From positions 1-64,000 of the forward strand of contig NZ_CAXQBR010000019.1 in NCBI RefSeq assembly GCF_964222135.1: a stretch of 64,000 bases of DNA, given 5' to 3'. Within the stretch, counting starts at the first letter, position 1, and every line of letters begins with the position of its first letter. The notes under the pieces are model-generated. The model searched no databases. It was not told where the DNA came from and saw nothing but the letters and a program-made list of their open reading frames with translations. Below, in pieces: positions 1-64,000 of the stretch. The translations under genes were made by a program, and so were the position numbers. Source of the DNA: Euzebya sp. Lineage in GTDB: Bacteria; Actinomycetota; Nitriliruptoria; Euzebyales; Euzebyaceae.

Positions 1-1247
1 CGGTCCGGCGCCGGACCGGCAGCCGGCGGGGTGGACAGCTCGAGCGGCTTGACGGGCGCAGGTCCAGCACCCTCCACCGCAAGGCCACCCCCCACCGCAA
101 GGCCACCCCCCACCGCGGCGCCGCCGCCCGCCAGTCGTCGGGGGTCGAACGCGGCCTCGACCCGGCCCTCGAGCACGGCGTCCGCCAGCACCTCGGCTGA
201 CGCGAGGGCCAACCCGATCCCCGCACCCTCGTGCCCGGTGCAGTGGAACAGCCCCTCGACCTGCGCGTCGGGTCCGATGAGGGGGAGGTGGTCCGGCGTG
301 GCCGGCCTGAAGCCCTGGTAGGTCCTGATGATCGCGACGCGGCCCAGGCCGGGGAAGAGCGACACCGCCTCGCGCGCCAGGCGGCCGACGACGTCCCAGG
401 GGACCACCCGGTCCCAGCCGACCACCTCGCGCGACGAGCCGATGAGGACCGTCCCCGACCGGGTCGACTCGATGACCGGCGCGACCTGCACCGCGGCGTC
501 GTCGCTGGCGACCGCCTCGACGTAGCGGCCGTCGTAGACCTTGTGGCGGACCGTGCCGGCGGCCACCGCCTCGGTCACCAGGATCACCCCGCGCCGGGGG
601 ACCACGGCGGCCTGCCCGCCGAGCCGCGCGGACAGGGCCCCGGACCAGGGGCCCGCGGCATCGACGACCGCGTCGGCCCCGACCACGCCGCGGGAGGTGC
701 GCACCGCCAGACCGGTGCCGTCGCGGTCCAGGCCGACGACCTCGGTCGACGTGCGGATCTCCACCCCGACCGCGCGGGCCCGGCGGGCGAGCGCGCGAAC
801 CCCGTGCATCGGCATCACCTGGGCGTCGCCGGGGAAGTGGAGGCCGCCGACGACCGCGCGGGTCAGGTGCGGCTCGGCGTCGGCGAGGGCGTCGGCGTCG
901 AGCTCGGAGACGGCGATGCCGAGCGCGCGCTGCCGCTCGGCCTGCCCGCGGAGCAGCCGGAGCTGGGTGTCGGTGACGGCGGCGATGATGCCGCCCTTCT
1001 CCTCGTACTCGAACGGCTCGGTCGACTCCGCGGCAAGGCGGCGCCAGAGCGCCGCCGAGCGGAGGGCCAGGCGCGCCTCGGCCGGGATCTCCTTGTCGCT
1101 GACCAGCACGTTCCCCTCCCCCCGGCTGGACGTGCCCGACCCGACCTGTCCGCGCTCGAGGACCGTGACCGTCGCGCCGCGCCCCGCCAGCTCCACCGCC
1201 GCGGCCAGCCCGAGGATCCCGGCGCCGATGACGACGACCTGGGCCAC
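1..1247 (-). CDS. FAD-dependent D-amino-acid/D-hydroxyproline oxidoreductase, 3' end outside window
   Basis: A DadA/sarcosine-oxidase-like flavoenzyme. The N-terminus reads MAQVVVIGAGILGLAAAVEL, a Rossmann GxGxxG FAD motif. A second FAD contact near the C-terminus reads GLFHCTGHEGAGIGLALA, typical of this family. No stop codon is reached before the window edge, so at least 415 residues are present. The GTG start at 1247 lies five bases past the stop of the epimerase gene, so the two are translationally close. After the FAD domain comes a low-complexity Gly/Ala/Val tail containing an 18-bp tandem repeat. In a hydroxyproline cluster the expected job is oxidation of cis-4-hydroxy-D-proline to pyrroline-4-hydroxy-2-carboxylate. 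The family is certain; the substrate is inferred from the neighbours. Confidence 0.85.
   Translation of the reverse strand, partial: MAQVVVIGAGILGLAAAVELAGRGATVTVLERGQVGSGTSSRGEGNVLVSDKEIPAEARLALRSAALWRRLAAESTEPFEYEEKGGIIAAVTDTQLRLLRGQAERQRALGIAVSELDADALADAEPHLTRAVVGGLHFPGDAQVMPMHGVRALARRARAVGVEIRTSTEVVGLDRDGTGLAVRTSRGVVGADAVVDAAGPWSGALSARLGGQAAVVPRRGVILVTEAVAAGTVRHKVYDGRYVEAVASDDAAVQVAPVIESTRSGTVLIGSSREVVGWDRVVPWDVVGRLAREAVSLFPGLGRVAIIRTYQGFRPATPDHLPLIGPDAQVEGLFHCTGHEGAGIGLALASAEVLADAVLEGRVEAAFDPRRLAGGGAAVGGGLAVGGGLAVEGAGPAPVKPLELSTPPAAGPAPD
74..109. repeat. 18-bp tandem repeat inside the oxidoreductase tail
   Basis: Two exact copies of CCACCGCAAGGCCACCCC (74-91 and 92-109) followed by a partial third copy. 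On the minus strand it encodes a Gly-Gly-Gly-Leu-Ala-Val repeat in the linker after the FAD domain, so it keeps the reading frame. Confidence 0.8.
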
Positions 1248-1252
1248 CCCCG

Positions 1253-2260
1253 TCAGCCCGTCACGAGGAAGCCCTCGGGGTAGGGGTCCCGGGGGTCGAG
1301 CAGGTGCTGGGCCAGGGCGGTGATCCACGCCCGGCCGGTGATGGTGGGGATCACCGCGGGGTGGTCCGCGACGGTCGTGGCCTCCACCAGGTGGCCGGTG
1401 AACCGCGAGCCGATCACCGAGGTGTGGACGTAGGGGGTGTGCAGGTCGAGCGCCCCGCGGGCGTGCAGCTGGGCCATCCGGGCCGAGGTCCCGGTCCCGC
1501 ACGGGGAGCGGTCCAGGTACCCGGGGTCGATCACCACCGCGCCGTGGCCAGAGACGTCCCCGCTGCCCGGGGCGGTCACGAGGACGTGGTGGGCGCCGGA
1601 GATCGTCGGCTCGACCGGGTGGGTGATCGTCAGCTGGGCGTTCGCCGCCGCCATGACCGCCATCCCGCGGCGGATCAGCACGTCGGCGTGCGCCGGGCCG
1701 ATCGTGACCCCCAGGGCCTCGGCGGGGACGATGACGTAGAAGTTGCCGCCGTACGCCACGTCGACGGTGACCGCGCCGATCCCCTCGACCTCGAGGGCGG
1801 CATCGGCGAGCGCGAGGAACGACGCGACGTTGCGGATCGTGACCGACCGGCACACGCCGTCGACCACCTCGGCGGTCGCGGTGACCAGCCCGGCGGGGGT
1901 GTCGAGCCGCACGACGGTCTCGGGCTCGACGACGTCGACGAGCCCCGTCTCGATCGCGGCCGTGACGACCCCGATCGTGCCGTGCCCGCACATCGGCAGG
2001 CAGCCCGTCACCTCGATGTAGACGACGCCGAGGTCCGCGTCAGGCCGCGTCGGCGGGGTCAGGATCGCACCCGACATCGCCTGGTGCCCGTGCGGTTCGT
2101 ACATCAGCAGCCTGCGCCACCCGTCGAGCTCGGTCGCGACGTGGCGGCTGCGCTCCAGCATCGTCGCGCCCGGCAGCGAGCCGAAGCCCGCGGTCACCAC
2201 CCGCGTCGGCATCCCCTCGGTGTGGGTGTCGACGACGCTGAAGACCTTCGTCGCGCGCAC
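1253..2260 (-). CDS. 4-hydroxyproline 2-epimerase / proline racemase family
   Basis: 335 residues, the usual size of the proline racemase family. Both catalytic cysteines are present: C91 in the motif PMCGHGTIG and C254 in RSPCGTGTSA. Having Cys at both sites marks a racemase/epimerase rather than the Ser- or Thr-containing 3-hydroxyproline dehydratases. The start is the GTG at 2260, giving VRATKVFSVVDTHTEG, three bases beyond the stop of the upstream DapA-like gene; the longer reading frame upstream of this overlaps that gene and is not coding. Predicted role: trans-4-hydroxy-L-proline to cis-4-hydroxy-D-proline in the cytoplasm, feeding the adjacent FAD oxidoreductase. Proline itself as substrate cannot be ruled out from sequence. 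Confidence 0.9.
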   Translation of the reverse strand: MRATKVFSVVDTHTEGMPTRVVTAGFGSLPGATMLERSRHVATELDGWRRLLMYEPHGHQAMSGAILTPPTRPDADLGVVYIEVTGCLPMCGHGTIGVVTAAIETGLVDVVEPETVVRLDTPAGLVTATAEVVDGVCRSVTIRNVASFLALADAALEVEGIGAVTVDVAYGGNFYVIVPAEALGVTIGPAHADVLIRRGMAVMAAANAQLTITHPVEPTISGAHHVLVTAPGSGDVSGHGAVVIDPGYLDRSPCGTGTSARMAQLHARGALDLHTPYVHTSVIGSRFTGHLVEATTVADHPAVIPTITGRAWITALAQHLLDPRDPYPEGFLVTG

Positions 2261-2262
2261 AC

Positions 2263-3165
2263 TCAGGTCCCGCTGCCGGCGGCCAGCGCGCGGCGGGCGT
2301 GGGCGCGGACCTCGGCCTCCTCCTCGGCGGGCAGGGCCAGCCGCGGCAGCCGGCACGGCCCGCCGTAGCGGCCGGCCTCCTCCTGGCCGAGCTTGATGGC
2401 CTGGACGAACCGGGGGTCGGCGTCCCACCGGAGGATGGGCAGCATCTCGCGGTACAGGTCCAGCGCACCGTCGACGTCGCGGTCGAGCGCCATCCGGTGG
2501 AGGGCGACCGACTGGGCCGGGAACGCGTTGACGAACCCGGCGATCCAACCGCGCGCACCGACCAGCACCGATTCGACGAGGACGTCGTCGCAGCCGCAGA
2601 TCACCTGCAGGTCCGGGGCCAGGTCGGCGATGGCGAGCACGCGGCGCACGTCCTGGCTGAACTCCTTGACGCCGCGGACCGCGGGGACCTCGCGGGCGAT
2701 GCGGGCGAGCAGCTCGGGGGTCAGGTCGACCCGGGTGGACCAGGGGTTGTTGTAGGCGATGACCGGCACGCCGACCTGGCCCACGTGGGCGTAGTGGGCG
2801 ACGACCTCGTCAGGCGTGGGCGCGTGGGACGTGGGCGGCAGGCACATGACCGCGGCGACGCCGAGGTCGGCGGCGTGCCGCGTCCAGGCCGCCGCCTCCA
2901 GCGCGCCCTTGCCCGCCACGCCGGGGATCACCCGCTCGGCGCCGACGGCGTCGATCGCGGTCCGGACGACGGTCCGCCGCTCGTCGTCGGTCAGCGCCTC
3001 GTACTCGCCGAGGGAGCCGTTGACGACGACGCCGTCGCAGCCGGACTCGACCAGCCAGCGGCAGTGGTCGGCGAACGCCGCGGTGTCGAGGGCGAGGTCG
3101 GCGTCGAAGGGAACGGTCACGGCGGGCCACACGCCCGTCAGCACATCAGCGGTCACACGGCGCAC
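2263..3165 (-). CDS. DapA-family aldolase/deaminase, probable pyrroline-4-hydroxy-2-carboxylate deaminase
   Basis: 300 residues with the TIM-barrel layout of the dihydrodipicolinate synthase/N-acetylneuraminate lyase family. The Schiff-base lysine is K167 (VRGVKEFSQD) and the catalytic tyrosine Y138 (VIAYNNP). Members of this family beside a hydroxyproline epimerase and a D-amino-acid oxidoreductase deaminate and dehydrate pyrroline-4-hydroxy-2-carboxylate to 2-ketoglutarate semialdehyde. The GTG start at 3165 has a GGAGGG ribosome site upstream. The 63-bp gap to the regulator gene holds candidate operator motifs. DapA proper is less likely given these neighbours. Confidence 0.85.
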   Translation of the reverse strand: MRRVTADVLTGVWPAVTVPFDADLALDTAAFADHCRWLVESGCDGVVVNGSLGEYEALTDDERRTVVRTAIDAVGAERVIPGVAGKGALEAAAWTRHAADLGVAAVMCLPPTSHAPTPDEVVAHYAHVGQVGVPVIAYNNPWSTRVDLTPELLARIAREVPAVRGVKEFSQDVRRVLAIADLAPDLQVICGCDDVLVESVLVGARGWIAGFVNAFPAQSVALHRMALDRDVDGALDLYREMLPILRWDADPRFVQAIKLGQEEAGRYGGPCRLPRLALPAEEEAEVRAHARRALAAGSGT

Positions 3166-3198
3166 TGTAGGGAACCCTCCCGCACCCCTACACCGACG

Positions 3199-3239
3199 AT
3201 GATCGGAGAAACGTGGACGATCGTGCGACTACCATCGGA
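3199..3239. promoter_or_regulatory. candidate PucR-type operator before the hydroxyproline genes
   Basis: Contains ATGATCGGA (3199-3207), a palindromic ACGATCGT core (3218-3225) and ACCATCGGA (3231-3239). The first 9-mer recurs upstream of the regulator gene at 4450. Inferred operator only. Confidence 0.35.
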
Positions 3240-4404
3240 GAGGCGGCCAGTCCCCGAGCAGCCGCAGTGCGGCGAAGCCCATCGCGATCGTCGTGCGGTC
3301 GCTGCCTCGGCTCGGGTCCAGGCCGTATGCGCCGATCCGCTCGAGCCGGTAGTACAGCGTGGTGCGGTGGATGTGCAGGTCGTCGGCCACCGCCCGCACC
3401 GCCCCGCTCAGGTCCAGGTACCGCTCGAGGGTCTCGGCGAAGGTCGGGTTCTCCGCGACGAGGCGGCGGACCCGCGGGTCGACGGCATCAGCCAGGGTCT
3501 GGTGGGGCAGCTGGGTGAGGACGCGGTGGACGCCGAGGTCGTCCCACCACGCGACCGGGCCGAGCCCGGTCGGCCGGAGCGCCGCCCGAGCGGACAGGCG
3601 GGCGTAGCGGTAGGACTCGTGGGCGTGGTCGGCCAGGCGCACGGCAGGACCGACGCCGAGGGCGAGCGGCGCGTCGCGGCGATGCTGGCGGACGTGGCCG
3701 AGCGCCCGGTCGGCCGTGCCCCTGACCTCCTCGAGCGCGTCGGTGCGGACGGAGATGAGCGCGACCCCCTCCCGCGCGGTGACCCCCCTGAGCTGGTGGG
3801 CGCTGTCGCCGGCGAACGCCGCGGTCCAGAAGGCACCGCGGACCGCCGCGTCCTCCCAGGCGGGTCCGGTGCACACGGCGACGACGACGGACCGCGGCGG
3901 CTCGAAGGTGCCGCGGGTCTCGACGTCGATGAGCCCCTGGACCCTGGTCTCGGGGTCGGAGCTGATCAGCGAGAGGACCGTGTCGCTCTCCCGAGCCCGC
4001 ACGCGGCTCTCGGCGAGCATCGCGAGCGACAGCTCCTGCTGGGCATCGCGGGCGACCGCCATCGCGGCGTCGTCGACGTCCTCGCTCGGCATCAGCACCC
4101 AGGCGAACCCCAGCAGGACGTCGAGGTAGCGGACCGGGATGCACAGCCGGGGCAGCATCTCCGCAGCGGGATCGGCGGGGATCACCACCGGGTCGGTCGC
4201 GGCCGCCACGTCGAAGCCGGTGAAGACGTCGAGGATCCGCTGCGCCGTGGCCCGTCGCAGGATCGTCTCCTCGCGGATGCGGTCGGTGAGGTCGTAGTGG
4301 GGGCTGTAGGCGACGAGCTGCTGGTTCACATCCTCCAGCACGACCGGGAGGCCGAGCCGGTCGGCCAGGCTGTTCACGATGCTCTCGAGGGAGGGGCTCA
4401 GCAA
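3229..4404 (-). CDS. PucR/CdaR-family transcriptional regulator
   Basis: 391 residues. The C-terminus holds the PucR-type helix-turn-helix (about residues 325-370), with LSGAVRAVADDLHIHRTTLY followed by YRLERIGAYGLD, which is diagnostic. The N-terminal two thirds fit a ligand-sensing and GGDEF-like region usual in this family. It starts with TTG at 4404, supported by GAAGG eight bases upstream. It is the first gene of the minus-strand cluster, ahead of the DapA-like, epimerase and oxidoreductase genes, so it most likely controls hydroxyproline or proline use. PucR proteins are commonly activators of linked amino-acid or purine catabolic genes; the effector here is unknown. Confidence 0.85.
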   Translation of the reverse strand: MLSPSLESIVNSLADRLGLPVVLEDVNQQLVAYSPHYDLTDRIREETILRRATAQRILDVFTGFDVAAATDPVVIPADPAAEMLPRLCIPVRYLDVLLGFAWVLMPSEDVDDAAMAVARDAQQELSLAMLAESRVRARESDTVLSLISSDPETRVQGLIDVETRGTFEPPRSVVVAVCTGPAWEDAAVRGAFWTAAFAGDSAHQLRGVTAREGVALISVRTDALEEVRGTADRALGHVRQHRRDAPLALGVGPAVRLADHAHESYRYARLSARAALRPTGLGPVAWWDDLGVHRVLTQLPHQTLADAVDPRVRRLVAENPTFAETLERYLDLSGAVRAVADDLHIHRTTLYYRLERIGAYGLDPSRGSDRTTIAMGFAALRLLGDWPPLRW

Positions 4405-4449
4405 CGAACGGGCCTTCGTGTAGGAACGCGAAGAGCGTCAACTTAGACC

Positions 4450-4458
4450 ATGATCGGA
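4450..4458. promoter_or_regulatory. second copy of ATGATCGGA motif, upstream of the PucR-type gene
   Basis: Exact 9-mer ATGATCGGA, also present at 3199-3207 ahead of the structural genes. It lies about 46 bases upstream of the TTG start at 4404, which would suit autoregulation. Confidence 0.3.
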
Positions 4459-4663
4459 TGCTCTGGACATCCCTGATCCCTAGGCTGCTCTTCGAGCCGG
4501 GGCGGGTGATCGCCCCCCCGTCCCCCGCCCTGGCTCCTCTCTCCCGGTCCGCGCGGCCGGGACCCGCTCGTCAGCATGACGGAACCCTTACGGCGCTGCC
4601 CCGGTCGGTACCGTGGGCGCCATCCCCGCCGTTGGTGCGAGCCCACAGCAGATGGAGGCCCTC

Positions 4664-5314
4664 GTGTTCCGGTTCCTGTCCGGCAGCAAGACCCAGATGG
4701 TCGACCGATCCGACGCCCTGCCCGGCCGCGACGCGCCCATGCCGGTGACCGACCGCCACGTGGTGCTCGGCACCCCGCTGCGCGGTCCCTGGCCCGAGGG
4801 CATGGCGGTCCTCTACGTCGCGATGGGCTGCTTCTGGGGTGCCGAGCGGATCTTCTGGCAGATCGACGGCGTGCACTCGACCGCGGTCGGCTACATGGGC
4901 GGGTGGACGCCCAACCCCACCTACGAGGAGACCTGCACCGCCCAGACCGGCCACACCGAGACCGTCCAGGTGGTCTACGACCCGGAGGTCGTCGACCTCG
5001 AGATCCTCATGAAGGCGTTCTGGGAGAACCACGACCCGACCACGCCGAACCGGCAGGGCAACGACATCGGCACGCAGTACCGGTCAGCGATCTACCCGAC
5101 GACCGCCGAGCAGATGGCCATCGTCCGCGACTCAGCCGAGCGGTACCAGCGGGCGCTGACCGACGCGGGCTACGGCGAGATCTCGACCGAGATCGTCATG
5201 GCCGACGAGGCCGGGGACGGGACCTTCTACTACGCCGAGGACCACCACCAGGGGTACCTGCACAAGAACCCGGGCGGCTACTGCAACCACGGCTTCTGCC
5301 AGGTCGGCTTCTGA
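4664..5314 (+). CDS. msrA: peptide-methionine (S)-S-oxide reductase
   Basis: 216 residues, close to the 212 of E. coli MsrA. The catalytic cysteine is C56 in AMGCFWGAERIFW; the family signature GTQYRSAIYP and the pair C207/C212 in the C-terminal GYCNHGFCQVGF provide resolving thiols. It reduces the S-epimer of methionine sulfoxide in proteins in the cytoplasm. The GTG at 4664 is chosen because GGAGG lies five bases before it and because the product then begins like E. coli MsrA (short tail, then DALPGRDAPMPV). Starts further upstream lack such support. It is monocistronic and ends at a strong hairpin shared with the convergent lipoprotein gene. Confidence 0.95.
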   Translation: MFRFLSGSKTQMVDRSDALPGRDAPMPVTDRHVVLGTPLRGPWPEGMAVLYVAMGCFWGAERIFWQIDGVHSTAVGYMGGWTPNPTYEETCTAQTGHTETVQVVYDPEVVDLEILMKAFWENHDPTTPNRQGNDIGTQYRSAIYPTTAEQMAIVRDSAERYQRALTDAGYGEISTEIVMADEAGDGTFYYAEDHHQGYLHKNPGGYCNHGFCQVGF

Positions 5315-5322
5315 CATCGCGC

Positions 5323-5346
5323 GCCTCGGCGCGACGACGCCGAGGC
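5323..5346. terminator. hairpin between convergent msrA and cupredoxin genes
   Basis: GCCTCGGCG / CGCCGAGGC form a perfect 9-bp stem with a six-base loop, nine bases after the msrA stop. There is no T-run, as is common for high-GC actinobacterial terminators. It could serve both convergent genes. Confidence 0.6.
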
Positions 5347-5392
5347 CCACGGCCACACCGCGGCCCGCGCGCAGCTGCCGACGGAGTAGCGC

Positions 5393-5764
5393 CTACCCCT
5401 CGACCCGCACCACACCGCGCATCGCGGGGTGGATGGTGCAGCGGTACTCGACGGTGCCCGCGTCCTCGAAGGTGTGGCTGAAGGTCCCCTCCGTCACCAG
5501 CTCGCTCTCGAAGCCGTCCCCGACGACGTTGTGGTCGTTGCTGCCGACCCAGGTCCAGGTGACCTCGGTGCCCGGGGCGACCTCGACGGCGATCGGCTCG
5601 AAGACGTTGTCGTCGACGTCGACGCTCGACGTGGCGACGGGATCGGCCTCGAGCGGGTCGGGCCCGGAGCTGCAGGCCGCGGCCCCGATGACGAGCAGGC
5701 CCAGCAGCGCCAGGCGCGGGACGAGCACCCGGGAGGTGGGCTGGGCGGGGGATGTGGGAGCCAT
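5393..5764 (-). CDS. cupredoxin-domain (plastocyanin-like) lipoprotein
   Basis: 123 residues from the ATG at 5764. A lipoprotein signal peptide ends in the lipobox IGAAAC (Cys31). The mature part is a single cupredoxin fold whose type-1 copper ligands are visible: H78 (NDHN), then C109, H112 and M115 in YRCTIHPAMRG. It should be an outer-surface electron carrier or copper-binding protein anchored to the membrane. It is divergent from the P-type ATPase, and a CCCCTAGGGG dyad lies in the shared upstream region. The redox partner is not evident. Confidence 0.85.
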   Translation of the reverse strand: MAPTSPAQPTSRVLVPRLALLGLLVIGAAACSSGPDPLEADPVATSSVDVDDNVFEPIAVEVAPGTEVTWTWVGSNDHNVVGDGFESELVTEGTFSHTFEDAGTVEYRCTIHPAMRGVVRVEG

Positions 5765-5821
5765 GCCGCACAAGGTGCCTGCCACGAGGCCGGACCACCA
5801 AGACGGCGCACCCCGAGGATC

Positions 5822-5831
5822 CCCCTAGGGG
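5822..5831. promoter_or_regulatory. CCCCTAGGGG dyad in a divergent promoter region
   Basis: A perfect 10-bp palindrome, 57 bases upstream of the cupredoxin start and 74 bases before the ATPase start. Copper-sensing CsoR operators also have C-tract/G-tract arms around a TA core, so a metal-responsive site is conceivable. Confidence 0.35.
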
Positions 5832-5905
5832 CCGGCCCGCACCGTGTCGACGACGACCGGCCGGGGAAGGACTGCGGCCATGTCGTCACCCTCCCAGGTC
5901 CGTCC

Positions 5906-8629
5906 ATGTCCGCGATGACGGACGACCCGACCGCCGACCGCCGCACCGACCTCCCCGACAGCCCCTGGGCGGATGACGTCGCCGACGTCGCCGCCCAGCT
6001 CGACGTCGACGCCCGGCGCGGCCTGTCAGGTGAGGAGGCGGGTGGTCGCCTGGAGCGGTACGGCCCCAACGAGGTCGCCGAGGAGGAGGGGCGGTCCCGC
6101 TGGCGGATCGTCCTCGACCAGTTCCTCAGCCCGATCATCTACATCCTGCTCGCGGCGGGGTTGGCCGCGCTCGTGGCCGGCGAGGTCGTCGAGGCGATCG
6201 CCGTCCTCATCGCCGTGGTGATCAACGCCGTGATCGGCTACGTCACCGAGCTGCGGGCCATCCAGTCCGTCGAGTCCCTCAGGGAGCTGGGCCGCACCAC
6301 CGCCGCGGTCCGCCGTGACGGCAAGGCGCGGCAGGTCGATGCCGCCGAGCTGGTGCCGGGTGACCTGGTGATGCTCGAGGAGGGCGACGTCATGCCGGCG
6401 GACCTCCGGCTGATCGACGTCGCGAACCTGCAGGTCGACGAGGCGCCGCTGACCGGCGAGAGCGTCCCGCAGACGAAGCACACCGAGCCGGTGGACGCCG
6501 ACACGCCGCTGGCCGAGCGCACGCCCATGGCCTACAAGGGCACCCGGGTGACCTCCGGGTCCGGTGCGGGCCTCATCACCGCGACCGGGGCCGCGACGCA
6601 GATCGGCGAGGTCGCGAGCCTCGTCGAGGAGTCCAGCGACGACGCCGACACGCCGCTCGAGGAGCGCCTCGACGACCTCGCGAAGGCCCTGATCGTGGCC
6701 GTCATCGTCGTCGGCGTCGTGGTGGCCGTCGCCGGCATCGCCGTCGGCCAGGACGTCCAGACGATGATCGAGACGGCCGTCGCCCTCGCCGTCGCCGCCG
6801 TCCCCGAGGGGCTGGCGGTGGTCGCGACGCTCAGCCTGGCACGCGGGGTCGTCCGCATGGCCCGGCACAACGCGCTGGTGAAGGAGCTCGCCTCGGTCGA
6901 GACCCTCGGGTCGGCCAGCGTGATCTTCACCGACAAGACCGGCACGCTGACCGAGGGCCGCATGCGGGCCGAGCACCTGCTGCTGCCCGACGACCGCGAG
7001 GTCGACATCGCCGCGCTCGGCGAGGGCCAGGAGCCGGAGGGGGCGGCGCTCGCCGCCCTCCTCGTCGGCGCGCTGTGCGGCAACGCCACGGTCGGCGAGG
7101 ACGGGCCCGAGGGGGACGTGGGCGACCCGATGGAGGTCGCGCTGCAGCGCGGGGCGGTCGCCGCGGGCCTCGGGCACCGGGGCGACCTCACCGATGTGGC
7201 ACCGGAGGAGCGGGAGGTCGCCTTCGACCGGGAGACGAAGATGATGGCGACCTACCACCGCATCCCCGACGACCCGCCGGCCGGGTTCCCCCCGGGTCAG
7301 CTGCTGGTGGCGGTCAAGGGGGCACCCGGCGCGGTGCTCGACGCCTGCACGACCGTGGCGGGCCAGACCCTCGACGACGAGCGGCGCGAGGCGTGGCGCG
7401 AGAGCCAGGGCCGGCTCGCCGCGCAGGGGGTCCGCGTCCTGGGGCTCGCGCGCAAGGTCGTCGACTCGGTCGACGCCGAACCCTACGCCGACCTCGAGCT
7501 CCTCGGCATGGTCGGCCTCATGGACCCGCCCCGCGCGGCGACCGCCGACGCGATCGCGAGCTGCCAGCGGGCGGGCGTCGAGGTGGTCATGGTGACCGGC
7601 GACCAGCCTGCGACCGCCGAGGCGATCGCCCGCGACATCGGCCTGCTCGACGCCGACGCGCCGTCCGACGGGTCCGCCGTGCTGCGCGGGCGCGACATCC
7701 CGCCGGTCGAGGAGTGGGACGACGACCTCCGCGAACGGCTCGCCGGGACGCGCGTGTTCGCCCGGCTCGACCCGAAGCAGAAGCTGGACCTGATCGCCCT
7801 GGCCCGCGAGCGCGGCGCGGTGGTCGGGATGACCGGCGACGGGGTCAACGACGCCCCCGCGCTGAAGCGCGCCGACATCGGCATCGCGATGGGTGAGAAG
7901 GGCACGCAGGTGGCCCGGGATGCCGCCGACATCGTGTTGCAGGACGATGCCTTCGAGACGATCGTCACGGCCATCCGCGAGGGTCGGACGATCTTCGAGA
8001 ACATCCGGCGCTTCGTGGTCTACCTCCTCAGCGGCAACCTCGGCGAGATCCTGGCCGTGACCGCGGCGGCGGTGTCCGGCGCGGCCCTCCCGCTCCTGCC
8101 CCTCCAGATCCTGTACATCAACCTCGTCTCCGACGTCTTCCCCGCGGCCGCCCTCGGCGTCCTCCCCGGAGACGAGCAGGCCCTCGACCGTCCGCCTCGC
8201 GACCCGCGCCAACCGATCCTGGGTCGCTCCGGGTGGACCCAGACCGTGGTGTGGGCGGTGCTCATCGGTGGCATGACCCTCGGCGTGTTCGCGTGGGCGC
8301 TCGGCCCCGCCGGGCTCGAGGAGGAGCAGGCCGTGACCGTGTCGTTCCTCGCGTTCGTCATCGCGCGGCTGCTGCACGTGTTCAACATGCGCGACGCCGA
8401 CGAGTCGCTGTGGCACCACCCGGTGCTCCGCAGCGGCGCGGTGTGGTCGGCGCTCGGCGCCTCCTTCGGGCTGGTCCTGCTGGCCCTCGCCGTCCCGCCG
8501 TTGACCGACGTGCTCGGGCTCGTGGTGCCCACCGCGCAGATGTGGCTGCTGGCCGGGATCGGCGGCGGCGCCGTGCTGGTGCTGGGCCAGGTCGGGCTGT
8601 GGGCGCTGGGCCGCGTCAGGAGCCGCTGA
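5906..8629 (+). CDS. P-type cation-transporting ATPase, P2A (calcium-type)
   Basis: 907 residues. The phosphorylation motif DKTGTLT has its aspartate at D343. TGES of the actuator domain is near residue 183 and the hinge motif MTGDGVNDAP near residue 642. Transmembrane helix 4 contains AAVPEGLAVV and helix 6 contains INLVSDVFPAA, both characteristic of P2A calcium pumps rather than of heavy-metal pumps, and no N-terminal CxxC metal domain is present. It should export Ca2+ (possibly Mn2+ or Na+) at the cost of ATP. Start at ATG 5906, with a second ATG at 5915; the much longer open frame upstream overlaps the divergent gene. Its last 14 bases overlap the convergent topoisomerase gene. Confidence 0.9.
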   Translation: MSAMTDDPTADRRTDLPDSPWADDVADVAAQLDVDARRGLSGEEAGGRLERYGPNEVAEEEGRSRWRIVLDQFLSPIIYILLAAGLAALVAGEVVEAIAVLIAVVINAVIGYVTELRAIQSVESLRELGRTTAAVRRDGKARQVDAAELVPGDLVMLEEGDVMPADLRLIDVANLQVDEAPLTGESVPQTKHTEPVDADTPLAERTPMAYKGTRVTSGSGAGLITATGAATQIGEVASLVEESSDDADTPLEERLDDLAKALIVAVIVVGVVVAVAGIAVGQDVQTMIETAVALAVAAVPEGLAVVATLSLARGVVRMARHNALVKELASVETLGSASVIFTDKTGTLTEGRMRAEHLLLPDDREVDIAALGEGQEPEGAALAALLVGALCGNATVGEDGPEGDVGDPMEVALQRGAVAAGLGHRGDLTDVAPEEREVAFDRETKMMATYHRIPDDPPAGFPPGQLLVAVKGAPGAVLDACTTVAGQTLDDERREAWRESQGRLAAQGVRVLGLARKVVDSVDAEPYADLELLGMVGLMDPPRAATADAIASCQRAGVEVVMVTGDQPATAEAIARDIGLLDADAPSDGSAVLRGRDIPPVEEWDDDLRERLAGTRVFARLDPKQKLDLIALARERGAVVGMTGDGVNDAPALKRADIGIAMGEKGTQVARDAADIVLQDDAFETIVTAIREGRTIFENIRRFVVYLLSGNLGEILAVTAAAVSGAALPLLPLQILYINLVSDVFPAAALGVLPGDEQALDRPPRDPRQPILGRSGWTQTVVWAVLIGGMTLGVFAWALGPAGLEEEQAVTVSFLAFVIARLLHVFNMRDADESLWHHPVLRSGAVWSALGASFGLVLLALAVPPLTDVLGLVVPTAQMWLLAGIGGGAVLVLGQVGLWALGRVRSR

Positions 8630-9647
8630 CCGCGTCGTCGCGCATCCAGCGGTCCAGCAGGGGCGGGCGCTGCTCGAGGAGCTTCAGCAGGGCCCGCTCC
8701 CGCCGGTCGTAGCGGGTCGAGGCGCGGGAGGCCCGCCAGACGTCGGCGACCTCCTCGGCCGGGGCCCCGCCGACGTCGGGGTGGACGTAGCTCGACCGGG
8801 CGACGGCGCGGGTGTTGCCCAGCGCCGCGGCGGCGGCGTCGACGGCGGCGACCTCGTCCGCGCCGTCGGTCCGCGCCTGCAGGGCGACGGCGGATCCGCC
8901 CCAGGTGCGGAAGTCCTTGCACGTCAGGGCGCCTCCGCTCAGCTCGGCCAGCAGCTCGTTCGCGTCGACGGCGCTCAGCCGGTGGGTGCGGTCGCCGTCC
9001 CGGATCTCGAAGACCTGCTCGCTCGCGACCTCGAGGTGCGCGAGGACGTCGGCCAGCAGCGGGTCGTCCACCTCGACGTGCCGCTCGACCCCTGACTTGC
9101 CGGGGTAGAGCAGGGTGATGTGGTCGCCGTCGACGGCGACGTGCTCGGCGCGGAGCGTGGACACGCCGAAGTGCCCGAACTCCCGGGCGGAGCGGATCCC
9201 GCCGATCCGCGCCGTGCCGGCGTCCACCAGGCGGACCATCGCCGCGGTCGCGCGGCGGACCGGATCGAGCTCGTCGCCGAGGACGCCGTCGAGCTCCCGC
9301 CGCACGTCGGCCAGGCGCTCGCCGATGCCGAGCAGCCGGTCGAAGTTGGCCAGACGCCGGCCCTCGGTCCAGCGGTCGTGGTAGCGGTACTGCCGCCGCT
9401 CGGCGTCGTCGATCCCGGTCGCCTGCAGGTGGCCGTCGTCATCGGGGCAGATCCACACCTCCCGCCAGGCCGGGGGGACGGCGAGGCGGACGCAGCGGTC
9501 CCGCGCCTGCCCGCTCAGCAGCCTGCCGTCAGGCCCGTGGAAGCTGAACCCCCGACCCCGCCGGACCCGGGTGATGCCCGGATCGGTGTCTGCCACGTAG
9601 CGGAGCTGCAGCTGCGCGGAGAACCGCTGGGGGTCGAGGAGGTCCAC
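8616..9647 (-). CDS. DNA topoisomerase IB (poxvirus type)
   Basis: 343 residues, the normal size of bacterial topoisomerase IB. The C-terminal catalytic core carries KDFRTWGGS and the active-site tyrosine Y287 in RSSYVHP. The N-terminal part reads GITRVRRGRGFSFHGPDG and VRLAVPPAWREVWICPD, conserved in this family. It relaxes supercoils through a 3'-phosphotyrosyl intermediate. The GTG start is 19 bases after the stop of the upstream lipoprotein gene, so the two may be co-transcribed. Its 3' end overlaps the ATPase gene tail-to-tail. Confidence 0.93.
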   Translation of the reverse strand: MDLLDPQRFSAQLQLRYVADTDPGITRVRRGRGFSFHGPDGRLLSGQARDRCVRLAVPPAWREVWICPDDDGHLQATGIDDAERRQYRYHDRWTEGRRLANFDRLLGIGERLADVRRELDGVLGDELDPVRRATAAMVRLVDAGTARIGGIRSAREFGHFGVSTLRAEHVAVDGDHITLLYPGKSGVERHVEVDDPLLADVLAHLEVASEQVFEIRDGDRTHRLSAVDANELLAELSGGALTCKDFRTWGGSAVALQARTDGADEVAAVDAAAAALGNTRAVARSSYVHPDVGGAPAEEVADVWRASRASTRYDRRERALLKLLEQRPPLLDRWMRDDAVSGS

Positions 9648-9666
9648 CGCTGCCCGTCCGGTCGGC

Positions 9667-10188
9667 TCAGTCGACGGTGAGCTGCAGGCTCAGCTGGACG
9701 GTCTCGGAGTCAGCGCCGTCGTAGTCCGCCGCGGTCACCAGGAGGGTCTGGCCGTCACGGGTCCAGGTGCTCTGGGCCAGCTCGGCGGGCTCGGTCCCCT
9801 GGACGCTGGTGGCGTCGGCCTCTCCCGGCTCCCAGCCCTGCTCGGGCAGCACCTCGTCGAAGTGGTCGAGGACGACGGGCGGGCTCGAGCTGGTCACGCT
9901 CCAGGTCTGGACGGTCACGCCGTCCTCGGTGCTGGGGTCGCTCAGGGGGTCGGCGTTCGTCGGCAGCGGGATCTCGGCGAAGCTGCCCGGCACCGGCGTC
10001 CCGAGACCGACCCCGGGCTCGACGTCGGCCCCACCGGTGACCGGCTCGGTCTCCGCCACCGCCGTCTCCTCTGCCAGGTCGGGGTTCGCGCCGGACTCGT
10101 CATCGGCGGCGCAGCCGGCGACGGACAGCGCGAGCACGGCGATGAGCGCCAGGGCGAGGCGGGCGGGGGATCGGGTGGGTGTCGTCAT
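9667..10188 (-). CDS. putative lipoprotein of unknown function
   Basis: 173 residues. A basic N-terminus and a hydrophobic stretch end in the lipobox SVAGC at about residue 26, followed by an acidic, low-complexity linker rich in Glu, Val and Thr. The C-terminal half (about 95-173) looks globular: it contains VVLDHFDEVLPEQGWEPGE and ends in beta-like strands. I do not recognise the family. No clear ribosome site precedes the ATG. It lies upstream of the topoisomerase gene on the same strand. Confidence 0.75.
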   Translation of the reverse strand: MTTPTRSPARLALALIAVLALSVAGCAADDESGANPDLAEETAVAETEPVTGGADVEPGVGLGTPVPGSFAEIPLPTNADPLSDPSTEDGVTVQTWSVTSSSPPVVLDHFDEVLPEQGWEPGEADATSVQGTEPAELAQSTWTRDGQTLLVTAADYDGADSETVQLSLQLTVD

Positions 10189-10280
10189 GGATGAGAGGTG
10201 GAGGGGTCGGGGACGGTCCGCTCCCTCCCTACCCGGGGATCGGCACCAGAACCGCCGCGGCGCTCCGAGCCGAGCGCGAA

Positions 10281-10310
10281 GACGGCCGCCCCGGTTGCGG
10301 AGCGGCCGTC
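10281..10310. terminator. hairpin downstream of the coiled-coil/Rho-N gene
   Basis: GACGGCCGC and GCGGCCGTC form a perfect 9-bp stem around a 12-base loop, 34 bases past the stop at 10344 on the minus strand. It is followed by TTCGCG rather than a T-run. Confidence 0.5.
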
Positions 10311-10343
10311 GTGGTCGGGTCGTGCGTCGAGGTCTGCGGGCGG

Positions 10344-10964
10344 TCAGCTGAGCGCGCGGACCAGCTCGTCCTTCGACATCGAGGAACGTCCCTCGACGTC
10401 ACGAGCGGTCGCGAGCTCGTACAGCTCGGCCTTCGTGTGCTCGCTGAGCGGCTTCTTGGTCCGGGCCTCACCGACCTTGCCGGCCTCGCGCCCGATCTCC
10501 TCGCCGGCGGACCCGGCGGCGCCGGCCACGCTGGCGGCGGCCTTGGTCGTCATCGTGCCCGCGGCCTTCACGCGGCTCACCGCCGTGCCCGCGGAGTTGC
10601 GGATCGTGGTGATCGCGCCGCGGATGCCGGACCGGGCCTGGTCGACGTCGGTCTGGGCGCCTCGCACGTCGGGGTCGATCGAGAGCCGTGCCAGGAGCAT
10701 CCGGCCGCGCTCGGCGAGCTGCTCGTAGCTGCTGCCCGCCTCGTTCACGCGCTGCTGCGCCTGGACGCCGATCTGGCCCAGCGCCTCGTCGATGGAGGCG
10801 CGGAAGCGGTCGGCGGCGTCGTTGAGGCGCTGGACGACCTCCTCGGGCAGCTCGTCGCCGTGCTCGGTCAGCCGGCGCGCCCGCTCGAGGATCGCGTCCC
10901 CGGCGCCGAGCAGCGCGTAGGCGAGGTCGGAGATGGACGTCCCGCGTGTGGTCGTGGTGGCCAC
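10344..10964 (-). CDS. coiled-coil protein with C-terminal Rho N-terminal-like (SAP-like) domain
   Basis: 206 residues. The first 170 are predicted long amphipathic helices rich in Ala, Glu, Arg and Gln, resembling heparin-binding-haemagglutinin-like or apolipoprotein-like actinobacterial proteins. The last 35 residues read KAELYELATARDVEGRSSMS and then KDELVRALS. This is the small helix-turn-helix fold found at the N-terminus of transcription terminator Rho and in nucleic-acid-binding SAP-like domains. It has no signal peptide. The combination suggests a nucleoid- or RNA-associated structural protein, but no function can be assigned. Confidence 0.75.
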   Translation of the reverse strand: MATTTTRGTSISDLAYALLGAGDAILERARRLTEHGDELPEEVVQRLNDAADRFRASIDEALGQIGVQAQQRVNEAGSSYEQLAERGRMLLARLSIDPDVRGAQTDVDQARSGIRGAITTIRNSAGTAVSRVKAAGTMTTKAAASVAGAAGSAGEEIGREAGKVGEARTKKPLSEHTKAELYELATARDVEGRSSMSKDELVRALS

Positions 10965-10980
10965 TGTGCATCACTCCATG

Positions 10981-11017
10981 GGTCTGTCGGGTGCCTGTGG
11001 TGCGTCACCCACAGACC
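10981..11017. terminator. 12-bp imperfect hairpin between aldolase stop and coiled-coil gene start
   Basis: GGTCTGTcGGGTG pairs with CACCCACAGACC, with a single bulged C. It lies 58-94 bases downstream of the aldolase stop and just ahead of the next gene on the same strand. It may be a terminator or a leader structure. Confidence 0.45.
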
Positions 11018-11074
11018 TTCCCGTTACCCGCGGTATCACACCTGTCCGACCGTGCACCAGCGGAGGGGCAACCG

Positions 11075-12103
11075 CTACAGCCGGCGGCCGGCCGAGCCGA
11101 GGGTCCGGCAGGCCTCGACGACGCGGGCCGCCATGCCCGCCTCCGCCGCGGCACCCCACGTCCGCGGGTCGTAGGCCTTCTTGTTGCCGACCTCCCCGTC
11201 GATGCGGAGGACCTCGTCGTAGCGCTTGAGCACGTGGTCGACCACCGGCCGGGTGAAGGCGTACTGGGTGTCGGTGTCCACGTTCATCTTGACCACGCCG
11301 TGGCCGATCGCCGCCTCGATGTCGGCGGCGTCCGAACCCGACCCGCCGTGGAAGACGAGGTCGAAGGGGCGCGAGCCCGACTCGAGCCCGAGCGCCTCCG
11401 CGGCCACCCGTTGGCCGTCGCCGAGGATCTCAGGGCGCAGCTTGACGTTGCCGGGCTTGTAGACCCCGTGGACGTTGCCGAACGTGGCGGCGAGCAGGTA
11501 CCGGCCGTGCTCACCGGACCCGAGCGCGTCGAGGGTCGCCAGGTAGTCCTCCGGGGTGGAGTACAGCTTCTCGTTGATCTCCGCCTCGACCCCGTCCTCC
11601 TCGCCGCCGACGACGCCGACCTCGATCTCGAGGATCACGTTGGCCGCTGCGCAGGCCTCGAGCAGCCCGCGGGCGACGGTGAGGTTCTCCTCGAGCGGGA
11701 CCGCCGAGCCGTCCCACATGTGGGACTGGAAGAGGGGCTCCTGGCCGTTCGCGACCCGCTCGGCGCTGATCGCGAGGAGCGGCTTGAGGAACGCCTCCAG
11801 GTGGTTCGGGGGGCAGTGGTCGGTGTGGAGCGCGACCGTCACGGGGTACTGGGCAGCCACCTCGCGGGCGAAGGCCGCGAACGCCACGCCGCCGACCGCC
11901 ATGTCCTTCTTCGTGGGACCCGACCAGTAGGCGGACCCGCCGGTGGAGATCTGCACGATCCCGTCGCTCTCGGCCTCGGCGAAGCCGGCCAGCGCCGCGT
12001 TCAGCGTCTGTGACGACGTCACGTTGACCGCGGGGAAGGCGTAGCCGCCGGCCTTGGCGGCGTCGAGCATCGCGGCGTAGGTCTCGGGGGTGGCGACGGG
12101 CAC
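11075..12103 (-). CDS. fbaA: class II fructose-bisphosphate aldolase
   Basis: 342 residues. The zinc-binding signature LHTDHCPP places H93 and D95/H96 in the active site. The second class II signature is LFQSHMWDGSAVPLEENL. The phosphate loop FHGGSGSD and the motif GVVKMNVDTDTQYA complete the set. It cleaves fructose 1,6-bisphosphate in glycolysis and runs in reverse in gluconeogenesis. The GTG start at 12103 has AGGAGG close upstream. It is divergent from guaB across 116 bp in which I see no convincing promoter boxes. Confidence 0.95.
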   Translation of the reverse strand: MPVATPETYAAMLDAAKAGGYAFPAVNVTSSQTLNAALAGFAEAESDGIVQISTGGSAYWSGPTKKDMAVGGVAFAAFAREVAAQYPVTVALHTDHCPPNHLEAFLKPLLAISAERVANGQEPLFQSHMWDGSAVPLEENLTVARGLLEACAAANVILEIEVGVVGGEEDGVEAEINEKLYSTPEDYLATLDALGSGEHGRYLLAATFGNVHGVYKPGNVKLRPEILGDGQRVAAEALGLESGSRPFDLVFHGGSGSDAADIEAAIGHGVVKMNVDTDTQYAFTRPVVDHVLKRYDEVLRIDGEVGNKKAYDPRTWGAAAEAGMAARVVEACRTLGSAGRRL

Positions 12104-12219
12104 GGGTCCTCCTCGGGTGGGGCGGGGCGGCTCCGGATCCTAGCCCCACCGGACCTGCAGCCATCTCCGCGGTCGTGCCGTACCGTTGGGCACACCGGTC
12201 GGACGACAAGGACAGCGCA

Positions 12220-13704
12220 GTGGTCGACATCCGTGATGCCCTCTCCTACGACGACGTGCTGCTGCTGCCGGGCGCGTCGTCCGTGCTCCCGCGGGACACC
12301 GTGATCAGCACCGAGCTGGCACCGGGCCTCAGCCTGCGCACGCCGGTCCTGTCCGCCGCGATGGACCGGGTGACCGAGGCGTCGATGGCGATCGCGATGG
12401 CCCGCCAGGGCGGCCTCGGGGTGATCCACAAGAACTGCAGCGTCGAGGACCAGGCCGCGATGGTCGAGTCGGTCAAGCGCTCGGAGTCGGGGTTCATCTC
12501 CGACCCGGTCACGCTGACCGCCGACGACCCGGTGCAGCGCTCCTTCGACCTGATGGCCCGCTACCGCGTGTCCGGGTTCCCGGTCGTCGACGGCCAGCGC
12601 AAGCTCGTCGGCATCGTCACCAACCGGGACCTCCGCAACGGGGCGGACCCCGACCGGCCGGTGCGGGACTACATGACCTCCACCGGGCTGGCCACGGCCG
12701 CGCCGGGGACGACGCTCGAGCAGGCTCGCGACGCGATGCAGGCCGCCCGGGTCGAGAAGCTCCCGATCGTCGACGCCGACGGCCGGCTGACCGGGATGTT
12801 CACGTTCAAGGACATCGAGAAGGTCCGGCGGTACCCGCACTCCGCCAAGGACGCCTCGGGCCGGCTGCTGGTCGCCGCGGCGATCGGCGCCTCCCACGAC
12901 GGGGACGAGCGCGCCGAGGCGCTGGTCCGCGCCGGCGTCGACCTGCTGGCGATCGACTCCGCCCACGGGCACTCCGCCGGCATCCTCGAGTTCGCGGGCA
13001 AGATCAAGGACCGCTTCCCCGACACCCCGCTGATGGTCGGCAACGTCGCCACGGCGGACGGTGCGCGGGCGTGCGCCGACCACGGCGCCGACGTCGTAAA
13101 GGTGGGTGTGGGGCCGGGGTCGATCTGCACCACCCGGATCGTGACCGGCGTCGGGGTGCCCCAGTTCACCGCGGTGGTGGACGCCGCGGAGGCGGCGGCC
13201 GACGCCGGCGTGACCGCGATCGCCGACGGCGGGATCCGCTACTCCGGGGACATCGTCAAGGCCCTGGCCGCGGGCGCCGCCGCCGTGATGGTCGGCAACC
13301 TGCTGGCCGGGACCGACGAGAGCCCCGGCGAGCTCGTCCTGGTCGGCGGGCGGCGGTACAAGGAGTACCGCGGGATGGGCTCGACCGACGCGATGCGCGC
13401 CGGCTCGGCCGACCGGTACTTCCAGGGCTCCACGCCGGGCGCGGCCGACGAGGGGCCGACCAAGCTGGTGCCCGAGGGCGTCTCCGGGCTGCTGCCCTAC
13501 CGCGGCTCGGTCGGCGAGGTCGTCGAGCAGCTCGCCGGCGGCCTGCGCTCCGGCATGGGCTACGTCGGCGCGGCCAACCTCGGCGAGCTGGTCAGCCGCG
13601 CCCGGTTCGTGAAGCAGTCCGCAGCGGGGGCGCGGGAGTCCCACGTCCACGACATGGACGTCGTCCACGAGGCCCCGAACTACCAGGTGCCGGGCAAGGG
13701 CTGA
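12220..13704 (+). CDS. guaB: inosine-5'-monophosphate dehydrogenase
   Basis: 494 residues with the normal IMPDH layout. The N-terminal barrel half starts [13 protein letters not shown]. Two CBS domains follow (about residues 95-210, including [17 protein letters not shown]). The catalytic loop [13 protein letters not shown] has Cys303, and the flap region follows. It converts IMP to XMP with NAD+, the committed step to guanine nucleotides. The GTG at 12220 is chosen because AAGGA lies seven bases upstream; in-frame codons further upstream have no such site. It is followed by an inverted-repeat element. Confidence 0.97.
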
Positions 13705-13740
13705 GCGAGGGGCCGCCCGCACCTGGACCCCTCCCCCTAG

Positions 13741-13871
13741 CCCACAAATCGACTCCGGAGTCCCACCGATCGCCTCCGTGCGGGACCCCTCGACGGCGCT
13801 GACCTGCGGGTTCTCCCACAGATGTGCGCGACCACGGTCCTCGGGTGGCCGGAGCGGAGTCGATTTGTGGG
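13741..13871. repeat. inverted repeat CCCACAAATCGACTCCG between convergent genes
   Basis: A perfect 17-bp inverted repeat: CCCACAAATCGACTCCG at 13741-13757 and its complement at 13855-13871, 97 bases apart. A partial third arm, CCCACAGATG, lies at 13816-13825. It sits between the stops of guaB and the CWB2 gene. It could be a bidirectional terminator or a small dispersed repeat; a related element is at 59044. Confidence 0.75.
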
Positions 13872-13968
13872 TTGTGGGTTCCTACGGCGTCCACCTGACG
13901 ACGGCGCGTCGCACGTGCGACGGCCCGGGCGCGTGGTGCGCCCGGGCCGCGGTCGTGGTCCGCCTCGC

Positions 13969-15990
13969 CTACCCGGCTGCCTGGATGGCTGCCAGCTGGG
14001 ACGGGGCGACCAGGTCGCCACCACCGAAGGTGATGACCTGGCTGGTGCCGACCACGCCGGCGGCGTCGAGCACCGCCTGGGTCGGGGCGGCCGGCGGGTT
14101 CTCCACCCCGAGCTGGGGCGCGCCGACGGCCGCTGAGACCACCGCCGCGCTCAGGGCCGTCTGCCAGCCCTGCTCGTGGCGGACGTTGACCACGACGACC
14201 CCGCCGCCGGCCAGGCCCTCGGCCTGCCACAGCTCGGTGGCGATCGCCGCGGAGGTCGCGGTCCGGTCGTCGCCGGCCACACGGCCGACGGTGTCGACTC
14301 CCAGCTGGCCCGCGACCGCGCCGGACACCGCCGCCTCGCCGCCGAGGATGACGGCCTCGACGACCTCTGGGTGGCTCTGGAGGAACCCGGAGGTCTGGGC
14401 GGCGAGGGTCGTCGAGGGGGTGAGCAGGATCGGCACACCGGCGCGGGCGGCGTACGCCCCGCCGGTGATGGCGTCGGCGAACGCGTCACCGCGGGCGATG
14501 AGCACCCGGTCCTGGCCGGGGTTCTCCGCGAGGACCGTCGCCGCGATCTGCGCGGCGGTGTCCTCGCGCCCGGTGCCGGCGTAGCGGCAGGACGAGGGGA
14601 GCGGCGCGGTGCAGGCGCGGTCGCCGGCGGCAGCGCGAGCCTGACCGGCGGCCTGCTCGGTGACCGCGGCCTCGCCGCCGAGGGTCAGGACGACGCCGTC
14701 CCCGCCGGTGACGCGCTGGATCTCCGCGGCCACGTCGGGGTCGAGCGGGCCGTTCGAGGGGGTCAACAGGATGGGCCCGCGGACACCTGCGAGGGCCGCA
14801 CCGGCCAACGCGTCGGGGAAGCGGTCGGCGGTCGCCAGGACCACGCGGTCGGCCTGCCCGTCCTCGAACAGCGACTGCGAGGTCGCGATGGCCTGCCCCA
14901 CCGGGTCGCTCACGCCGCCGCCGTCGACCCGGAACGTGCCCTCGGGGTTCTGGCCGGGCTGACCGGGGCCGCCGGGCTCACCGGGCTCGCCCGGGTCGAC
15001 CGGGTCGCCGCCGCTGGGGTCGTAGGTCGCCGCACCCCAGTGCGGGGACTGGGCACCCTCGGCCAGCGTGATCTCGGCGCCGCCGCTGCAGGGGCTGACG
15101 CTGAAGTCGAGCTGGACCTTGACGTCGGCCTGGTCGAGATCCTCCTCCTCGCCGCGCTCGCTGTACACGAACGCGGTGGCGTCGGGGCTGAAGGAGACGG
15201 CGTCGAAGCGGACGGCCTCCTCGGCGTTCGTGAGGAAGCAGTCCGTGACCGGCGTCGGCTGCGCCGGCGGCGGGCCGTTGAGGACGTGGAACCTGATCAG
15301 CGGCGCGCAGCTGAGGTTGAAGTCGTCGTCGACCGCGTCGTAGTCGCAGCCGGCGGTCGCCAGCAAGCTGCCGTCTCGGCTGATGTCCAGGTCGGCGGTG
15401 TCGATGATGCCCTCGTCGAACCAGTCGGTGGTCTCGTCGGCGCCGAGGCCGAAGGTGTCGACGCCGCGGGTCACGGCCAGGGGCTGCCCGGGCCAGAACG
15501 TGACCACGTTGGACTGGACGACCCCGCCCAGGGACTCCGGCGTGCGTCCGTCGGCGTAGACGATGTTGTGGGTGCGGCAGGTGTCGAAGTCGCCGTTCGG
15601 TCGGGAGCACAGCTGGATCGACCCGTAGACGACGTACTCACCGTCCTCTGTGACGTCCAGCTCGTGGATGCCGGACGCGAACAGGATCGAGGGGGTGAAG
15701 GCGCTCAGCTCCTGACCTGCCTGGGTCATCCGCACGATCTCGGTGCCGTCCCGGACCGCGACGACGATGCCATCGTCGGTGATGGCTGGCTCGCCCCAGT
15801 TCCCGCCGCCAGCGACGACGTGCGACTGCGACCCGTCCGGGGTCGAAGCGATCACGTCGCCGTCCTGGATGTAGACGATGGTGCCGGGTGGACCCGACTG
15901 GGCAGTCGCCGGCGCTGCGGGCACCAGCAGGCCGAGCAGCAGAACGGCGGACATGGCTGTCCGGGAGATGGCCCTCCGGATTGACGTCAT
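13969..15990 (-). CDS. secreted protein with N-terminal propeller-like region and CWB2 cell-wall-binding repeats
   Basis: 673 residues from the ATG at 15990. A Sec signal peptide ends ...PAAPATA near residue 30. Residues about 35-350 contain short beta-strand blocks such as IVYIQDGDVIASTPDGS and VVYGSIQL, like a TolB/WD40-type propeller, with several cysteine pairs. A Gly/Pro linker (GEPGEPGGPGQPGQ) leads to three repeats of the cell-wall-binding repeat 2 family, recognisable by ADRFPDALAGAALAG, GDAFADAITGGAYAA and the strand LGGEAAV. It should be anchored non-covalently to cell-wall polymer. The ligand of the propeller region is unknown. It is divergent from the antiporter gene. Confidence 0.85.
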   Translation of the reverse strand: MTSIRRAISRTAMSAVLLLGLLVPAAPATAQSGPPGTIVYIQDGDVIASTPDGSQSHVVAGGGNWGEPAITDDGIVVAVRDGTEIVRMTQAGQELSAFTPSILFASGIHELDVTEDGEYVVYGSIQLCSRPNGDFDTCRTHNIVYADGRTPESLGGVVQSNVVTFWPGQPLAVTRGVDTFGLGADETTDWFDEGIIDTADLDISRDGSLLATAGCDYDAVDDDFNLSCAPLIRFHVLNGPPPAQPTPVTDCFLTNAEEAVRFDAVSFSPDATAFVYSERGEEEDLDQADVKVQLDFSVSPCSGGAEITLAEGAQSPHWGAATYDPSGGDPVDPGEPGEPGGPGQPGQNPEGTFRVDGGGVSDPVGQAIATSQSLFEDGQADRVVLATADRFPDALAGAALAGVRGPILLTPSNGPLDPDVAAEIQRVTGGDGVVLTLGGEAAVTEQAAGQARAAAGDRACTAPLPSSCRYAGTGREDTAAQIAATVLAENPGQDRVLIARGDAFADAITGGAYAARAGVPILLTPSTTLAAQTSGFLQSHPEVVEAVILGGEAAVSGAVAGQLGVDTVGRVAGDDRTATSAAIATELWQAEGLAGGGVVVVNVRHEQGWQTALSAAVVSAAVGAPQLGVENPPAAPTQAVLDAAGVVGTSQVITFGGGDLVAPSQLAAIQAAG

Positions 15991-16295
15991 GGCGTTGGTT
16001 ACCTCGTGGTCCGGTCGGGTCGACGACCCGAGCTCGCGAGAGGACCCTACGGTCGGTGGCTCGACGCACCCCAATCGCCGTCGGCCGCTGCAACCCCCCT
16101 GCAACGCCACCGCCCGGATGTTGCAACGACACCGTGACGGGCCTCCCACCCGACCGGCGCCGGGTGTACAACGGCTGCGGTCGCGGTCACCGCGTCCGAG
16201 GGGTCTCGCACGTCGGCCGCAGCCGCGACCGGGCGACGAGCACGTGACACAGAGAGCGTGTGCTGATGGTGGTCCTCGCGGTGGAGGGGTCGTCG
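15991..16295. promoter_or_regulatory. divergent intergenic region with three phased TGCAAC motifs
   Basis: 305 bases between the CWB2 gene and the antiporter gene. TGCAAC occurs at 16089, 16100 and 16122, in the same orientation with spacings of 11 and 22 bp. This would place all three on one face of the helix, as in an operator array. I see no other gene or structure here. Confidence 0.35.
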
Positions 16296-18578
16296 ATGGC
16301 GGCGATCTCCCACGACTCCCTCCTCATCTTCCTGGTGCAGTTCGCCCTGCTGCTGCTCGTGGCGCGCGCCTTCGGGCTGATCGCTGCCCGGTTCGGGATG
16401 CCCTCGGTCGTCGGCGAGCTGCTGGCCGGCCACATCCTCGGCCCCACGATCCTCGGCGGGATCGCCCCGGGGCTGCACGAGGCGATATTCACCCCCGACG
16501 ACCCCGCCCAGGGCCACCTGCTCGAGATCGTCAGCTTCCTCGGGGTCATGCTGCTGCTGGTCCTGACGGGCCTCGAGACCGACATCGCGCTGATCCTCGC
16601 CCGCCGGACGACCGCGCTGAAGGTCAGCCTGGGCGGGATCATCGTCCCGTTCATCACCGGCTTCGGGGTCGCGCTGGTGCTGCCGGACAGCTTCGTCAAC
16701 GACCCGGACCAGCACCTGACCTTCGCGCTGTTCATGGGCACGGCGATGTCGATCTCGGCGATCCCGGTGATCGCGAAGGTGCTGATCGAGATGCGGATCA
16801 TCCGCCGCGACATCGGCCAGCTCACCCTGGCCGCGGGGATGGTCGACGACACGATCGGCTGGATCCTGCTGTCCATCGTCGCCGGCCTGGCCTCGAGCGG
16901 GGCGGTGTCAGCCGGCGCCGCCGCCGCGAGCGTCATCAGGGTCGTCGGCTTCCTGGCGATCGCGTTCACCCTCGGCCGTTGGCTCGTGGTGCGGATCGTG
17001 CGCTGGGTGACCACCGCCGTCCCCGGCGACGGACCGCTGCTGACGACGCTGGTCGTGCTGGCCCTGGGGTTCGCGGCGGCGACGCAGGCGCTGAACATCG
17101 AGGCGGTGCTCGGCGCGTTCGTCCTCGGCATCGTCGCCGGGCAGATCCGACGGGTCGACCACGGCATCATCCACACGCTCGAGTCGGTCGCCCTGGCGAT
17201 CTTCGCACCGGTGTTCTTCGCGAGCGCCGGCCTGCGCGTCGACCTCTCGGCCCTGGCCGATCCGGAGGTCCTGGCCATCGGGGTCCTCGTCCTCGCGATC
17301 GCCATCGGCGGCAAGTTCGTCGGCGCCTACATCGGGGCCGCGACCGCCGGGCTGGGGCGCTGGGAGGCGCTGTCGCTCGGCGCCGGCATGAACGCCCGCG
17401 GCGCGCTCGAGATCATCGTCGCCACGATCGGGTTGAACCTCGGCGTGCTCACGCCGGAGATGTTCACGATCATCGTCATGGTGGCGATCGTCACGTCGCT
17501 GATGGCCCCGCCGCTCCTCCGGTTCCTGCTCCCCCGCGTGCCGATGGGGGAGGAGGAGCGTGCCCGTCTGGCCCGCGAGGAGGGGGAGCGGACCAGCATG
17601 CTCGCCGGCGTCCACCGGGTGCTCCTGCCGACGCGCGGCGGCACGAACAGCCAGCTCGCCGCCCAGCTGCTGCAGCGGATCGCCGTCGGGCGCGACCTCG
17701 ACGTGACGGTCCTCCACGTGGGCGAGGGGGCGCCGGACCCCGAGCGGGTCGGGCGGGTCACCTCCCACCTCGCGGCCGCCCGGGTGCGCCACGCGGTCCG
17801 GGACGTCGACCCCGACGTGCCGGCCACGGGCATCGGCGACGCCGTGGTGGCTGCGGCCGCCGACGGCTTCGACCTGATCGTCCTCGGTGCGACGGAGACC
17901 CTCGACGACGGCGACCCTGACGCGCCGCTGTTCAGCGGCGTGGTCGACCGGGTGCTCATGACGAGCCCGTGCCCGGTCCTGCTGGTCCACTCGCGCTGGG
18001 CCCAGGAGCTCGACGACTCCCTCGTCGACGTGCCCCTCACCCGCATCCTGCTGCCGACGACCGGGACCGATCCCGAGTCCCGCGCGCCGGAGATCGCCTA
18101 CGCGATCGCGACCGGGGCACCCGCGACGCCGGCGGCCACCCCGCCCGTGTCGGTCGCCGCCGACGGCGAGGTGGCCGCAGGTGAGGGGTCCGACCCGCTC
18201 GCGCAGGTCGGCGTGGACCAGCCGGTCGTCGACCTGGTCAGGATCACCGACCCGCCGGCCGGGACGTGGTCCGAAGCCGGTCGTGCCCGCCGGGGTGGCG
18301 ACGAGCTGGTCAGCCGCGCCCGCCTGATCGGGGAGGAGATCGCCACCGCGGAGGCGGCGATGGGCCTCGCCATGGGGGCGGAGGTGACCACCCGCGTGGA
18401 GGTGACCGACGCGCCCAAGGGCACCGTCGTGGTCGACCTCGCCGAGCGGACCGGGGCCAGCCTGATCGTGATGCGCTCGGACGTGCAGCCGATCACCCGT
18501 CGGGCGTTCCTCGGCCACGACCTCGACCACGTGCTCCGCCACGCCCCCTGCCCGGTCGCGGTGATCACCCGCGCGTAG
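16296..18578 (+). CDS. Kef-type (CPA2) cation/proton antiporter with two universal-stress-protein domains
   Basis: 760 residues. Residues 1-415 form a CPA2 sodium/proton-exchanger membrane domain of about 12 helices: FGMPSVVGELLAGHILGPTI near the start, AMSISAIPVIAKVL in the middle and GMNARGALEIIVATIGL near the end. Residues about 435-575 and 590-760 resemble two universal stress protein domains; FDLIVLGATE and GASLIVMRSDV end in CPVLLVHS and CPVAVITRA. No TrkA-N domain is present. It probably exchanges K+ or Na+ for H+, gated by nucleotide or stress signals. ATG 16296 is chosen over the upstream GTG because GGAGGGG lies six bases before it. Confidence 0.88.
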   Translation: MAAISHDSLLIFLVQFALLLLVARAFGLIAARFGMPSVVGELLAGHILGPTILGGIAPGLHEAIFTPDDPAQGHLLEIVSFLGVMLLLVLTGLETDIALILARRTTALKVSLGGIIVPFITGFGVALVLPDSFVNDPDQHLTFALFMGTAMSISAIPVIAKVLIEMRIIRRDIGQLTLAAGMVDDTIGWILLSIVAGLASSGAVSAGAAAASVIRVVGFLAIAFTLGRWLVVRIVRWVTTAVPGDGPLLTTLVVLALGFAAATQALNIEAVLGAFVLGIVAGQIRRVDHGIIHTLESVALAIFAPVFFASAGLRVDLSALADPEVLAIGVLVLAIAIGGKFVGAYIGAATAGLGRWEALSLGAGMNARGALEIIVATIGLNLGVLTPEMFTIIVMVAIVTSLMAPPLLRFLLPRVPMGEEERARLAREEGERTSMLAGVHRVLLPTRGGTNSQLAAQLLQRIAVGRDLDVTVLHVGEGAPDPERVGRVTSHLAAARVRHAVRDVDPDVPATGIGDAVVAAAADGFDLIVLGATETLDDGDPDAPLFSGVVDRVLMTSPCPVLLVHSRWAQELDDSLVDVPLTRILLPTTGTDPESRAPEIAYAIATGAPATPAATPPVSVAADGEVAAGEGSDPLAQVGVDQPVVDLVRITDPPAGTWSEAGRARRGGDELVSRARLIGEEIATAEAAMGLAMGAEVTTRVEVTDAPKGTVVVDLAERTGASLIVMRSDVQPITRRAFLGHDLDHVLRHAPCPVAVITRA

Positions 18579-18584
18579 CAGGCC

Positions 18585-19638
18585 CTACGCGGCCGGGTCC
18601 TCCTCGCCCTCCCCCCGGTCGAGGTGGTGGGAGCGCTCGACCTCGCGGCCCTCGACCCCGTGCAGGTGGCAGGCGACCGGGCGGCCGTCGAGGTCGGCCC
18701 GGGGGACGAGGTGCGGGTCCACCACCCCGCACGGCTCGAAGACCTCGGGGCAGCGGGTCCGGAAGTTGCAGCCCGACGGCGGGTCGAGGGGGCTCGGCAC
18801 GTCACCGGTGAGGACGACCCGCTGGCGCTGCCGCTCCTCCTCCGGCCGGGGCACGGGCACGGCCGACAGCAGCGCCCGGGTGTAGGGGTGCTGGGGGTCG
18901 TCCACCAGCGCGTCGCGCGGCCCGACCTCGACGATCCGGCCCAGGTACATCACCGCGATGCGGTCGCTGACGTGCTGGACGGCGGCAAGGTCGTGGGCGA
19001 TGAACAGGTAGGTCAGGTCGAGCTCGTCCTGCAGGCGCTCGAGCAGGTTCATGATCTGGGCCTGGATCGACACGTCCAGGCTGGCGATCGGCTCGTCGGC
19101 GATGATCAGCTCGGGCTCGCCGGCGAGGGCCCGGGCGATCCCGACGCGCTGGCGCTGCCCGCCGGAGAACTCGTGGGGGTACCGGCCGGCGTGGTCCGCG
19201 GAGAGGCCGACCAGCTCCATGAGCTCCCCGACCCGCTCGCGGTGCCGACCGGCGTGGAGCCCGTGGATCTCGAGCGGCTCGGCGATCGACGCGCCGACCG
19301 TCCGCCGCGGGTTCAGCGACGCCATCGGGTCCTGGAAGATCATCGCCATCCGGCGCCGCAGCGCGCGGAGGTCCCCGCTCGACAGGGCGGTCACGTCGGT
19401 GCCGTCGAAGACGACCCGTCCGCCGGTCGGCTCGACCAGGCGGAGCAGCGCCAACCCCGTCGTCGACTTGCCGCAGCCCGACTCGCCGACCAGACCCACG
19501 GTCTCGCCCCGGTCGACGGTCAGCGACACCCCGTCGACGGCCTTGACGTGACCCGTCACGCGGCGCAGCACGCCGGAGTCGCGCTGGGGGAACCACACCT
19601 GCAGGTCCTCGAGGGACAGGAGCGGCTCGGTCCGCACC

Positions 19639-19646
<8 letters not shown>
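18585..19646 (-). CDS. oppF: oligopeptide ABC transporter, ATP-binding protein
   Basis: 353 residues. Walker A is GESGCGKST, the ABC signature is [15 protein letters not shown] and Walker B is [12 protein letters not shown]. The C-terminal oligopeptide/dipeptide extension contains a cysteine cluster ([14 protein letters not shown]) that in this family can hold an iron-sulfur cluster. The GTG at 19646 overlaps the stop of oppD by eight bases and is preceded by GGAGG; another GTG at 19637 is possible. It is the last gene of the oppABCDF operon and pairs with OppD to power peptide uptake. Confidence 0.92.
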
Positions 19647-20633
<987 letters not shown>

Positions 20634-20637
<4 letters not shown>

Positions 20638-21563
20638 GCGGTGTGCCCCCTCGACTCCATGGCGGAGGCCTGCCGCGGGTCCAGCGCGTCGCGCAGCGCG
20701 TCGCCGAGGACGTTCAGGCTGAACACGGTGATGAAGATCGCCAGCCCCGGGAAGACCGCCATCCACCACGCCCCGCTGGTGTAGTAGTCCCGTCCCTCGG
20801 CCAGCATCCGCCCCCACGACGGGTCCGGCGGCTGGGTACCCAGGCCGAGGAACGACAGCGCCGCCAGGTTCAGGATCGCGAAGGCCAGGCTGATCGAGGC
20901 CTGCACGATGACCGGCGCGGCGACGTTCGGGAGGATGTGCAGGCGCATGATCCGCAGGTCCGACGCGCCCGCCGACCGCGCTGCGCGCACGTACACCTCC
21001 TCGCGCACGCTCAACGTCCGCGACCGCGCGACGCGGGCGAAGATCGGGATGAAGACGATGCCGATGGCGACCATCGCGTTGGTGGACCCGCGTCCGAGGA
21101 TCGCCAGCACCGCGATGGCCATGAGGATGGCGGGGAAGGCGAATATGACGTCCATCAGGCGCATCAGCACGTCGTCGAGCTTGCCGCCGAAGTACCCGGC
21201 CACGACCCCGACGGCGGTCCCGACCGTCATGGACAGGCCGACGGCGACCAGCCCGACCCGGAGTGAGACCTGCGTGCCGAGCAGCACCCGGCTGAACACG
21301 TCCCGGCCCAGGTTGTCGGTGCCGAAGAGGTGGGTCGCCGAGGGGGGCTGGAGCTGCCCCTCCACGACGTTGATCTCGTTGAAGCCGTACGGCGCCACCC
21401 ACCGGTCGAGCAGCGCGACCACGACCAGGGCGGCGAGGAACGCCGCGCCGATCAGGGCCGGCCGGTTGGCGGCCACGAGCGCGACGGTCCGCCGCCACCG
21501 CGGCCGGTCGTCGGCGGCCGGCGGCGCGCCGGCCGCGATCTCGATGCGAGTGTCCTCGCCCAT
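20634..21563 (-). CDS. oppC: oligopeptide ABC transporter, permease
   Basis: 309 residues. An N-terminal OppC segment with one helix leads through HLFGTDNLGRDVFSRVL, a hallmark of DppC/OppC, to a five-helix permease domain whose EAA-like loop reads YVRAARSAGASDLRIMRLHI. It forms the membrane channel together with OppB. It starts two bases after the oppB stop. Confidence 0.93.
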
Positions 21564-21565
21564 GG

Positions 21566-22507
21566 TCAGTACTCGATCCGCGGGTCGACGACGGTGTACA
21601 GCAGGTCGACCAGGAGGTTGACGACCAGGAAGAAGCCGGCGAAGAGCAGGACAGCGCCCTGCAGCACCGGGTAGTCGCGGGTGAGGACCGCGTCGAGCGC
21701 CAGCTGGCCGAGCCCCGGCCAGGCGAAGACGGCCTCGACCACCACCACGCCGCTCAGCAGGTACGCGAGCTGGAGCCCCGTGACCGTGATCACCGGCACC
21801 AGCGCGTTGGGCAGCACGTGCTGGCGGATGATCGTGCGCTCCCCCAGGCCCTTTGACCTGGCGGTGCGGACGAAGTCCTCACCCAGGTTCTCGAGCACCG
21901 AGGACCGGACGAACCGGGTGAGCACCGCGCCGCTCACGACCCCGACGGTGACGCCGGGCAGGATCAGCCGCCGCGCCCACTCGAGCGGGTCCTCGGTGAT
22001 GCCGACGTAGCCGGACGCGGGCAACCACCCGAGGTTCAGCGCGAACAGCAGGATCAGCAGGATGCCCATCCAGAAGTCCGGGATCGAGATGCCGATCTGG
22101 CTGATCGCCGTCGCGACCCGGTCGGTCAGCTTGCCCTGGCGGATCGCCGAGAAGATCCCCAGCGGCAGCGCCATGGCGGTGGCCACGAGGATCGCGACCG
22201 CCGCGAGCGACAGCGTGGCCGGCAGCCGCTCCAGCACCATCGCGAGCACGGTCCGCCCCGACCGGAACGACACGCCGAAGTCGCCCTGCACCACCCCGCC
22301 CAGCCAGGAGACGTACTGCTGGAGCAGCGGCTGGTCGAGGCCGGCGCGCGCCCGCAGCGCGTCGTAGGTCTCCTGGTCGAACCGGGTGCCGAGGGCGAGC
22401 CGCACCGGGTCGCCCGGCACCAGGTGGATGATCGCGAAGACCAGGACGCTGACGCCCAGCAGGACCCCGAGGGCCTGCAGGACCCGTCGGACGATGTAGC
22501 CGGCCAT
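21566..22507 (-). CDS. oppB: oligopeptide ABC transporter, permease
   Basis: 313 residues. The start MAGYIVRRVLQALGVLLGVS and the motif HLVPGDPVRLALG are typical of OppB/DppB. The EAA loop reads FVRTARSKGLGERTIIRQHV. It pairs with OppC, lies 24 bases after the oppA stop and is followed at once by oppC. Confidence 0.93.
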   Translation of the reverse strand: MAGYIVRRVLQALGVLLGVSVLVFAIIHLVPGDPVRLALGTRFDQETYDALRARAGLDQPLLQQYVSWLGGVVQGDFGVSFRSGRTVLAMVLERLPATLSLAAVAILVATAMALPLGIFSAIRQGKLTDRVATAISQIGISIPDFWMGILLILLFALNLGWLPASGYVGITEDPLEWARRLILPGVTVGVVSGAVLTRFVRSSVLENLGEDFVRTARSKGLGERTIIRQHVLPNALVPVITVTGLQLAYLLSGVVVVEAVFAWPGLGQLALDAVLTRDYPVLQGAVLLFAGFFLVVNLLVDLLYTVVDPRIEY

Positions 22508-22531
22508 CAGCGCGTCCGGTCGCCGGCCGCC

Positions 22532-24175
22532 CTAGCCCAGGCTGACGGTCTCGAAGTTGATCGCCCGGTCGGCGCGGATCTGATATCCCTCGACGTCCGG
22601 GCTCCACGCCTGGACGACCTCCGGGTTGTAGAGGAACCAGTAGCTGCCGTCGTCGACGATCATCTGCACGGCCTGGTCGTACAGGTCCTTGCGGGCCTCG
22701 GTGTCGGTCTCGACCGCGGCCTGCTCGAGGAGGGCGTCGACCTCGTCGTTGCAGTAGCCCTGGTAGTTGTTCGACCCCTCGCACAGGTGCTGGGAGTGGT
22801 AGTAGCCGAACGGGTCCAGGTTGCCGAGCCACCCGAGCATGAACGCGTCGTAGTCGCCCTGGCCCTGCCGGTCGAGCCAGGTGGCGAACGTCTCGGTCTG
22901 GATCTCGACGGTGATGCCGACCTCGGCGAGCTGGCTCGCGATGACCTCCGCGGCGGTGACCGTCTGGGGGAACTCGTCGGTGACCATCAGCCCCATCGAC
23001 AGGTCGCTGACGCCGGCCTCGCCGAGCAGCTGCTGGGCGCGCTCGGGGTCGTGGGAGTACGGCGCGTAGTCGGAGTACCAGACGCTGTCCTCGGGGATCG
23101 CGGTCTGGTTGACCTGGCCCGCGCCGAACGTGGCGGCCTGGGTGATCGCCTCGCGGTCGATCGCGTAGGCCAGCGCCTCGCGGACCAGCGGGTCGCCGAA
23201 CGGCTCGACATCGAAGTTGGCGGTCCAGTACCAGTAGTCCTGGGACGGGGTGGTCTCGAGCACGACCGCGTCCTCGCCGCTCAGCTGCTCGATCTGCTGC
23301 GGCGGGACGTTGTCGGTCCAGTGGACCCCGCCCGTCTGCAGCTCGGTCAGCGCGGTGGTCGGCTCGGAGATGAAGCGGAACTCGACGGCGTCGACGTTCG
23401 GCCCCTCACCCCAGTAGTCGGGGTTCGCGGTCAGGGTGATCGCGTCCGGACCCTGGTCCTCGAGGACGAACGGGCCGGTGCCGTTGGCCTCCGTCGCGAG
23501 GTCGAGGTCCTCGGCAGCCCCCTCCGGCAGGATCGCCATGCCCTTGAACCCGCCGATGTTGGCCAGCAGGTTCGGCGTGGGCTCGGTCAACGCGATCTCG
23601 ACCGTCTGCGGGTCCGGCGCGGTGACCGACTCGACGCTCGCGAAGCGGAAGGCGTTGCTCAGCTCCTCGTCGATGATCCGGTTGAACGAGTAGACGACGT
23701 CGGCGGAGTCGAACTCGCTGCCGTCGTGGAACGTGACCCCCTCGGCCAGGGTGAACGTCCACGTCAGGCTGTCCTCTGACGTCGTCCACTCCGTCGCCAG
23801 GGACGGTGCCATCTCGAGGGTCTCGGGGTCCGGCACGACGAGGGTGTCGTAGATGTTCTCGAGCACCTGGAAGGAGGGGTACGCCGTCGTGACGTGCGGG
23901 TCCAGCTGGTCGGGCTGCTGGCCGATCGCGGCGACGAACGTCCCCGCCGGCGCCTCCTCACCCGCGTCGGCACCGGCATCGCCGCCCATGGCGTCGCCCT
24001 CGGTCGCGACGCCTCCGCCCTCCGCCGCCGAGCCCTCGGCCCCTGAGTCCTCGGTCGCGTCCTCCGCCAACCCCTCGCCCTCGACCTCTTCGCCCCCTCC
24101 CGAACATGCCGCCAGCACCAGGGCGAGGACGGCGAGCAGCGCGGTCAGACGGGCGGGGGAGGGGCGAGAGGCCAT
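22532..24175 (-). CDS. oppA: peptide-binding lipoprotein, solute-binding protein family 5
   Basis: 547 residues. The signal peptide ends in the lipobox LVLAACSGG. A 55-residue Gly/Glu/Ala linker leads to a family 5 binding domain, recognisable by PSLATEWTTSEDSLTWTFTL, AEGVTFHDGSEFDSADVVYS and FDPFGYYHSQHL-type blocks. It captures peptides or related substrates outside the membrane for OppBCDF. AGGAG six bases upstream supports the ATG at 24175. It begins only 49 bases after malG, so part of its transcription may come from the sugar operon. The substrate (oligopeptide, dipeptide or nickel-type) cannot be fixed from sequence. Confidence 0.9.
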   Translation of the reverse strand: MASRPSPARLTALLAVLALVLAACSGGGEEVEGEGLAEDATEDSGAEGSAAEGGGVATEGDAMGGDAGADAGEEAPAGTFVAAIGQQPDQLDPHVTTAYPSFQVLENIYDTLVVPDPETLEMAPSLATEWTTSEDSLTWTFTLAEGVTFHDGSEFDSADVVYSFNRIIDEELSNAFRFASVESVTAPDPQTVEIALTEPTPNLLANIGGFKGMAILPEGAAEDLDLATEANGTGPFVLEDQGPDAITLTANPDYWGEGPNVDAVEFRFISEPTTALTELQTGGVHWTDNVPPQQIEQLSGEDAVVLETTPSQDYWYWTANFDVEPFGDPLVREALAYAIDREAITQAATFGAGQVNQTAIPEDSVWYSDYAPYSHDPERAQQLLGEAGVSDLSMGLMVTDEFPQTVTAAEVIASQLAEVGITVEIQTETFATWLDRQGQGDYDAFMLGWLGNLDPFGYYHSQHLCEGSNNYQGYCNDEVDALLEQAAVETDTEARKDLYDQAVQMIVDDGSYWFLYNPEVVQAWSPDVEGYQIRADRAINFETVSLG

Positions 24176-24224
24176 GGGCGCTCCTGTTCGGGTCCTTCAG
24201 GTCGCCACTGACCCTACCCCGCGA

Positions 24225-25099
24225 TCAGCCCTTCACCGACCCCTGGGTCAGACCGGAGACGATGTAGCGCTGCAGGTACATGAACAGCGCGACCGTCGGG
24301 ATCGACCCGATGACCGCGCCCGCGGCGAACGGGCCCCAGCGCGCGCCGTAGCGCTCGTCGATGAACCGGAACAGACCGATCGACAGCGTCCAGGAGTCCT
24401 CGGACTGGCCGAGGACGGCGTTCGCCACGACGAAGTCGTTGAGGATCGTCACGAAGGCGAGCAGGCCGACCACGGCGAGGATCGGCGCGGCCAGCGGCAG
24501 GATGATCCGGCTGTAGATCTGCCAGTGCGTCGCGCCGTCCACGAGCGCGGACTCATCCAGGTCCTTCGGGATCGTGTCGAAGAACCCCTTGATCAGCCAG
24601 GTGTTCACCCCCATGGCCCCACCGAGGTACACGAGGATGAGCCCGCTGATCGTCCCGGTCCCGATCGCCGGCGCGACGTCGCCGACGGCGATCATCATCA
24701 GGTAGATCGCGACGAACGCGAGCAGCTGGGGGAACATCTGCACGAGCACCAGGCTGAGCAGCCCGACCCGCCGTCCGGTGAAGCGCAGCCGGCTGAAGCT
24801 GTAGGCGGCGAGCGCCGCCAGGACCACCGTGCCGATCGCGCCGGCGCCGGCGACGACCAGCGAGTTGCGGAACCAGGTCCAGAAGCTCGTGTCGAACAGC
24901 CGGCGGAAGTTGTCGAGGGTGGGGTTGGTCGGGATGACCTGCTGGCCCGACAACGTGCTGGTCGGGTTGACCGACGCCGAGACCACCCAGACGACCGGGA
25001 ACAGCGCGAAGGCGACCGCGACGACGCCGACGACGTGGCGCCAGCCGATCGCGCGGAACCACCTGGCGACGGGCCCACGGCCGCCCCGCGAGATCGCGC

Positions 25100-25103
<4 letters not shown>
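24225..25103 (-). CDS. malG: maltose-type sugar ABC transporter, inner-membrane permease
   Basis: 292 residues. A single N-terminal helix and five core helices are followed by the EAA loop IPKDLDESALVDGATHWQIY. The C-terminal GSIPTVALFMYLQRYIVSGL and TQGSVKG closely match MalG, including the tail that reaches the ATPase in E. coli. The GTG start at 25103 overlaps the malF stop as GTGA; the longer open frame upstream is a shadow of malF. It works with MalF to carry maltose, maltodextrin or a similar oligosaccharide. Confidence 0.92.
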
Positions 25104-26737
<1,634 letters not shown>

Positions 26738-26763
26738 CGCGCCACCGCCGCGCCGGGTCGGGG

Positions 26764-28146
26764 CTAGCCCTCGGCGATCAGGTTGCGGATCTGGGCGGCC
26801 GCCGCCTGGAAGTTCTCCGTCGGCGTGCCCTGGCCGTCGTAGATCAGCTCGTAGGCGTCGGTCCACGCCGTCCACACCGACCCCATCTCGGGGATCGCCG
26901 GCAGGGGCTGGCCGTCCTGGCCGGCCTCGCCGAAGCCCTGGACGTCGGGGTCGTCGGCGACCTGCTCGAAGGCGGCCAGCAGCGCCGGCGGGCGGCCGCC
27001 CGCCTCGAACAGCGCCAGCTGCACGTCGGCGGTGCCGATGAAGTCCTGGGCGAAGGTCTGGGCCAGCAGGCCCTGCTCGGAGAACGAGGAGATCATGACG
27101 CCCTGGACGCCGACGAACGGCGCGGGGGTGCCGCCCTGGATGGTGGGGATCGGCGTGATCTCGTAGTTGACGCCCTGGGCGCGGAAGCCCGGCGGGTCCT
27201 CCTGGCTGACCGCCCACGGACCGGTGATCGCGAACGGCGCGTTCCCCGTCGCGAAGGACTCGACCATCACGTCGTAGGTGATCGACGGGTTGATGAGCCC
27301 GGACTCGACCCAGGCACCGAACTGCTCGGCGGCGGCGAGGCCCTCGGGGCTGTCGATGCCCAGCTCGTCGGGGTTGTAGGTGCCGTCGTCGTTGATGCCG
27401 AACACGCTGGCACCGAACGCGGTGAACAGCGGGTAGTTGTGGAACGGGTCGGCCGGGTCCGCCTGCAGGGCGAGGGGGATCTCGGCCTCGCCGGACTCGA
27501 CGAGGGACAGCGCGGTCTGCTCGAGCTCCTCGAAGGTGGCGGGCACCTCGGGCACCAGGTCGGTGTTGCGGACCAGGGCGATGTTCTCGATGGCGTACGG
27601 GACGCCGTAGAGCTGACCCTCGTAGGTGAAGGCCTCGACCGCGACCTCGGCGTAGTCGCCTGCGTTCGCGAGGTCGACGGGGGCGACCAGGCCGTTGGTC
27701 ACCAGCTCGCCCAGCCAGTCGTGCGCGCCGACGATCATGTCTGGCCCCTCACCTGCCGGAGCGGCGGTGGAGAACTGCGCGCGGATCTCGTCGAACGGCA
27801 GCTCCTGGAGCGCGACGGAGATCCCGTTCTCCTCGCCGAACTGATCGGCGAAGGGCTGCAGGGCTTCGACCCGGGTCTCGTCGGCCCAGATCACCAGGTC
27901 GGCGTCGGCGCGGACGACGGCCTCGGTCCCCTCCTCCGTCGGCTCGGCCGCGGCGTCCTCGGTCGCCTCGACCTCCTCGGTCGCCTCCGCGGCCGGCTCC
28001 TCGGTCGGCTCGTCGGCCGCCTCCTCGGTGGGCGCGGCGGCGTCCGCCGGCTCGGTCTCGGTCTCGGTGCCCCCGTCGTCGCCGCCGCACGCGGTGGCCA
28101 GCAGGGACAGGACCAGTACCAGGATCGCCATCACGCGCAGGCGCAT
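26764..28146 (-). CDS. malE: maltose/maltodextrin-type binding lipoprotein
   Basis: 460 residues. The lipoprotein signal ends in LATACGGDDGG (Cys20). A strongly acidic Thr/Glu/Ala linker of about 60 residues follows, then a family 1 solute-binding domain: ADLVIWADETRVEALQPFAD, YGVPYAIENIALVRN and FAITGPWAVSQ. It delivers an alpha-glucan-type oligosaccharide to MalFG. GGAGA upstream supports ATG 28146. No ATPase gene follows in the operon, so MalFG must borrow a shared one, as MsiK serves in Streptomyces. The operator region lies directly upstream. Confidence 0.9.
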   Translation of the reverse strand: MRLRVMAILVLVLSLLATACGGDDGGTETETEPADAAAPTEEAADEPTEEPAAEATEEVEATEDAAAEPTEEGTEAVVRADADLVIWADETRVEALQPFADQFGEENGISVALQELPFDEIRAQFSTAAPAGEGPDMIVGAHDWLGELVTNGLVAPVDLANAGDYAEVAVEAFTYEGQLYGVPYAIENIALVRNTDLVPEVPATFEELEQTALSLVESGEAEIPLALQADPADPFHNYPLFTAFGASVFGINDDGTYNPDELGIDSPEGLAAAEQFGAWVESGLINPSITYDVMVESFATGNAPFAITGPWAVSQEDPPGFRAQGVNYEITPIPTIQGGTPAPFVGVQGVMISSFSEQGLLAQTFAQDFIGTADVQLALFEAGGRPPALLAAFEQVADDPDVQGFGEAGQDGQPLPAIPEMGSVWTAWTDAYELIYDGQGTPTENFQAAAAQIRNLIAEG

Positions 28147-28193
28147 CTCGGGTCTCTCCTTCGTGTCGCGGTGACTGTGCTCGTAAACCGTAC

Positions 28194-28236
28194 GCAATTC
28201 TTGCACAGAAGTGAAGTGGAGCTGCAAAGAATTGCA
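28194..28236. promoter_or_regulatory. LacI-family operator pair between malE and its regulator
   Basis: GCAATTCTTGCA (28194-28205) and TGCAAAGAATTGCA (28223-28236) are inverted copies of one another, differing by one inserted base, and each is itself partly palindromic. LacI/MalR-type regulators bind such TTGCA-containing dyads. The pair lies between the two divergent starts (28146 and 28252). Confidence 0.65.
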
Positions 28237-28251
28237 GGTTAGATTGCAGCC

Positions 28252-29352
28252 ATGGCGGAACTGCGGGCAGCCGGCCGACCGAAGCTGCGGGATGTCGCGG
28301 CGGTCGCGGGCGTCAGCACCGCCACGGTGAGCCGGGTCGTCAACGACCGTCCGGGCGTCAGCCAGGAGGTTCGCGATCGCGTCGCCGACGCGCTCCGCCA
28401 GATCGGGTGGGAGCCCCCCGGCCTGGCCGGTGGCCGCCGAGCCCGCACGGTCGGGCTGCTCGTGCCCGAGCTGGACAACCCGATCTTCGGGGTGTTCGCG
28501 CAGGGGATCGAGAGCCGGCTGGGGCTGAGCGGGATGATGACCACGCTGTGCACGTCCAGGCCCGACGGGGTGGGGGAGGTCGAGCACGTCGAGGCCCTGC
28601 TCGAGCTGGGCGTCGCCGCGCTGGTGTTCATCGCCGGCAGCCACGCGGACACGACGGCCGACCACGGGATGTACGCCGACCTGGTCGCGCGCGGCGTCCC
28701 GGTGGTCGTCGTCAACGGCCGCGTCCCCGAGCTGCCCGAGGTGGCCAGCGTCACCTGCGACGACGTCGAGGCCGGCCGGATGGCGACCGAGCACCTCACC
28801 CGCCTCGGCCACCGGCGCATCGGCCTGGCCGCGGGGTCGCTGCGCTACGTCGCCAGCCAGCGCCGCGCCGACGGTTGGGCGAAGGCCCTGAGCGACGCCG
28901 GCCTCGAGGCCGGCGCGTCGGTGGGGCTCGACGTCCCCGAGCGCGACCGCGCGCGGCCGGCCGACGCCCGGACCGCGTCGCCGTTGTGCCAGGACACCTA
29001 CACGATCGCCGGTGGGCGACGGGCCGCCGACGCGCTGCTCGACGAGGGGGTGACCGGCATCGTCGCCGCGTCGGACCTCATCGCCGTCGGCGCGCTCGAA
29101 GCGGTCCGGGCCCGCGGCCTGCGGGTGCCGCAGGACGTGTCGGTGGTCGGCTACGACGACAGCCTGCTGATGGGCTACCTCGACCCGCCGCTCACCACCG
29201 TGCGCCAGCCGGTCGACCAGATGTGCCGCGCCATCGCGACGTTGTGCGTCGAGGTGCGCGAGGGCCGGCCCCTGCGCCGCACCGAGCTGGCGTTCCGGCC
29301 CGAGCTGATCGCCCGGGCCTCGACGGGTCCGGCACCGGGGCTGGTCGGCTGA
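28252..29352 (+). CDS. LacI-family transcriptional regulator (MalR-like)
   Basis: 366 residues. The N-terminal helix-turn-helix reads LRDVAAVAGVSTATVSRVVN (about residues 12-31) and the hinge helix follows near residue 55. The rest is a periplasmic-binding-like sensor domain with TVGLLVPELDNPIFGVFAQG and VVGYDDSLLMGYLDPPLTTV. It should repress malEFG and itself until a maltodextrin-like ligand binds. The region just before the ATG has no clear ribosome site but has TAGATT seven bases upstream, so a leaderless message is possible. Confidence 0.92.
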   Translation: MAELRAAGRPKLRDVAAVAGVSTATVSRVVNDRPGVSQEVRDRVADALRQIGWEPPGLAGGRRARTVGLLVPELDNPIFGVFAQGIESRLGLSGMMTTLCTSRPDGVGEVEHVEALLELGVAALVFIAGSHADTTADHGMYADLVARGVPVVVVNGRVPELPEVASVTCDDVEAGRMATEHLTRLGHRRIGLAAGSLRYVASQRRADGWAKALSDAGLEAGASVGLDVPERDRARPADARTASPLCQDTYTIAGGRRAADALLDEGVTGIVAASDLIAVGALEAVRARGLRVPQDVSVVGYDDSLLMGYLDPPLTTVRQPVDQMCRAIATLCVEVREGRPLRRTELAFRPELIARASTGPAPGLVG

Positions 29353-29387
29353 TCGCGGTGCGCGACGGGGGCGTACGCTCGACGGCG

Positions 29388-29882
29388 ATGACCGTCGACT
29401 GGCGCCCCGTCACCGCCGGGCTGCTGTCCGCCGCGGCCGCCCGGTCACCCGACGAGACGATCCACGCCGCGCGGGCGGCCATTGAGGCGGACCCGGCGGC
29501 ACCCCTCGACCTGACGGGGCTGGCCGCCATCGCGGGCTACTCGACCCACCACTTCGTGCGGCGGTTCGCCCGGGTGGTCGGTCAGACGCCGGGGCGCTAC
29601 CAGACCAGCAAGCGGATGGAGCTCGCCCGCCACCTGCTCGAGACGACCGACCTCGACGTCACCGCGGTGTGCGGTGCCGTCGGGTACGCGAGCCTCGGCT
29701 CGTTCTCCGACGCGTTCGCCCGGGCGCACGGTCGACCGCCGACCGCCTGGCGTCGCCGCATGGCCGCCCTCGCCGGCCTGCGGCCGCGGACCGCACCGGT
29801 GCCCTCGTGCTACGCGCACCGCCACGTCGATCCCGAGGAGCTCCGCAACCTGGGAGAAGCGGTCGCCGAGGCCGCTCCGTAG
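29388..29882 (+). CDS. short AraC-family helix-turn-helix protein
   Basis: 164 residues, about half the usual AraC length: only the two-helix-turn-helix DNA-binding unit is present (about residues 30-130). The motifs are LDLTGLAAIAGYSTHHFVRR and DLDVTAVCGAVGYASLGSFS with DAFARAHGRPPTAWRRR. No sensor domain is fused. It lies 35 bases after the LacI-type gene and 58 bases before the VOC gene, on the same strand. In many actinobacteria such short AraC proteins are paired with a VOC-domain gene, as here. Target unknown. Confidence 0.82.
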   Translation: MTVDWRPVTAGLLSAAAARSPDETIHAARAAIEADPAAPLDLTGLAAIAGYSTHHFVRRFARVVGQTPGRYQTSKRMELARHLLETTDLDVTAVCGAVGYASLGSFSDAFARAHGRPPTAWRRRMAALAGLRPRTAPVPSCYAHRHVDPEELRNLGEAVAEAAP

Positions 29883-29940
29883 GGTCAGACGCACCCCGCA
29901 CCGGCGACCCGCGCCGGCCCGACCCGACGAGGAGCCCGAC

Positions 29941-30351
29941 ATGATCTCCCGCATGTCCCACGCCACGATCTGGTGCCGCGACCAGGACGAGGCCCTGACC
30001 TTCTACCGCGACGTCCTCGGCTTCGCCGTCCGCACCGACCAGTCACTGGGCGACTTCCGCTGGTTGACCGTGTCGCCCCCCGACCAGCCCGAGCTCGAGA
30101 TGGTGCTGATGCCGATCGGCGGGGGCGGCCCGATGGACGACGAGACCGCCGAGACCCTTGGCGAGCTCGTCGCGAAGGGTGCGCTCGGACCCGGCGTGCT
30201 CGCCACCGACGACTGCAGGGCGACGCACGCCGAGCTGGCGGGCGAGGGGGTTCGGTTCCTGCAGGAGCCCGAGGAGCAGCCCTACGGCATCGAGGCGGTC
30301 TTCACCGACCCCTCGGGCAACTGGTGGTCCCTCACCCAGCGCCACAGCTGA
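29941..30351 (+). CDS. VOC (glyoxalase/bleomycin-resistance) superfamily protein
   Basis: 136 residues with two beta-alpha-beta-beta-beta modules: ATIWCRDQDEALTFYRDVLG, LEMVLMPIGGGG and a C-terminal GIEAVFTDPSGNWWSLTQ. Candidate metal ligands are His7 and a glutamate in each module. GAGGAG seven bases before the ATG fixes the start. The specific reaction (isomerase, dioxygenase or resistance protein) cannot be told from sequence. It probably forms a unit with the preceding AraC-type gene. Confidence 0.87.
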   Translation: MISRMSHATIWCRDQDEALTFYRDVLGFAVRTDQSLGDFRWLTVSPPDQPELEMVLMPIGGGGPMDDETAETLGELVAKGALGPGVLATDDCRATHAELAGEGVRFLQEPEEQPYGIEAVFTDPSGNWWSLTQRHS

Positions 30352-30377
30352 GCCGTGGCGCCGGGCGGTGCCCCTCG

Positions 30378-32642
30378 TCAGCTGACGGTCGCGCGGAAGC
30401 GGTCCCAGGCGCGGTGGCCGGCCATCAGCGACTTGGCCTCGGCGAACACCGAGGACGCGTCGTCGCCGGTGACCACGCCGACGTCGTCGGTCGGGCACCC
30501 CGCGCGCGACAGCGCGGCGACCCCGTCGCCCCAGGCGCCGACCACCTTCGCGTGGCGGTGGCACTCGGCCACCATCAGCGCGATGCGCGGATCGAGGCCC
30601 ACCCCGTCGTCGGCACCGGCCTTCGCGTCCCGCGCCGGGACGGCGTCGGGGGCCGGGGCCGGGCTGCCTGCCACGAGCAGCGCGTCGAACTCCACCGACC
30701 GCGCGGTCGCGAACGTCCGCTGAACGGCCATCCCGTCGACCACCCCGCCGTGCGGCGCGATGAGGAGGGGGACCATGTCGGCGGCGAGGATCGTCTGGCG
30801 GAGCATCCCGACGCCGTCGAGGTCGCCGTCGGGGTCGACGACGATGCCGACCACCCTCCCGTCGCCGGGCCACTCTCCACCCACCTGTGACAGGGCGGGG
30901 CTCGGCTCGGGGTCGACCAGGTCGATCGTCGGCTCGGGTGCCGGCAGGCCGAGCGCGGTCGCGACCTCGCTGCACAGCACCGGGTCGACGTTGGCGAGGG
31001 CCTGGAGCTGGCGCTCCTTGATCGCCTGCTCGTAGCACTTGCCGAGCTCGAAGGCGTAGGCCCGGATGATGTGCTCCTTCTCGACGGGCGTCATGCTCAG
31101 CCAGAACTGGCGGGTCTGGCTGTAGTGGTCGTCGAAGCTCGCCGGGTTCTCGCGGACCTTCGTGCTCTCGGCGACGACCTGCGGCACGTCGACGAAGGCC
31201 ATGTCGTCGGCACCCGCGAAGAAGGGGCAGCCGCCGTCCAGGCTGTTCGGCTTGTACGGCGCCACGCCGCTGTGCACGCCGTGCTGGTGGAACCCGTCGC
31301 GGAGCATGTCGTTGACCGCCGCGTGCGGCCGGTTCACCGGGATCTGGTTGAAGTTCGGTCCGCCCAGGCGGGTCAGCTGGGTGTCGACGTAGCTGAACAG
31401 GCGGGTCTGCAGCAGCGGGTCGTTGGTCACGTCGATGCCGGGCGGCAGGTGGCCGACGTGGAAGGCGACCTGCTCGACCTCGGCGAAGAAGTTGGAGGGG
31501 TTGCGGTCGAGGGTCATCCGGCCGATCGGCTGGACCGGCGCCAGCTCCTCGGGGACGATCTTCGTCGGGTCGAGCAGGTCGATCCCCTCGAACATCTGGT
31601 CCTCGCTGTCGGGGAACGTCTGGATGCCGAGCTCCCAGGACGGGTGGGCGCCGGCCTCGATCGCGTCGTACAGGTCGCGGCGGTGGAAGTCGGGGTCGAC
31701 GCCCCCGATCATCTGCGCCTCCTCCCACGTGAGGGAGTGCACGCCGAGCTCGGGCTTCCAGTGGAACTTGACCAGCGTCGTCGCACCGTCGGCGTCGACC
31801 AGCCGGAAGGTGTGGACGCCGAAGCCCTCCATCATCCGGTAGGAGCGGGGGATGCCGCGGTCGGACATGTTCCAGATGGTGTGGTGCTGGGCCTCGGTGT
31901 GGAGGGACACGAAGTCCCAGAACGTGTCGTGGGCGCTCTGGGCCTGCGGGATCTCGCGGTCGGGGTGCGGCTTGCCGGCGTGGATCACGTCGGGGAACTT
32001 GATGCCGTCCTGGATGAAGAACACCGGGATGTTGTTGCCGACCAGGTCGAAGGTCCCCTCCGCGGTGTAGAACTTCGTCGCGAACCCGCGGGTGTCGCGA
32101 ACGGTGTCGGCAGAGCCGCGCGACCCGAGCACGGTGGAGAACCGCACGAACACCGGGGTGGTGACCCCCTCGGCCAGGAACCCGGCGCGGGTGACGGTGG
32201 ACGCGGTCCCGTAGGACTCGAACCGGCCGTGCGCGCCCGCGCCGCGGGCGTGGACGACCCGCTCGGGGATCCGCTCGTGGTCGAAGTGGGTGATCTTCTC
32301 GCGCAGGTGGTGGTCCTGCAGCAACGTCGGACCGCGCGGCCCCGCCTTCAGCGAGTGGTCGGTGTCCCGCAGGCGCACGCCGGTGGAGGTGGTCAGGTGG
32401 GCGCCCTGCTGCCCCATGGCCGTGGGCGCCGCGCCGGTCTCGGCCCCGGTCGGCGTCCGCGTCTCGGGTGTGCCCTGGTCGTCCTTCGGCGGGAGGGGAT
32501 CGTGCGGCTCGGTCGGCTCGTCGAAGGGGGCGGGCGCGCTGCCGGGCGTGCCGGGGATCTCGGGCGTCACCAGGTCCGCGGCCTTCTCCGCTGCGGACTC
32601 GACGGCCTTGCGGACCGCCTTGGCGGGCTTGCTGGCATCCAT
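30378..32642 (-). CDS. katE: large-subunit (clade 2) catalase HPII
   Basis: 754 residues, against 753 for E. coli HPII. Catalytic H131 is in ERVVHARGAGAHG, N204 in VGNNIPVFFI and the haem-ligating tyrosine near 418 in RLFSYVDTQ. A 75-residue N-terminal arm and a C-terminal flavodoxin/DJ-1-like domain (about 600-754) are both present, as expected for this clade. It disproportionates hydrogen peroxide in the cytoplasm. AGGAGA six bases upstream supports ATG 32642. It lies downstream of the giant peptidase gene on the same strand but is probably transcribed separately. Confidence 0.96.
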   Translation of the reverse strand: MDASKPAKAVRKAVESAAEKAADLVTPEIPGTPGSAPAPFDEPTEPHDPLPPKDDQGTPETRTPTGAETGAAPTAMGQQGAHLTTSTGVRLRDTDHSLKAGPRGPTLLQDHHLREKITHFDHERIPERVVHARGAGAHGRFESYGTASTVTRAGFLAEGVTTPVFVRFSTVLGSRGSADTVRDTRGFATKFYTAEGTFDLVGNNIPVFFIQDGIKFPDVIHAGKPHPDREIPQAQSAHDTFWDFVSLHTEAQHHTIWNMSDRGIPRSYRMMEGFGVHTFRLVDADGATTLVKFHWKPELGVHSLTWEEAQMIGGVDPDFHRRDLYDAIEAGAHPSWELGIQTFPDSEDQMFEGIDLLDPTKIVPEELAPVQPIGRMTLDRNPSNFFAEVEQVAFHVGHLPPGIDVTNDPLLQTRLFSYVDTQLTRLGGPNFNQIPVNRPHAAVNDMLRDGFHQHGVHSGVAPYKPNSLDGGCPFFAGADDMAFVDVPQVVAESTKVRENPASFDDHYSQTRQFWLSMTPVEKEHIIRAYAFELGKCYEQAIKERQLQALANVDPVLCSEVATALGLPAPEPTIDLVDPEPSPALSQVGGEWPGDGRVVGIVVDPDGDLDGVGMLRQTILAADMVPLLIAPHGGVVDGMAVQRTFATARSVEFDALLVAGSPAPAPDAVPARDAKAGADDGVGLDPRIALMVAECHRHAKVVGAWGDGVAALSRAGCPTDDVGVVTGDDASSVFAEAKSLMAGHRAWDRFRATVS

Positions 32643-32720
32643 GTGGATCTCCTGTCGTGGGGTCGGGCCATGAGGGCCCGCACGTGATGCGCTACCCCGG
32701 AACGGCTGCCGCACATCCGC

Positions 32721-32750
32721 CCGTCGGAGATCCGGGCGGTGGCCCGACGG
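32721..32750. terminator. possible hairpin after the giant peptidase gene
   Basis: CCGTCGG and CCGACGG form a 7-bp stem around a 16-base loop, four bases past the stop at 32754 on the minus strand. The loop is long and there is no T-run. Confidence 0.3.
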
Positions 32751-32753
32751 CCG

Positions 32754-35700
32754 TCAGCCGTCGAGCACCGCCGCCACAGCCTCGAGGACCGCGTCGGCCA
32801 CCGCAGCCGGACCGCCGGCGACGAGGACCTCCCCGACCTCGCCGGCGTGGTCGGTCAGCAGGGCAGCGGTCTCCGGGCTGCTCGCCAGGTCGTCGGCGTG
32901 GACCAGCCCCAGCGCGCCGCCGAGGACGTGCGCTGCCGGGCCGGCGGTCAGGGCGTCGGGGAAGTCCTCGCCGGAGGCCAGGAGCAGCGGGTCGAGGTCG
33001 ACCCCGGCGGCCAGGGCGGCCTCCACGATCAGCGCGGCCGTGTCGTAGCGGGTCGCCCCACCGATCCGCTCGACGGCGTGCCCGCGGTCGCCGAGCGCGG
33101 TCTCCACCGCCGCCGACACCGCCGCGGTGCCGCCGGCGACCACCACGTCGCCGGCGTCGCCGAGCAGCACGTCCAGCGCCTCGGTCGTGGCGTGCGGCAT
33201 CGCCTCGGTCGATGTCAGCAGGATCGGGGCGCGCCCCGACGTGGCCAGGTTGGCCGCCGCCAGCGCGTCGGGGAACGCGTCGGCCCGCGCGACGACCACG
33301 GCGCCGACGGCGCCGCCGAGCTGGACGACCTCCTCGCCGATCAGTCGCGCGGTGTCGAAGCGATCGATGCCGGCCAGGCGCTCGACGGTGTCCACGATGC
33401 CGGCGACGGCGTCCTCGACCGCCGGCGCCAGGGCCGCGGTGCCGCCGGCCAGGTAGACCGTCGTCGCGCCGAGCCGCTCGAGCTCCGCGGCGACGGCCGG
33501 GTGCAGCGCCTCGGTGCCGGTCAGCAGCAGCGGCCCGTCGACCTCTGCGGTGAGGGTCGCCGCCGCCAGGGCGTCGGGGAAGTCGTCCGCGCGAGCCAGC
33601 ACCACGGTGTCGGCGCCGTCGGGGAACGCCAGCTGCGCCAGCGCCACCGCGGTCTCGACGCGGGACTCCCCGGCGACGCGGTCGATGGCGCCGCCGGCGA
33701 GGGTCGGGGCGGGCTGGCTGAACACCTGCAGCTCGGCCGCCCGCACCTCCCGGTTCGGCGGGCTGAGGACGGCCCGGTCCGGGCTGGCCGCCTCGGAGTC
33801 GCAGTCGGGCAGCTGGAAGATCGGGTCCTGCACCGGGTTGGCCTCGCCCTGGAAGTCCGGCCCGCCGGTGCACTGGTTGTCGCGGACGACCAGGCGCAGG
33901 TGCGTGGCCTCGACGTCGTCGACGTCGAAGGCGCGGAGGGTGAGGTCGGGGACCTTCGGCCGGGGTCGGCGGCCGTCGAAGGCGTCATCGGGCGACTCGT
34001 AGATCGTCGTGAACCCGCCGTCGCTGGCGCAGTCGTCGCCGGCGTCGGCGTTGCAGGCCAGGATGTCGAAGGACCGGAGCGCGCTGAACCGGCTCTGCCC
34101 GCCGGGGTCGGGTTCCTCGGGCCCCTCCTCCGGGTCGTCGTCCTCGGGGGTCCCGATGATCGGGTCCTCGTCGGCGATGACCTCCGGGCGCAGCATCGCC
34201 GACACCTGGACCTCGGCCACCGGCACGGCCGCATCGCCGGCCAGGTCGACGGTGACGGTGCGGCCGGCGACCTGCTCGCCCTCGACCGGCTCGGCCGGGG
34301 CGTCGTCGGCGCGGGACGCCCAGTTGGTCTCCTCGGTGTCGTCGATCAGCAGGTCGAGGTTGACCCCGACCCCCGCGATCGTCGCGCCCGAGGACGCCGA
34401 GGCGACGTTGCGCCGCAGCGGCACCTCGACGGTCCGCTCCTCCCCGGCGCGGAGGTCCAGGGAGAACCGGTAGCCGCCGAAGCCGGGCGCCGTGGCGATC
34501 AGGTCGTAGGAGCCGGGGACCAGCGACGCGGTGTCACCGATCTCGACGGGCTCCTCCTCGCCGTCAGCGGGGTCCTCCCCCTCCACCGGCTGGTCGGGGT
34601 CGTCGACGGCGGTCTCGTCGAAGGTGTTCGCGATCGGGACCGCGCGGGCCTCGTAGTGGCCGACGAACACCTCCATCTGGGTGTCGGCACCCCCGTCGCC
34701 GCCGGCGGCGAAGGTCACGGTGGCCTCGTCGTCGGACTCCGGGCTCGCGAAGGACGGCACCGGGTCGGGGTCCTCCGGACCGTCGCTGGCTGCGTCCTCG
34801 CCGAGGCCGCGGCGGGCGAACGCCCGCCACAGGACCTCCTGGTTGGCGCCGTCGAAGCGCATCACGTCGGCGGCGAGCATCGCGTCGCGCGAGTCGACCA
34901 TCGACGGGTCCGGCGGCTGCAGCAACAGGCCATCGAACATCAGCTGGGCCCAGCGCCGGTTGCCGGGGCAGGCGTCGGCCGGGCGCTCGCCGCGAGCGCA
35001 GGACTCCTGCAGGGCGAGGTCGTCCGAGGGGTGGGTGGCGTCGTACACCGCGTTCATCGCCTCGGCCAGGTCGTAGTTGACCGCCGACCAGATCTCGCCG
35101 TCGGCGTGCGGGCTGGTCGTGCCGTTGCCGTCGTACTGGATGTCGGAGTAGTTGAGCGGGCTGGCGTTCATCCCGTAGTTGCGGATCCCCGCCTGCGGGT
35201 CGCCGGTGACGTAGGGCGCCAGCGCGTAGGGGTTCACGTCCTCGCCGGCGGTCAGGCCGAAGCCGCGGAAGTACTCGGCGAACGCGAGGTCCGACCAGCT
35301 CTCGGACTGCCCTTGCGTGGCGCCGAGGGTGGTGTCGGGACCGGCGGTCATCCGGCCGGAGATCGCGTGGGCGTACTCGTGGGCGACGATCGCCATGTCG
35401 TAGGCGCCGTCGGTGCAGGTCGCGTAGAACGACCCGGCGAGGGGCTGCCACAGGTACTGGTTGGTGATCCCGGGGATGCCGTCCTGCAGGGTGATCTGGT
35501 TGGCGTTGTCCCGCCCGTTGAACGTCAGCCGGCCCGCCTGGGAGGATCCGAGCTCCGGGTCGCCCTCGACCCCGCCAGCACCGAAGTTGGACTGCTGCAG
35601 GTTCGCGTTGACCTCTGTGAAGCCGAGGGAGTAGCTCCAGTCGTGCATCCGGTTGTGCATCGCGAAGAGGTTGTAGGTGGAGGCGTCGTCGTCGTTGTCC

Positions 35701-37385
35701 GTCGCGAAGTTCGCCGGGTTGCACTGCGACTCGAACCAGGCGTTCGTCCACGGCGCGTCGTAGGTGCGCGTCGGGTCCGGCGCCGGCCGGTCGACGATCG
35801 TGTCGGGGGTCAGGAAGCTGGCCTCGGAGATGGCGGTCGAGGCGTTGTTGCCGGCCGTCGTCAGGCTGGGCACCCCACCGGGCAGGACGTCCCACGGCGA
35901 GCGCGAGGCGGTGTTGGTGATGTCCCGCTCGCAGTCGTCGGCCAGGTCGCCCCAGCACCACAGGACCCGGGTGTCGGCGGAGGGGTCCTCGGCTGTGGTC
36001 AGGTTCGGGTTGGTCGGGAAGACCAGCCAGCGGGGGAGGGGCACGCCCGCGCCGACGCCCGCGGAGGCGGTGAAGATGCCCTGGTAGGGGATCTCCGGCG
36101 CGGCGGCGCCGTTGAACGGGCAGATCCTGACGACGTAGTCGCCGGCGGGCAGCCCCCCGGCCGGGGAGTACACGAGCGCCTCGGGGCTGGTCAGCAGGTC
36201 CTGGGTGGCGACGACCTCGCCGTCGTGGGCGAGCTCGATCGTGATGTCGTCGTCGGACACCCCGGTCGGGGTCAGCGCGGCCGCCCCGACGGTGATGGTC
36301 TGGTTGCCCTCGGCGACGGCGAAGACGTGGTCGGGGCCGCACGCGCCGGGCGCGGTGGAACCGGAGAACTGCCCGCCGGAGGGGGTGCCCTGGGCCAGCA
36401 GCACGCCGTCCGCGGTGTCAGCCAGGTGCTCGACCCGGTTGGTGCGGTACCAGACGGTCCCGTCGGCCGCGTCGACGAAGGCGATGAACGCGACGGGGTT
36501 GCCGTGGTCGTCGGCGTCGGGCTCGCTGGCCAGCAGCGTCACCTCGTAGGCGAGCCGCACGCCGTCGGTCGGGGTGGGCAGCGCGACGGTGCGGACCCGC
36601 TGCAGGTCGGCGGTCGTGGTGGCCTCGAACGTGGTCCAGCCGTCCTCCACGACGTCGCTCGGCGCGAGGGCGCCGAGGTCGAACCCGACGTCGGCGGCGA
36701 CGGCCTCGATCGCGGCGATCGGGTCCAGCGCGGCGGTGCCGCTGACCTGGTCGTCACCGGTGACGGTGGAGGAGACCCAGGCGATCGCCCCGTCGGCGGT
36801 CACCCCGATGGTCAGCAGGCCGTCCCGGCCGGCGGGGACCGTCGCGCCGTCGACGTCGAAGGTCTGGCGGAACAGGACGACGTGGGCGACGTCGGGGTTC
36901 TGGACGGGCTGGCCGTCACGTGCGCGCGCCAGGTCAGGGCTGTCGTACAGGGGGGAGTCGCGCAGGACCTCCAGTCGCTCGACCGCAGCCTGGTCCAGGC
37001 GGAACAGGGCGGCGTGGTCGGCCACGAACGCCCGGGCGACGTCGACCGCGGACCCCTCCGCCGGTCCGGTGAGGGTGCCGCCGTGGTCGATCAGGACGTG
37101 GGGGGTGCCGAAGTCGTTCCACACCGCGCGGGTGGCACCGAGCCGGTCAGCGGCGGCCAGCTGGTCCGCCGTCGGGGTGATCCGGCCGAGCCGGCGGTCG
37201 AGGTCGTGGACCCGCGCGTGCCCCTCGCCCTGGATCCCGTACTCGAGCAGCCGCGCCACCCCCTCGGGCACCAGCCCCCCGTCCTGAGCGGGCGCGACCG
37301 CGGGGACCAGCCCCACCACCAGGGCGACCACCGCCCCCAGCGCCCATCGCCGTACCCGTCCTCCACCGCTCGGTGACATGTCCAC
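32754..37385 (-). CDS. secreted M36 fungalysin-like metallopeptidase with C-terminal CWB2 repeats
   Basis: 1543 residues. The signal peptide ends near APAQ (residue 34). A fungalysin/thermolysin-type propeptide spans about 50-280. A beta-rich insert precedes the catalytic domain, whose zinc motif is AIVAHEYAHAISGRM; NRMHDWSYSLGF and the later GQSESWSDLAFAEYF match the M36 family. Two beta-sandwich regions follow. The last 330 residues hold at least three CWB2 repeats (ADDFPDALAAATL, ADAFPDALAAANL, GEDFPDALTAGPA). It should be exported as a zymogen and held on the cell wall, digesting external protein that the opp system could import. The GTG start is preceded by AGGGG. Confidence 0.88.
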   Translation of the reverse strand: MDMSPSGGGRVRRWALGAVVALVVGLVPAVAPAQDGGLVPEGVARLLEYGIQGEGHARVHDLDRRLGRITPTADQLAAADRLGATRAVWNDFGTPHVLIDHGGTLTGPAEGSAVDVARAFVADHAALFRLDQAAVERLEVLRDSPLYDSPDLARARDGQPVQNPDVAHVVLFRQTFDVDGATVPAGRDGLLTIGVTADGAIAWVSSTVTGDDQVSGTAALDPIAAIEAVAADVGFDLGALAPSDVVEDGWTTFEATTTADLQRVRTVALPTPTDGVRLAYEVTLLASEPDADDHGNPVAFIAFVDAADGTVWYRTNRVEHLADTADGVLLAQGTPSGGQFSGSTAPGACGPDHVFAVAEGNQTITVGAAALTPTGVSDDDITIELAHDGEVVATQDLLTSPEALVYSPAGGLPAGDYVVRICPFNGAAAPEIPYQGIFTASAGVGAGVPLPRWLVFPTNPNLTTAEDPSADTRVLWCWGDLADDCERDITNTASRSPWDVLPGGVPSLTTAGNNASTAISEASFLTPDTIVDRPAPDPTRTYDAPWTNAWFESQCNPANFATDNDDDASTYNLFAMHNRMHDWSYSLGFTEVNANLQQSNFGAGGVEGDPELGSSQAGRLTFNGRDNANQITLQDGIPGITNQYLWQPLAGSFYATCTDGAYDMAIVAHEYAHAISGRMTAGPDTTLGATQGQSESWSDLAFAEYFRGFGLTAGEDVNPYALAPYVTGDPQAGIRNYGMNASPLNYSDIQYDGNGTTSPHADGEIWSAVNYDLAEAMNAVYDATHPSDDLALQESCARGERPADACPGNRRWAQLMFDGLLLQPPDPSMVDSRDAMLAADVMRFDGANQEVLWRAFARRGLGEDAASDGPEDPDPVPSFASPESDDEATVTFAAGGDGGADTQMEVFVGHYEARAVPIANTFDETAVDDPDQPVEGEDPADGEEEPVEIGDTASLVPGSYDLIATAPGFGGYRFSLDLRAGEERTVEVPLRRNVASASSGATIAGVGVNLDLLIDDTEETNWASRADDAPAEPVEGEQVAGRTVTVDLAGDAAVPVAEVQVSAMLRPEVIADEDPIIGTPEDDDPEEGPEEPDPGGQSRFSALRSFDILACNADAGDDCASDGGFTTIYESPDDAFDGRRPRPKVPDLTLRAFDVDDVEATHLRLVVRDNQCTGGPDFQGEANPVQDPIFQLPDCDSEAASPDRAVLSPPNREVRAAELQVFSQPAPTLAGGAIDRVAGESRVETAVALAQLAFPDGADTVVLARADDFPDALAAATLTAEVDGPLLLTGTEALHPAVAAELERLGATTVYLAGGTAALAPAVEDAVAGIVDTVERLAGIDRFDTARLIGEEVVQLGGAVGAVVVARADAFPDALAAANLATSGRAPILLTSTEAMPHATTEALDVLLGDAGDVVVAGGTAAVSAAVETALGDRGHAVERIGGATRYDTAALIVEAALAAGVDLDPLLLASGEDFPDALTAGPAAHVLGGALGLVHADDLASSPETAALLTDHAGEVGEVLVAGGPAAVADAVLEAVAAVLDG

Positions 37386-37492
37386 GTCGCACCCCTGTGT
37401 CGGTCGCCGTGGATCGCACGGCGCTCAGGAGGGGGTTCGACGCGCACCCGGCGCACACCTGCCCGGCACGGCGGGGGTCGTCGGGGTCGGCG

Positions 37493-37644
37493 GGTCGCCG
37501 GACCAGGGCTCAGATCTGAGCGCCAGCTCCGTGGCCGGACCCCGCACTCAGATCTGCGGTCCAGGTCGCCGGACCCAGGGCTCAGATCTGAGGGACAGGT
37601 CCGTGGGCAGACCCCGCGCTCAGATCTGCGGTCCAGGTCGCCGG
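37493..37644. repeat. tandem 72-bp AGATCT-palindrome repeat, locus 1
   Basis: Two head-to-tail copies (37493-37563, 71 bp; 37564-37635, 72 bp) and the first bases of a third. Each copy has two AGATCT cores, starting at 37512, 37550, 37584 and 37622, so the spacings are 38, 34 and 38. The first core sits in a perfect palindrome GCTCAGATCTGAGC. The element lies between the gltD stop and the peptidase start. See the matching locus at 45377. Confidence 0.9.
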
Positions 37645-37647
37645 AAC

Positions 37648-39105
37648 TCAGCGGAGGGGGCGGGCCGTCGACGGCAGCGGGAACGGGAGGGCGGTCTCGC
37701 CCATCAGGTGCTCGTCGACCGCCGCGGCGCACGCGCGGCCCTCGGCTATGGCCCAGACGATGAGGGACTGGCCGCGGCCCATGTCGCCGGCGACGAACAC
37801 GCCGGGGACGTCGGTGGCGTACCGCGCGTCGCGGACCGCGTTGGACCGACCGTCGCGGGGGATGCCGAGCTGGTCGATCATCGAGTCCGGGTCCGGGCCG
37901 AGGAAGCCCATCGCGAGCAGGACCAGGTCCGCGTCGTAGCGGAAGTCCGTCCCCTCCACCTTGTGGAACTGCCCGTCGCGGAAGACCACCTCGTGGCCCT
38001 CGAGGGCGGTGACCTTCCCGTCCTCGCCGACGAACCGCTCGGTGTTGACGCTGTAGATCCGCTCGCCGCCCTCGTCGTGGGCCGAGGTGACCCGGTAGGT
38101 CATGGGGTAGGTCGGCCACGGCTGGGACGACGGCCGCTCGTCCGGCGGGCGGGGCATGATCTCGAACTGGCGGATCGACGCGGCGCCCTGGCGGTGGGCG
38201 GTGCCCAGGCAGTCCGCGCCGGTGTCGCCGCCGCCGATGATGATGACGTGCTTGCCCTCGGCGGTGATCGGCACCTCCCGGGGGTCGAGGTCGCCCTCCT
38301 GGGCCTTGTTGGCCCACGGCAGGTACTCCATCGCCTGGTGGATGCCGTCGAGCTCGCGGCCGGGCACGCCCAGGTCGCGCCAGTTCGTCGCGCCGCCCGC
38401 GAGGACGATCGCGTCGTACTCGGCCTGCAGATCCGTGGCGGGCACGTCGACGCCGATCTCGACGCCGGTGCGGAACTCGGTCCCCTCCGCCTCCATCTGG
38501 GCGATGCGCCGGTCGAGGTGGCGCTTCTCCATCTTGAACTCGGGGATGCCGTAGCGGAGCAGCCCGCCGATCCGGTCGGCGCGCTCGTACACGACGACGG
38601 CGTGGCCGGCGCGGGTCAGCTGCTGCGCGGCTGCCAGACCAGCCGGGCCCGAGCCGACGACGGCGACCTTCCGACCCGTCGACTCCTTCGCCGGGACCGG
38701 GGTGACCCACCCCTCGTCCCACGCCTTGTTGATGATCTCGACCTCGACCTGCTTGATCGTGACCGGTGGCTGGTTGATGCCGAGCACGCAGGCCTGCTCG
38801 CACGGGGCCGGGCACAGCCGCCCGGTGAACTCGGGGAAGTTGTTGGTCGCGTGCAGCCGGTCGATCGCCTTGCGCCACTGGTCCTTGTAGACTAGGTCGT
38901 TCCAGTCGGGGATCAGGTTGCCGAGCGGGCACCCGTCGTTGCAGAACGGGATGCCGCAGTCCATGCAGCGGCTGGCCTGGCGCTGCAGGACGTCGTGGTC
39001 GTGCGGCTCGTAGACCTCCTGCCAGTCCTGCACGCGCTCGGGCCGCGGCCGGTACTGCGGCAGCTCCCGCTGGCGGATCTTCAGGAACCCTCTCGTGTCT
39101 CCCAC
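37648..39105 (-). CDS. gltD: glutamate synthase, small (NADPH) subunit
   Basis: 485 residues. The N-terminus carries the two iron-sulfur cysteine groups, CMDCGIPFC and CPAPCEQAC. The FAD-binding motif is VAVVGSGPAGLAAAQQL and the NADPH-binding motif IIGGGDTGADCLG. It passes electrons from NADPH to GltB for reductive transfer of glutamine amide nitrogen to 2-oxoglutarate. The GTG start at 39105 has AGGAGG six bases upstream and lies 10 bases past gltB. Confidence 0.96.
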   Translation of the reverse strand: MGDTRGFLKIRQRELPQYRPRPERVQDWQEVYEPHDHDVLQRQASRCMDCGIPFCNDGCPLGNLIPDWNDLVYKDQWRKAIDRLHATNNFPEFTGRLCPAPCEQACVLGINQPPVTIKQVEVEIINKAWDEGWVTPVPAKESTGRKVAVVGSGPAGLAAAQQLTRAGHAVVVYERADRIGGLLRYGIPEFKMEKRHLDRRIAQMEAEGTEFRTGVEIGVDVPATDLQAEYDAIVLAGGATNWRDLGVPGRELDGIHQAMEYLPWANKAQEGDLDPREVPITAEGKHVIIIGGGDTGADCLGTAHRQGAASIRQFEIMPRPPDERPSSQPWPTYPMTYRVTSAHDEGGERIYSVNTERFVGEDGKVTALEGHEVVFRDGQFHKVEGTDFRYDADLVLLAMGFLGPDPDSMIDQLGIPRDGRSNAVRDARYATDVPGVFVAGDMGRGQSLIVWAIAEGRACAAAVDEHLMGETALPFPLPSTARPLR

Positions 39106-39115
39106 GGGTTGCCTC

Positions 39116-42100
39116 CTAGCCGTGCGCAGAGGCCATGATCGCCTCGTCGACGTCGCGGCCCTGCTCCTCGGCCAGCGCCGCGGCATCGAGCACGCGGCGG
39201 TAGTCCTTGGGCATGACCTTGCGGAAGTGGCGGCTGTTCGTCCGCCACCGGTCGAGGATGCGGGCGGCCAGCATCGAGTCGGTCTCGCGGTGGTGGGCGC
39301 GGACGGTCTCGCGGAGGAACTCGATGTCGTCCTCCTCGAGGGCTTCGAGCGTCACCATGTCGAGGTTCACCAGCGGGTCGAAGGTGTTGTGCGGGTCGTA
39401 GACGTACGCGATGCCGCCGGACATGCCGGCGCCGAAGTTCCGCCCGGTCTGGCCGAGCACCACGACGCGACCCCCGGTCATGTACTCACAGCCGTGGTCG
39501 CCGATCCCCTCGACCACGGCGAGGGCGCCGGAGTTGCGCACGCAGAACCGCTCGCCCACCACGCCGCGGATGAACACCTGCCCGCCGGTGGCGCCGTAGA
39601 GGATGACGTTGCCGGCGATGATGTTCTCCTCCGGCACGAAGTCGGGGTGCCGGTCATCCGAGGGCCGCAGGACCAGCCGGCCGCCCGACAGTCCCTTGCC
39701 GACGTAGTCGTTGGCGTCCCCCTCCAGGCGCAGGGTCACGCCCTTCGGCAGGAACGCCCCGAAGGACTGGCCGGCGGACCCGGTCAGGTTCGCGACGATC
39801 GTGTCGTCGGGCAGGCCGAGGGACCCGTACCGCTTCGAGATCTCGTGGCCGAGCATCGTCCCGACGGTCCGGTTCAGGTTCTTGATCTCGAGGTCGACCT
39901 CGACGCGCTCCTGGCGCTCGAGCGCGGGCTTGGCCAGGCGGATCAGCTCGTTGTCGAGCGCCTTGTCGAGCCCGTGGTCCTGACCCATCGCCGCGAAGCG
40001 GTCCTGCTCCCACGGCGTCTCGGGCTCGACCAGGATCGGGGTGAGGTCGAGCCCACTCGCCTTCCAGTGGTCGACGGCGTCGGCGACGTCGAGGGCGTCG
40101 ACGCGGCCGATCGCCTCCTCGAGGGTGCGGAAGCCGAGGGCGGCCAGGTGCTCGCGGACCTCCTCGGCGATGTAGCGGAAGAAGTTCTCGACGAACTCCG
40201 GCTTCCCGGTGAAGCGCTCGCGCAGCTCGGGGTTCTGGGTGGCGACGCCGACGGGGCAGGTGTCGAGGGGGCAGCCGCGCATCATGATGCAGCCGCTCAC
40301 CACCAGCGGGGCCGTGGCGAAGCCGTACTCCTCGGCGCCGAGCAGCGCGGCGACGATCACGTCGCGGCCGGTCTTCAGCTGCCCGTCGGTCTGCACCACG
40401 ATCCGGTCGCGCAGGCCGTTCGCCATCAGCGTCTGCTGGGTCTCGGCCAGCCCGAGCTCCCACGGCGTGCCGGCGTGCTTGAGCGAGTTGAGCGGCGACG
40501 CGCCCGTCCCGCCGTCGTGCCCGCTGATCAGGACCACGTCGGCCTTGGCCTTCGCGACGCCGGCCGCGACGGTGCCGACCCCGACCTCGCTCACCAGCTT
40601 CACGTGGATCCGCGCGGAGGGGTTGGCGTTCTTCAGGTCGTGGATCAGCTGCTTGAGGTCCGCGATGGAGTCGATGTCGTGGTGCGGCGGGGGGCTGAGC
40701 AGGCCGACGCCGGGGGTGGAGTGGCGGGTCTTCGCGATCCACGGCCACACCTTCTGGCCGGGCAGCTGCCCTCCCTCCCCGGGCTTCGCGCCCTGGGCCA
40801 TCTTGATCTGGATGTCGTCGGCGTTGGTCAGGTAGTTCGCCGTCACGCCGAAGCGGCCCGACGCGACCTGCTTGATCGCGCTGCGGCGCAGGTCGCCGTC
40901 CTCGTCGGGCAGGAACCGCTCCTCGTCCTCCCCTCCCTCACCGGTGTTGGACTTGGCACCCAGCCGGTTCATGGCGATCGCGAGGGTCTCGTGGGCCTCC
41001 GCCGAGATGGAGCCGTAGCTCATCGCGCCGGTGGAGAACCGCTTGACGATCTCGCTGACCGGTTCCACCTCGTCGATCGGGACGGGGTCGCGGACCCCCT
41101 CCTTGAGCGCGAAGAGCCCCCGCAGGGTCGCCAGCCGCTCGGACTGGTCGTCGACCAGCTTCGTGTACTCCTTGAAGACCTCGTACTGCCCGGTCCGGGT
41201 GGCGTGCTGCAGCTTGAAGACCGTCTGCGGGTTGAACAGGTGGTACTCGCCCTCGCGGCGCCACTGGTACTCCCCGCCGACCCAGAGGTCGCGGTGGGCG
41301 GCCTCGGTCGGGTTGTCGAGGTGGGCGAAGCGGTGGCGGCGGGCCACCTCCTCGGCGATGACGTCGAGGCCGACGCCACCGAGCTTCGAGGACGTCCCGG
41401 TGAAGTACGCGTCGATGACCTGCTGGGACAGCCCGATGCACTCGAAGACCTGGGCGCCGCGGTAGCTCGCGACCGTGGAGATGCCCATCTTGGACATGAC
41501 CTTCAGGACGCCCTTGGTCATCGCCTTGACGTAGTTGCGCACCGCCTGCTTGACGGTGAGGTCGCCGAGCTGCCCCTCGTCGGACAGGACCTGGATGGAG
41601 TCGAACGCGAGGTAGGGGTTGACGGCCGCGGCGCCGTAGCCGATCAGCAGCGCCATGTGCTGGACCTCGCGGGCGTCGCCGCACTCGACGACCAGCCCGC
41701 ACATGGTCCGCTGCTTGGTGCGGACCAGGTGGTGATGGACCGCCCCGGTCAGCAGCAGCGACGGGATCGGGGCGAGCTCGGCGTTCGAGTGGCGGTCGGA
41801 CAGGATGATCGTCCGGGCGCCCTCGTCGATCGCGGCGGACACCTGCTTGCAGATGTCCTCGAGCGCGTCGGCCATCGCCTCGCCGCCGCCGGTGACGTCG
41901 TAGAGCCCGTCGATGGCGAACGCGCCGAACTCGGGCCGGTCGCCGTCGTCGTCGATGTAGGCGATCTTGGCCAGCTCGTCGTTGGTGATGATCGGGCTGG
42001 GCAGGACGATCTGGCGGCACGCCTCGGGGCCGGGGTCGAGCAGGTTGCCCTCCGGCCCGAGGGTGGTCTGCATCGACGTGACCATCTCCTCGCGGATCGC

Positions 42101-43669
42101 GTCGAGCGGCGGGTTCGTCACCTGGGCGAACAGCTGCTTGAAGTAGTCGAAGATCATCCGCGGCCGGTCGCTCAGCACCGCGATCGGCGTGTCGGACCCC
42201 ATCGACCCGATCGGCTCGGCGCCGGTGCGGGCCTCGGGGCCCAGGAGGATCTTCAGGTCCTCGGTCGTCCACCCGAAGGTGCGCTGGTGGCGGACGACGC
42301 TCGAGTGCTGCGGCGTCAGCATGAACCGCGGCGGCAGGTCCTCGAGGTACAGCTGGCGCTCCTCCAGCCACTCACCGTACGGCTCGGCCTCGGCCAGCTC
42401 CCGCTTGATCTCGGTGTCCTCGATGATCCGCCCCTGGGCGGTGTCGACGAGGAACATCCGACCGGGCTGGAGACGGCCCTTCGTGATGATCGTCGACTCC
42501 TCGATCGGCAGGACGCCGGTCTCGGACGCCATCACCACGAGGCCGTCGGAGGTGACGCACCAGCGCGAGGGGCGCAGCCCGTTGCGGTCGAGGACCGCGC
42601 CGACGACGGTGCCGTCGGTGAAGGTGATCGACGCGGGCCCGTCCCACGGCTCCATCATCGAGGCGTGGTAGCGGTAGAAGTCGCGCCGCCAGTCCGGCAT
42701 GTCCGGCTGGTTCTCCCACGCCTCGGGGATCATCATCAGCACCGCGTGTGGCAGGCTGCGACCGGCGAGGTGGAGGAGCTCGAGGGCCTCGTCGAAGCTG
42801 GCGGTGTCCGACGCGTCGGGCGTCATGATCGGGAACGCGCGCTCGAGGGCGGCCTGGCGGGCGGCGGGGTCGCCGACGCCGAACACCGACGACTCGAAGC
42901 GCCCCTCCCTCCCCCGCATCCAGTTGCGGTTGCCCATCACCGTGTTGATCTCGCCGTTGTGGGCGACCATCCGGTAGGGGTGGGCGAGGGGCCAGGACGG
43001 GAACGTGTTCGTCGAGAAGCGGCTGTGGACCAGCGCCAGCCCGGTCTCGTACCGCTCGTCGGACAGGTCGCCGAAGACCTCGGGCAGCTGGAGGGTCGTC
43101 AGCATGCCCTTGTAGACGATCGTCCGCGCCGACAGGGAGGGGAAGTACACCCCGACGGTGTGCTCGATCCGCTTCCGGGCCACGAAGCAGACCCGGTCGA
43201 GGTCGATCCCCTCCTGCCCCTCGGTGCCCGCGACGAAGAGCTGGCGGAACACCGGCTCGGCGTTCAGCGCGAAGGACCCGAGGGAGGAGTTGTCGACCGG
43301 CACCTCGCGCCAGCCGAGGACCTCGAGGCCCTCCTCGGCGCAGATCCGCTCGACCTCGGCGACCGCGTGGTCGGTCCCCTCGGTCGGCAGGAACGCCATG
43401 CCGGCGGCGTAGTGGCCGGCGGTCGGCAGCGGGAAGCCGCAGGTCGCGGCGAACAGCAGGTGCGGCAGCTGGGTGAGGATCCCGGCGCCGTCGCCGACGT
43501 TCGCCTCGGCGCCGGTCGCGCCGCGGTGGTCGAGGTTGCAGAGCGCCCCCAGGGCGTGCTGCACCATCTGGTGGGAGCGACGGCCGTGCAGGTCAGCCAC
43601 GAAGGCGACGCCGCAGGAATCGTGCTCGCGGGCGGGGTCGTACAGACCCCTGGTGGGAGGGGTGGGCAT
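39116..43669 (-). CDS. gltB: glutamate synthase, large subunit
   Basis: 1517 residues. After a short propeptide, Cys19 ([12 protein letters not shown]) is the N-terminal nucleophile of the glutaminase domain (about 19-430). The central domain and the FMN-binding synthase barrel follow ([35 protein letters not shown]). The 3Fe-4S cysteines are in [19 protein letters not shown], and a C-terminal GXGXG beta-helix ends the protein. ATG 43669 is chosen for GGAAG upstream and because it gives the normal propeptide length; an upstream extension is open but unsupported. It forms an operon with gltD. Confidence 0.97.
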
Positions 43670-43817
43670 GTCCACTTCCGTTGCAGAGTCGAACAGAGGT
43701 TCAGGCGCTGCACCGTCGGGACGTCGTTGGCCCAGCAGGCACCGACGCCGAACGGTAGCCCAGACACCCCTCACCGTGCCAGCCGGGGATGTCGAGGGGG
43801 TTACCCCCGCGCGACGT

Positions 43818-44186
43818 CTACAGCCAGTACGGCCGGGCGGCCATCGCGGGGCGCAGGTGGCGACGCACCTGGACGTGGTGCCCCTCGGTGGCGGTGTGCG
43901 GTCGAGGACGCGGTGCCGCCGTCAGATCCGGTACCGACCCGTCGGGGCCCTCTGGGTCGACGACGCGCGCGACCGGCTCGGACCCGGTCAAGTCGAGGAT
44001 GACCTCGATGTCGTCGGCCAACCCCATCGAAGAGCCAGCGGTGGCAGAGCGGCACAGCGCCTCGATCGCCCGATCCCGGCCGTAGAGCTCTGTGAGGGCC
44101 ACGGCTGCGGCATCGGTTCCCGCCTGCTCCACCAAACCCCGCGCCACCTCACGGATCTGCGCGTCGTCGGGTTCGTGGAGCCTCAC
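43818..44186 (-). CDS. hypothetical protein upstream of gltB
   Basis: 122 residues from a GTG start. The first 70 look like real protein: amphipathic helices ([38 protein letters not shown]) and then [15 protein letters not shown]. The tail is Pro/Arg/His-rich and may be disordered. I recognise no family. It precedes gltB by 148 bases on the same strand, with a short GGGGG-TTA-CCCCC hairpin in between (43796-43808). Confidence 0.5.
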
Positions 44187-44206
44187 CCTGTCGAGTGTGA
44201 GGGACC

Positions 44207-44224
44207 GCTGTGCAGATGTACAGC
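44207..44224. promoter_or_regulatory. short dyad upstream of the hypothetical gene
   Basis: GCTGT-N8-ACAGC, 21 bases upstream of the GTG at 44186. It may be an operator; the evidence is symmetry alone. Confidence 0.2.
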
Positions 44225-44280
44225 AGAAATCCTCAGGTCGGCGGTGCGCCTGCCGAGGGGGGTCCGAGCTCGGCCCTGGC

Positions 44281-45342
44281 TCAGGCGGTGGCCAAGGCGG
44301 TGGCGCGGGCGGTCGCCAGGCGGATCGTCGAGGTGCGGCCGTGGACGACGCGGAGCGCGTCCACGGCCGAGCGCACCGCTTGGATGCGGGCGGCGTCCCG
44401 GACCGGGTTGCGGGGGATGGGGGTGCGGTCGCGCAGCGAGTCGGGGAGCGCGGCCACCGCGGCGGTGGCGACGGCCTTCCAGCCGGCGAGTCCGACCCCG
44501 GTGAGCGGCGGGTCCATGAGGAAGGCGAGCGCCTCCCGGGCCTGGTCGCGGGCCTCGAGCTCGTCGAGGAAGCCGGCGAGGGTGGCGTCCAGCTGGGCGC
44601 GGCTCTGCGGCAGGTGGCCCTCGACGACCATCGGCAGCTCCACCTCGCCGTGGCGCAGCGCGGCGAGCCACCCCGGGTCGTCGGCCAGGCGGCGGAGGTC
44701 GACGCGCTCGTCGAGCAGCGCCGCGGCGACTGCCTGCTCGGCGACGAAGCGGTCGGCCACGTCGGGCGGGACGGGGTGGGGGCCGAGGAGGTCCCAGACG
44801 GTGAGGACCGACAGCGTCAGCCCGAGCGACACCCAGGTGAGGAGGCGTGGGTCGTCGGCGCGGTACGGCTCGCCCTCGGGCGTGGCGCCGACCACGCGGC
44901 GGTGGGCGCCGCGGGCCCTGAGGCTGGCGGCGACCGCCTCCCCCGTGGAGCCGCAGGTGACCGCCTGGACGTAGCCGGCGGTCCGGTGGAGGCGCCCCAT
45001 CAGGTCCTCGGCGAAGCTCGAGTGGTCCGTCACCCCGGCCATCGCGCGGGGGTGGAGGGTCTGGATCATCAGCGCGTTCAGCCCGGTCACCGCGATGCAG
45101 GGGTCGCTGAACAGCTGCCAGGTCGCCGACCCCGGGCCGTTGAGGCCGGGGTCGCCCGGGTCGACGGTCGGGTCGAGCGGCGCGCCGAACATCGATCGCA
45201 TCGCCGCCTCGGTGCCGCGACGCAGGACCGGGATCCCGTCGGGGACGAGCAGGGCCGGCAGCGCACCGGGCCGACGGCGGCGACGCCAGACCGCTCGCGC
45301 GGAACGGCCCACCGCGTGGCCGCCTGGGATGGTCGCCGTCAT
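44281..45342 (-). CDS. MpaB/latex-clearing-protein-like oxygenase family (DUF2236)
   Basis: 353 residues from the ATG at 45342; another ATG three codons upstream is possible. The family signature is visible: ALMIQTLHPRAMAGVTDHSS followed by FAEDLMGRLHRTAGYV, with the two histidines and the arginine that surround haem in rubber oxygenase Lcp. The C-terminal half is helical. Members of this family are annotated as oxygenases; only a few have a known substrate. Its promoter region contains the 72-bp AGATCT repeat. It is divergent from the PhzF gene. Confidence 0.85.
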   Translation of the reverse strand: MTATIPGGHAVGRSARAVWRRRRRPGALPALLVPDGIPVLRRGTEAAMRSMFGAPLDPTVDPGDPGLNGPGSATWQLFSDPCIAVTGLNALMIQTLHPRAMAGVTDHSSFAEDLMGRLHRTAGYVQAVTCGSTGEAVAASLRARGAHRRVVGATPEGEPYRADDPRLLTWVSLGLTLSVLTVWDLLGPHPVPPDVADRFVAEQAVAAALLDERVDLRRLADDPGWLAALRHGEVELPMVVEGHLPQSRAQLDATLAGFLDELEARDQAREALAFLMDPPLTGVGLAGWKAVATAAVAALPDSLRDRTPIPRNPVRDAARIQAVRSAVDALRVVHGRTSTIRLATARATALATA

Positions 45343-45376
45343 GGGTCCCATCCTGGCGCGTGGGCGCGCCGTCGTG

Positions 45377-45508
45377 CCACGCAGATCTGAGCGGTGGCGC
45401 CGCCGGCGGAGCTGAACCCCAGATCTGGGTTCTGGCTCGCACCCACTACCACGCAGATCTGAGCGGTGGTACCGCCGGCGGAGCTGAACCCCAGATCTGG
45501 GTTCTGGG
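45377..45508. repeat. tandem 72-bp AGATCT-palindrome repeat, locus 2
   Basis: Two head-to-tail copies with period exactly 72 (CCACGCAGATCTGAGCGGTG starts at 45377 and 45449). AGATCT cores start at 45383, 45421, 45455 and 45493, so the spacings are 38, 34, 38, identical to the locus at 37493. Each copy includes CCCAGATCTGGG. It lies between the divergent MpaB-like and PhzF genes. In reverse orientation the other locus shares GCAGATCTGAG and, at the same offset, CGGAGCTG. Confidence 0.92.
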
Positions 45509-45542
45509 GAACACCGCCGGACACGGCTGGGTTGTCCGCGGC

Positions 45543-46454
45543 ATGAGCACCCTGCGACGGCTGAGCGCGTTCACCGACGACCTCGACGGCGGCAACCCCG
45601 CCGGGGTGTGGATCGGCGAGAGCCTCCCGACGGCGGCGGCGATGCAGGCGATCGCCGCGGACGTCGGCTACTCCGAGACCGTCTTCGCCACGCCGACCAC
45701 TGGCCGGCAGCGGACCGTGCGGTACTTCTCACCGAAGGCGGAGGTGCCCTTCTGCGGCCACGCCACGATCGCGCTGGGCCACGCCCTCGCCGATGTGGAG
45801 GGGGAGGGTGACTACGCCCTCGACACCCCGGCCGGGCACGTGGCGGTCACGGTCACCCGCGACGACGACGGGGCCCGCGTGGCGACCCTCACCTCCGTCG
45901 CCCCCTCGCACGTCGACGCCGACGACGAGCTGGTCGACGCGGCCCTCACCCACCTCGGCTGGTCCCGTCAGGACCTCGACCCCGCGCTGCCGCCGGCGGT
46001 CGCCCACGCAGGCGCCCACCACCTGGTCCTGGCCGCGGCGACCCGCGAGCGGCTCGCGGCGCTCGACTACGACGTCGAGGGCCTCCGGGACCTGATGCTC
46101 GACCGAGACCTGACCACCGTCGCGCTCGTCCACCTCGAGTCACCGACCACCATCCACGCCCGCAACCCCTTCCCCGTCGGCGGGGTGGTGGAGGACCCCG
46201 CCACCGGGGCGGCGGCCGCGGCGCTCGGCGGCCTGCTCAGGGCCCGCGGGCTCGTGACCCCGCCGGCGGACCTGGTGATCCACCAGGGCGTCGACATGGG
46301 CCGTCCCAGCACCCTGGCGGTGCACATCCCCGCGAGCGGCGGGATCGCCGTCGGCGGCCGTGCCGTCGAGCTCGCCGACCCCGATCCGGGGACCGGGCGG
46401 GCTCAGGCGAGCGGCAGCGCCGACACCACGGCCTCGGCGTCGTCCGGGCCGTAG
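45543..46454 (+). CDS. PhzF-family isomerase/epimerase-like protein
   Basis: 303 residues. The N-terminus RRLSAFTDDLDGGNPAGVWI, the catalytic-glutamate block VGYSETVFA, the motif FSPKAEVPFCGHATIALGHA and the C-terminal VVEDPATGAAAAALGG are all diagnostic of the PhzF fold, which is related to diaminopimelate epimerase. The ATG at 45543 is preferred over the longer frame that runs through the repeat element. Its last 52 bases overlap the adenosine kinase gene tail-to-tail. No phenazine genes are near, so the substrate is unknown. Confidence 0.88.
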   Translation: MSTLRRLSAFTDDLDGGNPAGVWIGESLPTAAAMQAIAADVGYSETVFATPTTGRQRTVRYFSPKAEVPFCGHATIALGHALADVEGEGDYALDTPAGHVAVTVTRDDDGARVATLTSVAPSHVDADDELVDAALTHLGWSRQDLDPALPPAVAHAGAHHLVLAAATRERLAALDYDVEGLRDLMLDRDLTTVALVHLESPTTIHARNPFPVGGVVEDPATGAAAAALGGLLRARGLVTPPADLVIHQGVDMGRPSTLAVHIPASGGIAVGGRAVELADPDPGTGRAQASGSADTTASASSGP

Positions 46455-47389
46455 GTCACCGCGAGCCGGTCGCGGAGCCCCTCGGGCGCGACCGCGTAGC
46501 CCTGCGGGCCGGACGTCTCGAGCGCCATGGTGGCGACCGCGCAGCCGAGCTGGCCGCAGCGGTCGAGGTCGAGCCCGACGGCCATGCCGCTCAGGAACCC
46601 GGCGCGGTAGGCGTCGCCGGCGCCGGTGGGCTCGAGCGCCACCCCGTCGGCGGGGGCGACGGCGGGGAGCGAGCTGGTGGGCTCGCCCGACCGCTCGATC
46701 GTGGCGCCCTTGGCGCCGTGGGTGGTGACCAGGACGCCGACGCGGTCGGCGAGCTCCTCGTCGGTCCACCCGGTCTTCGATGCGATCAGCCCGCGCTCGT
46801 AGTCGTTGCAGACCATGTAGGCCGCGCCCTCGACGAGCTCGCGGATCTCCTCACCCCCCATGCGGGCCAGCTGCTGGCTGGGGTCGGCGAACAGGTCGAT
46901 GCCGAGCTCGTGGGCCTCGCGGGTGTGGCGCAGCATCCCCTCCGGCCCGGCGGGGGAGACCATCACCAGGTCGATCCCGCCGTTGCGCGAGGCGACGTCG
47001 GCGAGGGAGATCTCGTGGGAGTCGCTCATCGCGCCGGCGTAGAACGTGGCGATCTGGCTCTGCGCGGCGTCGGTGGTGCAGAGGAACCGCGCGGTCGCCT
47101 TCTCCGAGATGTGCACGCCGCTGCAGTCGACGCCGTGCCGCTCGAGCCACTGGCGGTAGCCGGTGTCGAAGTCCTCGCCCACCGCGCCGACCAGCAGGGG
47201 GCGGACGCCGAGCTGCCCCATGCCGTAGCTGATGTTGGCGCCGATTCCGCCGCGGTGGTGGGTCAGGTCGTCGGCGAGGAAGCTGAGGCTCAGCCGCTCG
47301 AGCTGCTCGGGCAGGATCATGTCCGCGAACCGACCGGGGAAGGTCAGCAGGTAGTCGTCGGCGATCGAGCCGCTCACGGCGATGCGCAT
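46403..47389 (-). CDS. adoK: adenosine kinase, PfkB family
   Basis: 328 residues. The protein begins RIAVSGSIADDYLLTFPGRF and contains LSFLADDLTHHRGGIGANIS and FADPSQQLARMGGEEIRELV; these blocks match the M. tuberculosis adenosine kinase closely. The PfkB signature with the catalytic aspartate is EPTGAGDAYRAGFLSG. It phosphorylates adenosine to AMP in purine salvage. ATG 47389 follows an AGGGG site. Another PfkB sugar kinase is possible but less likely given the match along the whole length. Confidence 0.85.
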   Translation of the reverse strand: MRIAVSGSIADDYLLTFPGRFADMILPEQLERLSLSFLADDLTHHRGGIGANISYGMGQLGVRPLLVGAVGEDFDTGYRQWLERHGVDCSGVHISEKATARFLCTTDAAQSQIATFYAGAMSDSHEISLADVASRNGGIDLVMVSPAGPEGMLRHTREAHELGIDLFADPSQQLARMGGEEIRELVEGAAYMVCNDYERGLIASKTGWTDEELADRVGVLVTTHGAKGATIERSGEPTSSLPAVAPADGVALEPTGAGDAYRAGFLSGMAVGLDLDRCGQLGCAVATMALETSGPQGYAVAPEGLRDRLAVTYGPDDAEAVVSALPLA

Positions 47390-47423
47390 CGGTCAGGTCC
47401 CCTCGAGGGTGTCGGCGAGCACT

Positions 47424-48266
47424 TCACCCTACCCAGCCGGCGTCCGGCAACCCGTCCGCGTCGTGGCGGGGACGGTGTCGGCGGGCCAGCGCGTCGAGCC
47501 GGCCGGGGGCGACGTAGCCGATGACGTGGCGCCCGGTGCTGCGGACCGCGGCGAGGGCGCGTCGCGGGAGCGCGGCGCCGGCGAGGAGGAAGACGTTCCC
47601 GGGGTCGCGGAGGGCGGCCACGCCGGGGGAGCCAGCCGCCACGACGTCGGCGAAGACCGCGCGGGCAGCCGCGACCTGCACGCCGAGCCGGCCCCAGGGC
47701 TGGTCGTCGACGACGTTGACGACGTACGCCCCGCCGGGGGTCAGGACGCGCGCGACGTCAGCCATGAACTCCACGGTCGTGAGGTGCGCCGGGGTCTCCT
47801 GCCCCTCGAACGCGTCGCCCACGACGACGTCGACGGCGTCGTCCGGGATGCGGGCGAGGGCCTTGCGGGCGTCGGCCTTGCGGACCTCGAGCCCGGGCCC
47901 CGGGCGCAGCCCGAGCTCGCGCTGCGCGAGGCGGATGATCGCGCCGGTGCGCGCGACGACCGGCTGGTGGAGGTCGGGTCGCCGCACGGCGATCGCCCGC
48001 GGGATCGCGAACGCCCCGCCGCCGAGGTGGAGGACGGTGCCGCCGTCGTCGGGTGCGAGGGCCAGGGCGAGCGCCGCGAGCCGGTCCTGGTAGTCGAGCG
48101 CCAGCCGGGCCGGATCCTGGGGGTCGACGTGGCCGTGGACCGCGCCGTCGATCATCAGCGTGCCGGCGCGTGGGCGTGCGGGGTCCGCTCGCACCTCGGC
48201 GTGGCCGACGGCGGTGTCGGCCGAGGGCGGCCGCCGGCGATGGCGTCCTCCTCGCGCGCGGGGCAT
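47424..48266 (-). CDS. spermidine-synthase-like methyltransferase-fold protein
   Basis: 280 residues. The Rossmann nucleotide-binding region reads GGTVLHLGGGAFAIPRAIAV, followed by RKADARKALARIPDDAVDVV and GDAFEGQETPAHL, as in spermidine/spermine synthase relatives. The classical polyamine-synthase Asp-Thr motif near the active site is not obvious, so it may be one of the many actinobacterial homologues of unknown reaction. The N-terminal 40 residues are Arg-rich. It lies between manA and adoK on the same strand. GGAGG lies only three bases before the ATG, so the start is not certain. Confidence 0.75.
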   Translation of the reverse strand: MPRARGGRHRRRPPSADTAVGHAEVRADPARPRAGTLMIDGAVHGHVDPQDPARLALDYQDRLAALALALAPDDGGTVLHLGGGAFAIPRAIAVRRPDLHQPVVARTGAIIRLAQRELGLRPGPGLEVRKADARKALARIPDDAVDVVVGDAFEGQETPAHLTTVEFMADVARVLTPGGAYVVNVVDDQPWGRLGVQVAAARAVFADVVAAGSPGVAALRDPGNVFLLAGAALPRRALAAVRSTGRHVIGYVAPGRLDALARRHRPRHDADGLPDAGWVG

Positions 48267-48312
48267 GGCCCTCCAGGGTATGGCGAGGCCGAGCTGGCGG
48301 GATCGCGGCCGC

Positions 48313-49485
48313 TCAGACCCCGTGGGCCCAGTGGACGACGCCCTCACCGGCGAGGGTGACCCCGTCGTCGTCGGCGCGGACCAGCGCGGCCTGCCCGCGG
48401 GTCAGGTCGACGGTGCGGTCGCCGCGGCGGGGCTCGCCACCGCGGAGCTGGGCGCACCCCTCGGTCACGAGCGCGATGCCGGGCCCGGTCACGCCGACGT
48501 GGCCGTCGCCGTCGAGGACCGCCCGGGTCAGGCCGAAGGCACCGGAGTCCACGCGGTAGGCGTGCACCGGCCCCGACGGCGACTGCACGTCGGGGGTCAT
48601 CGGGGCGGTGTCGAGGAGGCGGCGCAACTCGTCGACGTCGACGTGCTTGCTGGTCAACCCGCCGCGCACGACGTTGTCGCTGGGTGCCATCACCTCGACG
48701 GCGACGCCCTCGAGGTAGCTGTGCAGGTTCCCCGCACCGAGGTGGAGGGCCTGCCCCGGTTGCAGCACGACGTGGTTGAGGAGCAGCGCGACCACCACCC
48801 CGACGTCGCCGGGGTATGCGGCGGCCAGCCGGCCCGTCCACGCGAGCTCGTCCTCGAACCCGCTGACGGCGACGACGGCAGCCGCGCGGGTGACCTCGTC
48901 GACCAGGTCGGCCACCGCCTCGGGGTCGAGCGCGAAGAGCCACTCGACCGCGCCGCCGAGCCGGGCGGCCGGGTCACCCGGCCCGGACAGCACGTCGACC
49001 AGCGGCCCGAGGCCCTCGACGCGCAGGCACCCCAGCAGCACCGCCGTCCGGTCCGGGGCGCGCAACCCGCACTTGGCGCTGAACGGCGTGAGCGCGCAGA
49101 CGATCTCGGGCTTCGGGTGGGGGTCCCGGTAGGTGCGCTCAGGGGCGTCGCGGGGGATGCCCGCCGCCTCCTCGCGCTCGAACCCGGCGCGGGCCTGGAC
49201 GGCGTCGGGGTGGACCTGCAGCGACAGCGGTCCGCCTGCGGCCAGGACCTTCGCGAGCAGGGGGAAGTCGTCGCCGCCGTCGGGACCGAGGATGCCCTCC
49301 GGGTCAGCGGCGACCGCGTCGTCGAGGGTGGTGCCGGCGTCGACCAGTCGCGAGGGGCCGCCCGGGTGCGCACCGAACCACAGCTCGGCGTGGGGTCGAC
49401 CGTCGGCGTGGCGGCCGAGCAGCTCGGGGATCGCCGACGGGTCGCCCCAGTGGTAGTGGCGGATCTCCCCCTCGAGGCGTTCCAC
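48313..49485 (-). CDS. manA: mannose-6-phosphate isomerase, class I
   Basis: 390 residues. PHAELWFGAHPGGPS, the metal motif LQVHPDAVQA, the PHPKPEI glutamate and LHLGAGNLHSYLEGVAVEVM are the class I phosphomannose isomerase signatures with zinc ligands Gln, His, Glu and His. It interconverts mannose 6-phosphate and fructose 6-phosphate for GDP-mannose and cell-wall glycans. The GTG at 49485 has GGAGG seven bases upstream. It lies downstream of the Asp-run exported protein, separated by a strong hairpin. Confidence 0.94.
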   Translation of the reverse strand: MERLEGEIRHYHWGDPSAIPELLGRHADGRPHAELWFGAHPGGPSRLVDAGTTLDDAVAADPEGILGPDGGDDFPLLAKVLAAGGPLSLQVHPDAVQARAGFEREEAAGIPRDAPERTYRDPHPKPEIVCALTPFSAKCGLRAPDRTAVLLGCLRVEGLGPLVDVLSGPGDPAARLGGAVEWLFALDPEAVADLVDEVTRAAAVVAVSGFEDELAWTGRLAAAYPGDVGVVVALLLNHVVLQPGQALHLGAGNLHSYLEGVAVEVMAPSDNVVRGGLTSKHVDVDELRRLLDTAPMTPDVQSPSGPVHAYRVDSGAFGLTRAVLDGDGHVGVTGPGIALVTEGCAQLRGGEPRRGDRTVDLTRGQAALVRADDDGVTLAGEGVVHWAHGV

Positions 49486-49526
49486 GTCGCGACCTCCGAT
49501 GCGCCCCGGCGGGCGCCCGCCGCATG

Positions 49527-49564
49527 CGACGCCGCCCCCGGCACCGGGTGGGGCGGGGGCGTCG
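49527..49564. terminator. strong GC hairpin after the Asp-run protein gene
   Basis: CGACGCC-GCCCC pairs with GGGGC-GG-GGGCGTCG around an 11-base loop, a stem of about 12 bp with one small bulge. It lies 24 bases past the stop at 49588 and ahead of manA. There is no T-run. Confidence 0.5.
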
Positions 49565-49587
49565 GGAGGTGGGGGCGTCTGGTGGGC

Positions 49588-50136
49588 CTACTCGTCGTCG
49601 AGGTCGCCGAACCAGCCGGGGCCGCCGTGGTGGCCGGGCCCGACGCCACCGGGGCCGAACCCGCCCGGACCGGCCCCGCGCAGGCCCATGCCGCGGAGGC
49701 CGAACCCGCCGAGCAGACCGCCGTCCTCGAGGTGCTCATCCAGGGCCTCGCGCATCCGCTCCGCCTGCTCCTCGGTGATCGAGCCGTCGGCCAGCTCCTC
49801 GTCGATCACGCTCTCGGCCACCGCACGTGTGGCTGCGGTGATGTCCTCGACGCTGACGCCGAGCTCGTCGGCGAAGCGCTGCAGCAGCTCCTCGGCGCGG
49901 GCGGCCATGGCCTCGTGCCGCTCCTCGAGCAGCTCGAGGGCCTCGTCGCGATCGGGCCGGTCGTCGTCATCGTCGTCATCCTCGTCGTCCTCATCGTCGT
50001 CGGGGGTCTCCGCCGGCGGGTCGTCGCTGGGGTCGTCCTCCTGCGCCGACGAGATGCCGACGGGGGAGAGGAAGAGCAGCGCCGCGATCACCGCGGCCAG
50101 CAGGGTCGTCACCATCGTCTTGGTCGCTGCGGTCAT
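49588..50136 (-). CDS. exported protein with poly-Asp stretch and Gly-rich tail
   Basis: 182 residues. A signal peptide ends at about residue 31 (SPVGISSA). A stretch of about 28 residues is almost all Asp/Glu/Pro, with a run of seven aspartates. A helical segment follows (VSVEDITAATRAVAESVIDE, then GSITEEQAERMREALDEHL), similar to helical repeats in other actinobacterial exported proteins where each unit ends in an ITxEQA motif. The C-terminus is Gly/Leu/Pro-rich with two histidines. It might bind cations outside the cell; the function is unknown. GAGGAG upstream supports ATG 50136. Confidence 0.8.
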   Translation of the reverse strand: MTAATKTMVTTLLAAVIAALLFLSPVGISSAQEDDPSDDPPAETPDDDEDDEDDDDDDDRPDRDEALELLEERHEAMAARAEELLQRFADELGVSVEDITAATRAVAESVIDEELADGSITEEQAERMREALDEHLEDGGLLGGFGLRGMGLRGAGPGGFGPGGVGPGHHGGPGWFGDLDDE

Positions 50137-50227
50137 GGGATCCTCCTCGGATCGGGGGTGGGTTCGACCACAGCGTGGGTCAGCACCCTGAGAGGACCGT
50201 GAGAACTGCTGCGGGTCCGCGCCGGGG

Positions 50228-51268
50228 TCAGCGGCTCGGATCGAACGTCGCCTTCACCAGCCCCGGATCCGCGGCCGCGGCGCCGCGGTACAGCTCGGGT
50301 CCCTCCGACAGCGGCCGGCCCGGGTGGGTGACCACCTCCGCGACCGGCACCCGAACGTCCCCCGCGGCCACGAGCGGCACCAGCTCGTCGAGGATCGCCC
50401 GCACCGGCGCGCGTCCGGCGCGGATGGTCAGGTTGCGGTCGTAGGCCTGCACCGGCGGGATCGCGAACGCCGGTGCGGTCTGGACGGCGATGACCGACAC
50501 GGTCCCTCCCGGCCTCACGAGGTCGGCGGCCAGGCGCTGGGCCGCGGGCGGGCCCGCGGCCTCGATGGCGGCGTCGACGACGAGCCCCTCCACGGCGTCG
50601 GGCGTCCGCGCCTCCGCCCCGAGCGCGACGGCGGCGTCGCGACGCGTCGCCGCCGGGTCGATGGCGACCACCCGGTCGGCTCCCTGCGCGAGCGCGGCGG
50701 TGACCGCGCAGAGCCCGACCGCGCCGAGGCCGACCACCGCGACCGCGTCGCCAGGCGCCACGTCGGCGCGGCGGGCGGCGTACCACCCGGTCGGGAGGTT
50801 GTCGCTCAGGAGGAGGGCGGTGGCGGCGCCCAGCTCGTCACCGATCGCGACGAGCGAGCCGTCGGCCAGCGGCACCCGCACCTGCTCGGCCTGCCCGCCG
50901 TGCAGGACCGGCCCGTCGGGGTCCGGGTCTCCCCAGCCCAGCAGACGGGAGCGCTCGCACCGGGAGGTCAGCCCGCGCCGGCAGGCTCCGCAGATCCCGC
51001 AGGACAGGCTGAAGGGGACGACCACCCGGTCGCCGACCCGCACACGCCGGACGGCGTCGCCGACTGCGGTGACGATGCCGACGACCTCGTGACCGGGGAC
51101 GACGCCGGGGCGGGCCGGCTCGTGTCCGCGGTAGGGGTGCAGGTCCGAGCCGCACAGGCCCGCGGCTTCGACGGCGACGACCGCGTCGTCCGGGTCCTCG
51201 ACGACCGGGTCGGGCAGGTCATCTCTGAGGACGATCCGTCCCGCACCCTCGAACACCAGGCCGCGCAT
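50228..51268 (-). CDS. zinc-dependent alcohol dehydrogenase (MDR) family
   Basis: 346 residues. The catalytic zinc residues are in AGLCGSDLHPYRG and PGHEVVG. The structural zinc is bound by the four cysteines in SCGICGACRRGLTSRC. The NAD(P)-binding motif is VAVVGLGAVGLCAV. It oxidises an alcohol or polyol; the substrate is not evident. ATG 51268 gives the normal N-terminus MRGLVFEGAGRIVLRD. The longer open frame upstream overlaps the divergent gene and is not coding. No strong ribosome site is seen. Confidence 0.9.
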   Translation of the reverse strand: MRGLVFEGAGRIVLRDDLPDPVVEDPDDAVVAVEAAGLCGSDLHPYRGHEPARPGVVPGHEVVGIVTAVGDAVRRVRVGDRVVVPFSLSCGICGACRRGLTSRCERSRLLGWGDPDPDGPVLHGGQAEQVRVPLADGSLVAIGDELGAATALLLSDNLPTGWYAARRADVAPGDAVAVVGLGAVGLCAVTAALAQGADRVVAIDPAATRRDAAVALGAEARTPDAVEGLVVDAAIEAAGPPAAQRLAADLVRPGGTVSVIAVQTAPAFAIPPVQAYDRNLTIRAGRAPVRAILDELVPLVAAGDVRVPVAEVVTHPGRPLSEGPELYRGAAAADPGLVKATFDPSR

Positions 51269-51353
51269 GCCCGCAGGGTACGTGCAGGGTCGGTCCACCC
51301 CTGCCTGTGGACGACCGGGGTCTCGGGACGCGCCCGCCTGGCAACCTGTGGAC

Positions 51354-51992
51354 GTGGTGGACATCACGATCGCAGAGACCCTCCCGCCCTGGACCGCCGG
51401 GGTCGTCGACGCCGTCCTGTCCTGGGCGGACGTCGACGTGCGGGACGTCGCGCTGCGGGTCAAGCGGCACGGCATCCGGCGGGCCTGGTTCACGTCCTGC
51501 GACGACCGGCGCTGCCCGCTGGTGGCGACCCCGCCGACGTACGTGGAGGGGCCCGCCGCGGGTCGGGGTCACCTGTACGCCCGCAAGCGGGATCTCGGGG
51601 TCTGCCGCTCCGCCAACCCGGTCGTCACGGTCGACCGGACCCGCCACTGGGTGACCGGCCGGGCGTACCACGGCGTCCCCTACCCGCGGGCGGTGCCGCC
51701 CGGCACCAGGTTCGTCGTCACCCTCAAGGTGCCGCAGGTCATCCCCGACGGCCTGCTCCCGGCCGACCGCACGTACCACCGCGCCAAGTCCGCGGGCGCC
51801 AGCCGGATCGAGACGCCGGCCGACGACCTGGTCCTGGTCCTGGCCCACGAACTCCACCACGTGGACCAGTTCCGCCACGGACTGCCGCGCAGCGAGGTCG
51901 ACGCCGAGCGCGCGGGCCAGGCCGTCCTGCGCGCCTGGGTGGCGGCCCGCCGGCCTGGCGCGCAGCCTGCCGCAGTGGGCCGGGCGGTCTGA
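51354..51992 (+). CDS. hypothetical protein with HELHH metallopeptidase-like motif
   Basis: 212 residues. It contains LVLAHELHHVDQFRHGLPRS near residue 165, an HExxH zinc-type motif followed by a further histidine and, ten residues on, the acidic EVDAER. No signal peptide and no transmembrane segment are seen. The N-terminal part has beta strands and an SCDDRRCPL cysteine pair. The motif resembles the SprT-like or eCIS-type HExxH families, but I cannot place it. GTG codons at 51348, 51354 and 51357 are all possible starts; none has a ribosome site. It is convergent with the ABC1 kinase gene. Confidence 0.6.
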   Translation: MVDITIAETLPPWTAGVVDAVLSWADVDVRDVALRVKRHGIRRAWFTSCDDRRCPLVATPPTYVEGPAAGRGHLYARKRDLGVCRSANPVVTVDRTRHWVTGRAYHGVPYPRAVPPGTRFVVTLKVPQVIPDGLLPADRTYHRAKSAGASRIETPADDLVLVLAHELHHVDQFRHGLPRSEVDAERAGQAVLRAWVAARRPGAQPAAVGRAV

Positions 51993-51993
51993 G

Positions 51994-53325
51994 CTACTCG
52001 AGCCCCGGCAGCCAGCGACGGACCTCGTCGCGCACCGGGATCGTCGCGCGGAGTTGGCACAGCACCCCGACGATCCCGAGCCAGACCCGGTGGGTGAAGA
52101 GGTGCTCTGCCGGCATGGTCAGCTGCAGCGCGACGGCGAAGTCCGGGTTGCGGGGGTCGCCGAGGCGACCGAACTGGCTGCGGAGCCACTCGGGGGTGAA
52201 GGTGAACACCTCGTGCCTGCTCGGCTCGATGAAGGGCGAGAGGTAGTCGCGCAGCTTCACGGCGTCCACCTCGGCGGCGGGGCGGACGAAGCCCTCCTCC
52301 TCGAGGCCCTCGCGGATGTACCCGGGGTCGTCGCGGCCGAGGACGCTGATGAGGCGCCCGAAGGTCGGCGGCATGCCATCCGGGAGCGCGAGCGCCGACC
52401 CGAAGTCGACGACGCCGAGGCGCCCGTCGGGCAGCGCGAGGAAGTTGCCCGGGTGGGGGTCGGTGTGCAGCCAGCCGGTGCGGGCCGGGCCGCTCAGCAG
52501 GAACCGCATGTAGGCGAGGCCCATCGCGTCCCGCTCGGCCTGGGGTGCGCCGCGCAGGTGGGTGAACGGCGTGCCGCTGAGCCAGTCGCTGATCAGCACC
52601 CGCCGCGTCGCGGTCACGACCTCGGGCACCGCGACGGTCGGGTCGTCCGCGCAGGCGTCGGCGAACGCCTGCTGGATGAGCCCCTCCCGGGTGTAGTCGA
52701 GCTCCTCGGCCAGGCGTTCGCGGACCTCGGCGACCAGGGGTGGCAGCGACATGCCCGGCGCGATCAGCGCGGACAGCCACGACACCGCCGACACCGCGCG
52801 GAGGTCGACGCGCAGGTCGTCGGCCACGCCGGGGTACTGCACCTTGACCGCCACGTCCCGCCCGCCGGCCAGGGAGGCGCGGTGGACCTGGCCGATCGAG
52901 GCCGCCGACGGCGTCGCGGTGTCGATCCACGTGATCTGGTCGCGCCAGGCGGGACCGAGGTCGGCGGCGAGGACCGGCTCCACCTCGGCGAAGGGCAGCG
53001 GCGGGTTGTCGGCGGGGAGGGCGGCGAGCGCCGTGGACCAGCTCTGCTCGGGGTCGGCGGGGAACAGCGCGTCGACGGTGGAGAGCAGCTGGCCGGCCTT
53101 CAGCGCGCCGCCCTTGGCCTGGCCGAGCACCCGGCGGGTCCGCTCGGCGCTGCGTCGGCGGAGGGCGGCGCTGACGACGTCGGGGTCCTCCCCGCGGACC
53201 CGGCGCACGGCACCCTCACCGGCGTCGACCAGCGATGCGAGCGGCAGCCCCGCGAGCCGGCCGAGGCGGATGGCCCGGCGCACGACGTCAGGGGTCGGGC
53301 GCTGGTCCTCCGCGGTCCGCGTCAC
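51994..53325 (-). CDS. ABC1/AarF (UbiB) family atypical kinase
   Basis: 443 residues. The UbiB-family motifs are in order: KAGQLLS (K76-Q79), PSAASIGQVHRASL in place of a glycine-rich loop, VAVKVQYPG with the ATP lysine, EELDYTREG, HTDPHPGNF catalytic loop and VDFGSA. These proteins support quinone or prenyl-lipid metabolism through ATPase activity. Actinobacteria with menaquinone commonly have such a gene. It starts three bases after the sirtuin stop, so the two are probably co-transcribed. Confidence 0.9.
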   Translation of the reverse strand: MTRTAEDQRPTPDVVRRAIRLGRLAGLPLASLVDAGEGAVRRVRGEDPDVVSAALRRRSAERTRRVLGQAKGGALKAGQLLSTVDALFPADPEQSWSTALAALPADNPPLPFAEVEPVLAADLGPAWRDQITWIDTATPSAASIGQVHRASLAGGRDVAVKVQYPGVADDLRVDLRAVSAVSWLSALIAPGMSLPPLVAEVRERLAEELDYTREGLIQQAFADACADDPTVAVPEVVTATRRVLISDWLSGTPFTHLRGAPQAERDAMGLAYMRFLLSGPARTGWLHTDPHPGNFLALPDGRLGVVDFGSALALPDGMPPTFGRLISVLGRDDPGYIREGLEEEGFVRPAAEVDAVKLRDYLSPFIEPSRHEVFTFTPEWLRSQFGRLGDPRNPDFAVALQLTMPAEHLFTHRVWLGIVGVLCQLRATIPVRDEVRRWLPGLE

Positions 53326-53328
53326 GGC

Positions 53329-54165
53329 TCAGGCCGCCGGTGCGGGCGCGGTTGCGGTGCGGACCACGGCGTCGAGGACCGCGGACAGGCCGTCGTCGAC
53401 GCGGACGGCGGCCAGGTGGTCGCCACGGCTCGGGCCGCGGGTGACGATGCCGATCGGCTGGCGGTCGGCGGCGGCCTGGAGGACCAGCCGGTAGCCGCTC
53501 ATCACCGCGAGGCTCGAGCCGAGGACCAGCAGGGCGCCGGCGTCAGCCACGGCAGCCGCAGCCCGCTCGCGCCGGACGCGGGGCATCGACTCGCCGAAGA
53601 AGACGACGTCGGGCTTCAGCACCCCGCCGCAGGGCTCGCACGCCGGCACGCGGAAGCCGTCCACCTCGTCGTCGCGCAGGTCCGCGTCACCGTCCGGGGC
53701 GATGGATGCGGCCCTGGCCGCGAAGGCCGGGTTGGCGTCGGTGAGCCGGGCGCCGAAGTCCCCGCGGGCGGTCACGTCGCCGCACGCCGTGCAGATCACG
53801 CGGTCGAGACGCCCGTGGATGTCGAGGACGTCGACGGCGCCGCCCGCCTGGTGGAGCCCGTCGACGTTCTGGGTGACGACCGGTCCGACCAGCCCGGCGC
53901 GCTGCAGCGCGGCGACGGCGCGGTGACCGGGGTTCGGCACGGCGGCGGCGACGTGGCGGTAGCCGACGTGGCTGCGCGCCCAGTACCGACGGCGGGTGCG
54001 CGGCTCGCGCATGAACGCCCGGTAGGTGATCGGCGGCCTCCGACGGCGGTCGACGCCAGAGCCGCGGTAGTCCGGGATCCCGGAGTCCGTCGAGATCCCG
54101 GCACCGGACAGGACGGCGACCGGCTGGTGGGCCACCAGCAGGTCGACCAGTCCCCGGACGTCCAT
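53329..54165 (-). CDS. NAD-dependent protein deacylase, sirtuin family
   Basis: 278 residues from ATG 54165. The NAD-binding signature GAGISTDSGIPDYRG is at 21-35, TQNVDGLHQAGG near 98-109, and the catalytic His117 is in DIHGR. Four zinc cysteines are in CTAC (125-128) and CEPCGG. FGESMP and LGSSLAVMSGYRLV complete the fold. It removes acetyl or other acyl groups from lysines. The longer open frame upstream encodes Arg-rich non-homologous sequence, so the later ATG is preferred. Confidence 0.92.
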   Translation of the reverse strand: MDVRGLVDLLVAHQPVAVLSGAGISTDSGIPDYRGSGVDRRRRPPITYRAFMREPRTRRRYWARSHVGYRHVAAAVPNPGHRAVAALQRAGLVGPVVTQNVDGLHQAGGAVDVLDIHGRLDRVICTACGDVTARGDFGARLTDANPAFAARAASIAPDGDADLRDDEVDGFRVPACEPCGGVLKPDVVFFGESMPRVRRERAAAAVADAGALLVLGSSLAVMSGYRLVLQAAADRQPIGIVTRGPSRGDHLAAVRVDDGLSAVLDAVVRTATAPAPAA

Positions 54166-54362
54166 GTCGTCCAACGCTAGCGGGCGCAGGCTGACGTCGG
54201 CGCGCCGGTCACCGCGTCGGGCTGATGGACGGTTCGCGCGGCGGGCCGGCCGTAGGGCGGCTGGCTCCCGCCGAGGTGGCGCGACGACCGCGTGGGCGAC
54301 GGGGCGCCGGTCAGGTCGTGGTGCTGCAGCTCCAGCTGGGCGGGGCGGACGAAGGAAGGCTG

Positions 54363-54908
54363 TCACGTCGGTTGCACGGCGCTGTCAGCAGCTGAGCGTC
54401 CCCCGGCGAGCAGGGCGCCGGCGAACCCGGCGATGTCGGCGGCGACGCGGACGGGGTCCTCCCAGTGCGGCGCGTGGCCGAACTCGGGGTACGCCACGAG
54501 GTGGGCCTGCGGCAGCGCGCGCACCAGGGCGAGCTGACCGTCGTGACCGGTCACGTCGTCGTGCGCGCCCCAGAGCAGCCGGACCGGCACGTCGATCTCG
54601 CCGAGCCGTGGCTCGGGGTCATCGACCACGAGCGCGTCGAAGCAGCGGCGCCACACGGCCGCGGGCAGCTTGGCGCTCTCGTCCACCACGAGCTGCAGGA
54701 AGCCCTCGGGGATCGGCTGGTGCACGGTCGACCGCTGGAACTCGGTGATGAACTCGCGGTCGACCGGGTCGTCGAGGTCGTGCACGGCGGCGAGCAGCTC
54801 CGACATCCCCGGCTGCGCGGCCAGCCGGTGGAGGGCGCCGATCAGCACCATCCCGCGGACCCGCTCGGGCGCGAGCAGGGCGGTGTGGAACGCCACCCAG
54901 CTCCCCAT
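54363..54908 (-). pseudogene. C-terminal half of an alpha/beta hydrolase, nucleophile lost
   Basis: 181 residues from ATG 54908, beginning MGSWVAFHTALLAPERVRGM. In intact alpha/beta hydrolases this follows a Gly-x-Ser: the nucleophile elbow is cut exactly at the serine. The later part is normal, with VRLLWGAHDDVTGHDG (the acid) and YPEFGHAPHWEDPVRVA (the histidine). The N-terminal beta sheet and oxyanion hole are absent. Immediately upstream lies an unrelated regulator fragment, so this is a rearrangement junction. Without the serine it cannot act as a normal hydrolase. Confidence 0.75.
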
Positions 54909-54910
54909 CA

Positions 54911-55042
54911 GGCGGGATCGGCGGCCAGGAGCTCCGCGGCGTACGCGCGGATGGTCCGCAGCAGGCTGAACTGCACGTCGCCGGGCGCGGGGACCCGTTG
55001 CAGCAGGCTGTGGTCGCAGAGGGCCTCGACGGCGGTCAGGCG
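54911..55042 (-). pseudogene. fragment of an AfsR-like regulator (winged-helix part)
   Basis: Reads AVEALCDHSLLQRVPAPGDV and then QFSLLRTIRAYAAELL. In intact AfsR/LAL-type regulators this segment (a V-x-x-L-x-x-x-S-L-L block, then RLLETVRxYAAE) directly follows the ATPase domain. Here it stands alone, joined to the hydrolase fragment at one end and to an inverted segment at the other. It probably derives from the adjacent regulator gene. Confidence 0.6.
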
Positions 55043-55044
55043 AG

Positions 55045-55170
55045 CACGGCGACATCGCCACCGGGAACCTCGCGCTGTGCCTCTTCGTCCTCGGCGACCA
55101 CGCCGGCGCGAGGGCGCTGCTGTGGCAGTTGGCGCAGGAGATGGCCGAACGCCCCCTCCGGCTAAGCCAG
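55045..55170 (+). pseudogene. inverted fragment resembling a TPR segment of an AfsR-like regulator
   Basis: On the plus strand it reads HGDIATGNLALCLFVLGD and then HAGARALLWQLAQEMAERPL, an amphipathic helix pair typical of the tetratricopeptide region of such regulators. The other fragments of the locus lie on the minus strand, so this piece appears to be inverted. No start codon or ribosome site is present. Confidence 0.5.
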
Positions 55171-57063
55171 GTCGGAGATGCGCTCGCCCAGCAGGTCGAG
55201 GACGGCACGGGCCGTGTCCGCCGCACCCTCCCAGTCCCCGCTGGTCATGAGGGCATCGGTCCGGTAGTTCATCCTCGCCACCGCCGGCAGGTCGGCATCC
55301 GGATCGACCTCGGAGGCGACGCGCGCCGACTCCGCGTGCGCCTCGACGTCCGCCCATCGGCCGTCAAGCGGGTCGACGCCGAGGTCGTCGCCGATCACCG
55401 CGGCGGCGTCGTCCAGGTCGAAGCGCCCGGCGAAGGTCGACAGGCGCGCGAAGGCGTGGCGCAGGTCATCGCCGAGCAGGTCGACGCTCCACCTGACCGT
55501 CGCCCGCAGGGTCTGCTGCCGGTCGACGCGACGCCGTCCCGGGTCGCTGACGAGGTCGAGCGGACCGCGCATCCGCTCCAGCATCTCGGCGGGGGACAGG
55601 ACCTTGGTGCGCGCGGCGGCCAGCTCGATCGCGAGGGGCAGGCCGTCGAGAAGCCGGACCAGCCGGGCGATGGCCGTGCGGTCGGCCGCCTCCGGGTCGA
55701 ACTCGGCCGTGCGGGCGCGGGCCCGGTCGACGAACAGCTCGGTCGCGTCGCTCACGGCCCGGGCGCCGGTGGCCTCGGCGGGGGGCAGTCGGAGCGGTGG
55801 GACGGTGATCTCGTGCTCGCCGGGCAGGTGGAGGGTGACGCGGCTGGTGGCGAGGACGGTCGTCTGGGATGCGGCGGACAGCAGGTCGCCGATGACGTCG
55901 ACACCGTCGAGGAGGTGCTCGCAGTTGTCGAGGACGAGCAGCGAGCGGCCGTCGGAGAGGACGTGTGCGATCGCGTCGGTGGTCGAGCTGGCGTTGAGCC
56001 CCAGCGTGCCGGCGATGGCCGTGACGATCTGGGCGAGGTCGGTGATCGGGTCCAGCCGCACGACGATCGCCCGCCCCCCGGCGGTGGAGGCCCACCGACG
56101 TGCCACCTCCTCGGCGAGTCGCGTCTTGCCCGAGCCGCCCGGACCGGTCAGGGAGATCAGCCGGGCGGTGGGGTCAGCCAGCCGGGCCTCGATCAACTCG
56201 ATCTCCGACCGGCGGCCGACGAAGCTGTCGAGGGCGGCTGGCAGCCCGCGGGGTGGCACCGGTCCGGGGTCCGACGGCGGTCCGGGGTGCGACGGCGGCC
56301 CGGGGTCCGGGGACCGTCCTGGGTGGGTGGGCTCGGGGACCTCGTGGGTGAGGATGGCGCGCTCGAGGTCCCGCAGGGCCGGGCTCGGCTCGAGGCCCAG
56401 CTCGTCGTCCAGGTGGGCTGCGAAGCGGCGCAGCTCCTCGAGGGCGTCGGCCTGGCGACCGCCGTGGTACAGCGCCCGCACGAGCTGCCCCCTGAGGCGC
56501 TCGCGGAGGGGGTGCTCGTCGACGACCTGTCGCAGCTCGGCCACGAGGGCAGGCCCCTCTCCGGTCGCGAGCAGCGCGTCGTGCAGGTCCTCGATCACCC
56601 CGAGCCGCGCCTCGGTCAGTCGGGCGATGGCCGGGGCGGCGAAGGGGAACTCGTCGACGCCGCCGAGCGGCGGACCGGTCCAGCACGCGAGCGCGGCGCG
56701 GAGGCGCGTCACGGCCTCGACCGGCTGCCCGCCCGCCAGCGCCGCACGGCCAGAGCGAGCCGCCGCGTCGAACCGGTGGAGGTCGACGCGGCCGGCCAGG
56801 TCCAGGCAGTAGCCGGAGGGCCGCGTGACCACGACCTGTCCCGCGCCGGCCGCGGCCAGCGCACGCCGCAGGCGGGACACGTGGGTCTGGAGGTTGCCGT
56901 CGGGGTTGGGCGGCAACCGGTCCCCCCAGAGCCCGTCGACCAGCCGGTCGCGGGACACGACGGCGCCGGCCTCGAGGGCGAGCATGGCGAAGACGGCGCG
57001 CGGGGCAGGACCGCCCACGGCGACGGGCGCGCCGTCGACGACGAGGGCGACCTCGCCGAGCAC
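55162..57063 (-). CDS. AfsR/SARP-like regulator (BTAD + NB-ARC ATPase), C-terminus rearranged
   Basis: 633 residues. Residues 1-85 are the OmpR-like DNA-binding domain (VVSRDRLVDGLWGDRLPP, LQTHVSRLRRALAAAG), 90-240 the bacterial transcriptional activation domain, then a Pro-rich linker and an NB-ARC-type ATPase with P-loop LTGPGGSGKTR at 305-315 and SLLVLDNCEHLLDGV. After VIGDDLGVDPL near 565 the sequence jumps to a TPR-like piece (GRWADVEAHAESARVASEV) and stops. The winged-helix part that should follow is found as a separate fragment at 54911. The GTG at 57063 is chosen for GGAGG five bases upstream. It may be a truncated regulator or a dead gene. Confidence 0.75.
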   Translation of the reverse strand: MLGEVALVVDGAPVAVGGPAPRAVFAMLALEAGAVVSRDRLVDGLWGDRLPPNPDGNLQTHVSRLRRALAAAGAGQVVVTRPSGYCLDLAGRVDLHRFDAAARSGRAALAGGQPVEAVTRLRAALACWTGPPLGGVDEFPFAAPAIARLTEARLGVIEDLHDALLATGEGPALVAELRQVVDEHPLRERLRGQLVRALYHGGRQADALEELRRFAAHLDDELGLEPSPALRDLERAILTHEVPEPTHPGRSPDPGPPSHPGPPSDPGPVPPRGLPAALDSFVGRRSEIELIEARLADPTARLISLTGPGGSGKTRLAEEVARRWASTAGGRAIVVRLDPITDLAQIVTAIAGTLGLNASSTTDAIAHVLSDGRSLLVLDNCEHLLDGVDVIGDLLSAASQTTVLATSRVTLHLPGEHEITVPPLRLPPAEATGARAVSDATELFVDRARARTAEFDPEAADRTAIARLVRLLDGLPLAIELAAARTKVLSPAEMLERMRGPLDLVSDPGRRRVDRQQTLRATVRWSVDLLGDDLRHAFARLSTFAGRFDLDDAAAVIGDDLGVDPLDGRWADVEAHAESARVASEVDPDADLPAVARMNYRTDALMTSGDWEGAADTARAVLDLLGERISDLA

Positions 57064-57208
57064 CCGTGCCTCCGACCCCACGACCGCTCGCCACCTCTCC
57101 ACCGGCTGAGGTCGCGCAGCTCCCAAGCGCCGCCCGCGCCGGCAACGACCGATCCGCGACGGTCCGCGCCGGGACCGGTCGGGCCGCCGGGACCTATCCT
57201 CGGCGGCC

Positions 57209-59008
57209 GTGAGCCAGACCGCCGTCACCGCCCCGTTCGCCGCCACCGTCGCCCACGTCGTCGCACCGCCGGGGACCGCGGTCGCCGAGGGCGACGTGCT
57301 GGTGTACCTCGAGATCATGAAGATGGAGCAGCCGGTCACCGCACCGGTGGGAGGGGTCGTGGCTGCCGTCGACGTCGTGGTCGGCGACGGGGTCGCAGCG
57401 GGGCAGCGGCTGGCGCTGATCGGCCCGGCCGAGGCGCCGGCCGCCGACCGTCCAGCGGCCCCGGCCGGCGATGGCGCGACCGGGGTCCGCACCGATCTCG
57501 CCGAGGTGCGCCGACGTCGCGGGTTGCTGGCGGACGACGCCCGGCCCGAGGCGGTGGCCAGTCGGCACGACCGGGGCATGCGGACGGCTCGGGAGAACGT
57601 CGCCGACCTGCTCGACGAGGGCAGCTTCAGCGAGTACGGCGGCCTGGGCATCGCCGCCCAGCGCGGTCGCCGCGGCCTCGATGAGCTGCTCGCCCGCACA
57701 CCGGCCGACGGGTTGATCACCGGGACCGGCACGGTCAACGCCGACCTGGTCGGCCCGGCACGCGCCCGCGTCGCGGTGGCCGCGTACGACTACACCGTCC
57801 TGGCGGGCACGCAGGGCCTGACGAACCACCACAAGAAGGACCGCCTCTTCCGGCTGGCCCACACCCACCGGCTGCCCGTGGTCGTGTTCGCCGAGGGGGG
57901 CGGGGGGCGTCCGGGCGACACCGACGGCGCAGGCGCGTCGTGGCTCGACGCCGAGGCCTTCGAGCTGTTCGCCCGCCTCTCCGGCCGCGTGCCGACGGTG
58001 GCGATCGTCAACGGCCGGTGCTTCGCCGGCAACGCCGCGCTGGCCGGCAGCGCCGACGTGATCATCGCCACGGAGGGGTCGACGCTCGGGATGGCCGGGC
58101 CGGCGATGATCGAGGGCGGTGGCCTCGGCGTCGTGGACCCCGACGACATCGGGCCGATGGACGTCCAGGTCGCCAACGGCGTGGTCGACGTGCTGGTCCG
58201 CGACGAGGCGGCGGCCGTCGCGGCGGCCCAGCAGTACCTGTCCTACACCCAGGGGCCCGTCGCGGCACCGGAGCCGCACGACCAGACCGCGCTCCGCGAC
58301 GCGGTGCCGGAGAACCGCAAGCGGACCTACGACGTGCGGCGCATCGTCGAGGTGCTGGCCGACCCGGGCTCGGTGCTCGAGCTCCGGCCCGGCTTCGCCC
58401 CGGGGGTGGTGACGGCGTTCGCGCGCATCGGCGGCCAGCCGGTCGGCGTCGTCGCCAACGACCCGCGCCACCTGGGCGGCGCGATCGACGCAGACGGCGC
58501 GGACGCGGTCAGCCGGCACCTCGAGCTGTGCGACGCCTACGGGCTGGCCGTCGTGGTGCTGTGCGACACGCCCGGGTTCATGGTCGGCCCCGAGGCCGAG
58601 CGCGACGGCGGGGTGCGGCGCTTCTCCCGCATGTTCGTGGCGGGCGCGCGGCTCGGCGTGCCGATCATCGCGGTCGTCACGCGGAAGGCCTACGGGCTGG
58701 GCGCCCAGGCCATGCTCGGCGGGCACCTGAAGGTCCCCGCGCTGACGGTGGGCTGGCCGACCGCCGAGCTCGGGCCGATGGGGCTCGAGGGCGCGGTCCG
58801 CCTGGGCTTCCGCCGCGAGCTCGAGTCCATCGAGGACCCCGACGAGCGGGCCGCCCGGGAGCAGGCGCTGATCGACGCCGCCCACGCCGGCGCCCGGGGG
58901 CTCAACGTCGCCACGTACGCCGAGATCGACGACGTGATCGACCCCGCCGACACCCGCGAGCGGATCCTGCAGACCCTCGCCGCCGTCACCCCACCGACCA
59001 CCGCCTGA
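57209..59008 (+). CDS. acyl-CoA carboxylase carboxyltransferase fused to an N-terminal biotinyl domain
   Basis: 599 residues. Residues 1-75 form a biotinyl/lipoyl domain with the modified lysine K38 in LEIMKMEQPV (usually AMKM), followed by VGDGVAAGQRLALIG. After an Ala/Pro linker, residues 100-599 are a full carboxyltransferase like AccD/PccB, with ENVADLLDEGSFSEYGGLGI, an oxyanion GRCFAGNAALAGSADVIIA and GFMVGPEAERDGGVRRFSRM. No biotin carboxylase gene is next to it. The substrate (acetyl-, propionyl- or another acyl-CoA) is unknown. The ribosome site before the GTG is weak. It is divergent from the AfsR-like gene. Confidence 0.87.
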   Translation: MSQTAVTAPFAATVAHVVAPPGTAVAEGDVLVYLEIMKMEQPVTAPVGGVVAAVDVVVGDGVAAGQRLALIGPAEAPAADRPAAPAGDGATGVRTDLAEVRRRRGLLADDARPEAVASRHDRGMRTARENVADLLDEGSFSEYGGLGIAAQRGRRGLDELLARTPADGLITGTGTVNADLVGPARARVAVAAYDYTVLAGTQGLTNHHKKDRLFRLAHTHRLPVVVFAEGGGGRPGDTDGAGASWLDAEAFELFARLSGRVPTVAIVNGRCFAGNAALAGSADVIIATEGSTLGMAGPAMIEGGGLGVVDPDDIGPMDVQVANGVVDVLVRDEAAAVAAAQQYLSYTQGPVAAPEPHDQTALRDAVPENRKRTYDVRRIVEVLADPGSVLELRPGFAPGVVTAFARIGGQPVGVVANDPRHLGGAIDADGADAVSRHLELCDAYGLAVVVLCDTPGFMVGPEAERDGGVRRFSRMFVAGARLGVPIIAVVTRKAYGLGAQAMLGGHLKVPALTVGWPTAELGPMGLEGAVRLGFRRELESIEDPDERAAREQALIDAAHAGARGLNVATYAEIDDVIDPADTRERILQTLAAVTPPTTA

Positions 59009-59236
59009 CCCGTCACCCCGACCCCCTCCCCCCTCCCCTCCCGCACGGATCGACCACGATCGACCGGGGTGGACAGCTCCGCAGTGGTCGATCTGTGGGA
59101 CGGCGAGCGCACGACCTGCGCAGGTCACCGACCGCTCGGCTGATCACGGCCCGTGGTGGTCGAGCCGTGCGCCCGCGAGGGGTGCAGGCGTGCACGGGGG
59201 AGGGGTGGACGCACCCCTCGGGGCCACCCGACGCCG
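59009..59236. other. intergenic region between two convergent stops
   Basis: 228 bases between the carboxyltransferase stop and the permease stop. It holds a pyrimidine-rich tract just after the first gene and then the inverted repeat listed at 59044-59097. I see no gene. Confidence 0.6.
59044..59097. repeat. inverted repeat CACGGATCGACCAC / GTGGTCGATCTGTG
   Basis: Two 14-bp arms (59044-59057 and 59084-59097), complementary at 13 positions, around a 26-base centre. On the minus strand it begins CCCACAGATCGACCACTGCG, which resembles the arm CCCACAAATCGAC at 13741, and it contains GCGGAGCTG, also present in the repeat at 45377. It lies between convergent genes, so it may act as a terminator. 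Confidence 0.7.
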
Positions 59237-60034
59237 TCAGAGCTCGCGACGACCCGTCCGACGGACCGCCAGCAGCACGAGCAGCGGGGTGGCCACGACC
59301 GTGACGACGACAGCCCGGACGTAGTCGCCGGCGGGCACGCCGGCCACCATCGCGGCGGCCGCCGTCAGCAGCTCGCTGGGCAGCCACGGCCGGACGGCGT
59401 CGACCACGCCGACGATCGGGAACGCGAGCAGCACGCCGATCGTGGTCAGGATCGTGGCGCCCTGCCCGCGGACGGCGCTCGCGACGGCGGCGACGACCGC
59501 CACGGCGAACGCGTGGTAGCCGATGCCGTAGAGCGTCCCGACGACGAGCGCGCCGACGTCGATGGCGCCCAGCAGCACGACCGACAGCGACCAGGCGATG
59601 ACGGTCCCCACCACCAGGGCCAGGGCGGCGACGGCCGTGGTGACCAGGTACGGCGGGACCACCAGCCACCGCGGGTGGTCCACCTTCGTGCGGAGGAACG
59701 CCGACACCTCCGGCCGGGCGTCCACCGCGAGCGCGCCCGCCGCGACGACGGCGACGGCGAGCAGGCCGAGCTGGCTCGCGTTCGACAGGAACTGGACGAT
59801 CCCGTCGGCGGGTTGCGGGTCCGGGGCGGTGATCTGCACCCCACCGCCGAACCGGGCGATGATCTCGTTGATGTAGCGGGCCGTCACCGGCCCGAGGACG
59901 CCGAACAGCGCGTACACGCCGACGACGATCAGCCAGCGGTGCGTCCGGACGGCTCGCGCGACCTCGAGGCGCCACAGCGTCATCGGCCGGCGCGTCGCCG
60001 GCGGGATGGCCGTCGAGCCTGGTGCGGCGCTCAT
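59237..60034 (-). CDS. ABC-2-type transporter permease
   Basis: 265 residues with six predicted helices, among them WLIVVGVYALFGVLGPVTAR, QLGLLAVAVVAAGALAVDAR and VVTVVATPLLVLLAVRR. The motif ARPEVSAFLRTKVDHPRWLV between helices is common in these two-component exporters. The ATG at 60034 overlaps the ATPase stop as ATGA, so the two are translated together and form one exporter. The substrate is unknown. The far longer open frame in this phase is a shadow across the neighbouring genes. Confidence 0.85.
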   Translation of the reverse strand: MSAAPGSTAIPPATRRPMTLWRLEVARAVRTHRWLIVVGVYALFGVLGPVTARYINEIIARFGGGVQITAPDPQPADGIVQFLSNASQLGLLAVAVVAAGALAVDARPEVSAFLRTKVDHPRWLVVPPYLVTTAVAALALVVGTVIAWSLSVVLLGAIDVGALVVGTLYGIGYHAFAVAVVAAVASAVRGQGATILTTIGVLLAFPIVGVVDAVRPWLPSELLTAAAAMVAGVPAGDYVRAVVVTVVATPLLVLLAVRRTGRREL

Positions 60035-61212
60035 GTCCGCACCAGCTCGAGGAAGGCGGTCTCGAGGTCCGTGGCCGGGGTGAAGGCGATCAGGTCCGCC
60101 CCCTCCGCGGCGAGGATCCGCGGGATGTGGCGCTCGGCGGCGACCGCGTCCGACACGACCAGGTGGATCCGCCCCGGCGCCTGCTCGACGGCCTGGTGGA
60201 CCCACCCCTCGGACCGCAGGGCGGCCAGGACGGCGTCGGCCGGCGGTCGGACGTGCAGGGCGTAGGCGGTGCTGGTGCGCGCGAGGAGGTCGGCGATCGG
60301 TCCCTGGAAGCGCAGGGTGCCGCCGTCGATCACCCCGACCACGTCGGCGACCTGCTGCACGTCGGACAGGATGTGGGTGGAGAGGATCACGGTCTTGGTG
60401 CGGGCGAGCCGGCCGATCAGGTCGAGGACCTCGCGGCGCCCGGTCGGGTCGAGGGCCGAGGACGGCTCGTCGAGGAGCAGCACCTCGGGGTCGCCGACGA
60501 TGCAGGCGGCCAGGCCGAGGCGTTGGAGCATCCCGCGGGAGAACCCGCCGACCTCGCGGTCGATCGCCTCGGAGAGGTGCACCTCGGCGATGGCGGCCTC
60601 GACGTGCTCGTGGCCGAGGTGCGGGGCGGTCAGGTGCCGCGACAGGTCGACGACCTCGCGGGCGGTGAGCCACGGCTCGAACAGCGGGGTGTCGACCAGC
60701 ACCCCCATGTCGGTGCGCGGTACGGCCAGGTCGATGGTGCCGGCGCTCGGGCGGCGGAGGCCGGCCAGGATCGACAGCAGCGTCGTCTTCCCCGCCCCGT
60801 TGGGGCCGATCAGCCCGTAGATCACGCCGCGGGGGACGACCAGGTCGACGTCGTCGAGGGCGGCGTGGTCGCCGTAGACCTTCCGCAGCCCCGAGGTGCG
60901 GACCACCGCGTCGCGATCGTCGAGGGCGGTCACCGGCGGCCGGTCGGGCGCGACGAGCGGCGCTGACTGCGTCGGCGGTCCCCATCCGGGCTCCTCCTGG
61001 GGGTGCTCGCCCGGCCGGACCCGACCTGCGACGACGTACAGGATCGCCCCGATCGGGAAGCTCACCAGGACCACGATCAACGCCCACGCCCACTTCGGCA
61101 GCTGCTTGACGTCGTGGCGGGCCAAGTCGATCAGGACCGCGACCTGCGCCAGCAGCGCCACGACGCCGATCACGACGACGACGGTGGGGATCTGCTCCCC
61201 GGCGATCTCCAC
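60031..61212 (-). CDS. ABC transporter ATPase with N-terminal PLDc_N-type membrane domain
   Basis: 393 residues. Residues about 8-70 form two membrane helices (PTVVVVIGVVALLAQVAVLI, WAWALIVVLVSFPIGAILYV) matching the phospholipase-D-nuclease N-terminal domain, often a stand-alone membrane anchor in actinobacteria. Residues 105-390 are an ABC ATPase with Walker A GPNGAGKTT, signature FSRGMLQRLGLA and Walker B VLLLDEPSSALD. The fusion would tether the ATPase to its partner permease. The GTG at 61212 has GGAGG just upstream. Confidence 0.87.
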   Translation of the reverse strand: MEIAGEQIPTVVVVIGVVALLAQVAVLIDLARHDVKQLPKWAWALIVVLVSFPIGAILYVVAGRVRPGEHPQEEPGWGPPTQSAPLVAPDRPPVTALDDRDAVVRTSGLRKVYGDHAALDDVDLVVPRGVIYGLIGPNGAGKTTLLSILAGLRRPSAGTIDLAVPRTDMGVLVDTPLFEPWLTAREVVDLSRHLTAPHLGHEHVEAAIAEVHLSEAIDREVGGFSRGMLQRLGLAACIVGDPEVLLLDEPSSALDPTGRREVLDLIGRLARTKTVILSTHILSDVQQVADVVGVIDGGTLRFQGPIADLLARTSTAYALHVRPPADAVLAALRSEGWVHQAVEQAPGRIHLVVSDAVAAERHIPRILAAEGADLIAFTPATDLETAFLELVRT

Positions 61213-61254
61213 AGCTCCTCCTCGGTGCGGGTGCGCGCCATTGTGCACGCCGTC

Positions 61255-62520
61255 TCAGCCCCGGTCGGCAGCCTCCTCCGCGACGTCGCCGACGGACTCC
61301 GCGGCGGCCCCGTCGACGACGATCGCGGTCAGCAGGTCGGCGACGTCGGGGTGGTTGAGCAGCGCGAAGTGGTCCGCCGAGCCGACGTGGCGGACGCTCG
61401 CGACCCGCGCCCACTCCTGGGCGTGTGCGCTGGCCGAGCCCCACATGACCAGGAGGTCCCCGATCGTGCGGCTCAGCGGGTGGCCCTGCGTGGCGCCGAG
61501 CGTCGCGCCGACGACGTGGTGCCCGGCCTCCGCGAGGCGGTCGACGGCCCTGGCGGGGTCCGAGCGCCAGGCGTCGGCATCCTTCTCCGACCAGTCCTCC
61601 TCGGTGAGGTAGCCGTGGCGCAGGTCCTTGATGCCGGCGCTGCGCCGGCGCAGGATCGCGCCGAACGCCGCGGACTCCGGGATCGCCGACAGCAGCCACG
61701 CGCCGGCGTTCGCGACCTTCTCGAGGGGGGCACCCAGGTGCGGCGCGCCGAGCATGACGACGTGGCGGGTGCGGTCGGGCCAGCGGTGCCCCTCGATGCG
61801 GGCGCACTCCCCGGCGCCGCGGATCACGAGCGCACCCATCGAGTGCCCGATGAGGATCAGCTCGTCGACGCCGACGGGCCAGACGGCCACGAGCCGCTCG
61901 AGCAGCGCCGTCAGGTCCGCCGCGTTGGCCGAGACGTGCCGGCCGGTGTTGTAGCGCAGCAGGACGGGGGTGACGCCGAGGTCGGTGAGGACCTCGGGGT
62001 AGGTGATGCCGCGGGAGGCGGCCTTGAACGACCAGGACTCGTCGTTCTCGACCAGCCCGTGCAGGAGGACCGCGACGCGGGGGCGGGCATCCGGGAAGGC
62101 CTCGCGGAGCGCGTCGGTCTCCACCGCGACGTCCCGGGCGTCGACCCGCACGGTCATGCCCAGGGCGAGGGGGTTGCCCTGGGACTCGAGCAGGTCGCCG
62201 AGCACGCCGTTCAGGATCGCGAGCGCGGTCCGCCAGGCCACGCTCCGCTCGAGCGCGTCGGGGTCGCGGGCTTGGCCCGTCGCACGGGCGAGGGTCCCCG
62301 CCAGGCGCCGCGTGCCCCGCGTCGCCATCGTGAGCGCCCCGTACACCAGGTCGGCGACGCCGTCGTGGACGGCCTTCGGCACGTCCGATCCGGGCACCAG
62401 CCCGAAGGCCCGGTCGGCGACGGCCTCGTGGGTGTCGCGGACGGTCTGGAGGACCACCTCCTCCCACATCTGGGGGGCCAGGTCGCTCAGCCCGATGACG
62501 TGGTCGTCCTGACTACTCAT
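61255..62520 (-). CDS. alpha/beta-hydrolase (esterase/lipase, PGAP1-like)
   Basis: 421 residues. VAVLLHGLVENDESW supplies the oxyanion-hole region and LILIGHSMGALVIRGA the nucleophile serine. VVMLGAPHLGAPLEKVANAG is typical of lipases of the PGAP1/PHB-depolymerase-like group. SVRHVGSADHFALLNHPDVA near the C-terminus provides the histidine. The first 130 residues are helical with no recognised domain. No signal peptide is seen. Its ATG overlaps the transglutaminase stop by ATGA, with GGAGG upstream. The substrate is unknown. Confidence 0.85.
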   Translation of the reverse strand: MSSQDDHVIGLSDLAPQMWEEVVLQTVRDTHEAVADRAFGLVPGSDVPKAVHDGVADLVYGALTMATRGTRRLAGTLARATGQARDPDALERSVAWRTALAILNGVLGDLLESQGNPLALGMTVRVDARDVAVETDALREAFPDARPRVAVLLHGLVENDESWSFKAASRGITYPEVLTDLGVTPVLLRYNTGRHVSANAADLTALLERLVAVWPVGVDELILIGHSMGALVIRGAGECARIEGHRWPDRTRHVVMLGAPHLGAPLEKVANAGAWLLSAIPESAAFGAILRRRSAGIKDLRHGYLTEEDWSEKDADAWRSDPARAVDRLAEAGHHVVGATLGATQGHPLSRTIGDLLVMWGSASAHAQEWARVASVRHVGSADHFALLNHPDVADLLTAIVVDGAAAESVGDVAEEAADRG

Positions 62521-63437
62521 GCGTGCCTCCCGTCGGCGCCCACCCGGCGGACGTCGACGCTGACGGTCAGCGCCTCGGTGTCCCCGTCGGTGAAGATGAC
62601 GCCCTTGAGGGGCGCGACGTCACCGTAGTCGCGTCCCCAGGCGGTGGTGATGTGCCGGTCGCCGACGAACTGGTCGTTGGTCGGGTCGACGTCGACCCAG
62701 CCGGTCTGCGGCACGTACACCGAGACCCAGGCGTGGCTGACGTCCGCGCCCTGCAGCTTGGGTCGTCCGGGCGGCGGGTCGGTCTCCAGGTAGCCGCTGA
62801 CGTAGCGGGCCGCGAGCCCCATCGACCGCAGGGCCGCGATCGTCAGGTGGGCGAAGTCCTGGCACACCCCCGCGCGGCGGGCGAGGACGTCGTCGACCGG
62901 GGTCCCCACCGCCGTGGCGCCGGGGCGGAAGGCGAGCCCGGCGTGGACGCGGTGGGACAGGTCCTCGACGGCGTCGAGGATCGGACGGCCCGGCCGGAAT
63001 GACGGCAGCGCGAACGCGGCCGCCGCGGCGGTCGGCGCCGCCTGGGGGGAGGGGAGGCTCAGCTCGACGGCGGCCAGCAGCTCGGGATCCGGTGGCGCGC
63101 CGTCCCCCTCCCCGGCGGCGACGAGGGCGTCGCGGACGTCCTCCCACGGCTGCGCGGCGAGCAGGTCCGACGTCCCGTCCCGCCCGGTGATCTCGACGGT
63201 GCTGGTGGCGGTCACCTCGAGCGCGGTGTGCGGTGCCCGCAGGGCGAACCAGGTCGTCGCGTTCCCGAACCAGTCGGTGCGGTCGACCTGCTCGTCCGGC
63301 GCGGGATCGATGGTGATCGCGCGCGCGAGCACCCGCTGGTGGGGCAGGTCCCGCGGCAGCAGGTGCGCCTCGCCGTAGCTGGCCGACACCTCCGCCTCGT
63401 AGGCGTAGGCGGTGCGGTGCGTGATCGCGAAGGTCAC
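62517..63437 (-). CDS. transglutaminase-like cysteine protease superfamily protein
   Basis: 306 residues. The N-terminal beta domain (HRTAYAYEAEVSASYGEAHL) is the usual partner of this group, and the catalytic triad is visible: C192 in RRAGVCQDFAHL, H235 in SHAWVSVYVP and D251 in VDVDPTND. Relatives in bacteria occur with alpha-E and circularly permuted ATP-grasp proteins and are thought to act on peptide tags. The GTG at 63437 overlaps the stop of the alpha-E gene as GTGA. Confidence 0.92.
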   Translation of the reverse strand: MTFAITHRTAYAYEAEVSASYGEAHLLPRDLPHQRVLARAITIDPAPDEQVDRTDWFGNATTWFALRAPHTALEVTATSTVEITGRDGTSDLLAAQPWEDVRDALVAAGEGDGAPPDPELLAAVELSLPSPQAAPTAAAAAFALPSFRPGRPILDAVEDLSHRVHAGLAFRPGATAVGTPVDDVLARRAGVCQDFAHLTIAALRSMGLAARYVSGYLETDPPPGRPKLQGADVSHAWVSVYVPQTGWVDVDPTNDQFVGDRHITTAWGRDYGDVAPLKGVIFTDGDTEALTVSVDVRRVGADGRHA

Positions 63438-64000
63438 GGCGTCCCCGCCGGGGTCCACACGGGCTGGTCCGTGGCGATCGCGATGGCGCGCTGGCGCTTC
63501 AGGTGCGTGAAGTGCCGCGCCTCGAGGTCGTCCCCGGCCCGGGTCAGCGACGTGTGCAGGTGGGCCAGGAACTCGTCGAGGTCGCCGCGGACGCCGCCGT
63601 CGACCGCAGCGACCAGCGCCCGGGTGTCGGCCACCCGCAGCGCGGTGGAGGCCTCGAGGACCGCCCGCTCGGTCGCCGACACCCGTCCCGCGGGCGGTCG
63701 GTCCGGCAGCTCGCGGAGGTCACGGCCGAGCAGGTCGAGCTGGTAGGTCAGCGACCGCGGGTTGTCCGGGTCGATGAGCAGCAGGTCGAGCAGCGTGACG
63801 ATCTGGGCGTGGGAGCGGTAGCGGCGGCGGTAGGTGATGATCGATTCGGCGACCCGGAGGACCGACTCGAGCACCAGGCTGTCCGCCGCGGTGTCCCGCA
63901 CGTGCGTCGTGGTCGCCCGCAGCAGGGCGATGACCTGCAGGGACCGCTCGAGGCGCCGGCCGGCGTCCATGAAGTACCAGCCGGCGTCGCGGACCATGTT
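63434..64000 (-). CDS. alpha-E domain protein (DUF403), 5' end outside window
   Basis: At least 188 residues. NMVRDAGWYFMDAGRRLERS is the alpha-E family hallmark, followed by YRRRYRSHAQIVTLLDLLLI and NPRSLTYQLDLLGRDL. An open frame continues past the window edge, so the protein starts further right, either as a normal alpha-E protein of about 310 residues or as the C-terminus of a fused ATP-grasp/alpha-E protein. With the transglutaminase gene it forms a cluster proposed by others to make and process peptide modifications. Function unproven. Confidence 0.88.
   Translation of the reverse strand, partial: NMVRDAGWYFMDAGRRLERSLQVIALLRATTTHVRDTAADSLVLESVLRVAESIITYRRRYRSHAQIVTLLDLLLIDPDNPRSLTYQLDLLGRDLRELPDRPPAGRVSATERAVLEASTALRVADTRALVAAVDGGVRGDLDEFLAHLHTSLTRAGDDLEARHFTHLKRQRAIAIATDQPVWTPAGTP

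Follow-up and report, generated by a model that had tools for sequence, protein, structure and literature searches.

Genes at the right end of the window

The window analyzed here is a stretch of 64,000 nucleotides from Euzebya sp. (contig NZ_CAXQBR010000019.1). All five genes that an earlier note had predicted between positions 59237 and 64000 are present, and all lie on the minus strand. Read 5' to 3' on that strand, the first is the 3' part (63434..64000) of a fused gene that combines a degenerate circularly permuted ATP-grasp with an alpha-E domain. The whole gene encodes 869 amino acids (contig C19:63434-66043; Pfam matches CP_ATPgrasp_2, E 7.3e-139, and Alpha-E, E 9.8e-71) and is cut by the window edge, and the portion inside the window covers part of the alpha-E domain only. 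What the note listed as the 'alpha-E' gene thus represents the end of an ATP-grasp/alpha-E fusion. It is followed by a transglutaminase-like protein (62517..63437) with the Pfam domains Bact_transglu_N and Transglut_core, in whose core the Cys, His and Asp motifs of the transglutaminase triad were all found. An alpha/beta hydrolase (61255..62520) is assigned by a GHSMG motif and by weak Pfam matches, every one of them under the curated cut-off. The last two genes are an ABC ATPase that carries a two-helix PLDc_N membrane domain at its N terminus (60031..61212; Pfam) and its partner permease (59237..60034), which has six membrane helices predicted from hydropathy and was not matched by any Pfam or NCBIfam model under the thresholds applied.

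Four-nucleotide overlaps are common between bacterial genes, and three are found here: GTGA at 63434-63437 between the fused gene and the transglutaminase, ATGA at 62517-62520 between the transglutaminase and the hydrolase, and ATGA at 60031-60034 between the ATPase and the permease. The transglutaminase likely starts at GTG 63437, as it does in the relatives of the genus. For the ATPase, GTG 61212, preceded by AGGAGGAG, is the most likely start, because similarity to relatives of 68-69% identity begins there, at query residues 11-12 of a longer reading. This codon lies about 42 nucleotides past the hydrolase stop, and the overlaps, which had been thought to join four of the five genes, therefore tie three genes and two genes separately and form no single chain. 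A search for sigma-70-type promoters and intrinsic terminators within 59000-64000, uninformative at this G+C content, returned none.

A conserved amidoligase cluster

Positions 62517-64000 hold the distal genes of a known ATP-grasp/alpha-E/transglutaminase/DUF2126 amidoligase cluster. Read 5' to 3' along the minus strand, the cluster opens with a stand-alone ATP-grasp and continues through alpha-E, transglutaminase-DUF2126 and the ATP-grasp/alpha-E fusion to the transglutaminase. A circularly permuted ATP-grasp gene had been anticipated to the right of the five genes, and two were found within 8 kb (527.6 and 466.2 bits), one of them being the 'alpha-E' gene itself. Alpha-E and bacterial transglutaminase genes adjoin the ATP-grasp according to Pfam, and the fusion of transglutaminase and DUF2126 was confirmed (DUF2126, 1151.6 bits).

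Both the cluster order and the adjacency of the transglutaminase are conserved in all four genomes of the genus. Wider conservation was assessed in 80 named loci, the best 80 of 573 relatives of the fused protein, which lean towards the query because they were taken in this way; a further 56 neighbourhoods were hand-picked, not at random, from the places listed, sometimes two per genome. Among the best 80 of 573, the complete order recurs in 22 loci from several phyla, and a 23rd is interrupted by a contig end. An open frame of 760-960 amino acids is present in 79 of these 80 best loci, and 53 of the 79 frames were aligned and folded. In the same best 80, a stand-alone copy accompanies the fused copy in 78 genomes, on the same locus in 33 (in L159 as a 32-residue piece at the contig end) and elsewhere in the genome in 45 of the remaining 47, these 45 including 2 seen only as partial pieces and 9 with a stop inside the match; no stand-alone copy was found in G311 and G319.

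A related ATP-grasp/alpha-E/transglutaminase operon, the Anbu operon, is credited to Iyer et al. (2009) in PMC5666114, PMC6376114 and PMC3597751. Stand-alone ATP-grasp, alpha-E and transglutaminase genes stand together in both systems, whereas the Euzebya cluster adds DUF2126 and the fused ATP-grasp module. In P. putida, growth on nitrate as against ammonium induces the ATP-grasp and Anbu genes (PMC8050072, Table 2). Three Mycolicibacterium loci (L165-L167) carry transglutaminase-DUF2126, ATP-grasp/alpha-E fusion and transglutaminase in identical order; their genomes (G349-G351) encode the stand-alone ATP-grasp at a different place, whereas in Euzebya it belongs to the same run. The literature searched yielded no proven product for the cluster, no article on DUF2126 and none linking Rv2567 with Rv2411c.

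Upstream of the cluster, on the same strand, pst genes occur in all four genomes of the genus. Elsewhere, a pstB query reached at most 35% identity in 58 further loci and in the 80 named loci (best 80 of 573), matches that were read as other ABC ATPases. Regulation of the cluster by phosphate was not relied on, since the pst linkage is unsupported outside the genus.

Divergence of the fused ATP-grasp

The fused and stand-alone ATP-grasps are separated exactly by a phylogenetic tree (support 1.0). Sequences were first typed by the better-scoring query (97 fused, 84 stand-alone), and residues were counted only in matches of at least 430 aligned columns, after L010 and L011, second fetches of genomes already included, had been dropped and L093 and L094 had been reassigned to the stand-alone type; the latter two were noticed by their motif, and their loci were independently typed as stand-alone by neighbourhood analysis. 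Five positions invariant in the 84 stand-alone sequences are almost entirely lost from the 95 fused ones: E179 is retained in one, and N181 (the Asn of the ExN motif), D342, K344 and D451 in none. G397, also present in 84 of 84 stand-alone sequences, is kept in 8 of 95; most fused sequences have lost the glycine loop or have a deletion in its place. The fused gene of this genome lacks the stand-alone-invariant residues (ExN, DDK, glycine loop, Asp451) to a similar effect: ExN has become G-x-R, DDK has become ENP, Asp451 is replaced by Leu and one of three loop glycines is retained, together with Lys391, which is kept in 70 of the 95. ExN is presumably a metal ligand, its role in human glutathione synthetase and D-Ala ligase; the literature searched gave no support for this assignment.

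The ATP-grasp fold is nevertheless recognized in the fused gene by Pfam and in the model of a fused homologue (pLDDT 87). The best fold match of this model is PDB 3n6x (TMt 0.88), a putative glutathionylspermidine synthase from Methylobacillus flagellatus that belongs to the stand-alone type (E 3.1e-158). In contrast to the fused paralogue, 3n6x retains in the alignment the residues that were lost, and its chain of 474 residues has no alpha-E domain. Glutathione synthetases come next. Eukaryote-type glutathione synthetases (2hgs, 1m0w) and, separately, E. coli GspS (2io7), all of them known enzymes, resemble the fused model in fold (Foldseek E 3e-11 to 5e-8) at 12-16% identity. For the alpha-E domain, Foldseek gave no match at E <= 0.001. 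VIA-align 2 ranked the antiterminator NasR, a nitrate sensor, first, with a score (Z 11.0, rmsd 5.2, 235 aligned) within the chance range of helical bundles, and the Pfam hits for alpha-E included no NIT family; on these model comparisons the likeness to NasR may serve as a lead only.

Neighbouring genes and the role of the fused protein

The earlier note had suggested that the five genes could mark a peptide-tag or small-peptide export system with the ABC proteins as dedicated exporter; in a single unit of this kind the hydrolase would process the product. The shared strand and tight packing fit this proposal, as do the position of the hydrolase after the transglutaminase in three of four genus members and the lack of a terminator-like site between the genes, a weak point at this G+C content. 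The exporter part fails because no permease relative adjoins any of the other clusters examined and the nearest ABC pairs found occur in genomes without a detected ATP-grasp of this kind. The exporter linkage, whose absence the note itself had named as refuting, was seen in none of the 3 other genus members, none of the 58 further loci and none of the 80 named loci (best 80 of 573). The permease is paired with the ATPase in G021, G022, G023 and G002:C14, and the closest ABC-permease pairs found come from three genomes that belong to another family and gave no PF14403 match, two of them drafts that are 64% and 76% complete. Moreover, the ATPase has its own ribosome-binding site after the 42-nucleotide gap, and in the three genus relatives the interval is occupied by a metallo-beta-lactamase-like gene, with no ABC pair present. 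Hydrolase and ATP-grasp are also unassociated within the best-sampled family (15/21 against 7/14, Fisher p 0.29). A single export unit is very improbable, and the ABC pair is very likely a neighbour outside the cluster, probably a local bystander. A narrower alternative holds that the hydrolase is a true accessory enzyme in this genus, for example in product trimming, and finds support in its ATGA coupling to the transglutaminase and in its identical position, at about 55% identity, in three of four species; the fourth lacks it. A scan of genome contigs with a first hydrolase alignment found no relative; a wider alignment (A2) comprised 14 sequences, L033 and L039 being excluded. As a general component the hydrolase looked suggestive in a phylum sample, where 14 of 14 genomes with the hydrolase have a PF14403 match, compared with 71 of all 296 (Fisher p 7e-10, kinship disregarded), but the class sample, with 6 of 24 hydrolase genomes lacking a PF14403 match (all six drafts, 53-89% complete), removed this support. 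No relative lies near the cluster in the 58 further loci or the 80 named loci (best 80 of 573), and in every genome outside the genus that has both, the hydrolase sits on a separate contig or at a distance of over 400 kb. An accessory role is unlikely on this evidence; the hydrolase, linked to the cluster within the genus alone, is likely a genus-level attachment, a neighbour and not a component.

It is also conceivable that the fused ATP-grasp is itself a working ligase whose site has been rebuilt for a different metal arrangement or a different nucleotide, so that two different ATP-grasps act in sequence, together with DUF2126. The residues now found at the lost sites are themselves conserved (E in 93, P in 76 and R in 78 of 95), R453, K490 and D491 persist in 94, 94 and 95 of the 95 sequences, and these still adopt the ATP-grasp fold in the model of a homologue. 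This pattern points to a clade that is constrained rather than decaying, so that another ligand or another catalytic route may be possible. An active enzyme nevertheless appears rather unlikely given the loss of the positions invariant in the stand-alone type and, in most sequences, of the glycine loop described above and the nearly constant presence of an intact copy. We infer from its sequence that the fused protein is a non-catalytic partner subunit, because it lacks the ExN motif and a large part of the ATP site. The literature searched contained no report of an inactive or degenerate ATP-grasp, and Iyer et al. (2009) may already remark on the fused type.

The best explanation, which we consider probable, is therefore the known amidoligase cluster with a non-catalytic fused ATP-grasp beside an intact one and with the hydrolase and the ABC pair as neighbours. 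The stand-alone ATP-grasp would use Mg-ATP to activate a carboxylate as acyl phosphate and then couple this with an amine. A second bond would be added by DUF2126, a predicted amidoligase, and the transglutaminase-fold proteins would cleave the product or transfer it. The fused protein would serve as scaffold or regulatory subunit beside the intact ATP-grasp, with alpha-E as the link. Consistent with activity of the stand-alone type, phosphate is released from ATP by the ATP-grasp of the Yersinia bercovieri Anbu operon (PMC6376114), which is taken as stand-alone because that operon encodes alpha-E separately. The operon is described there without the fused type, and a pull-down with Anbu as bait gave no specific interaction among the operon proteins (PMC6376114). 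More tentatively, with chances somewhat short of even, the fused ATP-grasp of the DUF2126 module may be a conserved pseudo-ligase across bacteria, which lost its metal/ATP site early and became an obligate partner in an active/inactive hetero-complex joined by alpha-E.

A neighbouring transporter should thus not be taken for the exporter of the product. The cluster is widespread, and its gene membership, together with an ATP-grasp that is probably not an enzyme, guides what to assay, mutate and co-express.

Extent and conservation of the cluster

The window covers positions 1-64000 of contig C19 in a 5.06-Mb draft genome, and the presence of the five noted genes was verified on its minus strand. 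The earlier note had read them as alpha-E, transglutaminase, hydrolase, ABC ATPase and ABC permease; all five exist, but the supposed alpha-E gene is truncated by the window edge and its complete 869-aa product is a fusion of a circularly permuted ATP-grasp (Pfam, E 7.3e-139) with a following alpha-E (Pfam, E 9.8e-71). Further Pfam matches on the same strand are a 1145-aa transglutaminase-DUF2126 protein (C19:66050-69487), a second alpha-E (about 69429-70466) and a stand-alone ATP-grasp (about 70496-71998). The ATP-grasp sought to the right of the window was thus found twice, in the fused gene and in the stand-alone gene. The gene overlaps held at three junctions, with GTGA coupling the fused gene to the transglutaminase and ATGA coupling transglutaminase to hydrolase and ATPase to permease, but the chain is interrupted between hydrolase and ATPase, where the ATPase carries its own ribosome-binding site (AGGAGGAG). 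The predicted ATPase start, GTG 61212, lies about 42 nt past the hydrolase stop and was assigned because similarity to 68-69% relatives begins there.

All four genus genomes (G000-G003) share one core order: stand-alone ATP-grasp, alpha-E, transglutaminase-DUF2126, fused ATP-grasp/alpha-E, transglutaminase. Among 80 loci, the best 80 of 573 relatives retrieved with the fused protein as query, transglutaminase was detected at 75, DUF2126 at 52 and the complete order at 22, a 23rd being interrupted by a contig end. Judged by record title, Pseudomonadota, Planctomycetota, Verrucomicrobiota, Acidobacteriota, Poribacteria and a spirochaete are among the 22. The cluster is of a known kind, found in a new genome. 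Four loci of another actinobacterial family (L055-L058, from G060, G149, G179 and G140) place the two ATP-grasp types together with both alpha-E domains in a single run that lacks DUF2126 between the modules; of the four loci, just L055 and L058 gave a DUF2126 match, and it lies outside the run. Either the two modules were joined independently here or this layout is the older one.

Genes flanking the core

The hydrolase directly follows the core in three of the four genus genomes. It was found at none of 58 non-genus loci with this ATP-grasp (56 picked by hand plus L021 and L022) and at none of the best 80 of 573. Across a phylum sample of 296 genomes it occurs in 14, all with a match to PF14403, the family used to detect this ATP-grasp (base rate 71/296), and in 12 of 12 non-genus hydrolase genomes the two lie on separate contigs or more than 400 kb apart. 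In a class sample of 66 genomes, 6 of the 24 with hydrolase are without a PF14403 match, and the best-sampled family has PF14403 in 15/21 hydrolase genomes versus 7/14 others (Fisher p 0.29). Given these exceptions and no clear within-family difference, the association across the phylum probably reflects mainly shared ancestry; the linkage seen within this genus is genuine, though only local.

The ABC pair adjoins the cluster in the window's genome only, among the four. In G002, a 49% ATPase and a 50% permease lie together on a contig other than the cluster's. The closest ATPase relatives found outside the genus (58-68%, tblastn), accompanied by 56-60% permeases, belong to G021-G023 of another family, in which PF14403 was undetected (completeness 64%, 96% and 76%, respectively). 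The permease was found at 0/58 non-genus loci and 0/80 of the best 80 of 573; weak ABC ATPase matches occur at three of the 58 (28-35%), all without permease, and at two of the 80 (28-31%). The proposed exporter is very likely a neighbour of the cluster and no component of it, and the reading fails the linkage test that the earlier note itself had set.

Downstream of the cluster, in the place taken by the ABC pair in the window's genome, G001-G003 carry a gene read from sequence as metallo-beta-lactamase-like (L017:4346-5155, minus; L010:10729-11544, plus; L011:8337-9143, minus), whose product appears to have a twin-arginine-like N-terminus. It was not found in the window or in C19 up to position 84000. 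All four genus members also have, downstream of the cluster, a gene that fuses a biotin carrier domain to a carboxyl transferase; in the window (57209-59008, plus strand) it converges on the ABC permease. Upstream, on the cluster's strand, all four have phosphate-transport (pst) genes (L003:16993-19969, equal to C19:74993-77969; also L024, L025 and L017), with pstB at 59-89% identity in the other three; none at this identity was seen in the other loci examined. In the window's genome a long putative cell-wall-binding protein separates pst genes and cluster, and G003 has a 52% match to it.

Published context and the alpha-E domain

Iyer et al. in 2009 reportedly proposed that the system forms peptide or amide bonds. 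The modelled stand-alone alpha-E of L104:3588-4514 (plus strand) is all-helical with high confidence (pLDDT 91), and its two halves have homologous profiles (hhalign 98.5%, E 3.7e-15); the domain appears to be internally duplicated, the repeated unit being helical and built around the ER motif. No solved structure in the PDB clearly matches the model; the top match, NasR (Z 11.0), scores within what helical folds reach by chance. Any connection with the nitrogen response is no more than a lead. ATP-grasp, alpha-E and transglutaminase are contained in the Anbu operon (PMC5666114, PMC6376114), and co-occurrence with urea genes is described in a marine setting (PMC3597751). Table 2 of PMC8050072 lists PP_2688 (ATP-grasp; log2 3.99) and PP_2685 (annotated bacterial proteasome beta subunit; log2 4.44) as induced in P. 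putida on nitrate versus ammonium. In PMC6376114, the Y. bercovieri ATP-grasp released phosphate from ATP, and a specific interaction was not found with Anbu as bait.

Two types of ATP-grasp

Among the best 80 of 573 relatives, a stand-alone ATP-grasp accompanies the fused type at the same locus in 33, one of these copies being a 32-residue fragment at a contig end. Among the remaining 47 genomes, 45 carry it elsewhere (in 2 as fragments only, in 9 with the match interrupted by a stop), and none was found in G311 and G319, both from metagenome assemblies. The reverse dependence does not hold: in 21 of the 30 class-sample genomes with PF14403, the only match scores 528-547 bits, the level of the stand-alone type. 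The fused type is thus accompanied by the stand-alone one, as a partner subunit would be expected to be.

The two types are separated exactly in a tree (support 1.0). Enzymes of this fold hold magnesium by an E-x-N pair. When 84 stand-alone and 95 fused sequences were aligned, sites invariant or nearly so in the former were gone from the latter: the stand-alone residue persists in 0/95 at R94, N181, D342, K344 and D451, 1/95 at E179, 2/95 at D343 and S484, 4/95 at G400 and 8/95 at G397. Preserved are R453 and K490 (94/95 each), D491 (95/95) and K391 (70/95). Replacements at the lost sites are non-random in this alignment (D342 to E, 93/95; K344 to P, 76/95; N181 to R, 78/95). At fourteen sites the residues are E,N,D,D,K,K,G,G,G,D,R,S,G,K in the window genome's stand-alone protein and G,R,E,N,P,K,G,A,N,L,R,H,A,K in its fused protein. 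The intact residues are also present in 3n6x, a stand-alone relative with a solved structure, whereas the fused type has lost them. The fold itself is retained in a model of a fused Marinobacterium homologue (alignment of 53 sequences, pLDDT 87), whose best match is 3n6x, followed by eukaryote-type glutathione synthetases and, further down, E. coli GspS. Within the cluster, it is the degenerate fused ATP-grasp that deserves testing.
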